A stretch of DNA of 64,000 bases from an uncultured Acidimicrobiales bacterium (GTDB lineage Bacteria > Actinomycetota > Acidimicrobiia > Acidimicrobiales > SZUA-35): assembly GCA_937930695.1 (NCBI GenBank), contig CALHCB010000026.1, positions 1 to 64,000 of the forward strand. Reading direction: 5' to 3'. Below are positions 1-64,000 of this stretch, in pieces (the stretch's first letter is position 1; every line of letters begins with the position of its first letter). The notes below the pieces were generated by a model that saw only the letters and a list, made by a program, of their open reading frames with translations, made no database searches and was not told the DNA's origin. The translations under genes were made by a program, and so were the position numbers.

Positions 1-2
1 TC

Positions 3-344
3 GTCGGGTTCGCTCACTACGGGACCGAGAGCGAACCCAACCCGGATTCGAGTCAGCGTGGAGAGCTCTTCGGCTTCTACCTACATCCTGACTACTGGGG
101 AACCGGCCTGGCCGACGCGCTGATGAAACGCGTCGCCACTGACCTCGCCGAGAGCTTCTCCGAAGCGGTGCTTTGGGTCCTGAAAGACAATCCGCGTGCT
201 CGACGGTTCTATGAACGAAACGGATGGGTGGCAGGCCCCGAAGACGATTCGGTAGAGAAACTCTGGGACGGTCCAGAAATGGATGGCCTCCCAGTGTTTC
301 CAGCTCCTCTCCCAGAAATTCAACACCAAGCGACTCTGCCGTAA
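3..344 (+). CDS. GNAT family N-acetyltransferase, 5'-truncated by window edge
   Basis: Open from the window start in frame 3: VGFAHYG...GELFGFYLHPDYWGTGLADALM...NPRARRFYERNGW; GNAT acetyl-CoA loop and C-terminal motif. Confidence 0.85.
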   Translation, partial: VGFAHYGTESEPNPDSSQRGELFGFYLHPDYWGTGLADALMKRVATDLAESFSEAVLWVLKDNPRARRFYERNGWVAGPEDDSVEKLWDGPEMDGLPVFPAPLPEIQHQATLP

Positions 345-458
345 AACACGTGGCACCCCGCTGGTTCACCCGGTGCGCTCGCCGTCGTTCCGTGACGTTG
401 CAATTGGGCCGTTCCCGAGTGGTCGTTCGCCGACCGGAGTCGTGATTCCGGGCGCGCG

Positions 459-758
459 TTGTCGAGTGGCCGAACGGACATAAAGTCTCAGCAGCCGAGG
501 TCCGACGCCGTCCACCTTTGGAAGGTGCTCCGAGACCTGTCGCCGAACGCAGCCGGCGCCCTTTTCATGACACTCGGGTCTCTCGCCGCTGTCGGCAATG
601 ATGCCCTTGTACGAGTCGGCATCGAAGACGGCGTCGGTGTCTACCAGGCCCTCTTCTTGCGAGGAGGCGGGATGATCGTCATCTTGTTCGCTGCAAGCTG
701 GATGCGGCGCGCGCGTTTCTCCCGCAGCTACCACCCGGGCAGCCTTTCGGCTGTGTGA
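459..758 (+). pseudogene. Truncated EamA/DMT-type transporter N-terminal fragment
   Basis: 99-aa ORF with GALFMTLGSLAAVGNDALVRVGIEDGVGVYQALFLRGGGMIVILFAASW, resembling only the first two TM helices of EamA proteins, then stops. Confidence 0.45.
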
Positions 759-823
759 ACGATCAGAGCGGGGCCGCCTGAAATCGGACGGCTGCTCGAA
801 CCCCGAGAAGTACCATTGGCTCC

Positions 824-1369
824 ATGGGGACAGTCGATGTCAGGGTCCTGACAGCTGGCGATATCGGGTTGTTGCGGGAGATCGATCGTCGCGAGCAGCT
901 CGAGGTCGAATACACAGTTAAGAGCGGAAGGCTCGTCTCCTCCACGACCGCCAGGTGCGTGCTTCCATGGGATCCGTCTGGCTCAGGCGACCATAGTGTG
1001 AGTCGCCTCATCGCGTTCTGCAGCCCACACCTGGATCAGGGAGCGCAGCTCTTCGGGGCCTTCGACGAGGATGCGATCGTCGGGATGGCGCTCGTGGAGC
1101 CGTCGCTGCGGCCCGGTCTCGGATGGCTCGCTCTCCTGCACGTGTCGAATGGTCGGCGACGTGGTGGCGTCGGTCAGGCGCTGTGGACCGAGGCACTATC
1201 CGTCACTCGGAAGTCTGGCGCCAGCGCGATGTACGTATCGGCTACGCCAACTGGGTCGGCCGTGCAGTTCTATCTCAAGCAGGGATGCCAGCTCGCTGGG
1301 CCTGACGAGGTCGTCCCAGAGCTTTTCAAGTTGGAGCCCGACGATGTGCACTTGGTGTGCGTCCTCTAG
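824..1369 (+). CDS. GNAT family N-acetyltransferase
   Basis: 181 aa; LLHVSNGRRRGGVGQALWTEAL and AVQFYLKQGCQLAG match GNAT motifs. Confidence 0.75.
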   Translation: MGTVDVRVLTAGDIGLLREIDRREQLEVEYTVKSGRLVSSTTARCVLPWDPSGSGDHSVSRLIAFCSPHLDQGAQLFGAFDEDAIVGMALVEPSLRPGLGWLALLHVSNGRRRGGVGQALWTEALSVTRKSGASAMYVSATPTGSAVQFYLKQGCQLAGPDEVVPELFKLEPDDVHLVCVL

Positions 1370-1489
1370 CCCCCCCCAGCCGCTGCGTTCGTCAACTGGA
1401 ACTTGCGTCAGTTGGCGCCGCGTAGACGAGTGAACGCAGGCGCAAACGATCGCACGCAGGAATGGACCTACGCCTGGCTGTTGAAGGCG

Positions 1490-2086
1490 TCAATCTGCTT
1501 CGCCCGTTGTGCTCTCCGAGTGGGCTGTGACGAAGGTGAGCAAACGCTCGATGATTTGGCGGCCGGCGACCGGGTCGTAGTCCGAGGCGCTGTAGTCGGT
1601 GATGAGATGCCCAGAACCTGGGTAGAGGAACAGCTGGCCATCCGGGGCAGCGCCCGCGACCTGATGGGCAGCGTCGAGGTCCTCCGCGGCGAACGGGTCT
1701 GCCTCGACGAGGTGGACCTGGACAGCGACCTCGTCGGGCCAGACCTCGCCGAACATCGACAGCGGCACAGCGCCGTGGCACAGCACCGCGCCCACCACGC
1801 CGGGGCGGGTTTGTGCGATCTTCTGGGCCGGTAACACACCCAGCGAGAAACCAATCACCACCAGCTCGCCGTCGAACCCTTCGGCGGTAGCGACCCCGCG
1901 GTCAATGATCGTGTCGAAGCCGACTTGTTCGGCGTGGGCGACTCCGGCCGCGACGGTGTCAAAGGTGGCGCCGTTGTAGAGGTCGGGCACCGTCACCTGA
2001 TGGCCCGCAGCGCGCAGCTCGTCGGCGATCGCCGCGATCCCAGGTGTCAACCCGAGGGCATGGTGGAGCAGCAGCACGTGAGTCAT
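1490..2086 (-). CDS. Dienelactone hydrolase family alpha/beta hydrolase
   Basis: 198 aa; LLLHHALGLTPGIAAIADELRAAGHQVTVPDLYNG...VVIGFSLGV...PGSGHLITD. Confidence 0.8.
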   Translation of the reverse strand: MTHVLLLHHALGLTPGIAAIADELRAAGHQVTVPDLYNGATFDTVAAGVAHAEQVGFDTIIDRGVATAEGFDGELVVIGFSLGVLPAQKIAQTRPGVVGAVLCHGAVPLSMFGEVWPDEVAVQVHLVEADPFAAEDLDAAHQVAGAAPDGQLFLYPGSGHLITDYSASDYDPVAGRQIIERLLTFVTAHSESTTGEAD

Positions 2087-2113
2087 CGTTTGTCCCCTCG
2101 GGGTCGAGCAGGT

Positions 2114-2920
2114 TCAGGCGTTTGCGATAGCCAGGATGTGATTGCTGAGACCGATGATGCTCCGATCTTCTTCCACACCGCGTAGTAGGTCTAGCAAATC
2201 CTGGCGGGTCGACTCATCGTCGAGACGCCCCTGAAACTCGTCAGCAAACCCCGCCATGCCCTCCACGCCGATAATGCGGTCGAGGACCACGCCAGCATCG
2301 CGTGCTTCCCCCGCAATCTCATCGGGGTGGTGGAAGTAGGCGGTGGTGAACAGCCCCTCGACATTGTCGGGGTTGCGGTGCTGCCCATCGCGAAGGTCCG
2401 AAGCAACGATGTCGACAATGCCAGGCTCGGAGAGTTTGTCTCGAATCAACATGTCGTGAAGAGATGCAAAGCGTGAGATCACCGCGGCGACTATCAGGCC
2501 GCCAGTGCTGCACACCCGCTCGGCCTCAGCCCACACAGCGACACGGTCAGCCCGTTCGGGCAAGTGGTAAAGCGGCCCGAGCAAGAGCACGACATCGGTC
2601 GAATCGTCGGGTTCGTCAAGAGCACGAGCATCACCAAGCTTCGCTGCAAGCGAACCATTCACGGGTGTGATCTTCGAGGCAGCGTCGACGTGCCGAGGAA
2701 CAGGGTCGATCAGGGTGACTTCATGGCCCTGCTCGGCCAGCCACTCGGCGTACACACCTGCTCCGCCTCCAACATCCAGCACTCGAAGGCGTCCGGGCGG
2801 AAGACACCGAGACAACACGTCGGTTGTTCGGAGGAACTCGATCTGGTTATTCGCCTTGGTCAGCCGCCCTGATTCGTCGTATCGGTTTTGGTAGAAGTCG
2901 ACCACATCGTTGGCATCCAT
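2114..2920 (-). CDS. Class I SAM-dependent methyltransferase
   Basis: RVLDVGGGAGVYAEWLAEQGHEVTLIDPVPRHV...DVVLLLGPLYHLPERADRV; start taken at MDANDVVDFY. Confidence 0.85.
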   Translation of the reverse strand: MDANDVVDFYQNRYDESGRLTKANNQIEFLRTTDVLSRCLPPGRLRVLDVGGGAGVYAEWLAEQGHEVTLIDPVPRHVDAASKITPVNGSLAAKLGDARALDEPDDSTDVVLLLGPLYHLPERADRVAVWAEAERVCSTGGLIVAAVISRFASLHDMLIRDKLSEPGIVDIVASDLRDGQHRNPDNVEGLFTTAYFHHPDEIAGEARDAGVVLDRIIGVEGMAGFADEFQGRLDDESTRQDLLDLLRGVEEDRSIIGLSNHILAIANA

Positions 2921-3002
2921 TGCTCGAAGGTAGACCACCCGCCCGAAATCACGACTCCGACCATCCACAGCCAACCGCAGACTTGGCCCACACCGTCGAG
3001 CC

Positions 3003-3800
3003 TCAGCTGTTGATACGACAGGTCGTGAGCGTGAACACGATCGGTCGGGTGACTTCGCCGCCGAATTGTTCGTTCGCAACGGCAATGAGCGCGGCCAACA
3101 TTGCTTCTCGGTCATCAGTCGACAACGACTGCGTGCCCGAGTAGGTGCGCAACAGTTTCTCGTAGTTGGCAGTCGAATAGGTGAGATCTCGTCGTACCTT
3201 CAGCACCGAAACGTCCGCGCATCTTGCGTCCGCCTCCATCACGGACTGCATCGCGGGTTCCAGCACCTCGGCCGTCGGGGGCACCGCAGCGCGGGCCCGC
3301 CCAAACTTGGCGTAAATCGGATTGACCACATCGAAGTAGCCCTTGTCGGCGGCATCGTCGACCTGGTTCGTGTCGATGATGGCGAGCACGCCACCGGGAG
3401 CCAGAACCTCAGCGGGCCGATCGATCTTCGCCGCATCGCTGATCCAGTGGTAGCAGGTGGCAGCAACGACTGCATCGGCCTGTGGCGACGTCACGGGCAA
3501 GGTCTCGAAATCACCGATCTGGACGTCCAGGCCATCGAAATCGGAGAGGCGTCGGAGCAAGCTCGCTGCAAGCTGAGCCCCCAACTCGATCGCTTGCACC
3601 GAGGCTCCGTTTCGGAGGAGTGCCTCGGTGGCTTGGCCGGTTCCTGGGCCAACCTCGACAATGTGTGGAGCGTTGGGAAGGAGTGAGAAAAGCTGCTCGA
3701 ACAGTTCGTCGGGATACGTCGGGCGAACCTCGGTATAGAGCTCGGGCACCCGGTCAAAGCCGAGGCGAATGTCGTCGGTCACGTTCCCAGTCTGCCGCAT
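3003..3800 (-). CDS. Class I SAM-dependent methyltransferase
   Basis: HIVEVGPGTGQATEALLRNGASVQAIELGAQLA...VVAATCYHWI; start taken at MRQTGNVTDD. Confidence 0.8.
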   Translation of the reverse strand: MRQTGNVTDDIRLGFDRVPELYTEVRPTYPDELFEQLFSLLPNAPHIVEVGPGTGQATEALLRNGASVQAIELGAQLAASLLRRLSDFDGLDVQIGDFETLPVTSPQADAVVAATCYHWISDAAKIDRPAEVLAPGGVLAIIDTNQVDDAADKGYFDVVNPIYAKFGRARAAVPPTAEVLEPAMQSVMEADARCADVSVLKVRRDLTYSTANYEKLLRTYSGTQSLSTDDREAMLAALIAVANEQFGGEVTRPIVFTLTTCRINS

Positions 3801-3862
3801 GACCCATGCACCGATCAGGCTGCCGCCTTGCAGGTGGCGTGGACCGCCCCCATGATCAACCG

Positions 3863-5017
3863 GTGGATAACGACACTGCCGACCAGATGATCGAGACGCT
3901 GGCGAAGTTCGTCGACAACGACGTGACGCCGAACGTTGCCGAGTTCGAGTTGGTCGACGCCTACCCAACTGCCATGGTCGAACAACTCCGAGATTTCGGC
4001 TTGTTCGGCGCGACCATCCCGGAAGAGTTCGGCGGCCTCGGGCTCAATGCATCGACATATGCCCGGGTGATCGAAGAACTGTCGAGAGGCTGGATGTCGC
4101 TCGCGGGAGTCATCAACAGCCACTTGATTTGCGCCCAGCTGATCTACAAGTTCGGTACCGATGAGCAGCGATCGACGTGGCTTCCCGAAATGGCCGCAGG
4201 CGACCGACGAGGCTGCTTCTCGCTCTCCGAACCCGACTCAGGGAGCGATGCCGCTGCCCTCCGTTGCAAGGCGCGCAAGGACGGCGATGAGTGGGTCATC
4301 GATGGCACAAAGATGTGGGTCACGAACGGTGAGCGGGCCAGCATCGTTGCCCTCCTGGCCCGCACCGAAGATGACCAGATCAGCTGCTTTCTCGTCGACA
4401 AGAAGCCCGGACCCGATGGCGATGGCGGCATCTCGATCTCCAAACACATCGACAAGCTCGGCTACCGAGGCCTCGAGACCGTTGAGATGAGCTACGTCGA
4501 TCACCGCATCCCGGCTGACCGTTTGTTGGGCGGGCCCGATGGCCAAGGCCAAGGGTTCCGTTGGGCGCTCGCCGCTCTCGAACTGGGTCGAATCAACGTG
4601 GCTGCTCGGGGCGTCGGGGTGGCACAAGCTGCGTTCGACGCCGCCATGGCCTACGCCCAACAACGAGAAGCGTTCGGTCGCCCGATCGCCCAACACCAGG
4701 CAATCGGCTTCAAGCTCGCGGAGATGGCCACCAAACTCCACGCCGCCCGCCTCATGGTCACCGACGCCGCTCGTCGGGTCGACGCTGGCGAGCGAGCGGA
4801 CGTCGAAGCTGGCATGGCCAAACTCTTTGCCTCCGAGACTGCGGCCGATCTGGCGCTCGAGGCGATGCGGATCCACGGCGGCAACGGCTTCACGACCGAG
4901 TATCCCGTCGAACGGTTGTACCGAGATGCCCCGCTCATGATCATTGGCGAGGGCACCAGCGAGATTCAGAAGCTCGTGATCTCCCGAGCCCTGCTTGCTC
5001 GGGCAAGCGAGACATGA
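3863..5017 (+). CDS. Acyl-CoA dehydrogenase
   Basis: Acyl-CoA DH signatures: CFSLSEPDSGSDAAAL, YAQQREAFGRPIAQHQ, IHGGNGFTTEYPVERLYRDAPLMIIGEGTSEIQ. Start probably GTG 3863 (ORF opens at 3806). Confidence 0.93.
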   Translation: MDNDTADQMIETLAKFVDNDVTPNVAEFELVDAYPTAMVEQLRDFGLFGATIPEEFGGLGLNASTYARVIEELSRGWMSLAGVINSHLICAQLIYKFGTDEQRSTWLPEMAAGDRRGCFSLSEPDSGSDAAALRCKARKDGDEWVIDGTKMWVTNGERASIVALLARTEDDQISCFLVDKKPGPDGDGGISISKHIDKLGYRGLETVEMSYVDHRIPADRLLGGPDGQGQGFRWALAALELGRINVAARGVGVAQAAFDAAMAYAQQREAFGRPIAQHQAIGFKLAEMATKLHAARLMVTDAARRVDAGERADVEAGMAKLFASETAADLALEAMRIHGGNGFTTEYPVERLYRDAPLMIIGEGTSEIQKLVISRALLARASET

Positions 5018-5718
5018 AGCCTCGCCTGGCCAAGATCCTTGCCATCGTCGCCGGACTCGGTGTGTTGGCGTTGGCCGGGCTCTTCTTCTTTCTCAACTTC
5101 ATTCGCGACGACGCTCCGCCGGAGTTCTCGCTGCGCACCGAGGAAGAGTTGGCGGCGACGACCACAACCCAAGCCGCGGAGGAGTTCGACGGCATCAATG
5201 GCCCGTGGGTCGTCGGCACAGGCTCTCAGGCCGGCTATCGAGTTGTCGAGGACTTCGTCGGCGGAGCCCAGGACTTCGAAGCCGTCGGAAGAACCTCCGA
5301 GGTCACCGGCAGCCTCACGATCGACGGCACCGTGGTGACGACGGCGGAGTTCGTGGTGGACGTCGCGTCGATCACGAGCGATAGCGACAATCGCGACACG
5401 CAGTTCCGCAACCGGGTGATGAAGCCGGAGGAGTTTCCTCAGTCGGTCTTCGTCCTGACCTCTCCGCTCGACTTCGGGTCGGTGCCAGAGGACGGAGTCG
5501 AAATTTCGGTCGCAGGTGAGGGAGATCTCACGTTGCGAGACGTCACTCGGTCGGTCCCGGTGGCTATCACGGCCCGACTGATCGGCGCAGAGATCGAGGT
5601 CGTCGGATCGATCGACGTGTTGTTCTCTGACTTCGGTATCGACAACCCAACGGTGGAGCGGCTGATCATCGTGCGCGACGAGGGCAAGGTTGAGTTCCAA
5701 CTGATCTTCCGGCGCTAG
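5014..5718 (+). CDS. YceI family protein with N-terminal membrane anchor
   Basis: MKPRLAKILAIVAGLGVLALAGLFFFLNF anchor, then AGYRVVEDFVGG...VTGSLTIDG...DVASITSDSDNRDTQFRN...FVLTS. ATGA overlap with the upstream gene. Confidence 0.88.
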   Translation: MKPRLAKILAIVAGLGVLALAGLFFFLNFIRDDAPPEFSLRTEEELAATTTTQAAEEFDGINGPWVVGTGSQAGYRVVEDFVGGAQDFEAVGRTSEVTGSLTIDGTVVTTAEFVVDVASITSDSDNRDTQFRNRVMKPEEFPQSVFVLTSPLDFGSVPEDGVEISVAGEGDLTLRDVTRSVPVAITARLIGAEIEVVGSIDVLFSDFGIDNPTVERLIIVRDEGKVEFQLIFRR

Positions 5719-5855
5719 CCGAGGGTACGCGAGGCCGACGCGCCCGGACCTCGAATGGGGGGCGCGGTGTAAGCGATCTCGCCCACTTGGGTGAGCGTGC
5801 CGTCCCCGCATTGTCAGAGTGGTGGAGAGGCCTGGTAGAACGACGTGATCCCATC

Positions 5856-7082
5856 ATGGAAGTGCGAGACCTGATGTCTGTGTCCCTTTCGTTGAGCGAC
5901 GTGATCGTCGTCGGCAACAGTTCTGACAATCCGTTCGCCATCGATGTGGCCTTTGCCATGGGGCAAGTGGAGGACATTGCTGACGTCATCAGTATGAAGT
6001 CCTTCGCCAACACAGAGTTCTGCCCCCGGTTCATCAACGACGAGCACGACCTCTCCGCAATCGGCGATCAGCTCGACGGCAAGACGGTGGTGATTGTGAG
6101 TACGTCGAGCCTCGCCATCGGTCGAAACTCGTTGGCCATGCGCAACCTGTTGATCGCTCGAGCGGCGAAGGACAACGGTGCCGCGGCAGTCGTGTTGATC
6201 GAGCCCGACCTGTACTACTCCGCCCAGGATCGTGGCCCCCGACCTGATCAGGGTGTCACCCATTTCGAGCGCGATATTGCGGATCGCAAGAAGTTCGACG
6301 GACAACCATTCTCATCACGGCTCTACGCCGAAATGCTCAGGGTGGCGGGCGTTGACCGGGTGGTCACGGTGCACAACCACTCCACCGCCGTCCAAGCCGA
6401 GTTCGCCGACGTCTTCGAGGGTCGGTTCCACAACCTGATTCCGTATGACCTCTATGCCGACTACCTCCGTCAGGCCACGATTGTTGATTACGGGCCGACC
6501 GGTGAAGGCCTCGCGTTGTGCGCTCCTGACAAGGGGGCCCGTGATTTCGTGCGGACCATGTACGAGACGTTGGGTCTCCCCGATGCCAAGTTCATCATGC
6601 TCGACAAGGAACGCACCGGCGAACGCCAGGTCGAGATCACGCTGCACAGCGAGAGCGATAGCGCCTTCGACGAGATCGAAGGACACGACATCGTGTTGTT
6701 CGATGACATGGTTCGCACCGGCTCCACCGTCGTGAAGTCCTGCCAGTTCCTCAGGCAGGTCAAGCCGAACAAGACCGTGTTCGCCGTAAGCCACTTCTAC
6801 GCCAGCGATGAAGGCCGAGCGAAGATGGCCAACAAGGCGATCGACGAGATCCTCACGCTGAACACGATCCCAACCGTGCTCAATCGTGACGTTCAAGGGC
6901 GCCTCCGCAAGAAGATGGTCGTGCTCAAGATCGAGCAGTGGTTGGCCCGAAACCTGGCCGAGATTCTCGAACTGCCCGTCGTCGAGCGCGACAGTCAGTA
7001 TCAGATCGACATGTCGTCAAAGAACCCGCGGTTCAAAGAGAAGATCTGGTCGAACAACGAACTCGCCCGCCTTCGCGACTGA
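5856..7082 (+). CDS. Divergent ribose-phosphate pyrophosphokinase-like protein (PRPP synthetase family)
   Basis: PRPP-binding loop DIVLFDDMVRTGSTVVKSC, N-terminal PRPS-like MSVSLSLSDVIVVGNSSDNPFA, LYYSAQDRGPRPDQG region. A canonical prs exists at 34247-35236. Confidence 0.7.
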   Translation: MEVRDLMSVSLSLSDVIVVGNSSDNPFAIDVAFAMGQVEDIADVISMKSFANTEFCPRFINDEHDLSAIGDQLDGKTVVIVSTSSLAIGRNSLAMRNLLIARAAKDNGAAAVVLIEPDLYYSAQDRGPRPDQGVTHFERDIADRKKFDGQPFSSRLYAEMLRVAGVDRVVTVHNHSTAVQAEFADVFEGRFHNLIPYDLYADYLRQATIVDYGPTGEGLALCAPDKGARDFVRTMYETLGLPDAKFIMLDKERTGERQVEITLHSESDSAFDEIEGHDIVLFDDMVRTGSTVVKSCQFLRQVKPNKTVFAVSHFYASDEGRAKMANKAIDEILTLNTIPTVLNRDVQGRLRKKMVVLKIEQWLARNLAEILELPVVERDSQYQIDMSSKNPRFKEKIWSNNELARLRD

Positions 7083-7180
7083 CTTTGCGCAGCGGTTGAC
7101 CATTACTCTGCCTTCATGATCGAGAACGAGGGTGTGAGGCAGAGCGAGTCAGATGTGCTCGGAACCCCCGCCAACGTCGG

Positions 7181-7570
7181 GTGAGCGGCACTCCGAAAGC
7201 GCCGGCTATCCGCGTGGACAAATGGCTGTGGGCGGTCCGCGTTTTCAAGTCTCGCTCCGGGGCCAACGACGCATGTACGACGGGCCGAGTGCAGGTCGGA
7301 GAAGAAGCCGCCAAACCCGCAACCAAGATCAAGGTCGGCGACACCATCACGATCCGGCGAAAGGATCGAACGCTCATTCTCAAGGTCGAAAAGCTCCTGG
7401 AGAAGCGCGTGTCGGCAGCCCTCGCGGCTGAAGCGTACGAAGACTTTTCACCGCCCGTGATCGACACGTCCGACCCGCTTGAAGCAGCTGCTGGTCGGCG
7501 AGAGCGGGGGAGCGGGCGGCCAACAAAACGAGACCGACGAGAGATTCAGAAGATGAAAGGCCGCAAGTGA
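7181..7570 (+). CDS. S4-domain RNA-binding protein (Hsp15-like)
   Basis: RVDKWLWAVRVFKSRSGANDACTTGRVQVGEEAAKPATKIKVGDTITIRR. Confidence 0.88.
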   Translation: MSGTPKAPAIRVDKWLWAVRVFKSRSGANDACTTGRVQVGEEAAKPATKIKVGDTITIRRKDRTLILKVEKLLEKRVSAALAAEAYEDFSPPVIDTSDPLEAAAGRRERGSGRPTKRDRREIQKMKGRK

Positions 7571-9636
7571 GCGACCAGAACAGCAGCGATCTGAACAGCA
7601 CCGAGATCAAGAACGTCATTGGCGCATGTCCACTCGACTGCCCGGACGGGTGCAGTTGGGTTGTGACGGTCGAGAACGGAACGGCCACCAAGTTGCGGGG
7701 CAACCCCGACCATCCCTTCACCCAGGGCGGGCTCTGCAAGAAGGTCAACCCCTGGCTCACCTACGCCGAGGATCCCTCCCGGTTGTTGAGCCCCCTTCGG
7801 CGAACTGGGCCGAAGGGCAGCGGCGAGTTCGAAGAAATCACTTGGGAGGAAGCGCTCGCCGAGATCGCCGAACGTCTCACCGACGTGAAAGATCGGCTCG
7901 GCGGCGAAGCGATCTGGCCGTTCGCGGGCACCGGCAATGTTGGCTGGTTGCACGGGGCTTCGTCGTTCGGAAGTACGCGGTTGTGGAACGCGCTCGGCGC
8001 ATCCGGTCACTCGGTCAGCATCTGTTCGATCAGTGGACACGTGGGCCTCAGCTACACCTCAGCCATCGCAGCCACCTATGACATTGAGGCGATCGCCGGC
8101 GCTGGCGTCGTGCTCCTGTGGGGCTCGAACCCCCTCGTCACCAACCAGCACACGTGGCCTTTCATCGAGGGTGCGAGGGAGGCTGGTGCTGAGATCGTGG
8201 TGATCGATCCGGTTCGTACCCGGACAGCAGAACGAGCCGATCACCACCTTGCACCTCTGCCGGGAACCGATGGCGCGCTCGCCTTTGGGCTGTGTCGAGC
8301 CATTCTCGATGCCGGAGGAGCCGACCTCGGCTACTTGGCCTCGCACACCTCCGGCTGGGATGAGTTCCGAGCCGAACTCGAAACGTGGACCGTTGCACGA
8401 GCGGCGGCGGAGTGTGGCATTGACGAAACCACGATCAGCGAACTCGGTCGACTCATCGCTGACCGGGCGCCGCTCGCCATCAAGATGGGTCAGGGCATGC
8501 AACGCCACGCCCATGGAGGGCAGACCGCTCGAATCGTCTCCTGCCTCCCGGCCATCACTGGCGCGTACGGTCATGAGTCGGGTGGTCTGAGCTACTCGAC
8601 CGGATCGCAATACATGCTCAACAGCGTGGCAGGACAGCGACCCGACCTTCGTCCCGACGGTCATGGACGAGTCCTTGCCATGACGAACCTCGGCCACAAT
8701 CTTGTTGAGCTCAATGACCCGCCGGTCCAAGCCCTGATCGTCTGTGGCGCCAACCCGATGGTGTCGAACCCTGAAACGGATCTCGTTCGCCAGGGTCTGA
8801 GCCGCGACGATCTCTTCACGGTCGTTATCGATGTGTTCGCAACTGAAACTGTTGACTACGCCGACATCGTGCTGCCCTCAACGATGCAACACGAGCAGAA
8901 TGAACTCAACGATTCTTTCGCCCACCTGTACGTCAATTGGAACGAGCAAGCCGTTGAGCCGCCGGGTCTATGTTTGCCCCACACCGAGATTCTGCGACGC
9001 TTGGCTCGCGCCCTTGAGCTGACCGAACCCGCGCTCTATGCGACCGATGACGAGCTCGCAGAGGCGCTGCTCGACCAACCGTCGTTCCGGGAAGCCGGAA
9101 TCACGCTGGACACGTTGCGACGCGATGGCTTTGCCCGACTTCCGCAGGCCCGCGGCGGGTTCCGCCCGGTGGCTGACCGGTTTCCGACCGCCTCGGGAAC
9201 ATTCGAATTTGTTTCGGAGCGGGCCGAACGCGAACACCACGGTCGACTTCCGAACTATCGCCCACCCGCCGAGACGCACGCACCAGCTGTCGGGCACTAC
9301 GTACTCGTGGCGAATGGCAGCGATCATCATGTCAACTCAGTGTTTGCGGGCACCGAGCGGGTGCGTTCGGTGGCGAGCGCTCCGCCGGTGATCATTCATG
9401 CAGACGATGCCCTCCGAGATGGACTCATCGATGGCGATCAGGTCGAGGTCCGCAACGAGCGAGGCTCATTCAAGGCCGTGCTCCGAATCGGTTCAGCAGC
9501 CCGGCCAGGTGTGGCGTCGATGACCAAGGGCTGGTGGGGTCAGGGCGTGAACGCCACCGTGATCGAGCGTGACAGCGATATGGGGCGCGGTGCCGTCTTC
9601 CACGACAACCGAGTGGAGATCGTCGCCGCAAGCTGA
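7567..9636 (+). CDS. Molybdopterin-dependent oxidoreductase (formate dehydrogenase-like / DMSO reductase superfamily)
   Basis: N-terminal [4Fe-4S] cysteines ACPLDCPDGCSW...GGLCKKV; LLWGSNPLVTNQHTW; IVCGANPMVSNPET; C-terminal molydopterin-binding HVNSVFAG...DGDQVEVRNERG. 4-bp overlap with the S4 gene. Confidence 0.9.
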   Translation: MSDQNSSDLNSTEIKNVIGACPLDCPDGCSWVVTVENGTATKLRGNPDHPFTQGGLCKKVNPWLTYAEDPSRLLSPLRRTGPKGSGEFEEITWEEALAEIAERLTDVKDRLGGEAIWPFAGTGNVGWLHGASSFGSTRLWNALGASGHSVSICSISGHVGLSYTSAIAATYDIEAIAGAGVVLLWGSNPLVTNQHTWPFIEGAREAGAEIVVIDPVRTRTAERADHHLAPLPGTDGALAFGLCRAILDAGGADLGYLASHTSGWDEFRAELETWTVARAAAECGIDETTISELGRLIADRAPLAIKMGQGMQRHAHGGQTARIVSCLPAITGAYGHESGGLSYSTGSQYMLNSVAGQRPDLRPDGHGRVLAMTNLGHNLVELNDPPVQALIVCGANPMVSNPETDLVRQGLSRDDLFTVVIDVFATETVDYADIVLPSTMQHEQNELNDSFAHLYVNWNEQAVEPPGLCLPHTEILRRLARALELTEPALYATDDELAEALLDQPSFREAGITLDTLRRDGFARLPQARGGFRPVADRFPTASGTFEFVSERAEREHHGRLPNYRPPAETHAPAVGHYVLVANGSDHHVNSVFAGTERVRSVASAPPVIIHADDALRDGLIDGDQVEVRNERGSFKAVLRIGSAARPGVASMTKGWWGQGVNATVIERDSDMGRGAVFHDNRVEIVAAS

Positions 9637-9652
9637 GTTGTCAGGATCGATC

Positions 9653-10495
9653 TCAGGCCCTTCGGGGTCGACCAATCCGCACTTCTGTGCCGGTCGTCCA
9701 ATGCACCACGGGATCGCCGACTGGAGCCGAGAGTCCCGCCGCTGTCATGAGTTGATCATCGAGATCGAGGAGCGTGCCTCGTCGCAACGGCCACACCCCA
9801 TGGTCGACCGGCGCGTAGAGATTGCGGCCGCGGGCGGAGTCCATTGCGGGAAATCGGGAGAACAGCCCCCATCGGTTGGTGAGGTAGTGCTCGAACGGTG
9901 ACACGTCCTCCGGGGCGATGGCCTCACCGACCCGAACAAGGGAGCGATGTCGTGCGCCCTTTGGCTTTGGCCAACGACGCGTCGAGGTGTAGGACCATAC
10001 GCTGCCCGTGGTGGGCTGGCCGCGGTCGATTCTCATGTCGGCCCAGAAATAGGGCAACCCGTAAGTGAGTCGAGCGGTTGCCGTCGCGGGCAACGCACCT
10101 GCCTCGAGCGAACAGAACCACACGCCCGGTGTTCCGTCGGGCCCGCGAACGTATGTGCGCACGTTGGTTTCGGGGAAGACGCCGACGCGAGCTGGCATCT
10201 GCCGACCGCCCGGGAAGCCGACCCGCATCTCGAAGGGAACAAGCCCGACCCACGCCGCAGCATGGCCAGCCTCATCAACCCACGGATCGACGGTGAGCCC
10301 CTCGGGAAGAAGCCGTTGCACCTCGTCGAGCTCATAGGGCCAATGGAGAAACGTCAGGTCGTCCCACCACATCCGCATGACTTCTCGCTCGACCGGCTCG
10401 ATGGGCTGAGTCGGATAGTGAAGATTCGGGGCGGACCCGTCCGTTTGCACTCGATGATCGTAGGTCGGCCGTACGCATCGCGAGACATCGAACAT
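9653..10495 (-). CDS. DUF2071 (YqjF-like) domain protein
   Basis: MWWDDLTFLHWPYELDEVQRLLPEGLTVDPW...AWVGLVPFEMR; start chosen at MFDVSRCVRP. Confidence 0.85.
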   Translation of the reverse strand: MFDVSRCVRPTYDHRVQTDGSAPNLHYPTQPIEPVEREVMRMWWDDLTFLHWPYELDEVQRLLPEGLTVDPWVDEAGHAAAWVGLVPFEMRVGFPGGRQMPARVGVFPETNVRTYVRGPDGTPGVWFCSLEAGALPATATARLTYGLPYFWADMRIDRGQPTTGSVWSYTSTRRWPKPKGARHRSLVRVGEAIAPEDVSPFEHYLTNRWGLFSRFPAMDSARGRNLYAPVDHGVWPLRRGTLLDLDDQLMTAAGLSAPVGDPVVHWTTGTEVRIGRPRRA

Positions 10496-10516
10496 GTGTT
10501 CGTCTATCGTGTCTGG

Positions 10517-11128
10517 ATGGGTTGCCGCCAAACAAGCTTGCTCGCCCTTGGAGCACCCGAGGTGCCGAGATCCTTCGGCCCCGTGGGGAGGATTGACTTG
10601 GGACGCGGCTCGTGGATCGATCATCAGCCGACGTGGCTCGGGGGCGCTGATGGATGGCACGACGAGTTGGAACGCGAACTCGACTGGAAGGCGACATCTC
10701 GTCCGATGTACGAGCGGATCGTCGACGTTCCCCGCCTGATCACGAGCTTTCAACGAGCAGACCTTGCCGAGGCAGCGGATCCCAGCGGCGTTCTTTGTCG
10801 GCTCGAGAAACTGGCCCAGCTCTTCGATGACTACTACAGCCGGCCGTTCCCAATCGTTGGTTGCAACCTCTACCGCGACGGGAACGATTCGGTCGCATGG
10901 CACGCCGATCGAGTTCGCCGCCCAGGAGACAGCATCATCGGCATCGTGGCGGTGGGCGAGCGTCGGCCATTTTCGATCCGCCCGCTCGAGGGCGGGCTGT
11001 CCCGCAAGTTTCTCCTGGGCGACGGTGATCTGCTGGTGATGGGTGGCACGGTGCAAGCGCATTGGCAACACGCCGTTCCAAAAGTGCAATCGGCCGGGCC
11101 CCGTATCTCGATGATGTTTCGCTCCTAG
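10517..11128 (+). CDS. AlkB-family 2-oxoglutarate-dependent dioxygenase
   Basis: CNLYRDGNDSVAWHADRVRRPGDSIIGIVAVGERRPFSIRPL...GDLLVMGGTVQAHWQHAVPK...RISMMFRS; HxD...H...R dioxygenase residues. Confidence 0.9.
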   Translation: MGCRQTSLLALGAPEVPRSFGPVGRIDLGRGSWIDHQPTWLGGADGWHDELERELDWKATSRPMYERIVDVPRLITSFQRADLAEAADPSGVLCRLEKLAQLFDDYYSRPFPIVGCNLYRDGNDSVAWHADRVRRPGDSIIGIVAVGERRPFSIRPLEGGLSRKFLLGDGDLLVMGGTVQAHWQHAVPKVQSAGPRISMMFRS

Positions 11129-11814
11129 AAGTCGACGCCGACCGCATCACACAGGAAGTGCATGAACGGTGAGGTTCCTCGACAGAGCGCTTCGAACTCA
11201 TCAAGAAAGCCTGGAGCGGTCACCTGCTTCTGCGTCAGCGACGCCGTCCCCATGAAGCTCTTGCGCTTGAGGTCGGTGATGATCGGGTCCTCGGGATCGA
11301 ATCCTTTTGGCGGGCGCACCAACGAGTCGCCGCCAAGTTCCATCCTGTCGCCGAACAACCCGGTCGTGCTCACCATCGTCCAGCGGTCTCGGTTCTCTGC
11401 CATGAATTCACGGATCTGATAGGCAACCTTGGTTTCGGGATGCCAGAGCCCAACGCCAAAGAAGCAGCGCCGAGGCTCGAGGTGCAGGTAGAAGCCGGGT
11501 GCGTGCGCGTCTTTTGCTCGTTCATGACGAAAGTGCAGCCCGGTATTGGTCTTGTAGGGCGTCTTGTCCTTCGCAAAGCGGGTGTCTCGTTGGATGCGAA
11601 AGAGCGAGCCGCCGACCGGCCGAGCGTTGGCCTCGAAATGCGAGCTGATCGTGGTGAGCCGGGGCCCGAAGGCTTGAATGAAGTCGAGCGCTGGCTCTTT
11701 GATGGCCTCGTCGTAGCGTTCCTTGTTCTGGTGGAACCACGGACGTTCGTTGTTGTCGCCGAGGTCGGCGAGGAACGCGAAGAGGTCGGGTCGAAATCGA
11801 ACGGAGGGAGCCAT
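11125..11814 (-). CDS. DUF2461 / TIGR02453 family protein
   Basis: FRPDLFAFLADLGDNNERPWFHQNKERYDEAIKEPALDFI...SLFRIQRDTRFAKDKTPYKTN. Confidence 0.88.
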   Translation of the reverse strand: MAPSVRFRPDLFAFLADLGDNNERPWFHQNKERYDEAIKEPALDFIQAFGPRLTTISSHFEANARPVGGSLFRIQRDTRFAKDKTPYKTNTGLHFRHERAKDAHAPGFYLHLEPRRCFFGVGLWHPETKVAYQIREFMAENRDRWTMVSTTGLFGDRMELGGDSLVRPPKGFDPEDPIITDLKRKSFMGTASLTQKQVTAPGFLDEFEALCRGTSPFMHFLCDAVGVDF

Positions 11815-11906
11815 GGGCCAACGGGAACACTTTGACCTGACAAAGTCAAGAGCGCGTGGCGTGACCAGTGGGAGCGGATCTTGGTCCGAACGAGTACGTT
11901 GCCGCC

Positions 11907-12776
11907 ATGAGCGAACTGCGCGTCGCAGCACTGCAAATGGCCATGGTCGACGATCGTGATGAGAACATCGCAATGGCCGAAGGTTTGGTCCGCGAGGCGG
12001 CAGATCAAGGGGCCCAGATCATCTTGATCCCCGAACTGTTCGAGGGCCTCTACTTCTGCAAAGACCAGCTGCCTGAGCACCTCGAACGAGCGCTCCCTGT
12101 CGAAGGCCATCCAACGGTTGAGCATTTCAGTGCCATCGCCAGCGAACTCAACGTTGTGCTGCCCATCAGCATCTTCGAGCGGGCTGGCCAAGCCATGTTC
12201 AACACCGTGGTGATGATCGATGCCGATGGCACGACGATGGGGATCTATCGAAAGAGTCACATTCCCGATGGCCCTGGCTACACCGAGAAGTTCTATTTCT
12301 CGCCCGGTGACACCGGCTTCAAGGTGTGGGACACACTCCACGGTCGAGTCGGCGTCGGCATCTGTTGGGACCAATGGTTCCCTGAAGCGGCGCGCTCAAT
12401 GGCCTTGCTCGGTGCAGAGGTTCTCTTGTATCCAACCGCAATCGGATCCGAGCCACCGGACCCAGAGTGGGATTCAAGCGGACACTGGCAGCGGGTCATG
12501 CAGGGTCATGCAGGAGCGAATTTGATGCCCGTTGTGGCGGCCAACCGTGTCGGGCACGAAGTTGGCGAATCGACTGAGATCACCTTTTACGGCTCCTCCT
12601 TCATCGCCGATGCGACGGGTGCGCTCGTGGCCGAAGCTCCGCGTGACGGCGAGGCCGTATTAGTTGCTGGATTCGACCGACATCAGCTGCAACTGCAACG
12701 TGCGGGATGGGGCCTGTTCCGAGATCGTCGCCCGGATCTGTACGGCGCCATCACGACGCTCGACGGCCAGCCATGA
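11907..12776 (+). CDS. aguB: N-carbamoylputrescine amidase
   Basis: Nitrilase-superfamily Glu/Lys/Cys regions: LIPELFEGLYFCKDQ, YRKSHIPDGPGYTEKFYFSPGDTGF, GVGICWDQWFPEAAR. Adjacent to agmatine deiminase. Confidence 0.93.
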   Translation: MSELRVAALQMAMVDDRDENIAMAEGLVREAADQGAQIILIPELFEGLYFCKDQLPEHLERALPVEGHPTVEHFSAIASELNVVLPISIFERAGQAMFNTVVMIDADGTTMGIYRKSHIPDGPGYTEKFYFSPGDTGFKVWDTLHGRVGVGICWDQWFPEAARSMALLGAEVLLYPTAIGSEPPDPEWDSSGHWQRVMQGHAGANLMPVVAANRVGHEVGESTEITFYGSSFIADATGALVAEAPRDGEAVLVAGFDRHQLQLQRAGWGLFRDRRPDLYGAITTLDGQP

Positions 12777-13774
12777 GTCGACGCTGGCCCGCTGAATGGG
12801 AACCCCACGAGCGGACGGTCATGTGTTGGCCGACTCGAGGAGACCTGTGGGACACGCAGTTCGCAAACGCCGAGGCCGCCTATGCCGAGGTTGCAAATGC
12901 GATTGCGGTGTACGAACCGGTCACCATGATTGCCAACCCTGGCTCCGCGGCCCTGGCAGCCGAGCGCTGCGCTCCGGGTGTCGAGGTGATCGAGCTCGAG
13001 ATTGACGACTCGTGGTTCCGCGACACCGGCCCGATCTTCGCGGCCGAGGTCGGACAGCTCATCGCCACTGATTGGGCATTCAATTCGTGGGGAGGCAAGT
13101 TCCTCCCGTTCGACAATGATGCTGCGCTGGCGAAACGCTATGCAGCCCTCGCTGGCCACTGGGTCGAGTCGATCGACATGGTGCTGGAGGGCGGCTCGAT
13201 CGCTGGAAACGGCGCCGGTCTTGCGGTCACCACCGAACAGTGCCTGTTGAATCCCAACCGGAATCCAGCGATGGAACGCACCGAGATCGAACTGAATCTG
13301 CGTACACATCTCGGGATCGAAGATGTCATCTGGTTGCCAAACGGGCTCGCGCTCGATTTCGACACCGATGGTCACGTCGACAACATCGCTGCATTCGCGT
13401 CGACAGATCGATTGCTCGTGCAAGGCTGCAATGATCCGTCAGAAGCTGATGCAGACCTCCTGACGGCGAACCGCTCGGCTCTTGATGAGTGGATTGAAGA
13501 GCGAGCGGCGGCAGTCGAGGTGGTCGAGGTGCCCGTGCTGCCGTTTGCGGAGATCGAGCGGGAGCGCGTTGTTGTTCCGTATTTGAATCTCTATGTCGGC
13601 AACGGATTCGTTCTCGTGCCGACGACCGGCCATGCGGCTGATGCGGACATGCTCGATCTGATCAGCGATCAGTTTCCCGGGCGCGACGTGCTCGGCCTCG
13701 ATGTCGGACGCATCCTGGCCTACGGCGGGGGCGGTCCTCACTGCATCACACAACAGATTCCGCTGCTCGACTAG
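12773..13774 (+). CDS. aguA: Agmatine deiminase
   Basis: WPAEWEPHERTVMCWPTR...DDSWFRDTGPIFA...WNSWGGK-like (AFNSWGGKF), LEGGSIAGNG, GHVDNIAAF, GGGGPHCITQQIP. ATGA overlap with aguB. Confidence 0.95.
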   Translation: MSRRWPAEWEPHERTVMCWPTRGDLWDTQFANAEAAYAEVANAIAVYEPVTMIANPGSAALAAERCAPGVEVIELEIDDSWFRDTGPIFAAEVGQLIATDWAFNSWGGKFLPFDNDAALAKRYAALAGHWVESIDMVLEGGSIAGNGAGLAVTTEQCLLNPNRNPAMERTEIELNLRTHLGIEDVIWLPNGLALDFDTDGHVDNIAAFASTDRLLVQGCNDPSEADADLLTANRSALDEWIEERAAAVEVVEVPVLPFAEIERERVVVPYLNLYVGNGFVLVPTTGHAADADMLDLISDQFPGRDVLGLDVGRILAYGGGGPHCITQQIPLLD

Positions 13775-13792
13775 CTGTTGGTCGTGCATGGG

Positions 13793-14623
13793 TCACAGCT
13801 TGGTGGCCCAGAGAGAGAACATCGCGGGGACCTTGCCTCGTAGCGGCTCCGGGGCGAACCACTGTGTTCCTTCTTTCACCGCGGACGGAACGAACGGCCA
13901 GTCGATCCCTTCGTGTTCGAGCATCCGATCCACTCGCAGACCAGCAGCCGCCAGGGCGTTCAGAATGTCCGCCAACGAGTGGTTCCATTCGTGGCTGCGA
14001 GTGTTGGTGATGCCGTTGCCGGAAGTGTCATCGGTGTAGGTGGTCGGACTCTCGAGTGTGAGCGGAGATTCTGGCGACGTGAAGTAGTCGTAGTACGGGA
14101 TCACGTGGCCCCCGATCTCTTCGAAGACCCACAATGTTGGGTGGATGTCCCGGATGTAAAAGCTGCCGCCAGGTCGGAGGACCGCTGCAATGGCGTTGGC
14201 CCACCGATCGAGCTCGCCGATCCAGGTGATGGTGCCGACGCTGGTGTAGACGAGGTCGAAGCGTTCGTGTCCCAGCGCTGCGCCAGCGTCGTACACGTTG
14301 GCGGCAACGAATGAAGCGTCGGCCTTCGCCCGTTCAGCAAGGGTCGTGGCCGCCTCAACGGCAGAGGCGGAAAAGTCCAGACCCGTGACAGTGGCGCCCA
14401 ATCGGGCAAGCGAGATCGAATCGGTGCCGATGTGGCATTGAAAGTGGGCGACGTCGAGGCCAGCGATGTCGCCGAGGAGCGGCGCATCGAAGGCAATGAT
14501 CTCGCTGAGCAACGCGGTGTCCTCGGCATACCGGTCCACGTGGTAGCTCTGCGACGCGACGTGAATGGGAACGCGGTCATTCCAGTTCGCCAGATTGTCC
14601 TGTTGATACGGATTCAGGCTCAT
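13793..14623 (-). CDS. Class I SAM-dependent methyltransferase
   Basis: DVAHFQCHIGTDSISLARLGATVTGLDFSASAVEAA...VLRPGGSFYIRDIHP. Confidence 0.9.
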   Translation of the reverse strand: MSLNPYQQDNLANWNDRVPIHVASQSYHVDRYAEDTALLSEIIAFDAPLLGDIAGLDVAHFQCHIGTDSISLARLGATVTGLDFSASAVEAATTLAERAKADASFVAANVYDAGAALGHERFDLVYTSVGTITWIGELDRWANAIAAVLRPGGSFYIRDIHPTLWVFEEIGGHVIPYYDYFTSPESPLTLESPTTYTDDTSGNGITNTRSHEWNHSLADILNALAAAGLRVDRMLEHEGIDWPFVPSAVKEGTQWFAPEPLRGKVPAMFSLWATKL

Positions 14624-14735
14624 GGTGGAAACGTCCAGTTCGTGTGGTTTTCGCTCGCCCGGTAGCCAAGACGACCATAGATGCGGTTCGACCAGGGCTT
14701 CCCCGAATTGGTCGCGAGCCCCGAGTCAACACAGA
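14620..14735 (-). pseudogene. C-terminal remnant of a GNAT acetyltransferase
   Basis: Minus-strand reading VDSGLATNSGKPWSNRIYGRLGYRASENHTNWTFPP*; SNRIYxRLGYR is GNAT-like; in-frame TAG a few codons upstream; no start. Confidence 0.4.
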
Positions 14736-14901
14736 TCTAAGGCACCGAATACGACAACTGCCCGATGCGTCGGCCTACCTCAGGGCGTCACAGTCAGACA
14801 CATGTTGCACCCGCATCCAGCAAACCTTCTTCGACAACTTGATCACGAGCACTCGACAAGAATTCGCCGAAGCGAACTCATTCGCCTCCTAACCTCCGAA
14901 C

Positions 14902-17697
14902 ATGACGAATCCGAACCGCCGAGGTTCGATGATCGGCCGTGATGACGAACTGAGTCGCCTGCACCGTGTGAACGGGACTGACGTTCGGCTGGCTCTTGTC
15001 GCGGGCGACCCGGGCGTTGGGAAGACGATGCTTGTCGACGAATTCGTTGCCCAACTCAGCGATTCGGTGTCGCCACTTCGCGGTTACGCAACGCCGAGCA
15101 CGCTCGATCGACCCCACGACCTGCTTCGATCCGCGACTGCTGACCGGGTCAGTTCCTGGTCGAAGGTTCCGACGTCTCTGGCCGGTCGAACGGAGGCCAT
15201 TGTTCACCTCGTCGGGCCCGTTGCTCCGCAACTCACAGGCTCCGGTGCTCCAGCGCCCGACGAGGTGGCGTGGGTAGGAGCAGAACTGCTGCAGCACCTG
15301 GCAGGTGATGAACCCCTGATCCTCATTGTTGACGATGTGCACTGGGCCGATCCGGAATCGTTGGAGATCCTTGATCGTTTGTTGATGCACGAGCGTCCGT
15401 CGCTCATCGTGGCGACCTACCGACCGGGTGCACTCAACGAACGCTCTCCTGCGGCCGGCTGGATCAGTCGGATGGATCGTCGACAGCCGGTCGAACATAT
15501 TCGGCTCGCCTCGTTCGACATGGCCACGACTGCTCGCTTGCTCGAACACGAGGCGGGGACCGAACCCGACGCCAGAGCGGCCAGGAACTTGTGGACCAGG
15601 ACGGGAGGAAACCCGTTCTTTCTCACCGAGCTCGTGCGGGCTCATCCTTCGGTCGTGTTTGCTGGCGGCGCGGATGCAGCGCTGCCCATGAACGTCGCTG
15701 CGCTTGTCGCCGACCAACTGAATGCGCTTGATCACCCGACGCGGTGCACGCTCGACTACCTCGCGGTTCTTGGCCAGGAAGTTGATTTCGATGAACTTGC
15801 CGTTGTCGCAGGCGAGCCTGAGGGCGAGTTGATGAGTCAGCTGCAAACGCTCATCGCCGGCCAGCTGATCGTGGAGGCTCGACCGGACCACTTCGCCTTT
15901 CGCCACGCCTTGTTGCGTGAGGCCGTTCAAGAGTCGGTGATGTCGCGAGAACGCCGGACCATCCACAGCCGAGCGTTGGACTGGGTTCTTGAATCAGGTG
16001 GACCCGAGACCCTGGTTGTTCACCACGCGCTGGGAGCGAATCGCTATGACCTCGTGGCTGATGCGGCAAAGAAGGCCGCCGCCGAAGCGTTCGACAGAGG
16101 ATCATCTTTCCGGGCCCTGACGTTGGCGGAGGCAGGGCTTGATCAAGCGGGAGATGACCTTGAACTCCTCCGACTGGCAGCTCGCTCGAGTTGGCAAATT
16201 GGACAACGGAGAGAAGCGACGAGCTACGCCCTCTCGATACTCGAACAGGCTCCGGTCGATGACGTTCGAGCGGATGCCCTGAGGTTGTTGGTCCGTCTCT
16301 CCTGGGAACAGGGCGCTGCGGACGACCAATACCGATACCGAGATGAGCTGATTGGGCTGGTGGATCGACTGCATGGCGCCGATCGAGCCGCCGCGCTGGC
16401 AGACCTGGCCCAAGATGCAATGTTGGGCGAACGAATCGAGGAGGCCATTCAGATTTCCGATCAAGCGATCGCGCTCGCCGACGAGTTGGGGGAGAATCGG
16501 ATTGCGGTGCAGGCTCGTATCGAGCGAGCTTCTGCTCGGGCCATGTCAGAAGACGGCCTCGCCTTCGCCGCAGAAGAGATGAGTGCGGCCCTCGACGAGG
16601 CTCGGGAGCTGGGGGACTGGATCGTCTTCAGTCGAGGTGTGAACAACCTCGTGCACTCCTCGGCCCATCTCGAAGCGAGCGCTGAGGACCGCTTGGTCAT
16701 CGAACTCGAGGAGATCGTGCATCGCCTCGGTGCGCCGGAATTTCTCTGCATCAAGCTCGATCACATCAAGGTGCGTCCGTTTTTTCGGGAAGGGCATCTC
16801 GACCGCTTGCTCGACTATGACGTTGCGGAGTTCGACGAGGCCGACGACACCTGGGGAAAGATCGTGGCACCGCCGTTGGGCGAGGCGGGAAAGTTCGAAG
16901 AGGTGCTTGCTCGAGAGAGGGCGCCGAAGTCGGGACTCTTCTCCCAGCTCGCCTGGGGCATCGCCCTCATTCAGTCGGGCGAGATGCACGACGGAACCGA
17001 GATCATCGATCGGGTCTTCGAACGATGTTGGAACGAGCCGGAGGACCTCGGTGATCACCTTGTGTGGCGACACCTTGGACAAACGAAGGGCCTACTCGAA
17101 GCTTCCGGTGGTGACCTGGCGAGCTTGCGCACGATGGTCGAGAAGCTCCGACCTGGTCTCTGCCTCCAACATGTTGGCGCGTTCGCCGACGCGTGGCTGG
17201 CGCAGCTCGATCAGCGCTGGGACGATGCGGTCGACAAGTACGAGCTGGTGCTGTTGCTGCTCGATCAGCAGGGGAATCGGGAGCCCGCGACCGTTCGTGC
17301 CGAGGTTCGCTCAGCCCTGGCGACGTGTCTCGCAGGCCAAGGAAAGCTCGTCCGAGCTCGAGTGCTGCTCATCGAGGCCTTGGAGCTCTTGGCGAATTGG
17401 CCGGGACCTCGACGGCGGTTGATGGAAACGAGGTTGGCTGAGTTGGCGGACTCGGCCGGCGGGAACAAGGAGGTCACCTCTGCAGCGTTGACGCCTCGAG
17501 AGCACGAGGTTGCGGCTCTGGTCGCAGAAGGTCTGTCGAATGGCGAGATCGGCGAGCGGTTGTTCATTGCTCGGAAGACGGTGTCGGTCCATGTGTCGAA
17601 CATCTTGGCGAAGTTGGGTGTTCGGAGTCGATCGGGCATCGCAGCCTGGGTCGTACGCAACGACGTTGCGGATCCCGGCGGCAAACTGCAGTCATGA
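14902..17697 (+). CDS. Large ATP-binding LuxR-family transcriptional regulator (LAL/MalT-like)
   Basis: 931 aa; Walker A AGDPGVGKTML, Walker B LILIVDDVHWAD, C-terminal HTH LTPREHEVAALVAEGLSNGEIGERLFIARKTVSVHVSNILAKLGV. Confidence 0.92.
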   Translation: MTNPNRRGSMIGRDDELSRLHRVNGTDVRLALVAGDPGVGKTMLVDEFVAQLSDSVSPLRGYATPSTLDRPHDLLRSATADRVSSWSKVPTSLAGRTEAIVHLVGPVAPQLTGSGAPAPDEVAWVGAELLQHLAGDEPLILIVDDVHWADPESLEILDRLLMHERPSLIVATYRPGALNERSPAAGWISRMDRRQPVEHIRLASFDMATTARLLEHEAGTEPDARAARNLWTRTGGNPFFLTELVRAHPSVVFAGGADAALPMNVAALVADQLNALDHPTRCTLDYLAVLGQEVDFDELAVVAGEPEGELMSQLQTLIAGQLIVEARPDHFAFRHALLREAVQESVMSRERRTIHSRALDWVLESGGPETLVVHHALGANRYDLVADAAKKAAAEAFDRGSSFRALTLAEAGLDQAGDDLELLRLAARSSWQIGQRREATSYALSILEQAPVDDVRADALRLLVRLSWEQGAADDQYRYRDELIGLVDRLHGADRAAALADLAQDAMLGERIEEAIQISDQAIALADELGENRIAVQARIERASARAMSEDGLAFAAEEMSAALDEARELGDWIVFSRGVNNLVHSSAHLEASAEDRLVIELEEIVHRLGAPEFLCIKLDHIKVRPFFREGHLDRLLDYDVAEFDEADDTWGKIVAPPLGEAGKFEEVLARERAPKSGLFSQLAWGIALIQSGEMHDGTEIIDRVFERCWNEPEDLGDHLVWRHLGQTKGLLEASGGDLASLRTMVEKLRPGLCLQHVGAFADAWLAQLDQRWDDAVDKYELVLLLLDQQGNREPATVRAEVRSALATCLAGQGKLVRARVLLIEALELLANWPGPRRRLMETRLAELADSAGGNKEVTSAALTPREHEVAALVAEGLSNGEIGERLFIARKTVSVHVSNILAKLGVRSRSGIAAWVVRNDVADPGGKLQS

Positions 17698-19085
17698 CTG
17701 ACTCCGTCGCCCAGGGCCACGCCTTTGCTCTCGACTACCTGCGTGACCGCTCGGAACGATCTGTGGTGCCGAGCTCATCGGCTGTTGCTGATCTCGATCA
17801 ACTCAAGGGTGAACTCCCTGAGCAGGGACGTGACCCATCCGAGGTCCTTGCGTTGCTCGGAGGCGTCGGGAGCCCAGCGACGATGGTGACCAACGGTCCT
17901 CGATACTTCGGCTTTGTCACCGGCGGTGCACTCCCCGTTGCGATGGGGGCAGGAGCGCTGGCCTCGGCATGGGATCAGAACGCAGCACTGCCCATCATGT
18001 CGCCGGTCGCCTCAGCAATCGACACCACCACGATCAAGTGGATGGTCGAATTGCTCGGTTTGGCTCCGACTGCAACCGGAACATTCTGCGGAGGCGCCAG
18101 CGAAGCCAATCTGATCTCGATGATCTCCGCCCGAGATGCCGTGCTCGCCCGCGTGGGTTGGGACGCGCCGTCACAGGGACTTGCCGGATCGCCTGCCATA
18201 ACCGTCATCACGAGCGTCGAGACCCACGCCTCGATGAAGAAGGCCATCTCGCTTGCGGGTCTCGGCCGAGACCGCTGTGTGTTGGTGGACAGTGATGCTC
18301 AGGGAGCCATGGACGCGGCTGCCGGGCTTGCAGCGATTGCTGCGGCGTCGGGGCCAACGATCGTTGCGCTCCAAGCGGGCAACGTCAACACCGGTCAGAG
18401 CGACCCCTTCGAGGTGCTGATCCCCGCAGCAAAGAAGACCGGAGCCTGGGTGCATGTGGATGGAGCTTTCGGTCTGTGGGCCAACGCCGCACCAACGCGA
18501 ACCCAGCTCGTCAGGGGAGTCGACGGAGCCGATTCGTGGGCCGTTGATGCCCACAAGTGGTTGAACGTGACCTACGACTCTGCCGTGGCTCTCTGTGCGA
18601 ATGGTGATGACTTGGCTCGTTCGATGCGGGCAGACGCCGCCTATCTGCCGTCTGACTCAGGAGAACGTGTCCCGATGAATTTGGGATTGCAGATGTCCCA
18701 GAAAGCCCGGGCCATCGAAGTATGGGCAGTGATCTCGACCCTGGGTCGAGACGGCATCGCGGACCTCATCGAACGTTCCTGCGGACTGGCGAAGCGCTTT
18801 GCCGACCGACTCGCCGCCGGCGGAGCTGAAGTGCTGCACGATGTCGTCCTGAACCAGGTTCTGGTGTCGTTCGGTTCAAACGAGATGACGGATCAAGTGA
18901 TCGAGGCCGTCCAGGCTGAGGGAACATGTTGGGCCGGCGGCACGACCTGGCCAGCGCATCAGCTCACCGCCCGTCGGGCAATGCGGTTGAGCGTGTCCGG
19001 TTGGGAGACGACGGAAGGCGACATCGATGCCAGCGCGGACGCCATCTTGTTGTGCTGGAACGCCGTCAGGGAGACGACGAGCTAG
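17694..19085 (+). CDS. PLP-dependent amino acid/aromatic decarboxylase family protein
   Basis: PRYFGFVTGGALPVAMGAG..., GTFCGGASEANL, WVHVDGAFGLWA, SWAVDAHKWLNVTYDSA (PLP lysine). ATGA overlap with the LuxR gene. Confidence 0.9.
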   Translation: MTDSVAQGHAFALDYLRDRSERSVVPSSSAVADLDQLKGELPEQGRDPSEVLALLGGVGSPATMVTNGPRYFGFVTGGALPVAMGAGALASAWDQNAALPIMSPVASAIDTTTIKWMVELLGLAPTATGTFCGGASEANLISMISARDAVLARVGWDAPSQGLAGSPAITVITSVETHASMKKAISLAGLGRDRCVLVDSDAQGAMDAAAGLAAIAAASGPTIVALQAGNVNTGQSDPFEVLIPAAKKTGAWVHVDGAFGLWANAAPTRTQLVRGVDGADSWAVDAHKWLNVTYDSAVALCANGDDLARSMRADAAYLPSDSGERVPMNLGLQMSQKARAIEVWAVISTLGRDGIADLIERSCGLAKRFADRLAAGGAEVLHDVVLNQVLVSFGSNEMTDQVIEAVQAEGTCWAGGTTWPAHQLTARRAMRLSVSGWETTEGDIDASADAILLCWNAVRETTS

Positions 19086-19086
19086 C

Positions 19087-20985
19087 TCAGTTGAGTTCCC
19101 ATATCGACAGGGCAGGGCCATCGCCCGGCAGGGTGATCGTGCCATCGGCCCCGGGATGGAGATCCGGACCGTTCAGAATCCCATGCAGTTCGTCTGACTT
19201 GAGCTGGTTCGCAGAGATTGCGAGCTGGTTCGTGTCAGCACGAGCCGCTCGCACAAGCAGTCGTTGCTCGGAGGTCTCGCGCAGAAACACGACGGCGTCG
19301 TCTGCGGTGTGGACCCATCGGAAGCCACCATGGCGAAGCGCGACGTTCTGATTGCGGATAGCAATGACGCTTCGATACCAGTCGAGAAACGACGTGTCCC
19401 AGGTGTCAGTGTCCCAGGGCATTGTGCGACGGGCACGTTCTGAGGTCTCCGCGGTGAGGCCAACTTCGTCGCCGTAGAAGAACGTCGGTGCGCCCGGCAT
19501 GCACAACAAGAGCCCGAACCCCGCCTTCGCAACCTCGTCGTCGTCGCACATCGTTCGCCAGCGGGCGGTGTCGTGCGAAGACAGCAACGTCATGGAACCC
19601 ATCGTCACTTGCCACGGCATCGCCGACCGAACAGAGTCCATGGACCGGGCCATTTGGGAGCCGGTTCGGCGAGGCTGGCCTGGGCCGGCGTGGAAGGCTC
19701 CGAGCGCCGTGAATTGTCCGAGCCATGAAGCGATCGGACGCGTGATACCTGCGTAGTTCATGACGCCGTGCCAACCATCTCCAGGGGCATCAAGGCTGGC
19801 ATCGAAGAAGTGCTCGCCGACCAACCAACGGTCTGCATCGGTCTCCTCGATGGTCTTGCGTGCGGCTCGGGCGACGTCTTGATTGAGGTCGAGCGGCCCG
19901 AGGCGGCCGGTCATGTTCGCCACGTCGATTCGCCATCCGGCCATGTTGAACGGTTCGGCGAGGTAGTGAGCCAAGTGAGACTTCGGGCCTTCGTAGTAGC
20001 GGCGGCGCATCTCCTCACTTCGGTGATCGAGCTTCGGCAGGCTGTCGATCCCAAGCCACGATTCGTACGAACCGGGGTGGTCGTTGAAGAAGTAGAAGTC
20101 AGCCTCATCACTGTGTTGGTCGGCTTGTGCCGCCTGGAACCACTCGTGGCGATCACCAGTGTGGTTGAGCGTGAGGTCGGTCATGACCTTCAATCCGGCT
20201 CGATCCGCAGCCTGGGAGAGCCGTGCCAAGGCCTCGTCGCCGCCGAGAACGGGATCAACGAACCCGAAGGTGGATGCGTCGTAGCGATGGTTTGATCCGG
20301 CCGGAAAGACGGGAGTGAGATAGATCCCGCCAACTCCGAGATCGATCAGGTGGTCGAGCTTCGCCGTGATTCCATCGAGGTCGCCGCCGTACATCTGCAG
20401 CATCGCCTCGTGACCATCGGCAATGGGCGTGTCCCAGCTCACCCAGTCGGCCCAGGACGTGTCGGTCGGGTGGTTGTCGTGGGCGTAAACGCCAGTCGTT
20501 GCAAAGCGATCGGGAAAGATCTGATACCAGACGGTGTCCGGAACCCAGCTGGGGGCCCCGCCGGTCGTAATGAGGCGATAGTCGTCGCGATCTGAAGGAT
20601 CCCAGTCGAGCAGACCCGCGCCGTTGAGCCACCGCGGTCCCTCGTCTGTCTCCAGGTAGAAGCGATAGTTCTGCACGTTCTGGGTGCATTCGATGTCGAA
20701 ACGAATCCGATCAGCATCGATGCCGGTCCCTCGCTCGCCTTTCGCCCAGAACTGTTCGGCGTCCCTCATGCCTCGAAGCCACGCCTCCTCGATGGGCATC
20801 GCAGCGCCGTCGCTGCTTGTCGTCGGCAACTCCACCTCGACGGTGACGGTGTCGCCAATCGATGGCCGAGGCTGGTCGACGTATCGAGCAGAGGGGTCGT
20901 GGTGGGGCTGATCGAGAAACACAGACGGTCGGTCCTTCGGCGGCACGATCGAAGCGTGCCACGAATCGGGCTGAGAGTTGGCCAA
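19087..20985 (-). CDS. GH13 alpha-amylase family glycoside hydrolase (neopullulanase/cyclomaltodextrinase-like)
   Basis: DTVWYQIFPDRFATTG, KVMTDLTLNHTGD, GWRIDVANMTG, WLVGEHF, LLSSHDTARW. Confidence 0.92.
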   Translation of the reverse strand: MANSQPDSWHASIVPPKDRPSVFLDQPHHDPSARYVDQPRPSIGDTVTVEVELPTTSSDGAAMPIEEAWLRGMRDAEQFWAKGERGTGIDADRIRFDIECTQNVQNYRFYLETDEGPRWLNGAGLLDWDPSDRDDYRLITTGGAPSWVPDTVWYQIFPDRFATTGVYAHDNHPTDTSWADWVSWDTPIADGHEAMLQMYGGDLDGITAKLDHLIDLGVGGIYLTPVFPAGSNHRYDASTFGFVDPVLGGDEALARLSQAADRAGLKVMTDLTLNHTGDRHEWFQAAQADQHSDEADFYFFNDHPGSYESWLGIDSLPKLDHRSEEMRRRYYEGPKSHLAHYLAEPFNMAGWRIDVANMTGRLGPLDLNQDVARAARKTIEETDADRWLVGEHFFDASLDAPGDGWHGVMNYAGITRPIASWLGQFTALGAFHAGPGQPRRTGSQMARSMDSVRSAMPWQVTMGSMTLLSSHDTARWRTMCDDDEVAKAGFGLLLCMPGAPTFFYGDEVGLTAETSERARRTMPWDTDTWDTSFLDWYRSVIAIRNQNVALRHGGFRWVHTADDAVVFLRETSEQRLLVRAARADTNQLAISANQLKSDELHGILNGPDLHPGADGTITLPGDGPALSIWELN

Positions 20986-21010
20986 TCGGACGAACGAACA
21001 AAGATGTGAA

Positions 21011-21038
21011 TCGGGGCGACCCTTTTGGGCCGCCCCGA
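21011..21038. terminator. Strong hairpin downstream of the DUF937-fasciclin-OmpA gene
   Basis: TCGGGGCGACCC TTTT GGGCCGCCCCGA: about 11-bp stem with one mismatch, about 60 bp past the minus-strand stop; no clear T-tract. Confidence 0.5.
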
Positions 21039-21096
21039 ATCTGGCGTTCGACGTTGGGAGAACGCCGAACGAACTCTGTTGCTACCCGAGTGAGCG

Positions 21097-22860
21097 TCAG
21101 CTCACGGTGGACACAAACTCGATGCGGCGATTGGCCGCCTTGCCCTCGGGAGTGTCGTTGTCGGCGATTGGGTTCGTCTCGCCGTAGCCGACTGCCGTCA
21201 TGTTCTGCGCCGCAACGCCCTTCTCTGCGAGATAGGCCTGGACTGCCTCTGCCCGGTCCTGGCTCAGCTGCTGGTTCAGTGCATCATCGCCATCCGCATC
21301 GGTGTGTCCCGCGATCTCCACGATGGTGTTGTTGGCGATCAGGAACTCGGCAGCACCGTCGAGAACGGTTGTGCTGTCTGGGGTGATGACTGCCGAGCCG
21401 GTCTCAAAGTTGATCGGTGCTATGCCAAGTGCATCGTTGAGCGATCCGCCCAGCAAGGCCTGCACATCCGGTGGAAGAAGAACCGAGTCCACGATGTGAA
21501 TCACTCCGTTGTTTGCCGTGACGTCTGCGCTCTGGACAGCGGCGCCGTTGATGGTCGGTGCTCCGTTGTTCAACGCAACGTTCAGATTTGTTCCCTCAAC
21601 GGAAGCGAGGGGCCCGTCAACCAAGTCAGCCGAACCGAGATTGCCAGCGACTGCGTGGTAGGTCAGCACTCGTTGGAGGAGTTCGGGATCGTCTTTGACC
21701 GTGTCTGGAAGCGCAGCGATCGCATCGTCGGACGGAGCAAAGATCGTGAACGGTCCATCGCCTTCGAGGACATCGGCAAGTCCCGCTGCGTCGACCGCTC
21801 CCACGAAGCGGCCAAGCTCACCGTTCTGGTCAGCAACATCGAGCAGGTTTCCGGGAATCCAGCCCTCGGGTTCGGCTGCCTCGGTCGTTTCGGTCTCTGC
21901 CACATCGGCTTCGGTCGTTGCCGATTGCTCTGTTGCCTCAGTTGTTTCGACTGGCAGAGCCTCTTCTTCGATTGCGGTGGTGTCAGTCGAAACGGCAACT
22001 TCGCCGTTGTCGTCGTCGGAGCTGCTGCAACTCCATGCGAGTAGTGCGATCAAGGGGATCAGCAAGAGAAGCGGCAGCCATCGGAGAAAGCCATTCTTCT
22101 TCTTTTCGGGCTCGGGGCTTCGCACCGCAGCTGATGTTCCTGCGCCAACAGTCGTTGCCGCCCCGCCGACGCGGCCCGCTACTCCGCGGGCGCCGGCCGA
22201 TGCGCCAGCGACTGCGCCGGATGCGGCTCCGCCTGCTGCACCCGCTGCTGCCGCGAGGCCGCCAAAACCTGCGATCTTCTTGAGATTGTTCACGAATCGA
22301 CCGTCGTCGTCACCGGATTCAGCCGCCGCGCCTCCGTCGAGTAGCCCCAGTACCTGACCATGTCCGCCGGACTCCATGGAGGACCACTCCGAGCCGAGCT
22401 CGCGAGCCAAGCCCGCTTTGTCGAGGCCACGCGTTGCTTGTCGCTTACCGAGGAACCCAATGACCATGGGGGCGATCATGGGGAGCAACTTCGTGATCTG
22501 ACCGAGGCTCATGCCCGAGCGCTCCGCAAGACCATGTGTCGCATGTGTTCTGGCACCTCCCAGGAGGCCGTCGACAAGGAGGTTCCCGGCTGATTCACCG
22601 CCGGGAGGAGTGGCAGACTCTGAGTTGAAGAGATCGGTGAAGTTGTCGAGAATCGAACCGTCGTCGCCCTTCACCAGGTCAAAGAGCGCAGAAGCGCTCG
22701 ATGGCGAGGCGGCGCGCTTGGTGACACTGCCCAGAAGCATGGGTATGGCGGAAGCCAGCGCGCTGTTGGTCGTGGTGGAATCGGCGCCGAGTGTGCTCGC
22801 CAACTGCCCGGACGCGCCGGTGCTGGCCAGAATCTGGCCGATCTCTTCGAACATGGTCAT
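21097..22860 (-). CDS. DUF937 - TM/low-complexity linker - fasciclin (FAS1) - OmpA-family C-terminal domain protein
   Basis: DUF937-like N-terminus (SGQLASTLGADSTTTNSALASAIPMLLGSV); Gly/Ala linker; TM WLPLLLLIPLIALLAWSC; FAS1 GPFTIFAPSDDAIAALP...GVIHIVDSVLLPP; OmpA INFETGSAVITPDS...VEIAGHTDADGDDALNQQLSQDRAEAVQAYL...AANRRIEF. Confidence 0.92.
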   Translation of the reverse strand: MTMFEEIGQILASTGASGQLASTLGADSTTTNSALASAIPMLLGSVTKRAASPSSASALFDLVKGDDGSILDNFTDLFNSESATPPGGESAGNLLVDGLLGGARTHATHGLAERSGMSLGQITKLLPMIAPMVIGFLGKRQATRGLDKAGLARELGSEWSSMESGGHGQVLGLLDGGAAAESGDDDGRFVNNLKKIAGFGGLAAAAGAAGGAASGAVAGASAGARGVAGRVGGAATTVGAGTSAAVRSPEPEKKKNGFLRWLPLLLLIPLIALLAWSCSSSDDDNGEVAVSTDTTAIEEEALPVETTEATEQSATTEADVAETETTEAAEPEGWIPGNLLDVADQNGELGRFVGAVDAAGLADVLEGDGPFTIFAPSDDAIAALPDTVKDDPELLQRVLTYHAVAGNLGSADLVDGPLASVEGTNLNVALNNGAPTINGAAVQSADVTANNGVIHIVDSVLLPPDVQALLGGSLNDALGIAPINFETGSAVITPDSTTVLDGAAEFLIANNTIVEIAGHTDADGDDALNQQLSQDRAEAVQAYLAEKGVAAQNMTAVGYGETNPIADNDTPEGKAANRRIEFVSTVS

Positions 22861-22990
22861 GGTGGTGTCTGCCCTTCATTGCGGGTGTTCTCTTCACCGA
22901 ACGGGAACGGGTGTCGAGACCTGACTCAACAGAGCCAGTCAGAACAGTGACGTGCGGTCACGCTCCGAAGTTTCAAGATTCCTCAAATTT

Positions 22991-23006
22991 GTTACCTGTT
23001 GGTAAC
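22991..23006. promoter_or_regulatory. Inverted repeat, candidate operator
   Basis: GTTACC-TGTT-GGTAAC perfect 6-bp arms, 17 bp upstream of the 23023 start. Confidence 0.35.
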
Positions 23007-23022
23007 CAGGCAAGATGAAGGA

Positions 23023-24063
23023 ATGTCCGATCCGTCGAGTGAGCCGACACCTCCCATCAACCACGACAACGTCACGAGATGGATGTCCGAACGCGTCGAG
23101 ATCGTCGGACCGCTTCGCTTCGAACTGATCGCTGGCGGCCGGTCGAATATGACGTTCACGGTGACCGATGCCGTCGGTGCAAAGTTCGTGTTGCGACGTC
23201 CGCCCTCCGGGCCGCTGTTGCCGAGTGCACACGACATGGCTCGGGAGCATCGATTGATGGACGCACTCAAAGACAGCCCGGTTCCTGTGCCGAGGATGGT
23301 TGGTCTTTGTCAGGACGAGGCGGTCAACGGCCGTGACTTCTATGTGATGCACCACCTCGATGGTGTGGTGGTTCGAGACATCGAGATTGGCCGGACGTTC
23401 GATGTCGCTACCAGAACTCGAATGTGCCACGAGCTCATCGACACACTCTGCACGCTGCATCGGGTGGACATCGATGAAGTCGGCCTCGGCAATCTGGCGA
23501 AGCGAAGCGGCTACATCGAGCGCCAGATCAAACGGTGGTCTGGTCAGTGGGACCAGTCGAAACAGCGAGAGATTCCCTTGATCGATCGAGTGCGCGACAC
23601 CTTGATCGAGCGACTTCCCGAAGGTGCGCCAACCACGATCGCTCACGGCGACTATCGACTCTCAAACTGCATGATGGACCCGGCGGGCCCGGTGGCCGGG
23701 GTCCTCGATTGGGAGCTCTGCACTCTGGGAGATCCAATGGCTGACTTGGCAGGACTTCTTGGGTATTGGTTCAGCGAGGATGAGGTTGACCCCAAGGGCG
23801 ATGCAGAGACAACGGGCCTTGAAGGGTTTCTGTCTCAGGAAGAAATGGCGGGGTTGTACGCCGAGCAGATGGGTGTCTCCCTCGAGCTTGTCGACTACTA
23901 CCGGGGCTTCGCAGCGTGGCGGCTCGCGTGCATCGCTGAAGGGGTCTATGCCCGGTACCTGAACGGTCAACAGGGAGAGCAAGACGAGGAGTTCGACCTC
24001 GATGAGTATCGAGACTCCGTTGTTCGTCGAGTTGATGTCGCCGCAGGGCACCTCGGGCTGTAG
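23023..24063 (+). CDS. Phosphotransferase (aminoglycoside phosphotransferase-like) family protein
   Basis: LIAGGRSNMTFTVTDAVGAKFVLRRPP...TIAHGDYRLSNCMMDPAGPVAGVLDWELCTLGDPMADLAGL (HGDxxxxN / DWE). Confidence 0.92.
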   Translation: MSDPSSEPTPPINHDNVTRWMSERVEIVGPLRFELIAGGRSNMTFTVTDAVGAKFVLRRPPSGPLLPSAHDMAREHRLMDALKDSPVPVPRMVGLCQDEAVNGRDFYVMHHLDGVVVRDIEIGRTFDVATRTRMCHELIDTLCTLHRVDIDEVGLGNLAKRSGYIERQIKRWSGQWDQSKQREIPLIDRVRDTLIERLPEGAPTTIAHGDYRLSNCMMDPAGPVAGVLDWELCTLGDPMADLAGLLGYWFSEDEVDPKGDAETTGLEGFLSQEEMAGLYAEQMGVSLELVDYYRGFAAWRLACIAEGVYARYLNGQQGEQDEEFDLDEYRDSVVRRVDVAAGHLGL

Positions 24064-24068
24064 CCGCC

Positions 24069-24941
24069 ATGACGACGCCGCCGGACTTCACCACGAATCC
24101 ATTGGGCCATGTGTGTTTGTCGTTCGACTTCGACGGTCCGTCGTTGTGGATGATGCGCAAGATGACAACCGCAGGACCTGTGTCGAGAGGGGAATTCGGG
24201 GCGGTGGCGGTGCCGCGCATCCTCAAGTTGTTGGCCAAGCGGGACATTGCCTCCACCTTCTTCATTCCCGGCCACACCATCGAGACCTATCCCGATGTTT
24301 GCCGGATGGCCGTTGACGCTGGGGTCGAGATTGGGCTGCACGGATACGCACACGAGATGAACGCGTTGCAGTCGCTCGATGAGGAGCGCGCCGCCTTCTC
24401 TCGCTCCTTCGAACTCATCGACAAACTGACGGGTGCTCCGCCCGTTGGCTATCGGGCGCCTGCTGGCGACATGACGAGCCAGACCATCGGCCTGCTCCTC
24501 GAACACGATGTGCTGTACGACAGTTCGTTGATGGGTGACGACTACCGGCCCTATCGGGTGCGGATCGGCGACGAGCTTCCGCAAGAGGATGCGATGGTGT
24601 TCGGGGAGGAGTCCCCGCTCATCGAATTGCCCTGGTCCTGGACGAACGACGACTACCCCTACCTGGAGTTCGTTGCCTTCAAGCGCATGATCATGCCTGG
24701 TCTCGGACGGCCCGAGGACATGTTCGCCAACTTCATGGGCGACGTCGAATGGATGATTCGTGAGGTCAGCGCAGGCGTTCTGACCCTGGTCTTTCATCCT
24801 CAGGTGATCGGCCGGGGTCACCGACTGCTGGCCCTCGAGCGGTTCATCGATGAGGTTGCGGACCGTGGTTGTTCGTTTTCGTCGATGCGCGATGTTGCGA
24901 CTGCGGTGGCCGACGGCGTCGACTTCGGGGCCGAGCAGTAA
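24069..24941 (+). CDS. Polysaccharide deacetylase family protein
   Basis: VCLSFDFDG...ASTFFIPGHTIETYPDVCRMAVDAGVEIGLHGYAHE...GYRAPAGDMTSQTIGLLLEH. Confidence 0.92.
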   Translation: MTTPPDFTTNPLGHVCLSFDFDGPSLWMMRKMTTAGPVSRGEFGAVAVPRILKLLAKRDIASTFFIPGHTIETYPDVCRMAVDAGVEIGLHGYAHEMNALQSLDEERAAFSRSFELIDKLTGAPPVGYRAPAGDMTSQTIGLLLEHDVLYDSSLMGDDYRPYRVRIGDELPQEDAMVFGEESPLIELPWSWTNDDYPYLEFVAFKRMIMPGLGRPEDMFANFMGDVEWMIREVSAGVLTLVFHPQVIGRGHRLLALERFIDEVADRGCSFSSMRDVATAVADGVDFGAEQ

Positions 24942-24960
24942 GAGACCGAGCAGTAAGACA
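24931..24960. repeat. 15-bp tandem direct repeat spanning a stop codon
   Basis: CCGAGCAGTAAGAGA / CCGAGCAGTAAGACA, then CCGAGGA; the TAA of the deacetylase is in copy 1. Confidence 0.9.
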
Positions 24961-24983
24961 CCGAGGAGCCGCCAACAGGGTCG

Positions 24984-26129
24984 CTAGGCGATCTGTGTGC
25001 GTCGCTGGCTCACGGTCAACAATCCCAAGGCGAGAACGGCTGCGCCGAAGGAGACGGCGACCGGTCCACTGATGCCGAATCGTTCGAAGAGCAGACCGCT
25101 GGCAATGGTGCCAGTGCCTCGAGCCAGGGTTCCGATGGCATTGTTCGCCGCCAGCACCCGTCCGCGGGCGGCTGGCGCTGCCTCACTGACAAACGAGAAC
25201 GACGTCACGATCGAGTATTCGAATCCCAAGAAGAAAATGAAGAGTCCGAGGATGGCCACGATGAGTGAAGTTGACGCCTGGGTCATGACAACGATGCCAA
25301 CGACGAGTCCGACGAGGGCCATGCGGGTGGTGCGAACGGCTCCGAGTCGATCAGCAAAGACGGCCGAACTCGACGAGGAACCGAGCTCGGCAACACCGAA
25401 GGCGAAGGCGAGGGCGCCGACCCCACCAACGGAGACGTCAAAGGCATCTTCCAGCCAGGTGCCGACAATCACGATCGTGGTGAGTCCCGCCATGGCAATC
25501 GCCGCAGACCCTGCGATGAGCAGCCAGGCGTCGAGCCCAAGTGGATCGCGGTTCGGAGGGCCGGTCGCATCCTTGGTGGGTCCGACGTGGTCGGTCGTCG
25601 TGGCCACGAGCACGGCGCAGAGAGCAGCCACGATGGCGATGAAGACGAATGGCGCTCGCCATCCGCCTAATCGGAGCAAGACCGCCACGATCGGGGCGCC
25701 GATGAGCAGGGCCATCGCCCACGAGGTTTCGAAGATCCCGATAACTCGGCCCCGCTGTTGAAACGGGACTCGCCGACTCAGGTAGGTGTGGCCGCCGACC
25801 GTGTAGAGCGAAACGCCGATGATGAGGAGGAAGAATGACGCGGCGAAGATCGGAAGGGATCCGCTCAGCGCCATGAGCGCAGACACCGAGACGAACCCGA
25901 GCGAGAGCGACATGAACCACCGCTCTTTGCCTCCGTCCAGCTGGCGCCCGACGAGCAGCGTGAACAACCCGGCCATCTCTCCCACGCCGAGAATCGTGGT
26001 GAGCTGGGCGGTTGTGGCGTCGAAGGCCCGCTCGAGTTCGAACAGAAAGAACGGAATCCACCGGAGCGCCGTGTTGCCAATCGCTTTGCCGGCTGTCAGC
26101 CGGGCAAGTTGGCTTCGGCCCACGATCAC
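24984..26129 (-). CDS. MFS transporter
   Basis: 381 aa with about 12 hydrophobic helices; LLVGRQLDGGKERWFM loop typical of MFS. Confidence 0.88.
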   Translation of the reverse strand: MIVGRSQLARLTAGKAIGNTALRWIPFFLFELERAFDATTAQLTTILGVGEMAGLFTLLVGRQLDGGKERWFMSLSLGFVSVSALMALSGSLPIFAASFFLLIIGVSLYTVGGHTYLSRRVPFQQRGRVIGIFETSWAMALLIGAPIVAVLLRLGGWRAPFVFIAIVAALCAVLVATTTDHVGPTKDATGPPNRDPLGLDAWLLIAGSAAIAMAGLTTIVIVGTWLEDAFDVSVGGVGALAFAFGVAELGSSSSSAVFADRLGAVRTTRMALVGLVVGIVVMTQASTSLIVAILGLFIFFLGFEYSIVTSFSFVSEAAPAARGRVLAANNAIGTLARGTGTIASGLLFERFGISGPVAVSFGAAVLALGLLTVSQRRTQIA

Positions 26130-26273
26130 GTCGAGAACGTATCTGCCCTTGTCGTTCGGCAGAGCGAGATTTCTTTTTGCCTCACTGTTTCAGCGGGAAA
26201 AGTGACCCTGGGTGGGGTCGCCGTCACTCTTCGGAGGACTTCGCTGTCACACCCCACTTCTATGGTCCCCGGT

Positions 26274-27497
26274 ATGGACCTTCTCCCCGTTCTGGCCCTC
26301 TTGTTGCTCGCTGTCGGTTTCGGCCTGCTGGCTGGCTCGTTCTTTACCCGCCCTCGTACCCAAGCCGAGACCGATGATGGCGGGCCGACCAACGCTGAGC
26401 AGACCCAGGCGGTCGTGGATGCTGCCCTCCAGGCCGTGCGTCATGAGCGCAACGAGTCGATGCAGCAAGCGCTCGACACGGTCCTTTCGGTCGCCTCATC
26501 GAAGCTCGGCGATCAGCTGGAGGCAGGCAAGCAAGTCATCGACCAGGAGCAATCCGTTGTGGGCGAGCAAGTCGCACATCTCCACACCGAGTTGCGACGT
26601 GTCGGCGATCTCGTGACCAATCTGCAACAGGAACGGGCTGAGCAGAACGGCCGGCTCACAAACGGGCTGGAGCACGCCTTTGCCGTGACTTCGACCCTTG
26701 CGGACACAACTCGTTCGCTGCGCGAAGCGTTGGCTTCCCCCAAAGCCCGAGGGCAGTGGGGCGAACGGATGGCCGAAGACGTGCTCCAGGTCGCCGGATT
26801 CATCGAGGGTGTCAGCTACACCAAGCAGACCCAGATCGCCGGTGGCGGGATTCCCGATTACACGTTCCGGTTGCCCAAGGGGCACACGGTCCACATGGAC
26901 GTGAAGTTCCCAATCGACAACTACTTGCGGTGGATGGAGACCGAGGCTGGCCCCGAAGCTGATGCGCACATCAAGTCGTTCCGACGAGATGTCCGGCATC
27001 GCATCAAGGAGCTCGCCGATCGGGCGTACATCGACCCGGAGACCACTGTCGACTATGTGCTGTTGTTCATCCCGAACGAAAGCGTGTACGGATTTCTGCA
27101 CGAGCATGACCCCGGCGTGGTCGATCTCGCCCTGGCGCAGAAGGTTGTTTTGTGTTCGCCGACCAGCTTGTTTGCTGTGCTTGCAGTGATTCGTCAGGCG
27201 GTCGACAACTTCTTGGTCGAGCGGCAGAGCGACGAGATTCTGGCGAAGATAGGGGGACTTCGAGATCAGTGGCAGAAGTTTGGAGACTCGATCGACAAAG
27301 TTGGTCGGGGCCTCGCGTCGGCTCAAAAGGGCTACGACGATCTCACCGGCACCCGAACCAAGCAGTTCCAGAAGAAGCTCGATGAGCTTGAGATCGCCCG
27401 CGACGTCCGAGCCCAGGAACTGGCCAACGATGCAGCGACGAGCGGTGCGGGCATCAATGATCGAGAGGAACTTCCCGCTCTCCGGCAAGTGGTCTAG
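26274..27497 (+). CDS. rmuC: DNA recombination protein RmuC
   Basis: N-terminal TM, coiled coil, core SPKARGQWGERMAEDVLQVAGF...GIPDYTFRLPKGHTVHMDVKFPIDNY...DFLVERQSDEIL-like region. Confidence 0.93.
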   Translation: MDLLPVLALLLLAVGFGLLAGSFFTRPRTQAETDDGGPTNAEQTQAVVDAALQAVRHERNESMQQALDTVLSVASSKLGDQLEAGKQVIDQEQSVVGEQVAHLHTELRRVGDLVTNLQQERAEQNGRLTNGLEHAFAVTSTLADTTRSLREALASPKARGQWGERMAEDVLQVAGFIEGVSYTKQTQIAGGGIPDYTFRLPKGHTVHMDVKFPIDNYLRWMETEAGPEADAHIKSFRRDVRHRIKELADRAYIDPETTVDYVLLFIPNESVYGFLHEHDPGVVDLALAQKVVLCSPTSLFAVLAVIRQAVDNFLVERQSDEILAKIGGLRDQWQKFGDSIDKVGRGLASAQKGYDDLTGTRTKQFQKKLDELEIARDVRAQELANDAATSGAGINDREELPALRQVV

Positions 27498-27512
27498 CTA
27501 CCCTCGCTCTCC

Positions 27513-29165
27513 ATGAGCGAACCGATTCTTGTCGCCGTTGCCTGGCCCTATGCCTCAGGGTCGCGCCACCTCGGCCATCTCGCTGGCGCGTACCTGCCTG
27601 CGGATGTCTTTGCCCGCTATCAGCGACTGGTTGGACGGGACGTACTGATGGTCAGTGGCTCCGACGTCCACGGCACACCAATCACTGTGCGGGCCGACGA
27701 CGAGGGCGTGACGCCTCAAGACATCGTGGACCGCTATCACGGCGAGTTCGTTCGGCAGTGGGAGGAGCTTGGGGTCTCTTGGGATTTGTACACCACGACC
27801 GGTACTGAGAATCACGCAGCGGTCACTCAAGAGATGTTTCTCAAGCAGCTCGAGGCTGGTCATATCGATCGTCGAATGTCCGATCAATTCTTCGATCCAG
27901 AAGCCGAGCGTTTCCTGCCCGACCGCTATGTAGAGGGAACGTGTCCGCATTGTTCCTACGCCGATGCCAGAGGCGATCAGTGTGACAACTGCGGCCGCAC
28001 ACTCGATGCAGTCGAATTGGGCGATCCTCGCTCAAAGCTCTCAGGAGCGACGCCCGTTCTGCGCGAGACCGAACACTTCTACTACCGCTACTCCGACTTC
28101 AACGATCGCATCAAGGAGTGGCTCACGAGTCGCGAGGGTTGGCGTCCGCATGTCCAGAACTTCGCGATGGGCTGGCTCGAGGAAGGACTCCACGATCGGG
28201 CTATTACGCGCGACATCGAGTGGGGAATCGACCTGCCGGTCGATGATCTCGGCCCGGGCAAGCGAATCTACGTTTGGTACGACGCGGTCATCGGCTATCT
28301 CTCCGCCTCAAAAGAATGGGCTGCCTCGACTGGTGACCCAGAGGCCTGGCGCCGCTGGTGGGAGAACCCCGACGCAAAGAGCTACTACTTCGTTGGCAAA
28401 GACAACATTCCTTTCCATTGCCTTTTCTGGCCAGCTCAGCTCATGGGTGCGGGCGATCTGCAGCTGCCAACAAACGTGCCAGCCAACCAGTACGTCACCT
28501 TCAAGGGCGGTAAGGCATCGGCCAGCCGCGGAATCGGTCTGACGATCCAGGAGGGGCTCGACCGTTTCCAGCCCGATGGCATCCGATTCGCCCTCGCAGC
28601 GGCGTTCCCAGAACAAGCTGACACAGAAATCTCTGAGGGCGAGATCGCTCGCAGAATCAATGAAGAGCTCGTCGCGACATGGGGGAACCTCGTGAACCGA
28701 GTGCTCTCCATGACCAACAAGAACTGCGATGGTCAGGTGCTTGCTCCTGGGGAGCTTTCTGCCGACGACGCCGAGATCCTTGCAGTCGTGGACAAGGCCA
28801 TCGAAGACGCAGCGGCGCACTTCGAAGCCGTCGAATTGCGGGCCGCGCTCCGCGTGGCGATGGCCTCCGCACAGGCGGTCAACGCCTATCTCAATGCGCT
28901 TGAACCATGGCGGACGGTCAAGACCGACCTCGATCGAGGGCGGACGATCCTGCACACCGCGCTCAGTGCGATCAATGGCGTGCGCGTGCTCTTTGCGCCG
29001 TTCCTTCCGTTCTCCTCAGCGCAGCTCGATGAGGTGCTGGGGCAGATCTCCGGGTGGCAGCGTGATGAGCTGGCCGTCGGGACCATCATCGACAAGCCAA
29101 CGCCGTTGTTCGCCAAGGTCGACCTCGAAGCACTCGAGGCTGCGGCCTCCTTATCTGAGGCTTGA
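27513..29165 (+). CDS. metG: Methionyl-tRNA synthetase
   Basis: HLGHLAGAYLPADVFARYQRLVG...VSGSDVHGTP; zinc knuckle CPHCSY...CDNCGRTL; AVIGYLSASKEW; FVGKDNIPFHCLFWPAQL. Confidence 0.97.
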   Translation: MSEPILVAVAWPYASGSRHLGHLAGAYLPADVFARYQRLVGRDVLMVSGSDVHGTPITVRADDEGVTPQDIVDRYHGEFVRQWEELGVSWDLYTTTGTENHAAVTQEMFLKQLEAGHIDRRMSDQFFDPEAERFLPDRYVEGTCPHCSYADARGDQCDNCGRTLDAVELGDPRSKLSGATPVLRETEHFYYRYSDFNDRIKEWLTSREGWRPHVQNFAMGWLEEGLHDRAITRDIEWGIDLPVDDLGPGKRIYVWYDAVIGYLSASKEWAASTGDPEAWRRWWENPDAKSYYFVGKDNIPFHCLFWPAQLMGAGDLQLPTNVPANQYVTFKGGKASASRGIGLTIQEGLDRFQPDGIRFALAAAFPEQADTEISEGEIARRINEELVATWGNLVNRVLSMTNKNCDGQVLAPGELSADDAEILAVVDKAIEDAAAHFEAVELRAALRVAMASAQAVNAYLNALEPWRTVKTDLDRGRTILHTALSAINGVRVLFAPFLPFSSAQLDEVLGQISGWQRDELAVGTIIDKPTPLFAKVDLEALEAAASLSEA

Positions 29166-29175
29166 GGTCAGTTCG

Positions 29176-30006
29176 ATGTCGGAACTGTCAGAGCACGAAG
29201 CGTCACCGGATGTGGCCAATGGTGAGCCCGAACTTGGTCGCGGTTGGTTCGACAATCACTGCCATCTCACGAGCCTGAAACGTGAGCCGGCCGTTGTTAT
29301 TGCCGAGGCGGCGACCTTCGGAATCGACTATCTGCTGACGGTCGGGTGTGACCTGGATGACAGCGCTCGGGCGATTGAGATCGCCAGTGGGTTCGACAAC
29401 GTGTGGGCGACGGCGGGTATTCACCCTCACGAGGCCGAGCCCTTTCTCGCCATGGGCGATGAAGGTCGTGCCCGGCTGGAGAGTATGGCCACCGAGGGCG
29501 ACATCGTGGCGGTGGGGGAATGCGGGCTCGACTACTTCTATGAGCATTCGCCTCGTGAAGCGCAACGGCAGGTCTTTGAGTATCAGATCGACTTGGCCCA
29601 TCGCCTCGACCAGGCGCTCGTCATCCATACTCGCGACGCCTGGAGCGAAACCTTCGACATCCTGGATTCGTGCGGGATGCCGCCACGAACTGTGTTCCAT
29701 TGCTTCACCGGCGGGCCAGATGAGGCGGCCGCCTGCCTCGAGCGAGGCGCCTACTTGTCGTTCAGCGGCATCGTGACCTTCAAGACAGCGGAGGACCTTC
29801 GCGAGGCCGCTCGGATCACGCCATTGGACCGCACGCTCGTCGAGACCGACTCGCCCTATCTTGCTCCCGTTCCACACCGCGGACAGACCAATCGACCCGC
29901 GTTGGTGTCCGTTGTGGGCCAGGCAGTCGCAAATATTCAGGATTTAACACTTTCTGAGATGGCAACGGCCAGTTGGCGAAACGGACAGTTGCTCTACGGA
30001 GCGTGA
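29176..30006 (+). CDS. tatD: TatD family hydrolase
   Basis: WFDNHCHLT...AVGECGLDYFYEHS...QVFEYQIDLAHRLDQALVIHTRDA...VFHCFTGGPDEA...TLVETDSPYLAPVPHRG. Confidence 0.95.
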   Translation: MSELSEHEASPDVANGEPELGRGWFDNHCHLTSLKREPAVVIAEAATFGIDYLLTVGCDLDDSARAIEIASGFDNVWATAGIHPHEAEPFLAMGDEGRARLESMATEGDIVAVGECGLDYFYEHSPREAQRQVFEYQIDLAHRLDQALVIHTRDAWSETFDILDSCGMPPRTVFHCFTGGPDEAAACLERGAYLSFSGIVTFKTAEDLREAARITPLDRTLVETDSPYLAPVPHRGQTNRPALVSVVGQAVANIQDLTLSEMATASWRNGQLLYGA

Positions 30007-30079
30007 CGGTGTCGTCACCGGACGATGTTGCGGTTTTGTTACGACGTTTCTATGGTTCGCCGTCGTGGGCGTAGGACTG

Positions 30080-31096
30080 ATGGACGACACTCGCGGGGTA
30101 AACACCCCCCGGACCCTTCCATCGACGTCCCCACGGCGATCCGGGGGACCCGGTCACAACGGTGGAACCGACGGAATTTCACGGAGCGGTTTGATTGCTC
30201 TGGTTGTCTCAACAGTCGTGGCACTTGCTCTCGTCGCGGTGACGAGAGACTCGGGTGAGTCCCAGGATGTCGTGACCGAGTCAACACCTCCGAGTTCAGT
30301 GAGCAGCACATCCCAGCCTGCAGTCGATGAGTCGTCCGCTAGCTCACTCTTTGAAGATGTCGATAGCGATGGCTTGTTCTCGGCTGGAGCGCGGGTCGAA
30401 CTCCCCGATGCAGGACGGGTGCTCGACGGCGCGTCAAGTGCCGGGGTCCAAGCTTCGGATCTCGCGTCGACCAGCCCAGTCGATTCCTCGGCATCGCAGC
30501 GCGATCTTGATGATTCTGCGGTCCGCACCGACGGAGCAACTCGAGCCGCAGACCTGGTAAGTCCGTCTGGGCAGGCAGAGGGATCAACGTCCCCGACGAC
30601 TGCGTCGTCATCGAACGTGAGCCCGACAACTGCTGCTCCGACGACTCAAGCCCCGACCACTGCGGCGCCAACCACGGCGGCCCCGACGACGGCAGCGCCA
30701 ACCACCGAAGCTCCAACGACTGAAGCTCCGACCACCACGGCAGCTCCGACGACCGCGGCGCCGGTTCCAACGACGCAGGCACCGCCGGCAGAAACTGCTC
30801 CCCCTCCGGACACCACGGGTGAACCAACTGCGGACCAATGGGCCGCGGTTCGTCAATGTGAGGCGGGCGGCAGCTACACGATCGTCAGCAGAAGCGGGCT
30901 CTACCACGGGGCCTACCAGTTCCATCAGCAGACCTGGGACAGCGTTGCTGGTTCGCTTGGCAGAACCGACCTCGTAGGAATCCCCCCGGAAGTTGCTGCG
31001 GCGAGCGACCAGGACGCACTGGCCCTTCAGCTCTGGAGGCAGCGCGGCAACGCGCCATGGCCACACTGCGGCGTTCACCTTCCGCCTGGCCCTTGA
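30080..31096 (+). CDS. Secreted/anchored Rpf-like transglycosylase with Thr/Pro/Ala-rich linker
   Basis: TM (LIALVVSTVVALALVAV); PTTAAPTT linker; C-terminal ADQWAAVRQCEAGGSYTIVSRSGLYHGAYQFHQQTWDSV...WPHCG; located between tatD and ksgA as rpfB is in mycobacteria. Confidence 0.88.
   Translation: MDDTRGVNTPRTLPSTSPRRSGGPGHNGGTDGISRSGLIALVVSTVVALALVAVTRDSGESQDVVTESTPPSSVSSTSQPAVDESSASSLFEDVDSDGLFSAGARVELPDAGRVLDGASSAGVQASDLASTSPVDSSASQRDLDDSAVRTDGATRAADLVSPSGQAEGSTSPTTASSSNVSPTTAAPTTQAPTTAAPTTAAPTTAAPTTEAPTTEAPTTTAAPTTAAPVPTTQAPPAETAPPPDTTGEPTADQWAAVRQCEAGGSYTIVSRSGLYHGAYQFHQQTWDSVAGSLGRTDLVGIPPEVAAASDQDALALQLWRQRGNAPWPHCGVHLPPGP
30622..30789 (+). repeat. Low-complexity (A)PTT-coding repeat
   Basis: Repeated ccgacgactgcggcg/ccaaccacggcg-type units encoding APTTAAPTTAAPTTEAPTT. 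Confidence 0.85.
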
Positions 31097-31938
31097 GCGG
31101 CCCGACACGGCTGACTCGCACGATCATCAAAGAGGTTCTCGAACGGCATGGGCTCGACCCGTCCCGTGCCCTCGGGCAGAACTTCCTCTGTGATCCTGCG
31201 ATGGTTGACAAGATCGTCCGGCTCGCGGGTGTTGGTCCCGGAGATCGCGTCGTGGAGATCGGCCCCGGTCTCGGTTCGCTGACCGTTGGGCTGGTCACAG
31301 CCGGAGCCAACGTGCTCGCCGTCGAAATCGACAAGTACCTCATTCCACCTCTTACGGAGATCGTTGGGCCGGCGATAGACGATGGGACCGTTCGCATCAT
31401 CAATGCGGACGCGCTAGAACTCGATTGGGCTGCTGAGCTTGGCGACACGCCGGCCAAGGTCGTCGCCAACCTGCCCTACAACGTGGCCACCCCGTTGGTC
31501 CTCGACCTCTTGTGCACACAACCGTTACTGACGTCGTTCCTGGTCATGGTGCAGGCGGAAGTAGGGGAGCGTCTCGCCGCTGCTCCTGGCGGTCGGACAC
31601 GCGGCATTCCGTCGGTGATCTGTGAGTACTGGGGCGTCGCCTCGGTGGTCGGTCGAGTGCCGCCACAGGTCTTTCTGCCCCAGCCCCGGGTCGATAGCGT
31701 GCTCGTCCGCATCGATCGGTCGTCGACGCCGAGAGTGGACGCGGAATTCTCCGATGTGTCGACCGTGGTGCGGGCCGGCTTTGGACAGCGACGCAAAATG
31801 TTGCGCCGCAGCCTCGCCGCCCAATTGGACGAGGATCAGATCGCGGCGGCGGACGTCGATCCGACCGCCCGAGCAGAAACGCTTGACCTCCAAGCGTGGG
31901 GTCGGCTTGCCCGTGCCTATTCTTCGAGTCGATGCTGA
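31057..31938 (+). CDS. rsmA/ksgA: 16S rRNA (adenine1518/1519-N6)-dimethyltransferase
   Basis: LDPSRALGQNFLCDPAMVDKIVRLAGV...VVEIGPGLGSLTVGL...VVANLPYNVATPLVLDLL. Confidence 0.95.
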   Translation: MATLRRSPSAWPLSGPTRLTRTIIKEVLERHGLDPSRALGQNFLCDPAMVDKIVRLAGVGPGDRVVEIGPGLGSLTVGLVTAGANVLAVEIDKYLIPPLTEIVGPAIDDGTVRIINADALELDWAAELGDTPAKVVANLPYNVATPLVLDLLCTQPLLTSFLVMVQAEVGERLAAAPGGRTRGIPSVICEYWGVASVVGRVPPQVFLPQPRVDSVLVRIDRSSTPRVDAEFSDVSTVVRAGFGQRRKMLRRSLAAQLDEDQIAAADVDPTARAETLDLQAWGRLARAYSSSRC

Positions 31939-32696
31939 TCGTCGCTGCCCCGGCCAAACTCACACTGACACTCCGGATGACTGGTCTGCGAGCCGACGGC
32001 TATCACCTGATCGATGCCGAAATGGTCACGCTCGATCTGCACGACACGCTGGAGATCGACCCCGAGGGCGCTTTCTTGCCTCTCGATTCGCTGGAGCTGA
32101 TCGGAGCGGGTGCCGATGTTCCGACGGGCCCGGACAATCTTGTCCGCCGAGCGCTCACGTTGTCGGGGCGTCGGGCGGGTCTGCGGTTGACCAAACGGAT
32201 CCCGTCACAAGCTGGCCTCGGCGGAGGATCATCTGATGCGGGCGCGGTGCTTCGTTGGGCGGGCTTTGACGATCTCGATGCCGCGGCTGCTCTCGGCGCC
32301 GACATCCCGTTTTGTACGGTTGGTGGACGAGCCAGGGTGCGCGGCATTGGCGAAGATGTCGAAGAACTCCCCTTCGTGGCTCGGGACCTCACGATCGTGA
32401 CCCCACCGATCAGCTGCCCGACACCGGCGGTCTTCCGTGCTTGGGACGACCTCGGGGGCCCTAGGAATCTCGAGGGTGAGAATGATCTCGAGGCGGCGGC
32501 GCTCGTCGTGGCGCCCGAACTGGCTCGTTGGCGTGATGCATTGGCCGAACTCAGTGGACAACGTCCGAGGCTGGCGGGGAGCGGTTCTACGTGGTTTGTC
32601 GAGGGCCATGTGCCGGGCGAACGCCACGTAACGACGAAAACCACCCCGAAGGGGTGGTTTCCAAGCGCCGGGCGTGAGCCCGGGATCGATTTGTAG
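31932..32696 (+). CDS. ispE: 4-diphosphocytidyl-2-C-methyl-D-erythritol kinase (short, unusual C-terminus)
   Basis: APAKLTLTLRMTGLRADGYHLIDAEMV; GHMP loop RIPSQAGLGGGSSDAGAVLRW; GADIPFCTVGG; LAGSGSTWFVEG. Confidence 0.93.
   Translation: MLIVAAPAKLTLTLRMTGLRADGYHLIDAEMVTLDLHDTLEIDPEGAFLPLDSLELIGAGADVPTGPDNLVRRALTLSGRRAGLRLTKRIPSQAGLGGGSSDAGAVLRWAGFDDLDAAAALGADIPFCTVGGRARVRGIGEDVEELPFVARDLTIVTPPISCPTPAVFRAWDDLGGPRNLEGENDLEAAALVVAPELARWRDALAELSGQRPRLAGSGSTWFVEGHVPGERHVTTKTTPKGWFPSAGREPGIDL
32638..32660. terminator. Bidirectional hairpin terminator candidate inside the 3' end of ispE
   Basis: AAACCACCCC-GAA-GGGGTGGTTT: 10-bp perfect stem with A/T flanks in both directions; minus strand reads ...GGGGTGGTTTTC downstream of the bS22-like gene. 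Confidence 0.75.
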
Positions 32697-32702
32697 CCTC
32701 GG

Positions 32703-32801
32703 CTATTTCTTGTTGCGGCGTTGAACGCGCGTCCGCTTCAGAAGCTTGCGGTGCTTCTTCTTGCGCATGCGCTTCCGACGCTTTTTGATGAGAGATCCCA
32801 T
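32703..32801 (-). CDS. bS22-like small ribosomal protein (AURKAIP1/COX24 domain), 32 aa
   Basis: Manual translation [32 protein letters not shown]; near-identical in pattern to the remembered actinobacterial [33 protein letters not shown] protein. Confidence 0.92.
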   Translation of the reverse strand: [32 protein letters not shown]

Positions 32802-32929
32802 GAGGCGGCACACACTAGCGGGCTGATTGCGTACACCCACACGATCGACCACACGATCCGTGCGTAATCTGCTAGGTATTCAGATCTTGTGTAGCGAGAT
32901 CATCCGATAGCGTCTCTAGGACCAATCCA

Positions 32930-33002
32930 TCCCGGGTAGTTCAGTTGGTAGAACACCAGACTTTGAATCTGGTTGTCGTAGGTTCGAGTCCTGCCCCGGG
33001 AG
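32930..33002 (+). tRNA. tRNA-Gln (anticodon TTG); CCA follows at 33003-33005
   Basis: TCCCGGG...CCCGGGA acceptor stem, CCAGA-CTTTGAA-TCTGG anticodon arm, GTTCGAGTC T-loop, encoded CCA. Confidence 0.96.
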
Positions 33003-33094
33003 CCACATTCTGAGTCTTGGCTTGGCCCGGGATCGTGTTGCAACATTGCTTCGATCCTTTGTCCCGAGAATCTCAGTTGCTAGAACGGATCATC

Positions 33095-34204
33095 ATGCTG
33101 GCGCAGACCCCCTTGTCAGCCCTCGTGATCGCAACGGCCTCAGGCGCCCCGATGCGATCTGAACGGCCCAAACCCATTCACTTGCTCTGCGGCCGTCCGA
33201 TGCTGAGTTATGTGCTCGACGCCATCGGGGATGCCGGCGTTGATCGCGTCAGTGTCGTCACCGGACCGTTCGGCGATTGGGTGAGCAAACGTGTTCTGGA
33301 AGATCCGCCCTCTGTCAGCTTGAACTTCGTGGAGCAGCGTCAGGGACGAGGGTCTGCTGACGCAGCCTTGCTCGGGTTGAGCGCCTTTGAAGACTTCGAC
33401 GACGACGGCGATCTGGTGATCGTTCCTGCGGATCTTCCCTTGTTGCAAACCGGGACCATCGCCGCACTCATCGAACGGCACCGAACTTCGGGCGCGGCGT
33501 GCACGGTGCTCACGACTGTGGTCACTGATTCTGGCCAGCACGACCGAATCGTGCGCGACCGACACGACCGGGTCGCCGAGGTCAGGCGAGCAGCCCATCT
33601 GTCCGACGACGAGGGTCGCCTGGAGAACGGTGACAGCGAGATTGCCTTTGGCATTTATTGCGTACGCCGCGGGCTCCTCGCCCCGGCGTTGCGCCGCACA
33701 CGGCCAGATCGGTCCGATGGAACCCACCAGTTGTCCGACGTTGTGGCTGTCTTGGCTGAGTCCGGGCATCCCGTTGTGACCGCTCCAGTTCTGGAGAGTC
33801 CTGTGGACGCTCGGCCGGTCGATGATCGACGGCTGCTCGCTGAAGCCGAGGCGGAACTCCGACATCGTACGAATCTTCGGTGGATGGATCGTGGTGTGAC
33901 CATGATCGACCCCTCTCGCACGTACATCGATGCGACCGTCGAGCTCGGCGTCGACGTCACGTTGTTCCCCGGAACCATGTTGCAGGGATCAACGGTGGTT
34001 GGTGATGGCTGCGAAATCGGACCCGACACGAGACTTGATCGATGTTCGATCGGCCGTGACTCGGTGATCGAAAAGACCATGGCCCGCCTGGCGGTCGTGG
34101 GCGACAACTGTCGAGTGGGCCCATTCGCCGTTCTCGAACCGGGTTCTGACCTGGCTGATGGTCTCGTGACCGGACCGTTCTATGCTTCCCGAGCCGGAGA
34201 GTGA
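33095..34204 (+). CDS. GlmU-like NTP-transferase/left-handed beta-helix protein, degenerate
   Basis: ALVIATASGAPMRSERPKPIHLLCGRPMLSYVLDAIGDAG aligns to the GlmU N-terminus; hexapeptide repeats VELGVDVTLFPGTMLQGSTVVGDGCEIGPDTRL; upstream of prs. Confidence 0.85.
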   Translation: MLAQTPLSALVIATASGAPMRSERPKPIHLLCGRPMLSYVLDAIGDAGVDRVSVVTGPFGDWVSKRVLEDPPSVSLNFVEQRQGRGSADAALLGLSAFEDFDDDGDLVIVPADLPLLQTGTIAALIERHRTSGAACTVLTTVVTDSGQHDRIVRDRHDRVAEVRRAAHLSDDEGRLENGDSEIAFGIYCVRRGLLAPALRRTRPDRSDGTHQLSDVVAVLAESGHPVVTAPVLESPVDARPVDDRRLLAEAEAELRHRTNLRWMDRGVTMIDPSRTYIDATVELGVDVTLFPGTMLQGSTVVGDGCEIGPDTRLDRCSIGRDSVIEKTMARLAVVGDNCRVGPFAVLEPGSDLADGLVTGPFYASRAGE

Positions 34205-34246
34205 CGGGGAGAAGCGGTTCCCGTCCCTGATCCAGGGGAGCAGTCA

Positions 34247-35236
34247 GTGGAAACACGGCAAACGGTCACCAAGAAAACCCTCAATCTCTTTGCGGGACGA
34301 CACAACGACGGGCTGGCACATGACGTTGCCGAACTCCTTGGGATAGAAGTGACCGAGGCTCACCTGAGTCAGTTCGCGAACGGCGAGACGCACTGTCGCT
34401 TTGGCATGTCGGTGCGAGGCTCAGATGTCTTCATCATGCAGAGCCACAGTTCGCTCGAAGGTCGCTCGCTCAACGACTCGATCATGGAGCATCTGATCAT
34501 GGTCGATGCGGCTCGGCGGGCCTCAGCCAAGCGAATCACCGCAGTGATGCCGTTCTACGGATACGCCCGGCAGGATCGTAAATCCGAGGGTCGTGAGCCG
34601 ATCACGGCCAAGCTGATTGCTGACCTTTTCGCCGCGTCGGGGGCATCTCGACTGATCTCCATCGACTTGCACTCCGGACAAATCCAGGGCTTCTTCAACG
34701 GACCTGTCGATCATTTGGTTGCTATGCCGATCCTCGTTGACCACCTGAAGTCCTACGGCGACAACTTGGTTGTGGTGAGTCCGGATGCCGGTCGAGTCAA
34801 GGTTGCAGAGCGCTACGCCCAACAACTTCATGCCGACTTGGCCATCGTGCACAAGCGTCGCTTGAAGGGCGTGAAGAACGCCGTTGAGGCCAAGGATGTC
34901 GTCGGTGAGGTCGAGGGCCGTGACTGTGTGCTGATCGACGACATGATCGACACTGCGGGCACGATTTGCTCGGCCGCTGAGCTGCTAATGGAGCGTGGTG
35001 CGAACTCGGTGACAGCTGCTGCCACCCACGGCGTCTTCTCGGGTCCTGCGGTCGATCGGCTGAAGAACTCGGTCCTCCGTAAGGTTGTCGTCACCGACAC
35101 GCTCCCGATGCCCCCGGAGAAGCAGTTCGACAAGCTCGAAGTGCTGTCGGTTGCGCCTCTGATTGCGGACGCTGTTCAGGCAGTTTTCGAGGACACATCG
35201 GTCAGTAAGATCTTCGACGGTCAGAACCAAAACTGA
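34247..35236 (+). CDS. prs: Ribose-phosphate pyrophosphokinase
   Basis: FANGETHCRFGMSVRGSDVFIMQS, YGYARQDRKSEGREPITAKLIADL, SIDLHSGQIQGFF, DCVLIDDMIDTAGTICSAAELL. Confidence 0.97.
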   Translation: METRQTVTKKTLNLFAGRHNDGLAHDVAELLGIEVTEAHLSQFANGETHCRFGMSVRGSDVFIMQSHSSLEGRSLNDSIMEHLIMVDAARRASAKRITAVMPFYGYARQDRKSEGREPITAKLIADLFAASGASRLISIDLHSGQIQGFFNGPVDHLVAMPILVDHLKSYGDNLVVVSPDAGRVKVAERYAQQLHADLAIVHKRRLKGVKNAVEAKDVVGEVEGRDCVLIDDMIDTAGTICSAAELLMERGANSVTAAATHGVFSGPAVDRLKNSVLRKVVVTDTLPMPPEKQFDKLEVLSVAPLIADAVQAVFEDTSVSKIFDGQNQN

Positions 35237-35252
35237 GCACCACTATCGCCTG

Positions 35253-35320
35253 CGAGTGGGGGCGACCGAATCAATGTCTTGCCCGATAGGCTTTCGAGCT
35301 GAATCAAGGCTGCCCACTCG
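35253..35320 (+). promoter_or_regulatory. Possible structured 5' leader of rplY
   Basis: CGAGTGGG (35253-35260) pairs with CCCACTCG (35313-35320) in the prs-rplY spacer. Confidence 0.3.
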
Positions 35321-35345
35321 GGCGCCCTATGTCTCAAGGATCGTT

Positions 35346-36017
35346 ATGCCGACCGTCGTCAAAGCAACCACCGGACGCCAGCAGGGTTCACGCCCATCGC
35401 AGCGTCTCCGCGAAGAGGGTCAGCTCCCGGGCGTCCTTTATGGATTGGGCCAGGAGCCCATCGTCGTTCAGGTCACCTACACCGAGCTCCGCGATGCGAT
35501 GAAGTCCTCTGATCAGGGCCTCAACACCGTGATCACTCTCGACGTCGAGGGCGTGCAGTCCGATGTCATCCTCAAGGACATCCAGCGCGACCCGATCCGT
35601 CGCACCGTGACCCACGCAGACTTTCTGCGAGTCGATGAGGGCACCAAGGTGACCATCACGGTCCCAATCGTGTTGAGCGGACACTCCGAAGAGGTCGCCG
35701 ATGCCGGCGCCATCGTCGAGCAGAAGATGTTCCAGCTCAAGGTGTTGTGCTCACCGAGCGCCATTCCCAAGCAGATTGATGCGGACATCAGCAGCATGAC
35801 GATCGATCAGCGCCTTGCGTTGGCGCACGTCAACCTGCCAGAAGGCGTCACCACCAAGGTCGGTGGCAACATCACCGTGGCCGCCCCGGTTGTGCCTCGC
35901 GGCGCCAAGGCGCTCGACGACGAGATCGCAGCAGCCGAGGCTCTGGCTGCCGAAGAGAGTGCTGAAGGCGCCGCTCCCGCAGCCGATGCTGAAGGAGACG
36001 ACTCGGGCGACGAGTAG
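35346..36017 (+). CDS. rplY: 50S ribosomal protein L25/general stress protein Ctc
   Basis: TGRQQGSRPSQRLREEGQLPGVLYGLGQEPIVVQV...ILKDIQRDPIRRTVTHADFLRV; acidic C-terminal tail. Confidence 0.96.
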   Translation: MPTVVKATTGRQQGSRPSQRLREEGQLPGVLYGLGQEPIVVQVTYTELRDAMKSSDQGLNTVITLDVEGVQSDVILKDIQRDPIRRTVTHADFLRVDEGTKVTITVPIVLSGHSEEVADAGAIVEQKMFQLKVLCSPSAIPKQIDADISSMTIDQRLALAHVNLPEGVTTKVGGNITVAAPVVPRGAKALDDEIAAAEALAAEESAEGAAPAADAEGDDSGDE

Positions 36018-36034
36018 TCCGAGTCCTCTGAACG

Positions 36035-36670
36035 ATGGCGTCTCTTTTCCGTAAGGCAGGAGAGCCGCGTCGTCGAGGGACCCCGGCCGACCTTCTGGTC
36101 ATCGGGCTGGGAAATCCCGGTCCAGAGTTTGATCACACGCGCCACAACGTGGGTGCAGATGCTGTTGCCTTGCTCGCTCACCGTCATGGCGGTGAGCTGC
36201 GCAAGGGCAAGGAGAGATCGCTCGTTGCGGAGATTCGCATGGGCGACCTGCGCGTCGCGATCGGCTTTCCCCAAACGTTCATGAACAACTCGGGCGAAGC
36301 AGTGCGCCTGTTGGCTCGCCGCTACGGCGTCGAAAACGCGGATCAACTGGTTGTCCTGCACGATGAACTTGATCTTGATGTCGGTCGGCTCAAGATCAAG
36401 CAAGGCGGAGGTCTCGCAGGCCACAACGGGCTGCGGTCGATCACCCAACACGTCGGCACAACCGATTTCGTTCGTCTGCGAATCGGGGTCGGGAAACCCC
36501 CACCGTCACAGGCCGGTCGAGATTGGGTGCTCCGGCGCCCTGGTAAGGCTGAGGCATCAAAGATTGCTGACTCGCTGGACCGAGCGGTCAAGGCTGTCGA
36601 ACAATTCGGGGCCGAGGGCCTCGATGCCACGATGAACACCGTGAACCGACGGGCTGATTCACCTGGGTGA
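36035..36670 (+). CDS. pth: Peptidyl-tRNA hydrolase
   Basis: LLVIGLGNPGPEFDHTRHNVGADAVALLA...FMNNSGEAVRLLARRY...VLHDELDLDVGRLKIKQGGGLAGHNGLRSI. Confidence 0.97.
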   Translation: MASLFRKAGEPRRRGTPADLLVIGLGNPGPEFDHTRHNVGADAVALLAHRHGGELRKGKERSLVAEIRMGDLRVAIGFPQTFMNNSGEAVRLLARRYGVENADQLVVLHDELDLDVGRLKIKQGGGLAGHNGLRSITQHVGTTDFVRLRIGVGKPPPSQAGRDWVLRRPGKAEASKIADSLDRAVKAVEQFGAEGLDATMNTVNRRADSPG

Positions 36671-36707
36671 CCACGCGGTCGGACCGGTCTCTTCTACTCT
36701 CCTAGGA

Positions 36708-37172
36708 GTGAGATCCCGTCGTTCCCTCGTTGCGGTCAGCGTCCTCTTCGCTGGTGCATTGGCAGTGCTTTCCTTCGCCGATCGCGCCCCGGGGTTGAGC
36801 AAAGTAGGACTCGGCTGGGTCCGCCAGATCGGGCAACGCATCGAGATGCGCTCGGGCTATGACTTCATCGATCGAAGCGACGTCCCCTTCGCCTACGACA
36901 CGATCGGCCATATGACGCTGTGGTTCATTGCCGGCTTGCTCTGCTGGTGGCTCTTCGGACGTCGCTCGACCCCGACGTTCATCGCGATTTCCCTCTTCGC
37001 TGTGTCTGCCGGTGTCGAGGTGGCCCAGGGCTTCTTGGCGTCGACTCGCACACCAGATGTTGTCGATCTGGCGGCAAACGGAGTTGGGATTGCGCTTGGA
37101 GTCTTCGTCGGGGTGACGATCACGATGATGGCTGAATTGTTCCAGCGGGGAGTCCGTAGCCTTACCCGGTGA
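36708..37172 (+). CDS. VanZ-like family membrane protein
   Basis: AYDTIGHMTLWFIAGLLCWWLFG...AGVEVAQGFLASTRTPDVVDLAANGVGIALGV. Confidence 0.85.
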   Translation: MRSRRSLVAVSVLFAGALAVLSFADRAPGLSKVGLGWVRQIGQRIEMRSGYDFIDRSDVPFAYDTIGHMTLWFIAGLLCWWLFGRRSTPTFIAISLFAVSAGVEVAQGFLASTRTPDVVDLAANGVGIALGVFVGVTITMMAELFQRGVRSLTR

Positions 37173-40100
37173 CCTTTCGTCGCCTCCCCGATCTTGTTGC
37201 TTCTGACCCCTCGCTTGAGCGAGTCATTGGTCGTTCCGTTGACGTGCTCGCGGTGCCGAGCCCAGCTCGAGCGATCACGCTCGCTGGTCTGGCAACGGGC
37301 TCATCTCGCCGCCCAGTTCTCATCGCCGTTCCCACGAGCGGAGAAGCTGACCGTCTCGCTCGGGACCTCGCCCTCTTCCTTGGAGAGGACGACGTGTGTA
37401 CGTTCCCAGCTTGGGAAACGCTGCCCTTCGAGCGGGTGAGTCCATCGATCGAGGCAATGGGCCAACGTCTGCGGACCATGTGGCACCTCCAGGATCCGGA
37501 ACGGTGCCCGCAAGTGGTAGTGGCACCGGTTCGTGCGCTGGTCCAGCGACTTGGTCCCCATGTCGAGGAGGTCGACCCAATCCTTGTTGGCATTGGCGAC
37601 CAGCTCGACCCCCAGCGTTTGGTAGCTGACCTGGTGATGGCCGGATACCGCCGGGAGCCTCAGGTCGAACATCGAGGCGAAGTAGCAATCCGGGGTTCCA
37701 TCGTCGATGTCTTTCCCTCGACCGCCGATATTCCGATCCGCATCGACTTGTGGGGTGATGAAGTCGATCGCCTCACCAACTTCTCGGTAGCCGACCAACG
37801 CTCCACGATCGATATCTCCGAGGCGGAGATCTTCCCCTGTCGTGAGCTGCTGCCAACTGAGGAGATCCAAGAGAAGGCCGGCGAGTTGGTCGCTACGGCG
37901 CCTTGGGGTCGCGAGCAATGGGAGCGACTGTCTGAAGGGCAGCAATTCGACGGCATGGAGTCGTGGTTGCCGTGGTTGGCCGAAGAAGAGAGAGTGCTCC
38001 CTGACCTCCTCGGCCCCGACTCGCTCATCGTCCTCGTCGAGCCGCGACGAATGCGAGATCGCGGAGCCGACCTCCTCGCAGAAGAGGCTGATCTCGCCAC
38101 CTCACTTGCGCGGACGTGGGGAGCGCTCGACGAGTCAGCGGACGATCACGCCGCCGACATTTTCCCCAAGCTTCACTTGCCGTTCGATCGTCTCCTGGCC
38201 CGTACAACTGCCCCAGTTGTGACGGCGACCGCACTACCCGAGTCACCAGAAGTGGCGGCTGTTGCGGCATCGGGATGGGACTCACCGGGTGAGGAGCTGG
38301 CTGGCCGACTCCGCCAGGTCATCGCCGACGGTGCTCGTCTCATCATTTGCGCAGATGGCGCAGGAACGATCGGCAGGGTTGAGAGTCTCCTGGGTGATTG
38401 GGGAATTCACCCGACCAACCACGGCAGCACGGTTCCGGAGAACTTCGGCCCCGGCAGCCACCTCGTCATCTCCAGTATCGAGCGCGGCTTTGTCCTTCCC
38501 GATGTTGGACTCGCCATCATCAGCGAAGCGGAGCTGACAGGTCGAAGGCGCTCTCATCGAAAGGCGAAGAAGCGGGCCCGACAGAGCGAGGGCTTCTTCG
38601 ACGATCTGGCTCCCGGCGACTACATCGTCCATCACCAGCACGGCGTCGGACGGTTCGGCGGCATGGTCAAGCGAGCCATCGGAGGCAACCAGCGCGACTA
38701 CCTGATGCTCGAGTATCGGGGTGACGACAAGCTCTACGTGCCGTCAGATCAGATTGATTTGATTCGGCGCTACACGGGTGGCGACTCACCCTCGCTGCAT
38801 CGTCTCGGCGGAGCCGACTTCGCCAAGTCGAAGGCCAAGGTTCGTTCAGCGGTCGCAGAGATCGCCCAGGAACTCGTGGTGCTCTATCAAAGTCGGATCG
38901 CCACCGAAGGAGTCGCGTTCGAACCCGATACGCCGTGGCAGAGCGAACTTGCAGAATCGTTCCCGTTTGAGCTGACGCCCGATCAGTCAGAAGCCATCGA
39001 TGCCATCAAGACCGACATGGAATCGACGATTCCGATGGATCGGCTGGTCGTGGGCGATGTCGGCTTCGGAAAGACTGAGATCGCGGTGCAGGCCGCCTTC
39101 AAGGCGGTCCAAAGCGGGAAACAAGTTGCAGTCCTAGTCCCGACCACGCTGCTTGCCCAACAACACCATCAAACCTTCAGCGATCGGTTCGCGCCCTATC
39201 CGGTGCGCGTCGAGGTTCTAAGTCGCTTCCTGACACCGGCACAGGGTCGCAAGGTCGTCGCCGACACCGCTGCGGGCGAGGTCGACGTCTTGATCGGCAC
39301 CCACCGAATGCTGTCCGAAGACGTGAAGGTTCCGAAGCTTGGGCTCCTCGTCATCGACGAAGAGCAGCGGTTCGGCGTCTCACACAAAGAGTCGATCAAG
39401 CAACTGCGCACGAACGTTGATGTGTTGACGCTGACGGCGACGCCAATTCCTCGCACGCTCGAGATGAGCTTGACCGGTATTCGAGACCTCTCACTCCTCA
39501 ACACGCCGCCAGCAGACCGCCAGCCGATCCTGACGTATGTGGGCGAGTACGACGAGCGTCCGGTGGCTGAGGCGATCCGTCGAGAGCTCCTCCGCGAGGG
39601 GCAGGTGTTCTACGTCCACAACCGCGTGCAGAGCATCGAGAAGGTCGCGAACGACATTCGCAATCTGGTCCCCGAGGCGCGAGTCGCGATCGCTCACGGC
39701 CAGATGGACGAAGGCTCGTTGGAGAAGATCGTTCTCGACTTCTGGGAAGGCGAGTTCGACGTCTTGGTGTGCACCACCATCATCGAGTCCGGGATCGATA
39801 TGCCGACCGTCAACACTCTCGTCGTCGACCGGGCCGAACTGCTTGGTCTGGGACAGTTGCATCAGCTCCGCGGCCGCGTCGGTCGATCTGGACAGCGGGC
39901 GTACGCCTACCTGTTCACCAGGCCGGATGCATCGCTGAGCGAGGAGGCCTACGAGCGGCTCCGCACGATCGGCGAAGCAACCGAGCTTGGATCAGGATTC
40001 AAGATTGCGATGCGCGACCTGGAGATTCGTGGTGCAGGCAACTTGCTCGGGACAGGCCAAACCGGGCACATCGCGGCGGTTGGTTATGACCTCTATTGCC

Positions 40101-40624
40101 AGCTGGTGACGGAGGCAGTTGCGGAACTGAACGGTCAGGTCGCCGAAGAGGTCGTCGAGATGAAGCTCGACCTCCCGATCGATGCCAATTTGCCGCCCGA
40201 ATACGTCGGGGCAGAGACACAACGGCTCGAGGCATATCGTCGTCTCGCCGCAGTCACCAGTGACCAAGAGGTCGAAGACATTCGCACCGAGTGGGCCGAC
40301 CGCTACGGGCCGATTCCCGAGGTGGCGAACCGCCTCCTCGAGGTTGCAAGACTCAGGGCCGCGTGTTCTCGGATTGGCGTGCGCGACCTCGTCGTCGTCA
40401 AGGGACCAGGTTTCGGCGGCCCGGACTGGATCGTGAAACTCGGTCCGGTGACGATGCGAGACAGCCAAGAGATCCGCTTCGAGCGGCTCTTCAAGCACGG
40501 GGTTTGGAAGCCAGGGGAGTACGGGCCAGACGGTGGACAGGTCCAAGTGGGATTGAAGAAGTCGAAGAATCTGGCAGGCGACATCGTGTTGTTCTTGGAC
40601 ACCATCTTCCCCGCTGACACCTAG
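37169..40624 (+). CDS. mfd: Transcription-repair coupling factor
   Basis: 1151 aa; DYIVHHQHGVGRFGGM RNAP-interaction domain; DRLVVGDVGFGKTEIAVQAAF; LTATPIPRTLEMSLTGIRDLS; LHQLRGRVGRSGQRAYAYL. Confidence 0.98.
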   Translation: MTFRRLPDLVASDPSLERVIGRSVDVLAVPSPARAITLAGLATGSSRRPVLIAVPTSGEADRLARDLALFLGEDDVCTFPAWETLPFERVSPSIEAMGQRLRTMWHLQDPERCPQVVVAPVRALVQRLGPHVEEVDPILVGIGDQLDPQRLVADLVMAGYRREPQVEHRGEVAIRGSIVDVFPSTADIPIRIDLWGDEVDRLTNFSVADQRSTIDISEAEIFPCRELLPTEEIQEKAGELVATAPWGREQWERLSEGQQFDGMESWLPWLAEEERVLPDLLGPDSLIVLVEPRRMRDRGADLLAEEADLATSLARTWGALDESADDHAADIFPKLHLPFDRLLARTTAPVVTATALPESPEVAAVAASGWDSPGEELAGRLRQVIADGARLIICADGAGTIGRVESLLGDWGIHPTNHGSTVPENFGPGSHLVISSIERGFVLPDVGLAIISEAELTGRRRSHRKAKKRARQSEGFFDDLAPGDYIVHHQHGVGRFGGMVKRAIGGNQRDYLMLEYRGDDKLYVPSDQIDLIRRYTGGDSPSLHRLGGADFAKSKAKVRSAVAEIAQELVVLYQSRIATEGVAFEPDTPWQSELAESFPFELTPDQSEAIDAIKTDMESTIPMDRLVVGDVGFGKTEIAVQAAFKAVQSGKQVAVLVPTTLLAQQHHQTFSDRFAPYPVRVEVLSRFLTPAQGRKVVADTAAGEVDVLIGTHRMLSEDVKVPKLGLLVIDEEQRFGVSHKESIKQLRTNVDVLTLTATPIPRTLEMSLTGIRDLSLLNTPPADRQPILTYVGEYDERPVAEAIRRELLREGQVFYVHNRVQSIEKVANDIRNLVPEARVAIAHGQMDEGSLEKIVLDFWEGEFDVLVCTTIIESGIDMPTVNTLVVDRAELLGLGQLHQLRGRVGRSGQRAYAYLFTRPDASLSEEAYERLRTIGEATELGSGFKIAMRDLEIRGAGNLLGTGQTGHIAAVGYDLYCQLVTEAVAELNGQVAEEVVEMKLDLPIDANLPPEYVGAETQRLEAYRRLAAVTSDQEVEDIRTEWADRYGPIPEVANRLLEVARLRAACSRIGVRDLVVVKGPGFGGPDWIVKLGPVTMRDSQEIRFERLFKHGVWKPGEYGPDGGQVQVGLKKSKNLAGDIVLFLDTIFPADT

Positions 40625-40685
40625 ATTCCGTGATCGGCGCCGCCTTCAGTTGGCGGGTACAGAGCTAGCAACGTAGGTTCGGGCC

Positions 40686-41477
40686 ATGGCAGAACAACAG
40701 GTCACCATTGGCGATCCGACCATCGACGATTGGCCCGCACTCGTCGATGATCTCAACAAGCTTCTCCGGCTTCGGACAACGCCAATCGGGATGTCGATGT
40801 TTGCGACGGTCGAGGAGATGGAGGCCATCCCGAAGATCCGTCGTCCAAAGGACATTCACACCACCGACCAGATCGTGGGAATGGCCTCCCGTCTTAGCTG
40901 GACAGTCGGTATCACCAATGATGATCTCGTCGGCCCTCAGTGCGGTGCGGTGCTCGGGCTCCATCCTCGCGACGAGGAGTGGTTGTCTGGAGATCGTATG
41001 GCAGGCGTCTGGTTCGAAACCCTCGAGGACGCGTCGGTGCACCAACACGCGATGCACACCGTTGAGTACGGAAAGTTCCAGGCCATGGCGGTGTCTCCTC
41101 TGGTGACCGGGCGGCTGGACCCACCTGACATCGCCTTGATCTACGCCAACCCAGCCCAGATGATCCTGCTCATCAACGGTCTGCAATGGGCGGGGTACAA
41201 GAACTTTGAGTGGGGATGCGTTGGTGAGTCGTCGTGCGCTGACTCCTGGGGACGTGCCTTGTCGACAGGTGAGCCCAGTGTCTCCATCCCGTGTTTCGCG
41301 GAGAGGCGCTACGGAGGCGTGCAAGACGACGAGCTGCTCATGGCGACGCCGCCCTCGTTCTTGCCGAAGGCAATTGCGGGATTGAAGGCCCTGTCGGGGA
41401 ACGGTTTGCGGTATCCCATCCCGAACTACGGCGTCCAACAGGATGCTCGCGCTGGATTGGGTGTCTCCTATGGCTGA
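40686..41477 (+). CDS. DUF169 family protein
   Basis: DDLNKLLRLRTTPIGMSMF..., GPQCGAVLGLHPRDEE, PDIALIYANPAQMILLINGLQWAG, ESSCADSWGRALSTGEPSVSIPCFAERRYGG. Confidence 0.8.
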   Translation: MAEQQVTIGDPTIDDWPALVDDLNKLLRLRTTPIGMSMFATVEEMEAIPKIRRPKDIHTTDQIVGMASRLSWTVGITNDDLVGPQCGAVLGLHPRDEEWLSGDRMAGVWFETLEDASVHQHAMHTVEYGKFQAMAVSPLVTGRLDPPDIALIYANPAQMILLINGLQWAGYKNFEWGCVGESSCADSWGRALSTGEPSVSIPCFAERRYGGVQDDELLMATPPSFLPKAIAGLKALSGNGLRYPIPNYGVQQDARAGLGVSYG

Positions 41478-42318
41478 CTCGAATCGACGCTCTCTTGCTG
41501 ACAAGGTTGCGATCGTTACTGGTGGCGCCTCAGGAATCGGCGCAGGGACAGTTCGCCGTCTGGTTGATGATGGAGCCTCTGTGCTCATTACCGATCTCGA
41601 TGAGGAACGAGGCAAGGCACTCGCCGATGAGCTGGGTGACGCCGCATCGTTTCTTCGCACCGATGTTTCGAAAGAAGAAGACATCAGCGCGGCGATGCTC
41701 GAAGTTGTCGATCTCTTCGGGGGTCTCGACATCTTGTTCAGCAATGCAGGATTCGGGGGAGCGCTCGGTCCGATCGTCGATACCTCGGTGGACGACTTTG
41801 ATCTCACCTTTGATGTGCTGGTGAAGTCGGTGTTTCTCGGCGTCAAGCATGCGACGCCGTTGATTGCCGAGCGTGGAGGTGGATCGATCATCAACACCGC
41901 GTCGATTTGTGGCCTTCGACCTGGCTGGGGCCCTCACCTTTATACGACGGCCAAGGCTGCAGTGATTGCCTTTACGCAGACCGCGGCGCTCGAGCTAGCG
42001 GAGTCTGGCGTTCGATGCAATGCGATCTGCCCTGGCTTTATCGCCACACCGCTGGCCTACGGTCGACCTGATGCATCAACTGACCAGATCGACAAGATGC
42101 GGAATGCCGGAGCCAACAGCCAGCCAATGGGTCGAGTTGGCGAACCAGCTGACATCGCAGCGATGGTTTCCTTCTTGGCATCCGAGGACGGAAGTTGGAT
42201 CACCGGACAGGCCATCACGGTCGATGGCGGCATGAACGTCGGACCCCTTTGGGGCGATTTTCCCGAGGCCTTCCGGACGAGCAAGCCAATTCGGCACCAT
42301 CGCCCGCCGGATCGCTGA
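41470..42318 (+). CDS. SDR family NAD(P)-dependent oxidoreductase
   Basis: KVAIVTGGASGIGAGTVRRL...DILFSNAGFGG...YTTAKAAVIAFTQTAALELAESGVRCNAICPGFIATPL. Confidence 0.95.
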   Translation: MADSNRRSLADKVAIVTGGASGIGAGTVRRLVDDGASVLITDLDEERGKALADELGDAASFLRTDVSKEEDISAAMLEVVDLFGGLDILFSNAGFGGALGPIVDTSVDDFDLTFDVLVKSVFLGVKHATPLIAERGGGSIINTASICGLRPGWGPHLYTTAKAAVIAFTQTAALELAESGVRCNAICPGFIATPLAYGRPDASTDQIDKMRNAGANSQPMGRVGEPADIAAMVSFLASEDGSWITGQAITVDGGMNVGPLWGDFPEAFRTSKPIRHHRPPDR

Positions 42319-42337
42319 TCGCTGATCGCTGATCGCT
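42310..42337. repeat. (GATCGCT)x4 tandem repeat spanning the SDR stop codon
   Basis: gatcgctgatcgctgatcgctgatcgct; TGA stop at 42316-42318. Confidence 0.95.
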
Positions 42338-42409
42338 GGCTGCCGGGCGGCCTCAGGGGTCAGCTCGGCGAGGTCAGATCGCTCCGCTGGCCTGCTTTCG
42401 GCTTGGCCC

Positions 42410-43297
42410 TCAGTTCGTTTGGCTGAGGGCAGCGCCGAGGTCCATCGCTGGATTCGCGCAGGCCAGCACGTTCTTGAAGCGAGTCTCGAGCGCCGCGACC
42501 ATCGTCATGTCGGTGAAGATCCAGAACTGATCGTCGATGATGGCGTCGTGCACGAGATCGCCGACCGCGTCGGGATCCAGGCCGGACTGGAGCTGATCCC
42601 GGATGAACTCGACCCGAGCCTCCTGCTCAGGGCTTGGTTCGTTGAGGGCGGAGGGCGCGGCCCACTCCGGGCGATTGCGAGCGCTCTCGGCGATTTTGGT
42701 GTTGACCCAGCCGGGGCACAGGCAGGAGACGCCGACACCTAAATCTTCGCGGGTCATTTGGTCAAAGAGACCCTCGCTGATGCCTACGACGGCCCACTTC
42801 GAGGCGCTGTAGGCGCTGTGCCCCGGGAAGTGCCCGGCCATGGATGCGGTGTTGACGATGTGGCCCTCGCCGTTCTCGAGCATGTGAGGCAGGAAGGAAG
42901 CATGGCCGTGAACGACTCCCCAGAAGTTGACGTCCATCACCCATTTCCAGTCTTCAAGATGCACGCCTCCCGGACTTGCGGTGAGGCTCCCGCCTCCGAC
43001 TCCGGCGTTGTTGCACAACACCGCAACGCTTCCGAACCGCTCGATCGAACTCGTCGCCAGCGCCTCGACTTCATCTGCGCTGGCCACATCGGTCACTGCG
43101 GCCATCAACTCGACCGGGTCTGAACCTCGCTCGGCCAATGAGGCCTTGACGTCTTCAACGGCGATATCGAGGGCCGGTCCCTCGATGTCGCTCAACACGA
43201 CATTCATTCCCGCTCGGGCGAACCGACGGGCGAACGAGAGGCCCATCCCACTGGCGGCGCCGGTGACGACTGCGGTCTTGCCTTTGAGATCTTTCAT
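42410..43297 (-). CDS. SDR family oxidoreductase
   Basis: KTAVVTGAASGMGLSFARRFARAGMNVVLSDIE...VLCNNAGVGGG...YSASKWAVVGISE. Confidence 0.95.
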   Translation of the reverse strand: MKDLKGKTAVVTGAASGMGLSFARRFARAGMNVVLSDIEGPALDIAVEDVKASLAERGSDPVELMAAVTDVASADEVEALATSSIERFGSVAVLCNNAGVGGGSLTASPGGVHLEDWKWVMDVNFWGVVHGHASFLPHMLENGEGHIVNTASMAGHFPGHSAYSASKWAVVGISEGLFDQMTREDLGVGVSCLCPGWVNTKIAESARNRPEWAAPSALNEPSPEQEARVEFIRDQLQSGLDPDAVGDLVHDAIIDDQFWIFTDMTMVAALETRFKNVLACANPAMDLGAALSQTN

Positions 43298-43367
43298 GAC
43301 GGGTCTTTCTTGCTGGTCCGCGAGCTCTCGCGGAGACGAATAGTGGTTCGGCTGGCTAGTAGATGCG

Positions 43368-44351
43368 TCAGCTCAAGTTGGCTGCACCGGCGAATGCTCG
43401 GAGCTCGCGCTCGATGTCTCCCATGGGCTGGAAGGCCACCTCGGTGACGCCCTGCTCGGCGAGGCGATCGAGCCGCTCTGGCAACTCCGAGGCGTGACAC
43501 GTCAGCGGAGTGATCGCCATCGCATCGCCGGTAATGACCTCGCGGTCGATGGGATTGAGTTCGGTCAGGTGTCCCGCATGGAGATCGAGGTGTCGGGATG
43601 CTGCGGGGAGTTCATTGGCCAATTCGAGGAACCGATCGGCGTTCGGAAACCCATCGAGCCGAGGATCGCTTTGCTCGAGGAACGCGTGGTAGGCAACGGC
43701 CACGCCCGGACCAGCGGTCTCGATGACCCGTGGACTCGCGATGGTTTCGTCCTCATCAAGGATCGTGCCAAAACCGAGAAGGATGACGTCCTCGATGTCG
43801 CTGTAGTCCGCGTCGGGCCGAGGTCGTGAGGTAAAGACGCCACTGCCTGAGTCTTTGGCTGCGCCTAGACCTCTCGGGCCATTGACACCCATGATCCACG
43901 GGACATTGATCGGGCGAGCGACCGCCTGGCCGGGCCAATGAAGCATCCGGACGGGTTGTCCGTCGACGGTGATGTCTTCTCCTCGAAGCAGCGCTTTGAT
44001 GTCATCGACCATGCCAGGAAAATGCTTCCAGCTCAACGGCTTCTGACCCATGGCCCGCCGTCCGGTGAATCCAGTACCGGCGCCGATGATCACTCGGTCC
44101 TCGCCGACGAGTCCAACAAGTGTGGCGATTGCTGCCGCCGTCGCCATTGGGTGACGAAGTGAAGGAATCAGCACACCGGGGCCCAGCCGGATCTGCTCGG
44201 TGCGAACTGCGGCCAGCGCAAGCGTCATCCAACAGTCCAACTGGAGTGCCGGTGTGTCGTAGACCCATGCGGTCTCGAAGCCGAGCTGCTCGGACAGAAC
44301 GATGTGATCTGGAGTCTCGGGAACTGGTGGGAATGCCACGCTGAGTTTCAT
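43368..44351 (-). CDS. LLM-class flavin/F420-dependent oxidoreductase
   Basis: MKLSVAFPPVPETPDHIVLSEQLGFETAWVYDTPALQLDCWMTLALAAVRTEQIRLGPGVLIPSLRHPMATAAAIATL. Confidence 0.92.
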   Translation of the reverse strand: MKLSVAFPPVPETPDHIVLSEQLGFETAWVYDTPALQLDCWMTLALAAVRTEQIRLGPGVLIPSLRHPMATAAAIATLVGLVGEDRVIIGAGTGFTGRRAMGQKPLSWKHFPGMVDDIKALLRGEDITVDGQPVRMLHWPGQAVARPINVPWIMGVNGPRGLGAAKDSGSGVFTSRPRPDADYSDIEDVILLGFGTILDEDETIASPRVIETAGPGVAVAYHAFLEQSDPRLDGFPNADRFLELANELPAASRHLDLHAGHLTELNPIDREVITGDAMAITPLTCHASELPERLDRLAEQGVTEVAFQPMGDIERELRAFAGAANLS

Positions 44352-44353
44352 CG

Positions 44354-45778
44354 CTACACCGACCATCCGACGAGCTTGGTATCGAGGTATTCGTCGAGGC
44401 CGACATGCCCACCTTCGCGGCCCATGCCGGACTCCTTGACGCCGCCGAACGGCGCGGCGGCCGACGTCGGGTTGATGTCGTTGATCCCGATGATTCCGAA
44501 GCGCAGCCCCTCGGCGATCTTCCACGCTCGTGAGATGTCTCTGGTGTAGAGGTAGGCCGCGAGTCCGTACGCCGTGTCGTTGGCCTTGGCCAGGATGTCT
44601 TCCTCGTCATCGAAGATGATGACGGGGGCAACGGGCCCGAAGGTTTCTTCGGAATGGATCGTCATTTCCGGTGTCACATCGGCCAGCACGGTGGGGGCGT
44701 AGAAGTGGCCCCGGTCGAGTCCGTCGCTGGTAAGTCGCTGCCCGCCTGTGAGAAGACGAGCGCCCTTCTCGACAGCATCGTTGACCTGACGTTCTACTTT
44801 GGCCACGCTCGGTTCATCGACCAGTGGGCCGATGCTGACGCCGTCGGTGAAGCCAGAGCCGGCCTGCATCTTGGCCACCCGCTCGGCAAGCGTCGTCACG
44901 AATTCTTCGGCGATGGATCGCTGCACGTAGATGCGGTTCGGTGAGATACACGCTTGGCCGGTGTTGAGGAACTTGACCAGCGATGCGCCCTTTGCCGCAT
45001 GGACGGGGTCGGCGTCATCGAACACGATGAACGGGGCGTGCCCACCCAGTTCCATCGACACGCGCTTTACGTTCGTTGCCGCTCGACCTCCGAGCAGCTT
45101 GCCGACCTCCGTCGACCCGGTGAACGTGAGCTTGCGGACACGATCGTCGTTGAGCCATGCATCGCCAACCGGAGCTGGGTCTGATGCGTTGACCATGTTG
45201 ATCACGCCCGGTGGGAGGCCGACCTCGTCGAAGATCTCGAACACCGCTTTGGCACACAGCGGTGTTTGCTCTGCTGGTTTCAGCACAACAGTGCAACCGG
45301 CAGCGAGGGCGGGCCCGAGCTTGCGGGTGAGCATTGAAACCGGATAGTTCCACGGAGTGATCGCGGCCACGACGCCGATCGCCTGACGCATCACGAGGAA
45401 TCGCTGATCGGGACGGCCGGACGGAATGGTCTCGCCGTAGATGCGCTTGGCTTCCTCGGCGTACCAAAGAAGGAAGTCAGCGGCGTACTTCACCTCATTG
45501 CGGGCGGCCCGGATCGGCTTGCCTTGCTCGGTGGTCATGAGCTTGGCCAGGTCCTCATGCCGTTCGGTCATGAGCTCCCAGGCGGCGTAGAGCTTCTCGC
45601 TGCGTTGGTATGCAGTCGTTGTCGACCAGCTTTGAAATGCAGCGTCTGCGGCATCCACAGCCTGCGTGGCCTCGGCTGCGCCGCCATCGGCGACGCGACC
45701 TACTTCTTCACCGGTGGCGGGATTGGTGACAGCGAAGTCTGACGAGCCATCGATCCAGGATCCATTGATGTAATGCAT
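44354..45778 (-). CDS. NAD(P)-dependent succinate-semialdehyde/aldehyde dehydrogenase
   Basis: ITPWNYPVSMLTRKLGPALAAGCTVVLKPAEQTPL; FTGSTEVGKLL; MELGGHAPFIVFDDAD; NTGQACISPNRIYV. Confidence 0.95.
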   Translation of the reverse strand: MHYINGSWIDGSSDFAVTNPATGEEVGRVADGGAAEATQAVDAADAAFQSWSTTTAYQRSEKLYAAWELMTERHEDLAKLMTTEQGKPIRAARNEVKYAADFLLWYAEEAKRIYGETIPSGRPDQRFLVMRQAIGVVAAITPWNYPVSMLTRKLGPALAAGCTVVLKPAEQTPLCAKAVFEIFDEVGLPPGVINMVNASDPAPVGDAWLNDDRVRKLTFTGSTEVGKLLGGRAATNVKRVSMELGGHAPFIVFDDADPVHAAKGASLVKFLNTGQACISPNRIYVQRSIAEEFVTTLAERVAKMQAGSGFTDGVSIGPLVDEPSVAKVERQVNDAVEKGARLLTGGQRLTSDGLDRGHFYAPTVLADVTPEMTIHSEETFGPVAPVIIFDDEEDILAKANDTAYGLAAYLYTRDISRAWKIAEGLRFGIIGINDINPTSAAAPFGGVKESGMGREGGHVGLDEYLDTKLVGWSV

Positions 45779-45813
45779 GGCCCGAAATGTACGTCAGGCA
45801 GAGGGCAACGGTG

Positions 45814-46671
45814 TTAGTCAGCGAGAGCGGATTCAGCGAGCGTGATCAGGAAATCTGTCGCGAGTGCGGGCGAGGCCGAGTCGTTGGTCTCGACAACGAA
45901 TGCCACCACGATCTCTCCTTTTTGCGCAACGATTGCCGCGGCATAGCCGCCGTCCTCGTCTGAACCGTTTGGTTCGAGAATGGCGACGTCATCAGCTCCG
46001 TCGACCGCGCCTTCGCCGAGGCGCATCGGCGGTACGTCAGAAGTCGAACAATCGACCAGGTTGAGGAAAGCCGGTATCCAAGCCTCCACCCCCGGTCCGG
46101 ATTGGATGATTTGGGCGAGTGTCGTCCCGTCGGGCCCTTCCCAGTCTCCGGCATACCCCTCGGTGATGTCCGGGTCGGCCATCCCGCAGGTCTCTCCGGA
46201 GGCGGGGGAAGGCGCGAGAACCTCTGCGCCGTTGGAACTCCACCCGGAACGTCCTGCATCGATGAGAAGGGCCATTGACACGATTCGGTCTTCGTCACTT
46301 CGTGCAGATGCGGGAGCGGTTGTCGGTGCATCGTTCTCGGGGATCGTCGTTGGCTCCTCAATCACGGTGTCGCCTGCATTCGTGGCGGTGGTGTCGACGG
46401 AGTCAGTCGGAGCGGTCGTTGTTGTCCCGGCCTGTTGATCGGGGGTCGTGGTGGCCGGTTCTTCTTCGATGACGGCGTCTCCTGTGTCTTCGGCGCTCTC
46501 GGAATCCAAGCGGTCGCCGCTCTGCTGTTCCTGGAGTGGAGCTTGTGTGACCGTGGTCGTGTCACCGACCAATGAGTTTCCCGCTTCGGTTTCCTCAGAT
46601 CCCCCACATGCGGCTGCAAGAACGACACAGGGGAGAAAGAGTGCGAGAAGACGTTGACCCGATGCATGCAT
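45814..46671 (-). CDS. Putative lipoprotein with Thr-rich linker
   Basis: Signal peptide + lipobox LALFLPCVVLAAACGGSEE; TTTTAPTDSVDTTATNAGDTVIEEPTT linker. Confidence 0.75.
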   Translation of the reverse strand: MHASGQRLLALFLPCVVLAAACGGSEETEAGNSLVGDTTTVTQAPLQEQQSGDRLDSESAEDTGDAVIEEEPATTTPDQQAGTTTTAPTDSVDTTATNAGDTVIEEPTTIPENDAPTTAPASARSDEDRIVSMALLIDAGRSGWSSNGAEVLAPSPASGETCGMADPDITEGYAGDWEGPDGTTLAQIIQSGPGVEAWIPAFLNLVDCSTSDVPPMRLGEGAVDGADDVAILEPNGSDEDGGYAAAIVAQKGEIVVAFVVETNDSASPALATDFLITLAESALAD

Positions 46672-46707
46672 CCCATTGTTTTCGGGTGGACCGGGATGGG
46701 CCTTGAG

Positions 46708-47688
46708 TTAGGCGCCGTTGCGCCAGGCTTCAGACACTTTGCTGGTTACGTTGCCGACCGCTCGCCCCGCTCCGTCGTAGACCTCGCGAGCCTTTGCGGT
46801 GTATGTGCCAGCAGCGTCACCCAGATCCTCGGTGTACGCGGCTTGTTCACCTTCTCGGGTTCGGTAATCGCCGCTCATGATGTGATCGAAGGCGCCGGAG
46901 TCGATCCAGTCACGGAGCTCTGCGACGCGTACGACGGCGAAGGGGTGGGTGGTACCAATGGCAGCGGCGAATTTGTAGACCCGGTCCAACACATCACCCT
47001 CAGTTCGATACTCATCTGATTGAGCGACGAACTCGTCGAGATCGAGCGTCTCGCCGCGGGAGCCCCCGGCCAGTTTCATGAGCGTCGACATGATGATTTG
47101 AGGATCCTGCACGGCCAATAGCGCCGCACGGTCCGATGACAACTCAGCCTTTCGAGACCACTCCAGCAGCGCGTACTTCACCGGTTGGGTGGTGACGCCG
47201 ACCAGCGGATAACGAATGGATGCCAGCTTGAGCAGGATGAAAAGCATGGTGCTGTAGACCGCGTGGCCGCTTTCGATGTGGCCGACCTCATGGGCGATCA
47301 CGGCTTCGACTTCGTCAGGGTCGAGAAGTTCGAGCAGCGAGGAGTTCACGATGATGAACGGCGAATCAAACCCCACGGAGAAGGCGTTGACCGAGGGATC
47401 TTGGGTGATGTAGAGCGCGGGAACCGGTGCATCGAGGCTGGCGCACGCTCGCTCAAGACGCTCATTGACCCACCCGTACTGGTTCTGCGACACGCGCACT
47501 GCGTTTGCTTGCAGCCCGAGTCGAATCGGCTTCTCACCAAACAACCCGACGATCTTGCGCAGAACCGCATCGAAGCCGGGAATCTTGCGCAGGGTGTTGA
47601 GGGCGGCGCGATCGGCGGGGTGCTCCCAGGCGACAGGCGCAATATCCGTCAGGAGCTTTCTTTCTACTGCCTTCTTTTTCTTTGCCAT
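46708..47688 (-). CDS. M48 family metallopeptidase
   Basis: VEAVIAHEVGHIESGH (HExxH); SVNAFSVGFDSPFIIVNSSLLELLDPDE; WSRKAELSSDRAALLA. Confidence 0.92.
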   Translation of the reverse strand: MAKKKKAVERKLLTDIAPVAWEHPADRAALNTLRKIPGFDAVLRKIVGLFGEKPIRLGLQANAVRVSQNQYGWVNERLERACASLDAPVPALYITQDPSVNAFSVGFDSPFIIVNSSLLELLDPDEVEAVIAHEVGHIESGHAVYSTMLFILLKLASIRYPLVGVTTQPVKYALLEWSRKAELSSDRAALLAVQDPQIIMSTLMKLAGGSRGETLDLDEFVAQSDEYRTEGDVLDRVYKFAAAIGTTHPFAVVRVAELRDWIDSGAFDHIMSGDYRTREGEQAAYTEDLGDAAGTYTAKAREVYDGAGRAVGNVTSKVSEAWRNGA

Positions 47689-47771
47689 CGTTCCCTCAGT
47701 TCTCGGTCAGTGCTGCGACAAGAACGCTTCAGCTGCGTATTGAGTTCCCGATTTCTCGGTCTCTGAGGTTC

Positions 47772-50414
47772 TCAGTCGGCGGCAAGGCGATCGAGTTCAA
47801 CCCGAAGAGCGGCGCCAGCATCGAGCTCGGAGAGAGGAGTCACTCGTTCACGATGCTCATGGATGAGCTCAGGCCCGTGTCCGATTCGGCTGGCGAGTGC
47901 TTCGGCCAGTCCAATGGTGAAGGGCGTTCGTGGCGCTACGGCCTGTTGTAGTAGCGACCAACCATGTTCTGCTTCGCCCCGATGGACCGCCAGTGCGGCG
48001 AGGCCGACAAGTGCGTCGTTCGATTGTCGATTGAGGCGCCCACGCAATGCACTACGGCCATAGTCGACAATCCGATCGGCGGCTTGTCCTGGTTGCCCTG
48101 CATCGATGAGCCCGACGGCCTGGATCACGGCCGAGGAGTCCCACACCGAAGCAGAGAAGTCCATTCGGTCGATAGCTCCCAGAGCTGCTTGGGGTTCACC
48201 AGCAATGAGTTGTGTTGTGGCGAGTGACAGCGATGCGACGACGGTGTAGTTGAACAGAGAATCGACCTGCTCGGCAGTCTCCTTGGCCTGGCCAAACTTC
48301 TCCAGCGCTCGCGGAACGTCGTGGCTGTAGAGCGCGAGCGTGCCGCTGGCCCAATCGACTCCTGCCTGCTCAGCAGGCCCAAAGCCATGGGTGTCGATGA
48401 GGGCTTGTGCCTCGTCAAGAAGGGTCTGAGCTTCAATGGCGTGTTGTCGGGCCCGAGTGAATCCGTGAAAACTGAGTGCGAGTACTCGTGGAAGCGCGTA
48501 GTTCGACGTAATGACTGCTTCGTTGAGGCGGTGCACCTCCTCGAAATCATCGATCTGCATGGCCAGGATCGCCTGGTTGCGCTGCAGCCACGCCGCCTCC
48601 TCGCTCGACGGATCGAGTTCAGCGAGGATGAGAGCGAGCCAGCGGAAGCCTTCGGTGACAGGAATTCGCGTTTCCCAAAGGCCCTGGCAGCCTTGGGCGA
48701 TGCGGGCGGCAACGAGCCACTGTTCTGTTGAGGCGGCCCACTCCAGCGCCGAAACAATGTTCGGCCACTCTGGCGCTAGTTGCAGGCTGCGGTTCAGGTC
48801 TTCTGCCTCGTGCCATGTCTCGAACGTGGTGAGTGATTGATAGTGGGCGAGGTGCGCAGCTCGCGCCGCAGAGATCCCATCGAACCGGGACAGCTGATCA
48901 CCGGCGTAGATGCGGACCGTTTCGAGAAGGCGGAAGCGAGAATGCTCGGCCTCGCTGCCCCCAACCGGAGTGATCAGTGACTTTGAGACGAGCGAGTCGA
49001 TCAGATCGAGCGCCTCGTATTCATCGACACGGGAGACGGCGACGGCCGCCGGCAGATCGAAAGAGCCCACGAAGACTCCCATCGTGGCGAAGAACTGCTG
49101 CTCGTCTTGGTCAAGGAGGTCATAGCTCCAATCGAGCGTTGCCTGCAGAGTGCGCCGCCGGTGTCGACCTCGGCCCCCGGAGAGAAGCCGAAAGCGGTCG
49201 CCCATTCGTTCGAGAAGATCGCTTGGAGACATCACGGCAATCCGTGCCGCCGCCAGTTCGATCGGGAGCGGCATGCCATCGAGTCGGTCGCAAATCTCAG
49301 TGACTACGGCGCGGGTCTCTGGGTCGTCGGAGAATGAGGGGTCGACTGCTCGAGCCCGCGCCACGAAGAGTTCGACCGCAGCAGGTTGCGCAGTCGTGTT
49401 GGGGAGCGACGAAACGATGACAACTTCTTCGCCCGCGACATCCAACCGCTGGCGACTCGTCGTGAGCAGCATGGTGGAGCCAGATCGGGCCAGTAGGTCT
49501 TCGGCAAAGACGGCGCAGGCATCGAGAAGATGCTCGCAATTGTCGAGAAGGACCAAGGCTTCACGTTGCGCAAGATGGTCGATGACCTGGCGGAGGGGAT
49601 CGCCGCCGGCAAGTTGCAGACGGACTGCGGTTGCCAGCGCCGCCGGGAGCTCGGACTCATCGGACACCGCAGACAGGTCGGCGAAATAGCAGCCATCGCG
49701 TCGATTCGGAAGTTCGCGGTGGGCAACTTCGAGAGCCAGTCGTGTCTTTCCGCACCCACCGGTTCCTGTCAGAGTGACGAGCGACGAGGTTTCGAGATGA
49801 CCTCGAACCGTACTGATCTCTTCTTCCCGGCCCAGGATCTGTGTTCCCGAGTTCGGTAACGACGACAGTTCGGGATCCACGGTGCGCAGCGGCCGATGCG
49901 ACTCGTGCCCGAGCTGATGGATCGGGAGGGGCTCGGTGACATCCCGAAGCCGGTGGCGGCCGAGGAACAACGTGCTGAAATTGATCTCGTTGCTCACGGC
50001 TTCGCTCATGAGGATTTGCCCCCCACTCGCTACGGCTTCGATCCGAGAGGCGGTGTTCGGGACTGGTCCGAAATAATCGCCATCTCGATACGTTGCTCGG
50101 CCGCGGTGAAGCCCCATCCGAACTCGGAGCGGTGGCCCGCCATCCCAATCAGCAGATCGCAATGACTCTTGGGCGAACTTCGCCGCAACGACGGCTGATC
50201 CTGCGTCAGCAAAGGCCCCTCGAAAGGAATCACCTGCGGTGCCGAATACGTAGCCGTCGTTTGATTCGATGGCCTCACGAATCAATTTGTCGTGGATGAC
50301 GAAGGATCGGGCTGTTGCTTCGGTGTCTGCGGCCCACAAACGCGTCGACCCTTCCACATCCGTGAAAAGGAACGTCACGATCCCGCCCGGGTGGCCGCCC
50401 GTTTCGAGGGTCAT
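47772..50414 (-). CDS. Adenylate/guanylate cyclase domain - AAA/NB-ARC ATPase - TPR-like regulator
   Basis: VTFLFTDVEGSTRLW...GDSFRGAFADA...GPVPNTASRIEAVA cyclase core; TGTGGCGKTRLALEVAH Walker A; ALVLLDNCEHLLDACA; helical C-terminal half. Confidence 0.9.
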   Translation of the reverse strand: MTLETGGHPGGIVTFLFTDVEGSTRLWAADTEATARSFVIHDKLIREAIESNDGYVFGTAGDSFRGAFADAGSAVVAAKFAQESLRSADWDGGPPLRVRMGLHRGRATYRDGDYFGPVPNTASRIEAVASGGQILMSEAVSNEINFSTLFLGRHRLRDVTEPLPIHQLGHESHRPLRTVDPELSSLPNSGTQILGREEEISTVRGHLETSSLVTLTGTGGCGKTRLALEVAHRELPNRRDGCYFADLSAVSDESELPAALATAVRLQLAGGDPLRQVIDHLAQREALVLLDNCEHLLDACAVFAEDLLARSGSTMLLTTSRQRLDVAGEEVVIVSSLPNTTAQPAAVELFVARARAVDPSFSDDPETRAVVTEICDRLDGMPLPIELAAARIAVMSPSDLLERMGDRFRLLSGGRGRHRRRTLQATLDWSYDLLDQDEQQFFATMGVFVGSFDLPAAVAVSRVDEYEALDLIDSLVSKSLITPVGGSEAEHSRFRLLETVRIYAGDQLSRFDGISAARAAHLAHYQSLTTFETWHEAEDLNRSLQLAPEWPNIVSALEWAASTEQWLVAARIAQGCQGLWETRIPVTEGFRWLALILAELDPSSEEAAWLQRNQAILAMQIDDFEEVHRLNEAVITSNYALPRVLALSFHGFTRARQHAIEAQTLLDEAQALIDTHGFGPAEQAGVDWASGTLALYSHDVPRALEKFGQAKETAEQVDSLFNYTVVASLSLATTQLIAGEPQAALGAIDRMDFSASVWDSSAVIQAVGLIDAGQPGQAADRIVDYGRSALRGRLNRQSNDALVGLAALAVHRGEAEHGWSLLQQAVAPRTPFTIGLAEALASRIGHGPELIHEHRERVTPLSELDAGAALRVELDRLAAD

Positions 50415-50495
50415 GTGATTTGCCGTCCTGGATGCATCGGTCTTCTCTGGGTGAGGGTCGCCCGCCAAGTCTGCCCAGTTTCGTAGTCTCTTGCC

Positions 50496-51728
50496 ATGGC
50501 GAAATTCACTACATCGGCGGGCATCAGCCGCGGCGGCCGTTTTCGGGCTGCTCGACGAGGCCGTCGAGCAGCCTCCCGAGTGGCGATCGCGGCCAGCGCA
50601 GCAATGATGTTCCTCGGTCTCACGCCCGGCATCGCAGCGGCAGGTTGTTCTGACGGAGCTGCCAGTGGCGTCAACTGGAATGGCTGTTCGTTTCCCTTCG
50701 CTTCTCTGAGCGACACCAATCTGGGCGGCGCATCACTGGTCGGAGCCGATCTCAGCTATGCGGTTCTCTTCCGCTCGAATTTGGCCGGAGCAGACCTCAG
50801 CAATGCGAATTTCAAGGACTCGTTTCCCGTCGCCGCCAACATGACCTCCGTGCGAGCGACAGGCGCGAACTTCATTGATGCCGACCTCGTCGGTGCCGAT
50901 CTGACGAATGCGGATTTCCGCAACGCCAACTTTGAAGGCGCTGACCTCGATTTCGCTGATGTGTCCGGGGCCAACTTTGCCGGAGCGAACCTCACCGGGG
51001 CCGACTTCATCAAGGCCAGCGGAGTGACAACGGCCATCTTCGGGATGGCTCCGGTTGGCGTCGATGATCTGACGGTGGCCCGCGAGGGCGGGCGAGTGTT
51101 CATTCCGTTGTTGGCCAACGATGACCCGGCAGACTCCAACCCGGGAGCGGTAGCTCGCGTCTCGCTGGCGACGGCACCGTCGCACGGCACCTTTGATGCT
51201 CGAACCGGCTTCTACACACCGCGACCCGGGTTCATCGGAACCGACTCGTTCACCTACCGACCAATCGACAAGATCCAAGCGGAGAACCTTCCATCTGGCG
51301 CCAAGACCGAATACGCCGGATCTGTCGCAACCGTGACGATCCGAGTGGTTCGGACGGTGCGATTCACCGGGGCGTATGCGGGAGCGAGCGGGCAAGAGGG
51401 AGAGATCGCTCGTCTCTATGCGGCTGCGCTCAATCGTCAGCCCGACGCTGAGGGCTTCGCTTTCTGGCTCGGGCAATACCGGAGCGGCGTTCGTCTCGAC
51501 TCAATCGCAGGAGGCTTTCTCGCTTCGTCGGAATTCCTTGGAGACACATCGGGACTCTCCAACGCCCAGTTCGTGACGCTGATCTATCACAACGTGTTCG
51601 GCCGTAATCCCGACACCTCCGGGTTCAATTTCTGGGTCGGTGAATTGGACGGTGGACTGTCTCGAGCGAAGCTTCTCGTGTTGTTCGCGAACGGCGCGGA
51701 GTTCAAGCAGCTCACCGGGTCGAGCTAG
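50496..51728 (+). CDS. Secreted pentapeptide-repeat - Ig/cadherin-like - DUF4214 protein
   Basis: Signal-like N-terminus VAIAASAAMMFLGLTPGIAAAG; A(D/N)LxxA repeats; HGTFDARTGFYTPRPGFIGTDSFTYRP; IARLYAAALNRQPDAEGFAFWLGQY...VFGRNPDTSGFNFWVGEL. Confidence 0.88.
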   Translation: MAKFTTSAGISRGGRFRAARRGRRAASRVAIAASAAMMFLGLTPGIAAAGCSDGAASGVNWNGCSFPFASLSDTNLGGASLVGADLSYAVLFRSNLAGADLSNANFKDSFPVAANMTSVRATGANFIDADLVGADLTNADFRNANFEGADLDFADVSGANFAGANLTGADFIKASGVTTAIFGMAPVGVDDLTVAREGGRVFIPLLANDDPADSNPGAVARVSLATAPSHGTFDARTGFYTPRPGFIGTDSFTYRPIDKIQAENLPSGAKTEYAGSVATVTIRVVRTVRFTGAYAGASGQEGEIARLYAAALNRQPDAEGFAFWLGQYRSGVRLDSIAGGFLASSEFLGDTSGLSNAQFVTLIYHNVFGRNPDTSGFNFWVGELDGGLSRAKLLVLFANGAEFKQLTGSS

Positions 51729-51774
51729 CGAGTGGTCTGGACTGCCGAGCCGGTCAGACGGTCTGGGCTCTCCA

Positions 51775-51788
51775 CCCCAATATTGGGG
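51775..51788. promoter_or_regulatory. 14-bp perfect palindrome upstream of the DUF4332 gene
   Basis: CCCCAATATTGGGG; could be an operator or a small terminator of the upstream gene. Confidence 0.3.
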
Positions 51789-51878
51789 ATTTCTTCCAGG
51801 AAATCGAAAGTCGTCGCGGCGTCACGTTCCGTGTTCGTCTAGCTTTGCCGACGACTCATCAACAGGAGTGTGTGTGAA

Positions 51879-52301
51879 ATGGCGTCCATTGAAGCGATCG
51901 AAGGAATCGGTCCGGCCAACGGGAAGAAGCTGCGGGCGGCGGGTATCCGCTCATGCGAGGCGCTGCTGAAGCGCGGCGGCGACAAGAAGGGGCGTAAGGC
52001 GCTGGCCGCAGAAACCGGGATTGGCGACGGTCCGATTCTCGAGTGGGTGAACCGAGCCGACCTGATGCGAGTTCGCGGTGTTGGTTCTGAGTACAGCGAT
52101 CTGCTGGAGGCGTCCGGAGTCGACACGGTCAAGGAACTCCGCAATCGAAATGCCGAGAACCTCGCTGCCAAGATGGTCGAAGTCAACGACGCTGCGATCA
52201 AGAAGACGAAAAAGAGCATCGTGCGTCGGACCCCGGCCATCTCAGAGGTTGAGCGCTGGGTGGCCCACGCGAAAACGCTGGACCCCGCCGTCACCTACTA
52301 G
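51879..52301 (+). CDS. DUF4332 (helix-hairpin-helix-like) protein
   Basis: MASIEAIEGIGPANGKKLRAAGIRSCEALLKRGGDKKGRKALAAETGI...LMRVRGVGSEYSDLLEASGVDTVKELRNRNAENL. Confidence 0.88.
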   Translation: MASIEAIEGIGPANGKKLRAAGIRSCEALLKRGGDKKGRKALAAETGIGDGPILEWVNRADLMRVRGVGSEYSDLLEASGVDTVKELRNRNAENLAAKMVEVNDAAIKKTKKSIVRRTPAISEVERWVAHAKTLDPAVTY

Positions 52302-52344
52302 CGGTAGTTCTCAACTTCGATTCTGACCGGCCGATCAAGATGGC

Positions 52345-52518
52345 ATGCGTACCACGGCGACAACGATGTCCCCACCAAGGTACCGCCGGGTTGGTCTGCG
52401 TTTGAGCTGCCTCCCCTGCGAGGTGGCTTGGACCGGCCCGGCGAAGTCTCGGTGCTGGGTTTGCGAAGGCCCGGGAATCCCTGGACCGACGCCCAGCGTC
52501 TATCCAGACCTGGACTGA
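52345..52518 (+). CDS. Small zinc-ribbon-like protein (57 aa), below the ORF-track length cutoff
   Basis: Manual translation MRTTATTMSPPRYRRVGLRLSCLPCEVAWTGPAKSRCWVCEGPGIPGPTPSVYPDLD*; CxxC-x11-CxxC arrangement. Confidence 0.65.
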   Translation: MRTTATTMSPPRYRRVGLRLSCLPCEVAWTGPAKSRCWVCEGPGIPGPTPSVYPDLD

Positions 52519-52568
52519 CCCTTCAGGCCGAACATGGTTCAGAACGTGATGGCCAGCGATCTCGCGAG

Positions 52569-53570
52569 CTATGACAGGCCTGCTGCTTCGGCGACCAATT
52601 CGTAGCTTCTGACCCGGGCCCCGTGGTCCCATGTGATGGTGACGACAAACAGTTCGTCGGTGGCGTGTTGGGCGCCGAGCTCTTCGAGTTCGGTCAGCAC
52701 CCGATCCGGGGTGCCCACGATCATCGGTCGTGGTCGGCCGCCTGGGTCGATGGCGAGTGGATTGTGGACGGATCGAGCCACTTCCTCAGGGGACGGGATC
52801 GGGCCAGCAAGACCACGCTGGCGCCAGACCCTTACCCCGTCGGCCAGCGTCTCTGCTTCGGCTTCGGTATCGGCGCAAATCACACCGGCGGCAACCGCGA
52901 CGACCGGTTCAGGAAAGCGTTCGCTTGGCTGGTACTCCCGCCGGTAAGCCGCCACGATTTCTGGCCCGTTCGCCGGGCTGAAGAAGTGTGCCCACCCAAG
53001 CGGGAGCCCGAAGTGGGCGGCGAAGCTGGCCGAATCGACGCTCGAGGCCAGTAACCAAACAGGCGGGGGAGAACCCGTGGCTGAAGGCATGGCTCGTACT
53101 CGTCCTCGAAACGGGCTGTCGGAGGGGAGGTCGTTGTCGAGGAAGCCGAGGAGCTCTCGAACCATCGACGGATACTGCTCGACCGCTCGTGGCTGGTCGC
53201 CGTTGGCCAACGCATACATCGTCACCGGGTCTGAACCCGGAGCGCGCCCGATCCCCAACTCGATTCGGCCGGGAAACAGCGCCTCAAGAGTTCGGAAGGT
53301 TTCGGCCACCTTGTAGGGGGAGTAGTGGCTGAGCATGATGCCGCCGGTTCCCACTGAGATTCGTGAGGTCACAGCCGCGATCTGGCCAACGAGAATCTCC
53401 GGCGCAGATCCGGCCAGTCCATCGGAGTTGTGGTGTTCAGCGACCCAGTACCGGTGATAGCCAAAACGATCGCACTGCGTCGCCAAGTGGATCGAGTTGG
53501 CGAGCGCCTGTGATGCGCTGGACCCCGACGGGACCGGAGACTGATCGAGAACTCCGAGCTGCAAACTCAT
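52569..53570 (-). CDS. LLM-class flavin-dependent oxidoreductase (luciferase-like)
   Basis: LGVLDQSPVPSGSSASQALANSIHLATQCDRFGYHRYWVAEHHNSDGLAGSAPEILVGQIAAVTSRISVGTGGIMLSHYSPYKVAE. Confidence 0.95.
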   Translation of the reverse strand: MSLQLGVLDQSPVPSGSSASQALANSIHLATQCDRFGYHRYWVAEHHNSDGLAGSAPEILVGQIAAVTSRISVGTGGIMLSHYSPYKVAETFRTLEALFPGRIELGIGRAPGSDPVTMYALANGDQPRAVEQYPSMVRELLGFLDNDLPSDSPFRGRVRAMPSATGSPPPVWLLASSVDSASFAAHFGLPLGWAHFFSPANGPEIVAAYRREYQPSERFPEPVVAVAAGVICADTEAEAETLADGVRVWRQRGLAGPIPSPEEVARSVHNPLAIDPGGRPRPMIVGTPDRVLTELEELGAQHATDELFVVTITWDHGARVRSYELVAEAAGLS

Positions 53571-54397
53571 CGTCGGGCTTGGGGTACCCAGGGCGCGGTC
53601 TCCTTGGCCACGAATGCGGCGATGCCGCTCTGGGCCTCCTCTGACTGAAAGAGTTCGCCGGACTCCTTGGTCATGACGGCGAGCGCTTCGTCGATGCCCA
53701 TCGCCGGGACGTCATTGATGATCCGTTTGCACGCCGCCAGTGCCAATGGCCCGCCCCGGACGATCATGTCGACGTAGTACTCGACGCGAGCATCGAGTTC
53801 ATCGGCAGGTACGGCGTCGTTGATCAACCCGACGTCTGCTGCTCGGGTCGGGGTGATCCGGTCGGCAGTGAGGAACAACTCGGATGCATCAGCCTTCCGG
53901 AGCTTGGGAAGACACACGACCGAGATAATCGCGGGAGCAACGCCGAGCCGAGCCTCGGTGAACCCGATCTTGGCGTCGTCGCGCATGATAGAGATGTCGC
54001 ACACCGCGGTGAGGCCAACGCCGCCACCGGTGGCATGGCCATCGATCCGCCCGATCACTGGCTTGGGCCCTCGCATGATGAGCTGGAACACGTCGCCGAA
54101 GCTCCGACCCTTTGGTTCAGAGATTCCGGGACGAACCGACTTCAGGTCCGCGCCAGCGCAGAACGTGTTGCCGCTGTTCGTAAGAACGATGACTCGGACC
54201 TCGTCGTCGGCGTTGGCCGCCTCGAGCCGCTGGGCCAGGAGGTCGACCAGCTCGGGTGCAAGGCTGTTCTTTCGTTCCGGAAGGTTGAGGGTGATCGTCG
54301 CCACCCCGTCGGTCGTTTCAGAGAGGACAGCGTTCTCGTCGATCTCCGAAGTGTTCGCATCTGCGTCGTTCGTGTCAGTAGCCATTGCCACCATCAT
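53567..54397 (-). CDS. Enoyl-CoA hydratase/isomerase family protein
   Basis: VATITLNLPERKNSLAPELVDLLAQRLE...TFCAGADLKSV...IGRIDGHATGGGVGLTAVCDISI. Confidence 0.95.
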   Translation of the reverse strand: MMVAMATDTNDADANTSEIDENAVLSETTDGVATITLNLPERKNSLAPELVDLLAQRLEAANADDEVRVIVLTNSGNTFCAGADLKSVRPGISEPKGRSFGDVFQLIMRGPKPVIGRIDGHATGGGVGLTAVCDISIMRDDAKIGFTEARLGVAPAIISVVCLPKLRKADASELFLTADRITPTRAADVGLINDAVPADELDARVEYYVDMIVRGGPLALAACKRIINDVPAMGIDEALAVMTKESGELFQSEEAQSGIAAFVAKETAPWVPQARR

Positions 54398-54412
54398 CTA
54401 CGGTGCAGACCC

Positions 54413-54808
54413 ATGGCGTCGATTTTCACCCGCATCATTCAAGGCGAGATTCCCGGTCGGATCCTTTTCGAGGACGACGTGTGCTTCGCCATGCTCGACA
54501 TCCGCCCGCTTCACCCGGGCCACACACTCGTCATTCCGAAGGAAGAAGTCGATCACTGGGTCGATCTCGACGATGCAACAACGACGCATCTCATGGCGGT
54601 CGCCAAGAAGGTCGGCGAAGCACAGCGCGCCACGATCACGTGTGAACGAATTGGACTGATGATCGCGGGCTTCGAAGTCCCGCACACTCATGTGCACGTG
54701 ATTCCGCTTGCCTCGATGGCCAACTTGGACTTTGCGAATGCCGACACCAAGCCGCTCGCTGATGCGCTCGACGCGATGGCTGATCAGCTTCGCGCCGCGC
54801 TGTCCTAG
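54413..54808 (+). CDS. HIT family protein
   Basis: SIFTRIIQGEIPGRILFEDDVCFAMLDIRPLHPGHTLVIPKEE...HTHVHVIPL (HxHxH). Confidence 0.95.
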   Translation: MASIFTRIIQGEIPGRILFEDDVCFAMLDIRPLHPGHTLVIPKEEVDHWVDLDDATTTHLMAVAKKVGEAQRATITCERIGLMIAGFEVPHTHVHVIPLASMANLDFANADTKPLADALDAMADQLRAALS

Positions 54809-54834
54809 CTGGCACGCGCTGTCCTAGCTGGCAC
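54797..54834. repeat. 19-bp perfect tandem duplication spanning the HIT stop codon
   Basis: GCGCTGTCCTAGCTGGCAC x2; first TAG (54806-54808) is the stop. Confidence 0.95.
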
Positions 54835-54849
54835 GCGCGTGGCGACCGA

Positions 54850-55245
54850 TCAGCGGCGACCTGTGGTGTTGACACGATCAGGGTTGATGGTGACGATCCA
54901 TCGATGGTCATCTGGGCCGTCGCTCGGTGGTCCATCAGCCCCGTACTGAGCTCGGACCTTGGTCACAAACGCCTTGTCCGGGTCGGGTTCGAATGTGGCG
55001 GTCCCGCGGACCTCAATGGTCTCAATCATGCTTTCGGGGCTCATCAGGAAGAAGGTGCAGGCCGGGTTCTCACGGAGGTTGCGGTACTTCTTGCGATGCT
55101 CGAGCAGAGAGAAACGGATCGACCCGTCCTCGAACAGAAACCACATGCCGGTGGATTGTGGAAGCCCACTCGGGGCGAGCGTTGTGATGACGCACCCGTA
55201 GGGCTGGCTGACGAGTTCGAGGTGTGATTCAGGAATCGTGTTCAT
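54850..55245 (-). CDS. PPOX-class (F420/FMN) pyridoxamine 5'-phosphate oxidase-like protein
   Basis: CVITTLAPSGLPQSTGMWFLFEDGSIRFSLLEHRKKYRNLRENPACTFFLMSPE. Confidence 0.9.
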   Translation of the reverse strand: MNTIPESHLELVSQPYGCVITTLAPSGLPQSTGMWFLFEDGSIRFSLLEHRKKYRNLRENPACTFFLMSPESMIETIEVRGTATFEPDPDKAFVTKVRAQYGADGPPSDGPDDHRWIVTINPDRVNTTGRR

Positions 55246-55297
55246 GCAGACCGAACACTAGTCAGTAGCGGGAGGGAGTCAGTAGCGATACGGAGGC

Positions 55298-55942
55298 CTA
55301 CCAGGGCGGCGGCGATCCCCAGCTGTCGAGGAAGGTGGTCCCGCTGGTTGGCAGTCTGTGCGTCGAACCAAAGTTGCCCCGTGGGTAGCCCAGAGGGACA
55401 CAGCAATGGAATCGCACGTCCGTCGGAACGCTGAAGAGGTCGTTGACCCGATCCATCACGCTCGCATGAAGCGTCGTGAGCACGCTGCCGACGCCAAGGC
55501 CTCGGGCGGCGAGCATCAGATTCTGAACTGTCGGGTAGACCGAGACCCCAGGTGCGTCGTGGGAGAAAACAAGAACGACCGCGGGCGCTGCGGCCATCTC
55601 TGACGCCAAGAGGGCGGGCATTCGGTAGGGCGAGTCGGCGGGAATCTCTTGATCGGGTTCCCACCCGTAGGCATCGGCTCGCTTGGCCCACCAAGCTTCG
55701 TGATAGAGCTCACCAAATGAGGCGATCTTGGCTCGATCGGTGACGACGAGCATGCGAACCGGCTGAATGTTTGCACCGGTAGGGGCTTTGGACGCAGCAT
55801 CCATCATGATCTTGAGATCAGCGGCCGCTATCGGGCGGTCCGGATCGAGTCTGCGGATGGCTCGTTGGGTGAACATCGCTTCTCCGAGGCTGATCGAGAG
55901 TTCCTCGGGCGGGTCCAGAGCGATGGGTTCAGCATCAGACAT
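55298..55942 (-). CDS. Nitroreductase family protein
   Basis: EAMFTQRAIRRLDPDRPIAAADLKIMMDAASKAPTGANIQPVRMLVVTD...LMLAARGLGVGSVLTT...LGYPRGNFG. Confidence 0.93.
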   Translation of the reverse strand: MSDAEPIALDPPEELSISLGEAMFTQRAIRRLDPDRPIAAADLKIMMDAASKAPTGANIQPVRMLVVTDRAKIASFGELYHEAWWAKRADAYGWEPDQEIPADSPYRMPALLASEMAAAPAVVLVFSHDAPGVSVYPTVQNLMLAARGLGVGSVLTTLHASVMDRVNDLFSVPTDVRFHCCVPLGYPRGNFGSTHRLPTSGTTFLDSWGSPPPW

Positions 55943-56077
55943 TGCGACATGCTCGTTTCGAGATTTGTGGTGCGGAGTCGCGACGGTAGTCCCACGGGTT
56001 GGCCATCCAGCGAAGATTCGTGGGAACCGCTTGTCCCAGATGGCGACTTCTTGCGGTGTCCCGGCCAAGATGGACGA

Positions 56078-57826
56078 GTGACAGTCCGAAATTCGCACCC
56101 CGCATCGTTCGACCTTGATGACACCAACATCTCGACCGGGCCAAAGGGCCAAATTGGCCACCGGCGCCACATCGAGCAGACGTCTCGTTTGGAGCGCAAG
56201 ATCTGGTCTCCGCGTCCGGGCGTTTGGTCCGTTGTCGGGAACGGGCTTTCGAACCAGAGCTTTGTCGAAGGACCAGAAGGCTTGATCTGCATCGACACGG
56301 GAGAGTCGAATCAGGAGATGGCCTGGGCGCTTGCCGAAGTCCAGAAGCTGACAGATGCCCCGGTCGCTGCGGTGCTCTACACCCACTTTCACTACATGGG
56401 TGGCACGCGAGCGATCTTCGATGCGATCGATAGGGATGTCCCGATCTGGGGGCATCCCGGTATCGAAGGCAACCTCGCCCGCATAGGTGGCGAGGTCAGC
56501 GCTGCCGCACAACGGGGCCTGGTGCATCAGATGGCAATCCTGATGCCAACCGAGGGCGAGGACGGCACCATCAATCTCGGTCTGGGTGAGTCATTCCGAC
56601 ATCAAGATCACGCGCCGTTTACCCGTGAGGTCTTGCTCCCCGACAACTTCTTCGATCCTGAGCAGACCACGGTTGCCTCCGTTGCCGGCCTCTCCATCGA
56701 GGTGACACCGGCTCCGTCCGACGCCGATGATTCGGTGACGATCTGGTTTCCGGAGCTCGGGGTAGCGGTCAACAATCTGCTCTGGCCGACCCTGTTCAAC
56801 GTCTTCGCCATCCGAGGCGAGGAGTACCGCGACCCGCGAGTTCTGCTGAACGGACTCGATCATCTCGCCAGCCTTGGCGCCGACCATCTCGTGGGCTGCC
56901 ACGGCCCTCCGATCTCGGGCGCAGAGCGAATTGCAGAAGACATCGAGGAATACCGCGACTCGATCCAGTTCTTGTGGGATCAGACAGTTCGGGGGCTCAA
57001 CCGGGGGCTCACCACCGACGAACTCACTGAGGCCGTGCAGTTGCCAGCTTCGTTCGATCGCACCTATCTGACGCATCAGTACTACGGACTGGTCGAGCAC
57101 CACGTGCGCCAGATCCACGCTGGTCTTCGCGGGTGGTTCGATGGGCATGAGGCATTGCTGTTCCCGACCCCTCCGCTCGAGCGAGTAGCGAAGCTCATCG
57201 CTGGTTTCGGCGGAGCGGAAGAGGTTCGCTCCCAGTCAAAGGCAGCGCTGGCCGACGGCGATCTTCGGTGGTCACTCGAACTCGCCACCTGGCTCGTGCG
57301 GGGCGACGTGGATGCTCAGGGTCGAATCGACGGAGGGTCTGCAGACGATCGCATGCATCTCGCCTCGATCCTGCGAGCGATTGGCCAACGTACGACGTCA
57401 GCCAATGTCCGGAACTGGGTGATCACCCGTGCGCTCGAACTCGAAGGTTCGCTCGACTTGTCTCGCTTCCGTACGCACCGTTTCAGCCACGGCGATGTGG
57501 TGTCGAACCCACCCGACCTCTACGTCAAGACCTTGCGGGTCGTCGTCGATCCGGCAAAGGCCGAGGGGATTGACGACGAGCTTCGATGGGAGTTCCCTGA
57601 CGGCACCCGAGCCGGCCTTCGTGTTCGGCGCTGCGTCGCGGTACCCACCGACGGCTCCGACGCCGAGCTGGCGATCGCGATTGATCTGGAGACGTGGGCT
57701 CAAGTCATGTCGACAAAGATGACGTTCTCCGATGCGGTTAACGCAGGTCTCGTCGAGGTGACGGGAGATCTGAACCGGATTCGTTCGGTGCTGAGCGTCT
57801 TTGACCACGCGACACTCGGCGCATGA
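56078..57826 (+). CDS. Alkyl sulfatase-like metallo-beta-lactamase protein (SdsA/BDS1-like) with altered HxHxDH motif
   Basis: SLVTNQS-like VGNGLSNQSFVEGPEGLICIDTGES; YTHFHYMGGTRAIF; dimerisation region HHVRQIHAGLRGWFDGHEALLFPTPPLER; C-terminal SCP2-like domain. GTG start 56078. Confidence 0.85.
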   Translation: MTVRNSHPASFDLDDTNISTGPKGQIGHRRHIEQTSRLERKIWSPRPGVWSVVGNGLSNQSFVEGPEGLICIDTGESNQEMAWALAEVQKLTDAPVAAVLYTHFHYMGGTRAIFDAIDRDVPIWGHPGIEGNLARIGGEVSAAAQRGLVHQMAILMPTEGEDGTINLGLGESFRHQDHAPFTREVLLPDNFFDPEQTTVASVAGLSIEVTPAPSDADDSVTIWFPELGVAVNNLLWPTLFNVFAIRGEEYRDPRVLLNGLDHLASLGADHLVGCHGPPISGAERIAEDIEEYRDSIQFLWDQTVRGLNRGLTTDELTEAVQLPASFDRTYLTHQYYGLVEHHVRQIHAGLRGWFDGHEALLFPTPPLERVAKLIAGFGGAEEVRSQSKAALADGDLRWSLELATWLVRGDVDAQGRIDGGSADDRMHLASILRAIGQRTTSANVRNWVITRALELEGSLDLSRFRTHRFSHGDVVSNPPDLYVKTLRVVVDPAKAEGIDDELRWEFPDGTRAGLRVRRCVAVPTDGSDAELAIAIDLETWAQVMSTKMTFSDAVNAGLVEVTGDLNRIRSVLSVFDHATLGA

Positions 57827-57842
57827 GAGCAAGGGCAGCAGC

Positions 57843-60173
57843 ATGAACAACATTCCAGGGCCAACACCAGCGTTCGCCGGAACGATCGGCAGGCTCGTCG
57901 AGGACTCGACGTCTTCTCCCCTCGAGATGGATCGGCCAGACGGACCGAACGTGCTGTTGGTGCTGCTCGACGACGTTGGATTCGGTTCCTGTGCCACCTT
58001 CGGTGGACCAATCCCGACTCCGGCAGTCGACAAGGTGGCAGCGCGCGGTCTTCGCTACAACACCTTCCACACCACCGCGTTGTGCGCCCCGACTCGGGCG
58101 TCACTGCTCACGGGGCGGAACCATCACTCGGTGCACATGGCAGGGATCCCGGAAGGCGCCAACAGCTTTCCGGCTTACGACACCGTGATTCCCCAGGAGT
58201 CGGCGCTCGTTGCCGAGGTCCTTCGGCAACACGGCTACTCGACGGGTTGCTTCGGCAAATGGCACCTCACGCCGATGTGGGAATTCAACCCCGCCGGGCC
58301 GTATGACCACTGGCCGACCCGTATGGGCTTCGACCGGTTCTACGGGATCATTGGGGCCGAGGCTTCGATGTACGAACCTGCGGCGTACGACCAGATCACG
58401 CCGATCGAACCCAATCTGGGCAAAGACGATTACCACTTCACCGAAGACCTTGCCGATCAAGCGATTCGCTGGATACGTCAACAGAAGGCGGCCGATCCCG
58501 CTCGGCCATTCTTCTGTTACTTCTCGACGCCAGCGGTGCACGCTCCCCATCACGTCACACCGGAGTGGATCGCCAAGTTCGAGGGCATGTTCGACGACGG
58601 TTGGGATGTCCTTCGTGAGCGCATCTACGAACGCCAGCTCGAAATGGGCATCATCCCGCCGGGGACGGCCCTGACGTCGCGGCCCGAGCAGATCCCGAGC
58701 TGGGAGGAGTACCCCGACAGGTACAAGCCGGTGGCTCGCCGCCTGATGGAGGTCTTCGCGGCGTTTCTCGCCCATACCGACGCACAGGTTGAACGAGTCG
58801 TCGATGCCATTGATGAGCTCGGGGTCGGTGACGACACCCTCATCATCTATGTAACGGGCGACAACGGAGCGTCAGCCGAGGGCACGATCCACGGAGCTTG
58901 GAGCGCTCCGTCGTTCCAGAACGGTATTCACGAGGACCCGGAGTGGTTGCTGGAACATATGGCCGACTTTGGATCGGCTGCATGTGAGAACCACTTCAAC
59001 GTCGGCTGGGCGTGGGCCCTCGATTCACCGTTCCAATGGATGAAGCAGGTTGCATCTCACTTCGGCGGAACACGAAACGGTCTGGCTGTCTCGTGGCCGA
59101 ACGGCATCGACGATGCGGGCGGTCTTCGTGATCAGTTCCACCACGTCATCGACATCGCGCCCACGATCCTTCAAGCAGCTGGGATCGAACCGCCCGGGAG
59201 CGTCAACGGCGTCGAGCAGATGGAGACCCATGGCGTTGCCATGAATTACTCGTTTGCCGCCGCGGCCGCTGAGGTGGCATCGCGTCGAACAACCCAGTAC
59301 TTCGAACTCCTGGGCAACCGGGCGATTTATCACAAGGGATGGATCGCATGTTGTTTCCACGGCCGAGTGCCGTGGGTTCGGCTGACGGGATACGAATTCG
59401 ATGGACCACAGGAGAGGTGGGAGCTCTACGACGTGTCGAAGGACTTCTCCCAAAATGACGACCTTGCGGATCAATTCCCCGACAAGTTGGCAGAGCTCCA
59501 GGAACTGTTCCACTCCGAGGCCCAGAACTATGGCGTGTATCCGCTGCGGGATCCTGGATCGAAACGAGATGCCGGGTGGCGCACGCCCCAATCGCTCGAC
59601 AACGTGTCGAAGATGACCTACACGACGGACCACGTACGGATGCCGGAGCGGTCCGTGGTGAATCTGAAGAACTCCTCGCACGAGATCCGGGCTCTGATCG
59701 ACGTTCCTGAGGGGGGCGCGGTTGGTGTGGTGGCTTGTCAGGGCGGAAACATGGCCGGCTGGTCGCTCTATCTCGACGAGGCCGGAGCCCCGAACTTTCT
59801 CTACAACTGCTTTGGGCACGAGCTCACCACCGTGAGCGGTCCTGGCTCGCTCGACCCTGGGCGCCACCAGTTGCGGATGTACTACGAGCACGATGGTGGG
59901 CTCGGCGCCGGCGGACAGATGACGCTCTTCGTGGACAGCGTGGAAGTCGACACGGCGCGTCTCGAACGTACGGTGCCCATCGTGTTCTCGATGAGCGGGG
60001 AAACGTTCGATGTCGGTGTCGACACTGGGGCGCCGGTTGGCCCGTACCCACACCGCTATGAATGCACGGCTTCGGTCATCAGCGTGACGCTCGAGCGACT
60101 CAAGGATCCCGATGCCGAGGTGCAGAAACAGATGGCGGAAGGCGAGTTTCAGGCCGCCATGGCCTCTCAATAA
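57843..60173 (+). CDS. Arylsulfatase (formylglycine-dependent sulfatase)
   Basis: NVLLVLLDDVGFGSCATFGGPIPTP; LCAPTRASLLTGRNHH (CxPxR FGly motif); GKWHLTP; YVTGDNGASAEGT. Confidence 0.95.
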   Translation: MNNIPGPTPAFAGTIGRLVEDSTSSPLEMDRPDGPNVLLVLLDDVGFGSCATFGGPIPTPAVDKVAARGLRYNTFHTTALCAPTRASLLTGRNHHSVHMAGIPEGANSFPAYDTVIPQESALVAEVLRQHGYSTGCFGKWHLTPMWEFNPAGPYDHWPTRMGFDRFYGIIGAEASMYEPAAYDQITPIEPNLGKDDYHFTEDLADQAIRWIRQQKAADPARPFFCYFSTPAVHAPHHVTPEWIAKFEGMFDDGWDVLRERIYERQLEMGIIPPGTALTSRPEQIPSWEEYPDRYKPVARRLMEVFAAFLAHTDAQVERVVDAIDELGVGDDTLIIYVTGDNGASAEGTIHGAWSAPSFQNGIHEDPEWLLEHMADFGSAACENHFNVGWAWALDSPFQWMKQVASHFGGTRNGLAVSWPNGIDDAGGLRDQFHHVIDIAPTILQAAGIEPPGSVNGVEQMETHGVAMNYSFAAAAAEVASRRTTQYFELLGNRAIYHKGWIACCFHGRVPWVRLTGYEFDGPQERWELYDVSKDFSQNDDLADQFPDKLAELQELFHSEAQNYGVYPLRDPGSKRDAGWRTPQSLDNVSKMTYTTDHVRMPERSVVNLKNSSHEIRALIDVPEGGAVGVVACQGGNMAGWSLYLDEAGAPNFLYNCFGHELTTVSGPGSLDPGRHQLRMYYEHDGGLGAGGQMTLFVDSVEVDTARLERTVPIVFSMSGETFDVGVDTGAPVGPYPHRYECTASVISVTLERLKDPDAEVQKQMAEGEFQAAMASQ

Positions 60174-60344
60174 CACTCGGTCGAGCCGTTGGGATCTTGC
60201 GTCTTGGCCTTGGGCCCATGCTGGCCGACGATACGCTTTGTCGCTCGTTGAGCGTGACTCAACCGACAGGCCCTTTGCCTGCGAGACGGGCAGGGATGTA
60301 GTCCCAGCGCTCGTACTCCCCAATATTTCAGGAGATCAGCCGTC

Positions 60345-60665
60345 GTGGCCGCACAGAAACTCACCCCACTGCAAGAGTCTGAAGCTCGCCGGAAGGCAGC
60401 CGAGGAAGCGAAGAAGACGAAGAAGACGGTCGTTCGTTCCGACGCCGAGAAGGCACTTCGCAAAGAACGTGTTGAGAAGGCGAAGGATGCCCTCACACGT
60501 TCGGTCGGGATGAAGGGCGACCACGTCGCGTCTGCTCGTGCGGCCCTCAAGGACTATCTGAAGCGTCTCAACGAGCCGAAGCAGCCCGATGATGCTCGAT
60601 TCGAGTCGTTGATCGAGGCGCCGTTCAAGGTTCCGCCGAAGAAGAAGTCGAACGACCGCTTCTAG
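60345..60665 (+). CDS. Small Lys/Ala-rich hypothetical protein
   Basis: 106 aa MAAQKLTPLQESEARRKAAEEAKKTKKTVVRSDAEKALRKERVEKAKDAL...; coding-like, predicted helical. Confidence 0.6.
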   Translation: MAAQKLTPLQESEARRKAAEEAKKTKKTVVRSDAEKALRKERVEKAKDALTRSVGMKGDHVASARAALKDYLKRLNEPKQPDDARFESLIEAPFKVPPKKKSNDRF

Positions 60666-60758
60666 CCAACCGTTGTTCTGCAGAACTGACTGCGGGTTCG
60701 GTGAATCGAGAGTAAGTGTCGGGGCCCGCAGCGAGACTGTGCGGGTGGAGCTTTTGGC

Positions 60759-63677
60759 GTGCGTCAACACGACCCTGTCGGTCGCGAGTCCGGCCTGACG
60801 ACCGTGCCGATATCGACCACGAAGAAGAGACCAGGCGACCTCGCCCTATCGCCCGATGTCTGGGCCACAGTTCTTCCTGACGATCGTCCTCGGCTCACGC
60901 GCGTCGCGCTGTGGGACCCCAAAGCGATCGGTGGACTCGTCGACGCGTCGTCAGAACTGATCGAAGTGGTGTTGGTCGACGGCAACATTCACCGCGTGGG
61001 TGCCGAGATCTTGGACATGCCTGACGTCATTGCACGTTTTGCATCGCTTCCTCGATCGGCTGAGGTCCACGATTCTCTTCACGCGATTGCGCTTGCAGTT
61101 CGATTCGCACTCGATCTCAGTGCCCGCGGCCGGCTCCTGCCGTGGATCACTCAGGATGGATACGACAGTTGGCGGATTGGTCCAATCGAACCTTCAGATT
61201 CTGGCTATCTCGACCGCATCATCGGAGCGGCCCACGCTGCGGTGTACTGCGCTGCGTTGGATGAGGCCCCGGATCCTGACGCGGCATACCGAATCGAATC
61301 CTCTGTATCGGTACTTACTCGGTTGTTGGATGCCGTGGCCGATTCGTTGGTCCGATCGCCAGCGGCTGCACTCGTGTCCGGAAACCCCGCTTTCGCCGAT
61401 CAACATGGCCTGCGCATCCCGCATTTGCGGCCGTGGCTCACTGAGCTCGTTCAGCCCTACGCCGCAGGCTGTCGCCTCATGATCGGAGCGGTTCCCCCGC
61501 TCGAAGACGACGAGAGGATCACTTCTGATTCCCCGTGGTGGCTGGAGTTCTCTCTCCGTTCGGCCAAGGACCGCTCGGTGATCGTGAGCGCAGAAGACCT
61601 CTGGCGGGAACCCGCGATGGCAACCTCGGTGCTCGGAGACGATGCCGAGAGCGAGTTTCTCATGGGACTTCGACAGGCGACGCTCATCTGCCCGGTACTT
61701 GGTTCGGCGATGGAGGAGGCGGCACCTTCTGGCCTCGCCATCCGTCCCGAGGACATTCCGGCCTTCCTCGACTCGATCGGAGACCTGGCAAAGGCAGGCA
61801 TCGAAGTTCGATGGCCAGGCCAGAGTGAAAACGCCACGGTCGACCAGCGAGCGCGAGTCTCCGCGACTGCGCCGGCAGGAGATCTCCCACCTGTGCTCGA
61901 TCTCCAGTCATTGCTGCAGGTCGAGTGGGAGGTAGTCATCAACGGTCAGCTGCTCACCCAGTCCGAGTTGAAAGAGTTGGCGAATGCCAAGCGACCGGTC
62001 GTCAGGATCCGTGGCCAGTGGGTGGTGCTCAACGACGAGCAGCGGCGCCAGCTCGCAGAACCTCCGCCGATGCCGAGCGTCCCCGAATTGCTTGCTGCCA
62101 GCGTCGCGCCGCGGGCGAAAGGCACGGGTGATGGCGAACTGTCCTTCGATATCGATACTGCGGCGACGTATCGACTGCGTGGTGCTATTGCCGAGGCATC
62201 GAAAGCATTCGGCGAACTCCGATCGCCAACACCGGCCGTTGAACCCCCGGGCTTTGCCGCAACGCTTCGTGACTATCAGCGTGAGGGAGTCGGCTGGCTC
62301 AAGAGCTTGGCGTCACTCGGTATCGGCGGTGTGCTCGCTGACGACATGGGCCTGGGCAAGACGGTCCAGATTCTGGCCTTCCACGCGGGTATCAAAGGGC
62401 CGACCTTGGTGGTATGCCCCACATCGGTGCTCACGAACTGGGAGCGCGAGGCCGCAGCCTTTGTTCCCGACGCCGAAGTGTTGCGGTATCACGGCCCGAA
62501 TCGGTCGCTGCCCGAGGAGTTGACCCGTAACCAGATCGTTCTCACCACCTACGGAGTCATCCGTTCTGATGCCGAAGCTTTGGGTGACCGTACGTGGAAT
62601 CTCGTCGTTGCCGACGAGGCGCAAGCATTCAAGAACCCGAACAGTCGTACCGCAAAGGCAATGCGTCTCATCGATGGCAACGTGCGGGTGGCGCTGACGG
62701 GTACGCCGGTGGAGAACAAGTTGCTGGAGCTCTGGAGCATCATCTCCTGGGCGCTCCCGGACTACCTCGGCTCCATGGCCGAGTTCCGACGTCGCTTTGC
62801 GACACCGATCGAGCGCGATGACGACGATCGAGCGCGCGACATGCTCCAAGCATTGATCTCGCCCATTGTCCTGCGCCGCCGCAAGACCGACCCCGGCATT
62901 GCCCCTGAATTGCCAGACAAAGTCGAACGAAACGTCGTGGTGCCGCTGACCACCGAACAGATCACCCTCTACATGGCGGCGGCCGACCAGGGTCTTGAAG
63001 ATCTTGCGAGCTCTCAGGACGAGATCTCTCGTCAGGGAATGGTCCTGAAGATGCTGACGGCCTTGAAGCAGATCACGAATCACCCGGCCAACTTCTTGGG
63101 TGAGAGCGAGCCGCTCGCTGGTCGATCGGGGAAGCTTGAAGAACTTGTCGACTTGCTCTCCGTCGCGTCGGACAACGGCGAGTCAACGTTGATCTTCACC
63201 CAGTACGTGCAGATGGGAAACTTGATTGTCGATCACTGCACGAGCCAGGGTTTCGACATCGGATTCCTGCACGGTTCGCGCACGATCAAGCAACGGCAGG
63301 AACAGGTTGATGCGTTTCAAGCTGGCGAGCTTCCGGTGTTGGTGCTTTCCCTCAAAGCCGGCGGAACCGGGTTGAACCTCACGGCAGCCAGCCAGGTCAT
63401 TCACTATGACCGGTGGTGGAACCCGGCCGTCGAAGACCAAGCCACCGATCGGGCCTATCGCATTGGCCAGGACAAGATGGTCACGGTGCATCGCCTGGTG
63501 ACAGCGGGAACTGTGGAGGACCGCATCGCCGCGATGCTCGACCAGAAGCGAGAGCTCGCTGAGAGTGTGCTTGCGGGCGGTGAGTCCTGGGTGGCCAATT
63601 TGTCCAACGACGAACTCGCCGCCATGGTGCGTCTCGATTCGCCGAACGTGATCGGCCAATCACAGGAGCAATTCTGA
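60759..63677 (+). CDS. SNF2-family DEAD/DEAH helicase with bacterial SNF2-associated N-terminal domain
   Basis: LRDYQREGVGWLKSLASLGIGGVLADDMGLGKTVQILAF; LVVADEAQAFKNPNS; LTGTPVENKLLELWSI; SLKAGGTGLNLTAASQVIHYDRWWNPAVEDQATDRAYRIGQ. Confidence 0.96.
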   Translation: MRQHDPVGRESGLTTVPISTTKKRPGDLALSPDVWATVLPDDRPRLTRVALWDPKAIGGLVDASSELIEVVLVDGNIHRVGAEILDMPDVIARFASLPRSAEVHDSLHAIALAVRFALDLSARGRLLPWITQDGYDSWRIGPIEPSDSGYLDRIIGAAHAAVYCAALDEAPDPDAAYRIESSVSVLTRLLDAVADSLVRSPAAALVSGNPAFADQHGLRIPHLRPWLTELVQPYAAGCRLMIGAVPPLEDDERITSDSPWWLEFSLRSAKDRSVIVSAEDLWREPAMATSVLGDDAESEFLMGLRQATLICPVLGSAMEEAAPSGLAIRPEDIPAFLDSIGDLAKAGIEVRWPGQSENATVDQRARVSATAPAGDLPPVLDLQSLLQVEWEVVINGQLLTQSELKELANAKRPVVRIRGQWVVLNDEQRRQLAEPPPMPSVPELLAASVAPRAKGTGDGELSFDIDTAATYRLRGAIAEASKAFGELRSPTPAVEPPGFAATLRDYQREGVGWLKSLASLGIGGVLADDMGLGKTVQILAFHAGIKGPTLVVCPTSVLTNWEREAAAFVPDAEVLRYHGPNRSLPEELTRNQIVLTTYGVIRSDAEALGDRTWNLVVADEAQAFKNPNSRTAKAMRLIDGNVRVALTGTPVENKLLELWSIISWALPDYLGSMAEFRRRFATPIERDDDDRARDMLQALISPIVLRRRKTDPGIAPELPDKVERNVVVPLTTEQITLYMAAADQGLEDLASSQDEISRQGMVLKMLTALKQITNHPANFLGESEPLAGRSGKLEELVDLLSVASDNGESTLIFTQYVQMGNLIVDHCTSQGFDIGFLHGSRTIKQRQEQVDAFQAGELPVLVLSLKAGGTGLNLTAASQVIHYDRWWNPAVEDQATDRAYRIGQDKMVTVHRLVTAGTVEDRIAAMLDQKRELAESVLAGGESWVANLSNDELAAMVRLDSPNVIGQSQEQF

Positions 63678-64000
63678 TGGCTCCTGCCCGGAAGTTCGGT
63701 CACAGCTGGTGGGGGAAGGCTTGGCTCGCCAGCCTCGAAGCTTCGCAGTTCGCCGACGACGGACGCCTCTCTCGCGGCCGGACGTATGCCCGCCAAGATC
63801 GGGTGCAAGATGTATCGGTCTTGCCCGGCAGCATCCAGTCCAAGGTGTGGGGAACTGAGACCTACAGCACGTCTCTGGCTGTCAAACAGCTCGACGATGA
63901 ACAGTGGAACGTGTTGATCGACCTCATCATGTCTCGGGCGCGGTATTCCGCAGAGTTGTTGGCGGGGGCGATGCCTCAGGGACTGGCAGCAGATGCCGAA
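63677..64000 (+). CDS. SWIM zinc-finger family protein, 3'-truncated by window edge
   Basis: Manual translation MAPARKFGHSWWGKAWLASLEASQFADDGRLSRGRTYARQDRVQDVSVLPGSIQSKVWGTETYSTSLAV...; WWGxxWxxxLE / RGRxYAR typical of SWIM proteins next to SNF2; TGATG overlap. Confidence 0.85.
   Translation, partial: MAPARKFGHSWWGKAWLASLEASQFADDGRLSRGRTYARQDRVQDVSVLPGSIQSKVWGTETYSTSLAVKQLDDEQWNVLIDLIMSRARYSAELLAGAMPQGLAADAE

Follow-up and report, generated by a model that had tools for sequence, protein, structure and literature searches.

A degenerate but conserved GlmU in Acidimicrobiales and a nucleotidyltransferase that may have displaced it

The gene that occupies the glmU position in an uncultured Acidimicrobiales bacterium encodes a GlmU homologue whose uridylyltransferase site is destroyed and whose acetyltransferase half is absent. 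This arrangement is best explained, with a probability of roughly 0.7, by a non-orthologous displacement in which a 3pnn-like nucleotidyltransferase (NTase) took over the GlcNAc-1-P uridylyltransferase step and GlmU was left catalytically dead but conserved; the catalytic assignments of both proteins are predictions that draw on sequence and on phyletic distribution. A bifunctional GlcNAc-1-P uridylyltransferase and GlcN-1-P acetyltransferase, GlmU produces UDP-GlcNAc, a sugar donor for the cell wall; it counts as an essential, conserved bacterial enzyme and is a drug target in actinobacteria. In the Acidimicrobiales its acetyltransferase half appears to be missing, and many families of the order also lack the uridylyltransferase half, for which a specific replacement candidate is named here. 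Literature searches for truncated GlmU, a GlmU pseudoenzyme, GlmU in Acidimicrobiia, and UDP-GlcNAc in Microthrix returned nothing. The window, which is the whole 64,000-nucleotide stretch of DNA that was analysed, comes from contig C26 of a draft genome, G000 (86% complete, 4.36 Mb).

A GlmU homologue at the canonical locus

The product of the gene at 33095-34204 (Table 1) is beyond doubt a GlmU homologue, and it shares common ancestry with GlmU by both orthologous position and sequence. A sequence-only reading of the window had recognised the gene order tRNA-Gln, glmU, prs, rplY, pth, mfd. This order is borne out by the tRNA call, by the Pfam assignment of prs, and by Pfam matches for rplY (L25/TL5) and pth downstream of it; mfd (37169-40624) was assigned by reading only. 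GlmU models match the protein, but far below their equivalog cut-offs: NCBIfam PRK14352 gives 258 bits (E=1.2e-76) against a cut-off of 611, and TIGR01173 gives 217 bits against a cut-off of 367. In the PDB, M. tuberculosis (Mtb) GlmU aligns with residues 8-357 (E=1.8e-49), and matches are found in 57 of 61 relatives. Elsewhere in the window, the gene at 30065-31096 (+) encodes a long Ser/Thr/Ala/Pro-rich linker followed by a C-terminal resuscitation-promoting-factor-like transglycosylase domain.

Table 1. Positions of the GlmU homologue, its motifs and neighbours, and the candidate NTase (window coordinates unless a contig is named)
Feature	Position	Strand	Basis or remark
tRNA-Gln (TTG), upstream, canonical locus member	32930..33005	+	
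Degenerate, C-terminally short GlmU homologue, 369 aa, predicted pseudoenzyme	33095..34204	+	ORF, profiles, alignment
IATASGAPM replacing LAAGEGTRM; nucleotide-binding signature, G15 to A and R19 to P	33128..33154	+	alignment
RPKP kept (K26)	33164..33175	+	alignment
PADLP kept (D114, Mg2+ ligand)	33425..33439	+	alignment
SEIAFGI replacing EVN-G motif; N181 to A	33635..33655	+	alignment
SDGTHQLSD replacing NAQGEYYLTD; N239 (metal/sugar ligand), Q241, E243 and Y245 gone	33713..33739	+	alignment
Short left-handed beta-helix, ends TGPFYASRAGE* before the acetyltransferase residues	33893..34201	+	end point as in intact orthologues
prs, ribose-phosphate pyrophosphokinase, downstream neighbour	34247..35236	+	Pfam
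3pnn-like ("GalY"-like) NTase, single copy	G000:C89:20055-20861	-	outside window

Loss of the uridylyltransferase site

The protein was aligned with Mtb GlmU and with 142 Acidimicrobiales orthologues, and 17 uridylyltransferase positions (Mtb GlmU numbering) were scored. The protein of the window keeps six of them: G17, K26, Q83, G88, D114, and the Asp of LTD. G15 is replaced by A, T18 by A, and R19 by P, and T89 is Ser; Y150 becomes H, G151 D, E166 R, and N181 A; N239 becomes R, Q241 D, E243 T, and Y245 Q. The signature of an intact GlmU, G-x-G-T-R...K together with the ligands E166, N181, and N239, is not present. The sequence-only reading had described, by eye, a nucleotide-binding loop deprived of its Gly and catalytic Arg, a change from EINTGI to EIAFGI, and the loss of an Asn metal ligand in SDGTHQLSD; the alignment recovers all three, as the changes at G15 and R19, at N181, and at N239, respectively. 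The uridylyltransferase site is destroyed, and the protein is predicted to be a pseudoenzyme.

An order-wide loss of the acetyltransferase half

The GlmU profile match stops at position 344 of 452, short of the acetyltransferase residues, and a C-terminal acetyltransferase domain with the catalytic His is lacking. The absence of this region had been claimed before and is confirmed, but it is not particular to this lineage. No GlmU that is full length through the acetyltransferase half was found in any of 158 genomes sampled evenly from Acidimicrobiales (e.g. L044-L061, L222-L314), and therefore the loss of this half is order-wide and stands apart from the degeneration of the uridylyltransferase site, which is a second, separate loss. 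Of 14 genomes used as controls, 9 give a score that exceeds the cut-off of the GlmU model, among them Corynebacterium glutamicum or others whose enzyme is full length. Orthologues in other Acidimicrobiales families stop at the same TGPFY, usually with an intact uridylyltransferase site of the type AAGEGTRM...RPKP...E...N...NAQGEYYLTD.

A long GlmS-like protein (1149 aa) encoded beside glmM was considered as the missing enzyme and rejected, because no acetyltransferase domain could be recognised in it; a hint of GNAT below the threshold (E=0.16) was taken as chance. This unusual GlmS, of about 1140-1150 aa, follows glmM at L152:2212-5658 (G000:C29) and also at L153-L155 and L157-L159, and it is found in the window's family and in family f12. 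Behind the N-terminal MCGI motif its glutaminase domain is interrupted by a long insert, and its C terminus is extended by ~270 aa that have neither recognisable homology nor known domains.

Variation and selection among the GlmU remnants

The uridylyltransferase site is intact in about two thirds of Acidimicrobiales families and is degraded or lost in the window's family and about 17 others. Within the window's family the degenerate proteins are mostly 55-93% identical. Across its genera the residue at position 19 is P, T, Q, S, or H, and that at position 239 is R, P, S, T, D, and others; such variation between genera at the lost positions argues for relaxed constraint there. The GlmU-like gene was not detected in four genomes of the family that are 95-97% complete (G010, G012, G018, G020), and two others (G008 and G024) have very divergent copies. 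Outright loss of GlmU also recurs inside families f1, f27, f39, and f45, which bear the NTase. Intermediates occur in families f13, f40, and f43/f45, in which GxGxR...K is intact and the sugar-site residues are gone; the NTase is present in all of them.

A decaying pseudogene is rejected, since the frame is open in almost every relative and dN/dS lies at 0.08-0.22 by the Nei-Gojobori method, although several of the dS estimates approach saturation. The beta-helix is the domain with the lower dN/dS in 7 of 9 pairs of degenerate GlmU, and the domain with the higher dN/dS in 6 of 7 pairs of intact orthologues. The best reading of the degenerate protein is that of a conserved but dispensable pseudoenzyme, perhaps with a scaffold or regulatory role.

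A working uridylyltransferase, acting on GlcNAc-1-P or on another sugar-1-P through altered residues, would be consistent with this purifying selection, with the retention of K26, Q83, G88, and D114, and with the canonical locus. However, the lost positions vary among genera, as expected from relaxed constraint and not from one new chemistry, and the gene is missing from the four nearly complete family genomes. For these two reasons the "altered chemistry" that the sequence-only reading had offered as one of its two explanations is disfavoured, and we consider a working enzyme improbable.

A separate observation concerns f43 and f45 (L295, L297, L298, L301), which share identical changes (D151, A181, G239, T241, S245) and have the nucleotide loop intact. 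These proteins may be remnants of GlmU that have acquired a new substrate, and not just products of decay.

The need for UDP-GlcNAc and enzymes unlikely to be its general source

Each of the 61 relatives examined has a GlmM match, which exceeds the cut-off in 57 of them. MurA, which consumes UDP-GlcNAc, is found in 152 of the 158 genomes and in 121 of the 123 of good quality, almost all GlmU-less genomes included. Since MurA is nearly universal, UDP-GlcNAc is needed and some enzyme must make it; with both GlmM and MurA nearly universal, the pathway is in use. A search of G000 for a complete GlmU, as had been proposed, found none: the next best match to the GlmU model is a GalU-like protein at 43 bits, and a second GlmU in this draft genome is accordingly rejected.

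The uridylyl step might be performed by some other enzyme, either a UAP1/AGX pyrophosphorylase or an RmlA or GalU of relaxed specificity. RmlA-like enzymes are present in nearly all family genomes examined, and a UAP1/AGX homologue (PDB 8yp3, E=3e-66) is present in two sister species of the window's genus (G001 and G003), which shows that the uridylyl step is open to replacement in that genus. However, UAP1 was found neither in G000 (86% complete) nor in the rest of the family, and it is rejected as a general replacement; G008 has no GalU-like or GlgC-like match; and neither UAP1 nor RmlA/GalU is seen to vary with the condition of the GlmU site. Among the NTP_transferase matches, GalU, RmlA, GlgC, and ManC-type enzymes were likewise rejected, as no pattern tracks the GlmU state. 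A role for any of these enzymes as the general solution thus seems unlikely. The UAP1/AGX genes, which are of eukaryote type, lie at L065/L115 (G001) and L066/L116 (G003) and adjoin a molybdopterin-biosynthesis-like gene.

A 3pnn-like NTase with a complementary distribution

The candidate surfaced when the nucleotidyltransferases in the genomes of the window's family were listed. It is a protein of ~275 aa whose best solved match is 3pnn, a "conserved domain protein" from Porphyromonas gingivalis (phmmer E=3e-49). It is present in 34 of 37 family genomes, almost always in one copy and at 60-73% identity; the three genomes without it are 76-81% complete, and all four family genomes without a GlmU-like gene have it. 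Across the order it occurs in 64 of 158 genomes, in two forms: type A, which scores 190 bits or more, and a more distant type B.

The presence of the NTase follows the state of the GlmU site. When GlmU is called absent if there is no match at E<=1e-50, a class that may include extreme degeneration, the NTase accompanies a degraded or absent site in 52 of the assessable genomes and is missing in 9, and it accompanies an intact site in 12 and is missing in 83 (p=2e-20); these genomes are related and mostly MAGs. For genomes at least 90% complete, the NTase is found in 39 of the 41 whose site is degraded or absent and in 10 of the 83 whose site is intact (Fisher p=2e-20). Counting families by their majority state gives 17 with and 1 without the NTase when the site is degraded or absent, and 5 with and 34 without when it is intact (p=3e-9). 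With a MurA tree as proxy for the species tree, which is weakly resolved and yields 4 supported independent pairs, on average 3.4 pairs agree with the expectation and 0 contradict it, which is not significant.

Exceptions occur in both directions. An intact site and the NTase are found together in 12 of 95 genomes, two of which have type A. These two, G116 (L221, L234) and G137 (L242, L318), carry both an intact truncated GlmU and the type A NTase, and they may represent recent or transitional states. A degraded or absent site without the NTase is seen in nine genomes, two of them at least 90% complete. The latter, G067 and G104, have no GlmU match at 1e-50 and no NTase match; G079 (L314) has a degraded GlmU and no NTase match. 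Either a third solution or assembly gaps could account for these three.

An AlphaFold model of a relative of the NTase (L342, 66% identical; 38 sequences) has a pLDDT of 95.5. Foldseek searches with this model return 3pnn first (E=6.6e-27, TMq 0.88), followed by RmlA, the archaeal sugar-1-P nucleotidyltransferase ST0452 with GlcNAc bound, UDP-glucose pyrophosphorylases, and GlmU. Invariant or nearly invariant in the family are AAGxGSRxGG.KQ, the aspartates of NADD.YG, E167, SMN, and an E...P near the C terminus. By its modelled fold and its conserved G-x-G-x-R, K, D, E, and N positions, the protein is assigned as a sugar-1-P nucleotidyltransferase.

Gene neighbourhoods bear on the substrate. 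In 76 loci from other phyla (Bacteroidota, Acidobacteriota, Spirochaetota, Bacillota), the neighbour of the NTase is an N-acetylhexosamine 1-kinase in 12 (PDB 4ocu, E=4e-80), galE in 14, and galK or aldose 1-epimerase in a few. The adjoining kinase makes GlcNAc-1-P or GalNAc-1-P, which points to the NTase as a hexosamine-1-P uridylyltransferase. GlcNAc-1-P uridylyltransferase activity is accordingly a prediction, based on phyletic complementarity and NahK adjacency. A phyletic-pattern study has predicted that an NTP_transferase clustered with galE, GalY (Amuc_0031), replaces GalT (PMC5583593). GalY and the 3pnn-like NTase are probably the same family, and the clustering with galE agrees with this. 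In NCBI the NTase has matches in uncultured Acidimicrobiales and in a MAG of Candidatus Microthrix, among others. In the NTase tree the Acidimicrobiales sequences are separate from those of the other sampled phyla; the gene is therefore not a recent import into the window's family.

The link between the NTase and the loss of GlmU could in principle reflect shared ancestry only, with the NTase serving galactose or another UDP-sugar and the true UDP-GlcNAc enzyme escaping detection. The Bacteroidota relatives that adjoin galE, galK, and aldose 1-epimerase, the probable identity with the predicted GalY (PMC5583593), and the few supported independent pairs in the MurA tree are what one would expect in that case. 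On the other hand, the association holds at the level of families, GlmU has been lost outright several times within NTase-bearing families (f1, f27, f39, f45), and no other GlmU-like match fills the gap. We give this explanation a low probability.

A proposed course of displacement

Taken together, these observations favour displacement of the GlmU uridylyltransferase by the NTase. In the proposed pathway GlmS and GlmM would still supply GlcN-1-P, an acetyltransferase separate from GlmU would convert it to GlcNAc-1-P, and the NTase would join GlcNAc-1-P to UTP, yielding UDP-GlcNAc for MurA. Freed of catalysis, GlmU would have lost first its sugar-binding residues, then the nucleotide-binding loop, and in several lineages the whole gene; where the protein is kept, purifying selection would maintain its beta-helix form without catalysis, perhaps for scaffolding or regulation. 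Against this explanation stand, besides the exceptions in the distribution, the relatedness of the genomes and the weakly resolved tree, a gap in the reconstructed pathway at the acetyltransferase step and the possibility that the NTase is a Gal-1-P or Glc-1-P enzyme, as its relatives cluster with galE/galK.

The other explanation in the sequence-only reading, that the UDP-GlcNAc enzyme lies elsewhere and GlmU has been repurposed, is upheld in part. For the uridylyltransferase step there is now a candidate with a complementary distribution; for the repurposing, the evidence is purifying selection. A more far-reaching version is entertained tentatively and is less likely to be right: another enzyme would acetylate GlcN(-1-P) in the whole order, a 3pnn-like enzyme would have replaced the uridylyltransferase in many families, and some of these would keep the dead GlmU as a non-catalytic beta-helix subunit that, like GMPPA, regulates or scaffolds the new enzymes.

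If displacement by the NTase is correct, a widespread family with a solved structure (3pnn) and an uncharacterised function acquires a probable one, and the Acidimicrobiales preserve successive stages by which an enzyme of a core pathway was displaced by a non-orthologous one. The order-wide loss of the other GlmU half also points to a missing acetyltransferase, for GlcN-1-P or GlcN-6-P, that awaits discovery.

Comparison with known systems

The protein of the window shares with GlmU (TIGR01173, PRK14352) homology over residues 4-364, the locus, the start of the beta-helix, and K26, Q83, G88, and D114; it differs in falling below the equivalog cut-offs, in the loss of G15, R19, E166, N181, and N239, and in the absence of the acetyltransferase half. 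It is orthologous to the truncated, motif-intact GlmU proteins of other Acidimicrobiales (G047, G169, G069) and has the same length and TGPFY end, but these keep 15-17 of the 17 scored residues, whereas it keeps 6.

GMPPA and eIF2B epsilon/gamma are regulatory or pseudoenzyme subunits of the nucleotidyltransferase type. Like them, the degenerate GlmU combines an NTase domain with a beta-helix and has a dead site kept by selection, and the Pfam models of the eIF2B/GMPPB beta-helix match it weakly; unlike them, it has a regulatory role only by conjecture, and it lies outside those families.

AmgK/MurU and NahK-type pairs bypass GlmU. These salvage systems, like the NTase loci of other phyla, place a sugar 1-kinase beside a small uridylyltransferase; in contrast, the Acidimicrobiales NTase is not seen beside a sugar kinase, and de novo GlmS and GlmM are present. 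Finally, the NTase belongs to the 3pnn family, as GalY probably does, but GalY was predicted to act on Gal-1-P (PMC5583593), whereas the prediction for the Acidimicrobiales NTase is GlcNAc-1-P.
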